Positions 1-7,979 of a DNA stretch of 7,979 nucleotides are shown one piece after another. Where the stretch lies: positions 1 to 7,979 of the forward strand of contig JAJYGE010000054.1 of assembly GCA_021785155.1 (NCBI GenBank), written 5' to 3'. Origin of the DNA: Planctomycetota bacterium. Lineage in GTDB: Bacteria; Planctomycetota; Phycisphaerae; WQYP01. The notes under the pieces were generated by a model. That model made no database searches. It was not told where the DNA came from and was given only the letters and a program-made list of their open reading frames with translations. Every line of letters starts with the position of its first letter. The first letter of the stretch is position 1. Made by a program: the position numbers and the translations under genes.

Positions 1-88
1 TGGGGGGAAAGCGGTACCGGGTATTCCCACGGTGCGCTGGGGATAGACTGTTGCGGTATGCGTAACCCGCGTAAAGTGTCACACACCC
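1..88 (+). repeat. Partial copy of the ~185-bp terminal-inverted-repeat element (copy A)
   Basis: The right-hand half of the element found complete at 5245-5429 and 7788-7971, cut by the window edge. It ends in AAAGTGTCACACACCC (73-88), which matches the terminal repeat AAAGTGTCACGCACCC of copy C with one change. Inward, the blocks around 20-55 (accgggtat, cccacggtg, atagactgttgcgg) align with the same blocks of copy C. Its orientation is the same as copy C and opposite to copy B. It is more diverged than B and C are from each other. No gene overlaps it. Confidence 0.85.
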
Positions 89-143
89 AAAGCAAATTCA
101 ATGATTCTTCCGGACTTGCATAAAGGGGCTGGTTATTGTTATC

Positions 144-417
144 CTAGTGCCCTGTTCCCTCCGTCACTACGGGTTGACGGAGGGCCAAGAGGTTGTGGGC
201 GCGGAGCGAGGAGGATTGCGTATGGATACATACGTTGACGACGAGCGACAAAGCCGACGGCCTCTTGGCCCCCGCCTGTAGGGTTGGCCTGAAACCGGCC
301 ATCTGCGGCGTCGTGTCGGCTCAAGGGGTTTATGAACTCGGTTCTCGCCGCCGACACCTGGCATCTGGCCGGTTTGAGGCCAAGCAACCGGTAGTGACGG
401 AGGGAACAGAGCACTAG
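144..417. mobile_element. 274-bp inverted-repeat element with branched fold (MITE-like)
   Basis: The outermost 30 bases (144-173) and the reverse complement of the last 30 (388-417) match at 28 of 30 positions, starting CTAGTGC. Inside are two more arms. Arm 1 is an 11-bp perfect repeat, GGGCCAAGAGG (182-192) with CCTCTTGGCCC (261-271), enclosing a 6-bp hairpin CGTATG-gata-CATACG (219-234). Arm 2 pairs 284-301 with 366-383 (17 of 18), enclosing GTGTCGGC (313-320) with GCCGACAC (350-357). A competing 9-bp hairpin pairs 157-165 with 176-184. The whole would fold into a terminal stem with two long arms. Both ends carry CTAG, so a TA or CTAG target duplication is possible but ambiguous because CTAG is a palindrome. 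Open frames across it look like by-products of the repeat. No transposase is present, so if mobile it depends on one elsewhere. Confidence 0.8.
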
Positions 418-491
418 ATATTGGAACGCAGTTTGCCGGCGGAGAAAATAGTGCCGGACACGATGGCTTTTGAGCCTGGTTGTTACAAGGA

Positions 492-521
492 TTGAAAGGT
501 GAAACTGCTCATAGATATTTT
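492..521 (+). promoter_or_regulatory. Candidate promoter for fusA leader (weak)
   Basis: TTGAAA (492-497) stands 18 bases upstream of TATTTT (516-521). The -35 matches the sigma-70 consensus at five of six positions and the -10 at four of six. If used, transcription would start near 528 and give a leader of about 210 nt. It is the best pair I found between the repeat at 144-417 and the gene, but such weak pairs occur by chance. Confidence 0.25.
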
Positions 522-526
522 CTAAG

Positions 527-562
527 CCCATGCCCCGCGGCCGATGCGACGCCCGGCATGGG
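527..562 (+). promoter_or_regulatory. Stable hairpin in the fusA leader
   Basis: CCCATGCC (527-534) and GGCATGGG (555-562) form a perfect 8-bp stem around a GC-rich 20-base loop. An alternative pairing uses CCGATG (541-546) with CATCGG (568-573) and is mutually exclusive with the first stem. Two competing folds are what a switching leader would show, but no known riboswitch class is recognised. Confidence 0.35.
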
Positions 563-640
563 TGAAACATCGGCACGGTGCGGTGGAGTGTCACCACTGA
601 AGTCTGTGCCCGCGAGAAACGCCCTGCCGAAACGGTCATG

Positions 641-681
641 CCGCTCGGCGGAGAAGGACGCTTCTGGCGGGTTTATTTTTT
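641..681 (+). terminator. Terminator-like hairpin inside the fusA leader
   Basis: CCGC (641-644) pairs with GCGG (667-670), enclosing AGAAG (652-656) with CTTCT (661-665). A T-rich run follows directly (672-681, nine T in ten). A longer alternative outer pairing is CCCGC (609-613) with GCGGG (667-671). It lies about 60 bases before the EF-G start, so it could end an upstream transcript or attenuate fusA. The helix is interrupted, so strength is uncertain. Confidence 0.35.
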
Positions 682-727
682 CGATGGTGATCAGGAATTT
701 CAGAAGTTTTTTATTCTTTAAGGAAAC

Positions 728-732
728 AGAGG
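728..732 (+). promoter_or_regulatory. Ribosome binding site of fusA
   Basis: AGAGG lies 8 bases before the ATG at 741. It decides for this start over an in-frame ATG at 684, which would add 19 residues unlike any EF-G N-terminus. Confidence 0.75.
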
Positions 733-740
733 TACATATC

Positions 741-2852
741 ATGGCACACGATTTAACCCATTATCGTAATATTGGTATTGCGGCGCATATTGATGCGGGC
801 AAAACCACCGTCTCTGAACGTATTTTATTTTATACCGGTAAGACCCATAAGATCGGAGAGGTGCATGAAGGCACCGCGGTCATGGATCACCTGGAAGAAG
901 AGCAGCAGCGCGGTATCACCATTACCGCCGCCGCCACCACATGTCCCTGGCGTATCAATGGCACCGACGATGGCGAAGAGTACATCATTAACTTGATCGA
1001 TACCCCGGGACACGTTGACTTCACCGTGGAAGTTGAACGTTCTTTGCGTGTGCTCGACGGTGCGGTGGCCGTGTTTGACGGTCGAGAAGGCGTCGAAGCG
1101 CAGTCGGAAACAGTCTGGCGGCAGGCCACCAAATATCACGTTCCGCGACTTTGCTTTGTCAACAAAATGGACAAAGTTGGTGCGGATTTTGAATTCTGCG
1201 TCAAAACGATTCATGACCGTCTCGGAGCCAATCCGGTTCCAATTCAGATTCCGATCGGTGCGGCGGAACATTTCGCCGGCGTCATTGATCTGCTGGAAAT
1301 GAAGGCCTATCAATGGGATGAGGAATCCAAGGGCCGCACCTGGGGTGAAATACCCATACCCCCTGAATTCAAAGCCAAAGCCGATCAGGCGCGTGCTTAC
1401 ATGATTGAAAAAGCGGCTGAATGTGATGATCAATTGATGGAAAAATATCTTTCCGATCTGCCCATGAGCAATGATGAAATCAAGGCCGCCCTGCGCAAGG
1501 GCACCTGTGCTATTAAAATCAATCCCGTTTTGTGCGGGTCCGCCTTGAAATATAAGGGCGTGCAACTGCTGCTCAACGCGGTGGTGTATTACCTGCCCAG
1601 CCCGCTGGATAAGCCGGCGATGGTGGGACACGATGTGCGGGAAAAGGGCAAGGAACTCATCCGCAAGGCCGATATTAACGAGCCGTTCTGCGGCATTGTA
1701 TTTAAGATTGTCAGCGATCAGCACGGCGATTTGAGCTATGTTCGCGTTTATTCCGGCAAGCTGGAATCCGGTGCCCGCATTATCAATTCCACGCGCGATA
1801 AAAAAGAAATTGCCTCGCGTATATGGGAAATGCACGCGGCGGATCGTATTCAGCGTGAATATGCCGAAGCCGGCGATATTGTCGGTGTTGTGGGCTTTAA
1901 GTATGGGCTGACCGGCGACACCATCTGTGATCCGGATCATCCGATTCTCCTGGAAAAAATGGAATTCCCCGAGCCGGTTATCAGCATGTCCATTGAACCA
2001 AAAAGCGCCAACGATAAAAATAAGCTCGGCGAAGCGCTGACCACATTGCGTCGGGAAGACCCCACCTTCCGCAGTAATTTCGATGCGGAAACCGGTCAAA
2101 CCATTATCCATGGCATGGGTGAACTGCATCTGGAGATCATTGCCAACAAACTCAAGCGTGATATGAAAGTCGATGTCACGGTCGGCAAGCCCAAGGTGGC
2201 CTACAAAGAAACCATCACCAAAGCCGCTGAAGCCCAGGGCAAACACGTCAAGCAGAGCGGTGGTCGCGGTCAGTACGGTGATTGCTGGATCAAACTTGAG
2301 CCGTATATCCCGGTGGAAGGTGATGATTCGGAAGATACCCTGCTGTTTGAAAATGACATCAAGGGCGGCGCGATTCCGCGGGAATATATTCCCTCCGTGG
2401 AATATGGCGTGCGACAGGCGGCCAAATCCGGCGTGTTGGGCGGCTTCCCGATGTTGAACATGAAAGTATCGCTGTTTGACGGCAGTTACCACGATGTCGA
2501 TTCTTCGCAGATCGCCTTTGAACAGGCCGGTATTCTGGCCATGCAATCCGCTTGCAAGAAGGCCGGGCCGGTGCTGCTTGAGCCAATCATGAAACTTCAG
2601 GTGACCACCCCCATTGAGTTTGCCGGGCCGGTGCAGGGCGATATTTCCAGCCGTCGCGCCATGATTGAAAATACCGAAAACCGTGGCAACACGCAGGTTA
2701 TCGATGCCACAGTTCCGCTGGCGAACATGTTCGGCTATTCCACGATTCTGCGTTCACTTACGCAGGGCCGTGCCAATTACACCATGGAACCCCACAGCTA
2801 TGCTCAGGTGCCCAATCATGTTAAGGATGAAGTCCTGGCCAGCCTGAAATAA
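741..2852 (+). CDS. fusA: Translation elongation factor G (EF-G)
   Basis: Cytoplasmic GTPase that moves tRNAs and mRNA through the ribosome after peptide transfer and helps ribosome recycling. The 703 residues match the usual EF-G length. The GTPase motifs are complete: P-loop AHIDAGKTT (15-23), switch I RGIT (57-60), DTPGH (87-91), NKMD (141-144) and the G5 region CGSA (265-268). A short insertion of a few residues (NGTDDGEE, 73-80) precedes the DTPGH strand. Further on are RREDPTFR (437-444) and GMGELHLEI (458-466). Domain IV shows SGGRGQYG (506-513) and the tip loop YHDVDSS (583-589), whose His is expected at the decoding centre. The C-terminus GRANYTMEP (676-684) is the normal domain V. 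The gene stands alone, with no ribosomal protein or EF-Tu gene next to it. The central section has a flavour of the spdEFG1/mitochondrial EFG1 group, so the subfamily is not certain; EF-G itself is. Confidence 0.97.
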
Positions 2853-2891
2853 AAGATCGGACGTTTTGTCCGTAATGAAATGACGATAGTG

Positions 2892-2929
2892 AAAGCCCGG
2901 TCGAGGAAAAATTGACCGGGCTTTTTTTT
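2892..2929 (+). terminator. Strong intrinsic terminator after fusA
   Basis: A perfect 11-bp stem, AAAGCCCGGTC (2892-2902) with GACCGGGCTTT (2914-2924), has an 11-base loop and runs into eight T (2922-2929). It starts 40 bases after the EF-G stop. A smaller hairpin CGGAC/GTCCG (2858-2872) lies between. It separates fusA from the downstream operon. Confidence 0.93.
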
Positions 2930-2955
2930 GCGCCTTACCATTCCATCCGATGCGC

Positions 2956-3091
2956 CTGTTTCGGGGGCGTGGCAATAAATTCGGGCGGGCCTCCGCGATG
3001 CGAGTTTCCAAGGCCAAGCATTCTCTTCGCGCCGGCATTTATGCCGTCGATTTCGCTGCCTGCCCGGAAATATTGCCACGCTCTGTTTCGG
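2956..3091. mobile_element. 118-bp inverted-repeat insertion with 9-bp target duplication
   Basis: CTGTTTCGG occurs perfectly at 2956-2964 and 3083-3091, just outside an inverted repeat. GCGTGGCAATA (2967-2977) is matched by TATTGCCACGC (3071-3081), and the similarity extends inward to 2990 and 3058 with few mismatches. The inserted part is 2965-3082. Its centre carries a small palindrome CGGCATTTATGCCG near 3032-3045. Exact direct repeats outside inverted ends are the expected footprint of DDE-type transposition, so I read it as a tiny non-autonomous insertion (MITE-like). It has no sequence in common with the 185-bp or 274-bp elements. It encodes nothing convincing. Confidence 0.78.
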
Positions 3092-3109
3092 CCTGCATGG
3101 CCATCGGCC

Positions 3110-3138
3110 TTGGCAACCTCACGCCAACGTGCGATAAT
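3110..3138 (+). promoter_or_regulatory. Sigma-70-type promoter of the BMC-P operon
   Basis: TTGGCA (3110-3115) and GATAAT (3133-3138) each match the consensus at five of six positions with the ideal 17-base spacer. Transcription would start near 3145, giving a leader of about 30 bases before the first start codon. The promoter lies about 20 bases beyond the 9-bp repeat of the inserted element, so it seems to have been left intact. Confidence 0.7.
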
Positions 3139-3173
3139 CTGATTTGAACGTTAGGTTTGCACCGGAGTGATTT

Positions 3174-3473
3174 GTGATTATCGCTAAAGTTATCGGCAAA
3201 GTTGTGGCAACGGTAAAAGATCCCGGTTTTGATGGAAAAAAACTGGTACTGGTGCAGGCGCATGTTCTCAAGGACGGGCAGCTTGTGCCGGGGCAAACCA
3301 TGCTGGTGGCCAATGATGATCTCGGTGCCGGTGAGGGCGAAATGGTGGTGCTCACGCAGGGAAGTTCCGCCCGCATGACCCCCAGTATGAAAAGCACCTC
3401 CACGGATGCTGTGGTAATCGCCCTGATAGATCGTATTGATGCCAATGACCAATTGATCTTCAAACGCAGTTGA
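3174..3473 (+). CDS. BMC-P microcompartment vertex protein, EutN/CcmL family (first of three)
   Basis: A 99-residue single-domain shell protein of the EutN/CcmL (Pfam Pf03319-type) family. Members form pentamers that close the twelve vertices of a protein-shelled bacterial microcompartment. The sequence follows the family layout: IIAKVIGKVVAT (2-13) as the first strands, KLVLVQ (23-28), LVANDDLGAGEGEMVVL (44-60), the characteristic GSSAR turn (63-67) and the closing strand DAVVIALID (78-86). The start is GTG with a GGAG ribosome binding site 6 bases upstream (3164-3167). It is the closest of the three to the standard family pattern and is the promoter-proximal gene of the operon. No BMC-H or BMC-T shell gene or cargo enzyme is in the window, so the compartment type is unknown. 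A PVM-type link is a guess from the likely phylum. Confidence 0.93.
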   Translation: MIIAKVIGKVVATVKDPGFDGKKLVLVQAHVLKDGQLVPGQTMLVANDDLGAGEGEMVVLTQGSSARMTPSMKSTSTDAVVIALIDRIDANDQLIFKRS

Positions 3474-3512
3474 GATAATTTCGGCGCATTGCCGACGCAC
3501 GAGGCTCTTATT

Positions 3513-3791
3513 ATGTTTATTGCCATGGTAAAAGGCACCGTCACCGCAACCAGGAAGCACGCTTCCATGGCCGGTGCACGGCTGGTAATCGTCCAGCCCA
3601 TTGATCCTGTCGGCGGTCAACCCACCGGATTTCCGCAAATTGCCGCCGATGTGCTGGGGGCGGCGGTCGGTACGCGCGTGCTGGTGGTAAGTGATGGCCG
3701 AGGTGTGCAGGATATGCTCAAAGCCGATGCCCATTGCCCGATGCGGCTGGGAATTATGGCGTTAATTGATCCTCCCGCCAGCGGCAGTTGA
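3513..3791 (+). CDS. BMC-P microcompartment vertex protein, EutN/CcmL family (second of three)
   Basis: A 92-residue paralogue of the preceding gene, 39 bases downstream. Visible family features are the N-terminal strands FIAMVKGTVTAT (2-13), RLVIVQPIDPVGGQP (23-37), AADVLGAAVGTRVLVV (44-59) and the final strand GIMALID (80-86). The conserved GSSAR turn is replaced by SDGRG (60-64), and the following loop is different (QDMLKADAHCPMR, 66-78). The ATG at 3513 is preferred because GAGG (3501-3504) lies 8 bases before it; a TTG at 3489 would add eight residues before the family's usual N-terminus. The three paralogues differ strongly, so this is not a recent duplication. It may form its own pentamer or mix with its neighbours. 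Confidence 0.9.
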   Translation: MFIAMVKGTVTATRKHASMAGARLVIVQPIDPVGGQPTGFPQIAADVLGAAVGTRVLVVSDGRGVQDMLKADAHCPMRLGIMALIDPPASGS

Positions 3792-3829
3792 ATGGAGCGG
3801 CGATGGATGGCCGGAGTATGGAATAACGT

Positions 3830-4096
3830 ATGTATTTAGGTAAAATTATTGGTCGAATTGAAGCTCGTGTCCGGCTTCCGGGTATGGAAGTACAGCGGAT
3901 CGTCCTGATCCAGCCGCTGGATTTTAACCAGAAACCTATCCGCTGGACCCTGCTGGCGGTGGATGTAACCGGAGCCTCAGATGGGTCGCTGGTGGCATTT
4001 GAAGAGGGGCGGGAGGCCGCTAATCCGTTTGATCCGCCACTTCCGGTGGATGCCTGTGTTGTGGCGATTGTCGATACGTATCAATATCAGGCCTGA
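3830..4096 (+). CDS. BMC-P microcompartment vertex protein, EutN/CcmL family (third of three)
   Basis: An 88-residue third paralogue, 38 bases after the second and 15 before the next gene. It shows MYLGKIIGRIEARVRLPGM (1-19), RIVLIQPLDFNQKP (23-36), LLAVDVTGASDGSLVAF (41-57) and the closing DACVVAIVD (74-82), all in family positions. The turn is EEGREAANPF (58-67), keeping an Arg where the first paralogue has GSSAR. The C-terminus is slightly extended (TYQYQA). The ribosome binding site is weak: GGAA at 3820-3823, or a GGAG 13 bases away. Three distinct BMC-P proteins are also known within single PVM-type shell loci, where they are thought to occupy different vertices. Whether that holds here cannot be told from sequence. 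Confidence 0.9.
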   Translation: MYLGKIIGRIEARVRLPGMEVQRIVLIQPLDFNQKPIRWTLLAVDVTGASDGSLVAFEEGREAANPFDPPLPVDACVVAIVDTYQYQA

Positions 4097-4111
4097 AACC
4101 TCGGAGTCGCC

Positions 4112-5086
4112 ATGAGGTCCATACTGGCTGTTTTGCAAATTATGCGCGTGGCCCTGGCACTGACCGCCGTGGCGGATGTTTGGACGCTTATGCTCCTGAA
4201 CATTCCCGGCCAGCCCGCGGTTAAAGACCCAATAACCCAATTTGTGCTCGCGGCATTGGCGTCTTTTTTTCTCTATACCTTCGGCATGACGCTCAATGAT
4301 CTTCTGGATTCACGGCGCGATCGTCTGTTTGCTCCGTGGCGACCCATTCCCAGTGGCCGACTTGGCGTACCGGCGGTCATTGTGCTTAGTTTGGTGTTAA
4401 TGCTTTTGGGATTGTTTTCCGCAACTTTGTTGTCCTGGTTTGAACCGATCAACTTTCCCGTCGCCCTGATGTTGGCCATGACGGTCAGCCTCATGATTGT
4501 TTTCTATAACGCCACGGGAAAATTTCTGGGGTATGTCGGCTTTATCGCCCTGGGCCTGATTCGCGGAGTGAATTGTCTTATTGGCCGTCCCAATGCGGAC
4601 TTTTTAATTTTGTCGCTGTTTCTCTTTACCCATATCGCCGTGGCTACCGCCATTTCGTATCGCCTCGAATCCAAACGTCCGCGCCTGCGAATTGCGGGTA
4701 TCTGGAAGCTCCTCGTCGGCGTTGCCTTGATTGATGCGCTGGCGGTATTGATCATGCTTTTACGCGGCAGTATTACGCGCGGCGTACTGATTGACGCATC
4801 CGGACCGGCGGTGGTGGCGTTGATCTATTTTGGCTGGGCGGGGCGGCAATTATTTAATCATCATGAGGCCCCAAGAAAACGCGGTGAACGCATCATGCTC
4901 GTCGGGCTGTTTTCGCTCTTTGCGTATGACGCCGCCCTGCTGGCCGCCAATCAATCATTCCGCGGCATGGCGATAATTCTGATACTGGGAATGGTTTCGT
5001 ATATCCTGTTCTGGGCCATGCGCTTAGCCGGAAAAGGCCTATCAGTGGGGCGGCCACGCTACCGCATCCGGGCCGCGCAGCCATAA
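4112..5086 (+). CDS. UbiA-superfamily prenyltransferase-like integral membrane protein (possibly EboC-like)
   Basis: A 324-residue, very hydrophobic protein with about eight or nine predicted membrane segments (roughly 10-30, 43-60, 87-110, 116-134, 139-157, 163-182, 198-217, 229-242, 262-280, 287-303). The UbiA signature NDxxDxxxD is present as NDLLDSRRD (62-70), followed by the typical RPIPSGRL (77-84). This site binds the Mg-diphosphate of a prenyl donor. The second Asp-rich motif of classical UbiA enzymes is not visible; the equivalent region reads YRLESKRPR (183-191). GFIALGLIRGVNCLIG (143-158) recalls the EboC subgroup of UbiA proteins, whose reaction is unclear. A GGAG 5 bases before the ATG, and only 15 bases after the third vertex gene, make co-transcription very likely. 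Substrate and product cannot be assigned. A membrane enzyme in a shell operon is odd, since shells are cytoplasmic. Confidence 0.8.
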   Translation: MRSILAVLQIMRVALALTAVADVWTLMLLNIPGQPAVKDPITQFVLAALASFFLYTFGMTLNDLLDSRRDRLFAPWRPIPSGRLGVPAVIVLSLVLMLLGLFSATLLSWFEPINFPVALMLAMTVSLMIVFYNATGKFLGYVGFIALGLIRGVNCLIGRPNADFLILSLFLFTHIAVATAISYRLESKRPRLRIAGIWKLLVGVALIDALAVLIMLLRGSITRGVLIDASGPAVVALIYFGWAGRQLFNHHEAPRKRGERIMLVGLFSLFAYDAALLAANQSFRGMAIILILGMVSYILFWAMRLAGKGLSVGRPRYRIRAAQP

Positions 5087-5244
5087 AAAGCGCGTCGGCA
5101 GGACAGCTTTCAGTTGACCAAATCCGCTGCAAGCACCAGCCTGAACCGCCAACCTGATCAAGAAGACAACCGCACGCCCGCCGCAGGAGGATGATCCCTC
5201 GTTTTGGCGGCACGGCAAACTGTGCCAACGGAAGCCACGCGGCC
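5087..5244. other. Short intergenic stretch after the BMC-P operon
   Basis: No gene recognised. The only structure seen is a weak hairpin, GGCAC (5209-5213) with GTGCC (5222-5226). No T-tract terminator follows the prenyltransferase gene. The palindromic element starting at 5245 is the first strong structure downstream and could serve as transcript end for the operon. With that element and 5430-5454, the gene-free gap between the convergent genes is 368 bases. Confidence 0.5.
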
Positions 5245-5429
5245 GGGTGCGTGACACTTTATGCGGGTTACGGACACCGCAATAGTCTCTCCCCCGAGCA
5301 CCGTGGTGATAACCCGGTGCCGTCAGCCTTCGCGCGGACCAGCGGCACCGCATTACCATGACGGTGCTCCGGGGGCGTCGTGTTTGCGGTGAAATAAAAC
5401 AATACCCTCATAAAGTGCCAACGCACCCC
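5245..5429 (-). mobile_element. 185-bp terminal-inverted-repeat element (copy B)
   Basis: It begins GGGTGCGTGACACTTT (5245-5260) and ends in an imperfect inverted version (AAAGTGCCAACGCACCCC, 5412-5429). A second, inner inverted repeat of about 32 bp pairs CCCCGAGCACCGT (5292-5304) outward-in with ACGGTGCTCCGGGG (5361-5374), so the core folds into one long hairpin. Its reverse complement aligns with copy C with roughly 20 differences or gaps in about 186 positions. The flanks CACGCGGCC (5236-5244) and CATGCGGCC (5429-5437) match at 8 of 9 positions and may be a decayed 9-bp target duplication. Placed between convergent genes, it may double as a bidirectional terminator hairpin. No transposase is present. 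Confidence 0.88.
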
Positions 5430-5454
5430 ATGCGGCCGGAAGAATGGCCGCACC

Positions 5455-7698
5455 TTAACGATACGTCGCATGGTGCGGTGCGCGCGGATCATGGATGACC
5501 ATGCAGGCGTCTTCCACATACCCGTCGTCATGTTCGCCGATGGCCCGAATGTGGTTTTGCCCTTCTTTTAAAATTGTTTCCGACCAGACAAATACACCAT
5601 TGACGCCGTGCCGCAAACCGAGTGATTCGCCATTGAGTTTAAGCTCCACACGCTGGCAATTGGCATAGACCTTGAACACGGCGTGTTTATCCGGACGGCA
5701 GCTAAATCGACGGTCGGTGATATAAACAAACGGTTTTTGGGTCCACTGCGCTTTATAAAAGAAAAACGCATCCTTGCGGATTTTGCGGTCGCGGGTAACC
5801 AATCCCTTGTCATTTTTTGCGGGATGATCGCCCTCATGCCGGAATGCCGAAGCGAAGTCAAACATCACCCAGAGAAACGTACCCCATAGCCAGGGCCGCT
5901 GCTTTATCGCCGCCCAGGCGTGCTCATGCAACAAGGCCTGGTATTCCTCCGGATGCCAATACGCGCCGGGATTGGGTTGGACAACGTGCGTTTCATGTTG
6001 AAAAATGCTGGCTCCCGCACCATATTCACTTAGACCGATGCATCGGCCGGGTGCTTTGGTCTCAACGACTTTTCTCACGTCATCAAGTATTGCCGGAAAA
6101 TCGGTCATCTTGCCGTCGTACCATCCGGGATAACGGTTGAAGGCAATGATGTCCGTGAGGTAGCCGATGGGATTGGATTGGGATTGATCATCCGCGGCGG
6201 TGGTGGGGCGCGTAGGATCCAATCGCTTGGCTTCCGCGTTAAGTTCTGCCACCAGTTTATCGCCCATGAAATGCGGGCCGTTGTTACCCAGTTCGTTGTA
6301 CATGCTCCAGAAGCAGATGGACGGATGGTTGAAATTCTGTTTGATAAGCTCGCGCACCTGTTGCTGCTGATTGTGAGCAAATTGCTCATTATAAGCGACG
6401 CCGTTGACCAGCCCATCTTCAGCCCAAACCACCAGGCCCAGTTTGTCCGCGGCATCATACGATACCTGCGTGTGTTGGTAATGCGCCATGCGCACGCAAT
6501 TGGCACCAATTTCATGGATAATGTCCATATCTTGACGATAATCCGAATCACTCACGGCCCGTCCTTTGTTGGGCCGGTCCTCATGCGTACAGACGCCGCG
6601 GAGCGGATACGACTTGCCGTTGAGAAAAAAGCCGTTGTTGGGATCAAGGTGAAAAAAGCGCAACCCGATCGTCTGTGTCAGATGATCTGTGCGGCGTTTG
6701 TGATCGAAAATGTCCACCGTCACCTGATACAGATACGGGTCTTCCCGTCCATTCCATAAATGCGGATTAGAGAGCACAATATTGTGAACGCATTGCCCCG
6801 TGTCGCCCGCCGCGACAATGCGCGTTGCCGATCCCGTCAATACCACTTTGCCGGTGTGATCTGAAACGCGGTATTCCACATCCGCGGTTTTTGTTCGGCT
6901 TGATGCGTTGCGCAATACCGTGGTGATTTCCAGTTCCGCATGCTCCGGCGTCACCCTGACTTGCTTGACATATACGCCCGGACCTCCGTCGTCCAACGGG
7001 CTGATGGATAATTCATCTAAAATCAACAGTCGCACATGCCGGTATAAGCCGCCATCCATATTGAAATCACCGGACAGCGGAGCGATATGATCGGTGTACG
7101 CATTGTCCACGCGTACCGCGATAATATTCCGGCCATTGCGGTTAATGAAAGGTGTAATATCCACGCAGAATCCGGCGAAAGCGCCAATATGCCAGCCCGC
7201 GGCATGACCATTGCAGAAAATCTCCGAAATTGTACAGGCCGCTTCAAAATACAAAAAGAATTGCTTGCGCCCGTCGGCGGTTGCCGTGGGTGGCAATTCC
7301 AGTTCCTTACGATACCACGCGGGGCCGCGGTAATAAGGAGCGCCGGTTTGACCATCCATGCCGTTGTAAGTGTGCGGCAAATTTACTGTGGTCCATGCGG
7401 AATCATTGACATCAACGGCCTGCGCCCCCGGAAAACCATGCTTGAGGAATTTCCAGGCCTGATCAATGCGGATGTCAACACGGTCATCCGTCACAATGCC
7501 ACGATCTGTTGTTGACCCCATGACGCCTGCCGGATTATTACCTATGTCGCTGCATCCGGCAAACGCGGCGGTCGCCACCATCGCCAAGGTGCCAAATTTA
7601 ATTACATCGCGTCGCGACGCCATGGATGGTTCTTTATAAAGCGGGTGCTGCCGGTCATTGTCGCGGATCGCCGTTTGATTTGTTTTAGATTGTTTCAT
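5455..7698 (-). CDS. Exported glycoside hydrolase family 2, beta-galactosidase-like (Tat/lipoprotein signal)
   Basis: A 747-residue retaining glycosidase that would cleave beta-linked sugars from polysaccharides or oligosaccharides outside the cytoplasm. The N-terminus has a twin-arginine motif SRRDVIKF (28-35), a hydrophobic stretch and a lipobox-like AFAGC (45-49), so Tat export and lipid anchoring at Cys49 are predicted. Then come a sugar-binding jelly-roll domain (about 72-227), an Ig-like sandwich (about 242-345), the TIM barrel (about 352-650) and a C-terminal domain (about 655-735) resembling the DUF4982 type. GH2 landmarks are RGVCTHEDRPNKG (367-379), RMAHYQH (403-409), FNHPSICFWSMYNELG (456-471) with acid/base Glu469, and GLSEYGAGA (555-563) with nucleophile Glu558. 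The ATG at 7698 is chosen for its strong GGAAGG site. An internal ATG at 7623, directly before the Tat motif, is possible. The exact substrate (galactoside, glucuronide or other) is open. The gene stands alone between inverted repeat copies. Confidence 0.93.
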   Translation of the reverse strand: MKQSKTNQTAIRDNDRQHPLYKEPSMASRRDVIKFGTLAMVATAAFAGCSDIGNNPAGVMGSTTDRGIVTDDRVDIRIDQAWKFLKHGFPGAQAVDVNDSAWTTVNLPHTYNGMDGQTGAPYYRGPAWYRKELELPPTATADGRKQFFLYFEAACTISEIFCNGHAAGWHIGAFAGFCVDITPFINRNGRNIIAVRVDNAYTDHIAPLSGDFNMDGGLYRHVRLLILDELSISPLDDGGPGVYVKQVRVTPEHAELEITTVLRNASSRTKTADVEYRVSDHTGKVVLTGSATRIVAAGDTGQCVHNIVLSNPHLWNGREDPYLYQVTVDIFDHKRRTDHLTQTIGLRFFHLDPNNGFFLNGKSYPLRGVCTHEDRPNKGRAVSDSDYRQDMDIIHEIGANCVRMAHYQHTQVSYDAADKLGLVVWAEDGLVNGVAYNEQFAHNQQQQVRELIKQNFNHPSICFWSMYNELGNNGPHFMGDKLVAELNAEAKRLDPTRPTTAADDQSQSNPIGYLTDIIAFNRYPGWYDGKMTDFPAILDDVRKVVETKAPGRCIGLSEYGAGASIFQHETHVVQPNPGAYWHPEEYQALLHEHAWAAIKQRPWLWGTFLWVMFDFASAFRHEGDHPAKNDKGLVTRDRKIRKDAFFFYKAQWTQKPFVYITDRRFSCRPDKHAVFKVYANCQRVELKLNGESLGLRHGVNGVFVWSETILKEGQNHIRAIGEHDDGYVEDACMVIHDPRAPHHATYR

Positions 7699-7709
7699 GA
7701 TATGCACGA

Positions 7710-7715
7710 CCTTCC
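7710..7715 (-). promoter_or_regulatory. Ribosome binding site of the GH2 gene
   Basis: On the minus strand this reads GGAAGG (within GAAAGGAAGG, to 7719), 11 bases before the ATG at 7698. The spacing is a little long but the purine tract is the best nearby. Neither the upstream TTG at 7767 nor the internal ATG at 7623 has a comparable site, so it decides the start. Confidence 0.6.
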
Positions 7716-7732
7716 TTTCGCCAAAGATACAG

Positions 7733-7761
7733 ACGATACAGTGTCGGTATTCTCCTGTCAT
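7733..7761 (-). promoter_or_regulatory. Candidate promoter of the GH2 gene
   Basis: On the minus strand ATGACA (7756-7761) and TATCGT (7733-7738) are 17 bases apart and match consensus at five and four of six positions. Transcription would begin near 7726, giving a leader of about 28 bases. It lies between repeat copy C and the gene, so the gene would keep this promoter if the bracketed unit moved. Confidence 0.35.
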
Positions 7762-7787
7762 CTTCAAAGGTAAAACACAAAATTGTC

Positions 7788-7971
7788 GGGGTGTGTGACA
7801 CTTTACGCGGGTATGATTTTATTGCGCTGCAAACACGATACCCCGGAGCACCGTCATGGTAATGCGGTGCCGCTGGTCCGCGCGGGGGCTGACGGCCACC
7901 GGGTTATCACCACGGCGCTCGGGGGAGAGACTATTGCGCTATCCGTAACCCGCACAAAGTGTCACGCACCC
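7788..7971 (+). mobile_element. 184-bp terminal-inverted-repeat element (copy C)
   Basis: It runs from GGGGTGTGTGACACTTT (7788-7804) to AAAGTGTCACGCACCC (7956-7971), so the ends are near-perfect inverted repeats of about 16 bp. The core (about 7840-7925) is a long imperfect palindrome like that of copy B. It lies about 90 bases upstream of the GH2 start, in the opposite orientation to copy B and the same as copy A. The left flank (AAAATTGTC) and right flank (AGGTAGAA) show no target duplication. A short frame across it shares a peptide with a frame in copy B, explained by the DNA repeat itself. Confidence 0.88.
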
Positions 7972-7979
7972 AGGTAGAA

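Follow-up and report, generated by a model that had tools for sequence, protein, structure and literature searches.

The window, a stretch of 7,979 nucleotides from a Planctomycetota bacterium (contig JAJYGE010000054.1), very probably carries the vertex half of a reciprocally split PVM locus, i.e., the complete BMC-P set of a microcompartment shell, which would act in trans like a satellite and is accompanied by a passenger gene. The evidence established in relatives comprises the orthology and gene order of the vertex genes, their position on contigs separate from the hexamer genes, the co-occurrence of both gene sets, purifying selection and, in the window's clade, a conserved promoter-like site. 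The comparison sample consisted of 28 genomes of the window's order; the genome of the window itself lies outside this sample and, judging from its relatives, should be split in the same way.

Three tandem plus-strand genes of the window encode BMC-P vertex proteins: P1 of the Pa type (positions 3174–3473, 99 aa, GTG start), P2 of the Pb type (3513–3791, 92 aa) and P3 of the Pc type (3830–4096, 88 aa), as typed by PF03319 and a protein tree, with Pfam scores of 83.4, 74.0 and 59.0 bits, respectively (cut-off 25). All three have sequence matches to solved BMC-P chains (e.g., 5v74, 6owf and 2hd3), and on this likeness they would form pentamers at the shell vertices, as is the trait of the family. 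The mechanical list of open reading frames placed the start of P2 at TTG 3489; ATG 3513 was preferred because all other aligned P2 sequences have methionine at the matching position. With this start, the intergenic gaps are 39, 38 and 15 bases, the last of them leading to the gene of a UbiA-family membrane protein (4112–5086, plus strand; PF01040), whose nearest named NCBIfam model is EboC. The Pfam matches agree with the four-gene arrangement, coordinates and gaps given in the earlier note. Its emphasis on three divergent BMC-P genes holds for their presence but not for their being unusual in themselves, since many BMC types are described as having a "BMC-P triplet" in the accessible part of PMC8217296.

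The borders of the unit were also as previously drawn. The upstream gene encodes EF-G (TIGR00484, 971.6 bits, cut-off 659.4) and has its own terminator between it and the vertex operon (2891–2929, plus strand), a predicted fold followed by a T run with a folding energy of −25.4 kcal/mol (z −6.1). Downstream of the UbiA gene lies a convergent family 2 glycoside hydrolase gene (Pfam; 5458–7767, minus strand), and no terminator was found after UbiA in positions 5080–5130, the sole stretch folded there (z −0.3). The promoter-like site of the vertex operon (3110–3138, plus strand; TTGGCA, 17 nt, GATAAT, with TG before the −10 element) was the best of 14 in the window, where 6.9 were expected by chance. 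The same TTGGCA-17-GATAAT stands at −61 from P1 in 7/7 clade loci including the window, in three different upstream contexts; on sequence grounds, the single promoter proposed earlier for this operon is the likely arrangement. Elsewhere in the window, the glycoside hydrolase gene is enclosed by inverted repeat copies (5245–5420 and 7796–7971, with 90% identity across 177 nt), and one more copy, a partial one, is present at the window start (12–88, 85% over 78 nt); the gene and its flanking repeats are possibly a mobile unit. Another element, at 144–417, has 33-nt terminal inverted repeats (94%), and its inside (176–387) is 79% identical to a stretch in a relative (L014:10296-10508).

Within the order, 18 of the 28 genomes had BMC-P genes and 17 had BMC-H genes; 15 had both, three had only P (G018, G021, G040), two had only H (G019, G041) and eight had neither. 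The two families thus co-occur (p 0.003) although they are unlinked, with P and H never sharing a contig in the 15 genomes that have both. The missing partner in the five remaining genomes is likely due to their incompleteness. A family search over 39 genomes found P in 28 and H in 27. The relatives support the suggestion of the earlier note that the triplet could serve as a satellite to a remote shell locus: P and H are on different contigs in all 15, and the contigs with BMC-H also carry the PVM enzymes. No locus was found in the order in which a triplet runs directly into shell and enzyme genes. The order members behind the named loci are all MAGs, and several of their contigs are short: the least possible P–H separation exceeded 20 kb in six of the 15 genomes (G002, G003, G004, G011, G016 and G020; for G004 it was counted with the triplet on contig C199 only, its C88 triplet allowing approximately 7 kb) and was below 6 kb in five (G001, G005, G008, G015 and G017).

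Pa, Pb and Pc follow each other in this order on one strand in 18/18 order genomes with P (in G001 across two contigs). The number of shell genes per order genome is three P (six in G004 and four rows in G001, where P2 is cut at a contig end) and three H (two in G041). A second shell gene set was absent from the order genomes searched for P and H, and no relatives of P1 were found among viral contigs.

The hexamer genes of the order reside in a main locus which, in G005, reads PTAC, BMC-H, BMC-H, AckA, BMC-H, AldDH, RpiB-like, class II aldolase, LDH and DeoR. It contains the whole PVM enzyme set (AldDH, PTAC, acetate kinase and lactate/malate dehydrogenase) together with DeoR, and its gene content is the PVM set as given in the accessible part of PMC4207490. 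The class II aldolase (PF00596), the signature enzyme of PVM, scored 166.8 bits in G005 and is absent from the window; the RpiB-like protein has a sub-threshold LacAB_rpiB match. Gene order in the other main loci of the order was as in G005, several being cut by contig ends and that of G017 being without an LDH match. No P genes were matched in the main loci (18 stretches from 17 genomes), and some of these run continuously from PTAC to DeoR without P, for example, in G002, G005, G011, G016, G020 and G022. Gene calls made by script were longest-ORF calls, without a trained gene finder. One BMC-H match (L143, G017:C174:6774-7001) has an internal TAG, reflecting either a sequencing error or decay.

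Outside the order, 11 genomes have the vertex genes interleaved with the others, in the order PTAC-H-H-AckA-H-Pa-AldDH-Pb-RpiB-Pc-aldolase; some of these loci are cut, some are without an LDH match and that of G031 lies on two contigs. A further phylum member, G182, shows the same interleaving on a contig of 7.4 Mb. This arrangement is probably ancestral, given that both G182 and the class sample outside the window's order show it. The vertex genes of the window are one-to-one orthologs, in the same order, of the PVM vertex genes of these 11 genomes. In a tree of 93 P proteins, P1 grouped with Pa with a support of 99/95, P2 with Pb with 99/92 and P3 with Pc with 96/84; the alignment had 101 columns only, and the inner branches were long, with a warning that long branches meet. 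The partial P2 row of G001, ended by a contig end, was left out of the tree. Comparison of the window with G002, G003, G004b and G005 gave dN/dS ratios of 0.07–0.10 for P1, 0.07–0.15 for P2 and 0.08–0.13 for P3. Overall, purifying selection acts on all three vertex genes and on ubiA (dN/dS 0.07–0.15).

In a class sample of 120 genomes, P genes scored over the cut-off in 42, of which 10 belong to the order and 32 do not. All 10 order genomes had P and H on different contigs. Outside the order, all 32 genomes with P also carried H. One or more P genes shared a contig with an H gene in 29 of them; the remaining three (G051, G059 and G078) have a shell gene beginning no more than about 220 bases from a contig start. 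The difference in contig sharing (0/15 in the order vs. 29/32 outside) corresponds to a Fisher p of 1e-9, with related genomes treated as independent, and in four of the 29 (G086, G095, G114 and G135) the counted contig holds some but not all of the P genes. In the phylum sample of 119 genomes, 42 had P matches above the cut-off; the search for H covered 17 of these, picked by eye. On the single 6.76 Mb contig of G236, the PVM genes stand at four distant sites (Pa / AldDH-Pb / Pc / DeoR-PTAC-H-H; L177–L180), and G219 has the same four pieces on four contigs (L181–L184). Since these two genomes and G086, G095, G114 and G135 are also partly split, splitting of the PVM locus is not peculiar to the order of the window. 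The order stands out in having the vertex genes, and no others, grouped together and apart from the rest in 15/15 judgeable genomes. In other Planctomycetota, cassettes of BMC-P genes with a class II aldolase were seen away from the hexamer genes (L185, L187, L189 and L190), either on other contigs or, in G224, approximately 66 kb away; the genomes with these cassettes also have frames with two BMC domains.

Sequences upstream of the two gene sets were compared for shared elements. GATAAT occurs within 150 nt of P1 in 16/20 triplets (0.64 expected from shuffles, the sequences being related) and also within 150 nt before PTAC in 5/16 main loci. Tandem TTNCANA repeats precede PTAC on the plus strand in 12/16 main loci (0.07 expected from shuffles) and are absent upstream of the P triplets (0/20; 0.01 expected). 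A first, stricter repeat pattern had matched 1/15 main loci and was dropped as too strict; the looser one, set after viewing the alignment, matched 10/15 when both strands were searched and, with corrected starts, 12/16 on the plus strand, a count that is no independent test because the pattern was derived from these same sequences. The four main loci without a plus-strand match are those of G008, G010, G011 and G017, the last with one match on the other strand. It is a guess that the DeoR protein binds at these repeats. None of the 10 interleaved loci searched (nine genomes and G182, two with fewer than 210 searchable bases) carries the repeat before PTAC, so former control of the vertex genes by this element cannot be shown.

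The neighborhoods of the triplet vary while the unit itself is kept. Within the clade, blastn similarity (approximately 79%) begins at window position 3128 (G002, G004b and G005) or 3164 (G003 and G004a) and extends to 5078–5098, at the end of UbiA, and the flanks outside the P triplet–ubiA unit are dissimilar. G001 has the EF-G gene of the window upstream, but not its downstream gene. Across the order, the typed neighbors of the triplet (with G015, G017 and G040 left out) were EF-G, a Bac_transf sugar transferase (five genomes), a glycosyltransferase (two), SSB (two), FtsX and DUF520, a large protein without a Pfam match and a protein with a sub-threshold PQQ_2 match.

The fourth gene of the unit matched PF01040 with 40.6 bits (cut-off 34.2) and, as its best NCBIfam match, EboC (NF035940) with 88.4 bits, under the cut-off of 250. 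UbiA prenyltransferases have two Asp-rich motifs. The first, NDxxDxxxD, is invariant in 25/25 aligned proteins of the present family; among the invariant columns of the same alignment there is no second DxxxD and, instead, a Y-x-x-E-x-KRPRL with a nearly invariant E. Solved UbiA relatives align over the first part of the protein only. A protein search, in which the best 7999 candidates by shared words were scored, yielded at least 45 relatives including the window's own protein, and a contig scan with the alignment of 25 proteins yielded at least 80 loci. Among these, P genes precede UbiA in six (L001–L006, five genomes; phmmer with the three window P proteins), and none were detected by phmmer near the other 74 listed, within flanks of up to 10 kb, shorter at contig ends, so that a remote P could escape. 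In G001 the unit extends over two contigs: L176 ends inside P2, L175 continues it and L001 is cut inside P2. G004 has two P triplet–ubiA units (L004 and L005) with different flanks and a single main locus. The G004 bin is probably mixed: L005 and G003 have identical P1 and P2 proteins and nearly identical P3 proteins.

The UbiA gene adjoins the triplet only in G001–G005 and the window, with a gap of 15 bases to P3 in the window and in three of the four relatives measured, and 38 in G004b. Conservation of the UbiA neighbor, on which the earlier note had staked its proposal, was thus found throughout the close clade. Since UbiA follows the triplet there against different flanks, the four genes are probably co-transcribed as one operon in this clade. 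A functional link does not follow. UbiA was found in 25 of the 28 order genomes (once in 24 and twice in G004), including six with neither P nor H (G007, G012, G013, G014, G023 and G024), and is on a contig other than that of the triplet in 13 of the 18 order genomes with P. As the gene is widespread in the order, occurs also in BMC-free genomes and adjoins the triplet in no clade but that of the window, the suggested link of a vertex-only module to a membrane or prenyl-lipid function is unsupported.

It is unlikely that UbiA has been recruited to the vertex operon for a real organelle role in this clade only, for example, in membrane placing or lipid modification. Such a role would explain why the unit is kept against at least three upstream and at least four downstream contexts, why UbiA is under purifying selection (dN/dS 0.07–0.10) and why all 18 genomes with P have UbiA, while G041, G042 and G043, in which UbiA was not found, have no P. 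However, a core gene would be expected to show such selection as well, and the gene is kept in the six BMC-free genomes; elsewhere in the order, its neighbors include an epimerase gene, a PKD-domain gene, dnaA or murJ (ten neighbors typed with Pfam). That the triplet is part of another, fragmented type of BMC (FRAG or HO-like) and not of PVM is very unlikely. Tandems of three P genes away from H do occur in other Planctomycetota (G151 and G240), adjoining a class II aldolase, and FRAG BMCs are reported from Planctomycetes in the accessible part of PMC8217296; against this stand the lack of a second shell set in the order genomes searched and the grouping of each P with a canonical PVM P, in a tree without G151 and G240. 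Still less probable is a stand-alone vertex-only module working with UbiA at the membrane, independently of any shell: the four-gene unit with its differing flanks and the 15-base P3–UbiA gap would suit it, but the distribution of UbiA over the order does not, the vertex genes are orthologous to PVM shell genes and BMC-H is found on other contigs in 15 of the 18 genomes with P. Finally, that the separation of P and H is an artifact of fragmented assemblies is scarcely credible, for although the genomes are drafts and the least separation is under 6 kb in 5/15, the main loci run uninterrupted from PTAC to DeoR without P, and triplets on long contigs are bounded on both sides by other genes (G002, G011 and G016).

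In the reciprocally split PVM locus, which we prefer, one site would encode the hexamers together with the enzymes and another the full set of three vertex proteins, which would be expressed under a separate promoter and join the hexamers in trans during assembly. The split might have arisen by duplication of the locus followed by complementary loss, or by excision. Duplication with complementary loss, or excision of the enzyme genes from a copy, fits because the genes of each half still follow one another as in the interleaved locus; three separate moves ending in the same order are less likely. The split would free the vertex supply from the control of the main locus, and UbiA probably entered the vertex operon through chance linkage. 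A broader scenario is possible but doubtful: that the shell-closing pieces moved from a sugar-controlled operon to their own promoter throughout the order, that a separate vertex regulon sets the closure or number of the organelles, and that the split has a single origin, in locus duplication with complementary loss, and was kept, with the cassette moving among unrelated neighborhoods.

According to the accessible part of PMC8857213, the PVM organelle of Planctomycetes handles lactaldehyde from fucose and rhamnose, and by analogy with this literature the organelle of the triplet would be of the same fucose/rhamnose type. BMC-P triplets, satellites, locus fission and FRAG types are already known from what is accessible of PMC8217296, PMC4207490 and PMC5853843; no published account of a PVM locus split into vertex and hexamer genes was found in the literature searched, which was covered in part. 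The requirement for both shell domains in a locus, as worded in the accessible text of PMC4207490, leaves the order genomes without a main locus, and they could therefore be overlooked or mislabeled. Moreover, a natural case of unlinked vertex and facet genes would allow testing whether the vertex supply controls shell closure, size or permeability.

The comparison with known systems follows the accessible portions of the papers cited. The PVM locus (PMC4207490 and PMC8217296; Erbilgin 2014 via citing papers) has the same P, BMC-H and enzyme orthologs in the same relative order. Its trait of BMC-H and BMC-P in one contiguous locus was seen in 0/15 order genomes with both; here, the P genes are outside the locus and the shell set is spread over two sites. 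Satellite loci (PMC4207490 and PMC8217296) likewise consist of shell genes only, contiguous and remote from the BMC enzymes, and would act in trans. The triplet indeed comprises contiguous genes of PF03319 only, the satellite pattern being genes of PF03319 only or PF00936 only. A satellite also presupposes a non-satellite locus with both domains elsewhere in the genome, and no order genome has both on one contig; because no such locus was found, the triplet is no satellite by the strict definition of PMC4207490, but would work like one. The UbiA gene belongs to the same superfamily as EboC (NF035940), with 88 bits vs. the cut-off of 250. The beta-carboxysome satellites ccmK3/K4, ccmP and ccmO (PMC5853843) are also shell genes off the main locus, which is argued to allow separate regulation; in that system the main locus retains the vertex gene, ccmL, and it is facet genes that lie apart, whereas the window's order has the reverse. 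In the HO type I satellite and the FRAG types (PMC8217296), BMC-P genes are likewise away from the main locus. The former has two BMC-P genes and an aldolase, in contrast to three P genes without aldolase in the window, and the latter has a BMC-P triplet mostly remote from known enzymes with no defined locus, while the order described here has a PVM enzyme locus.
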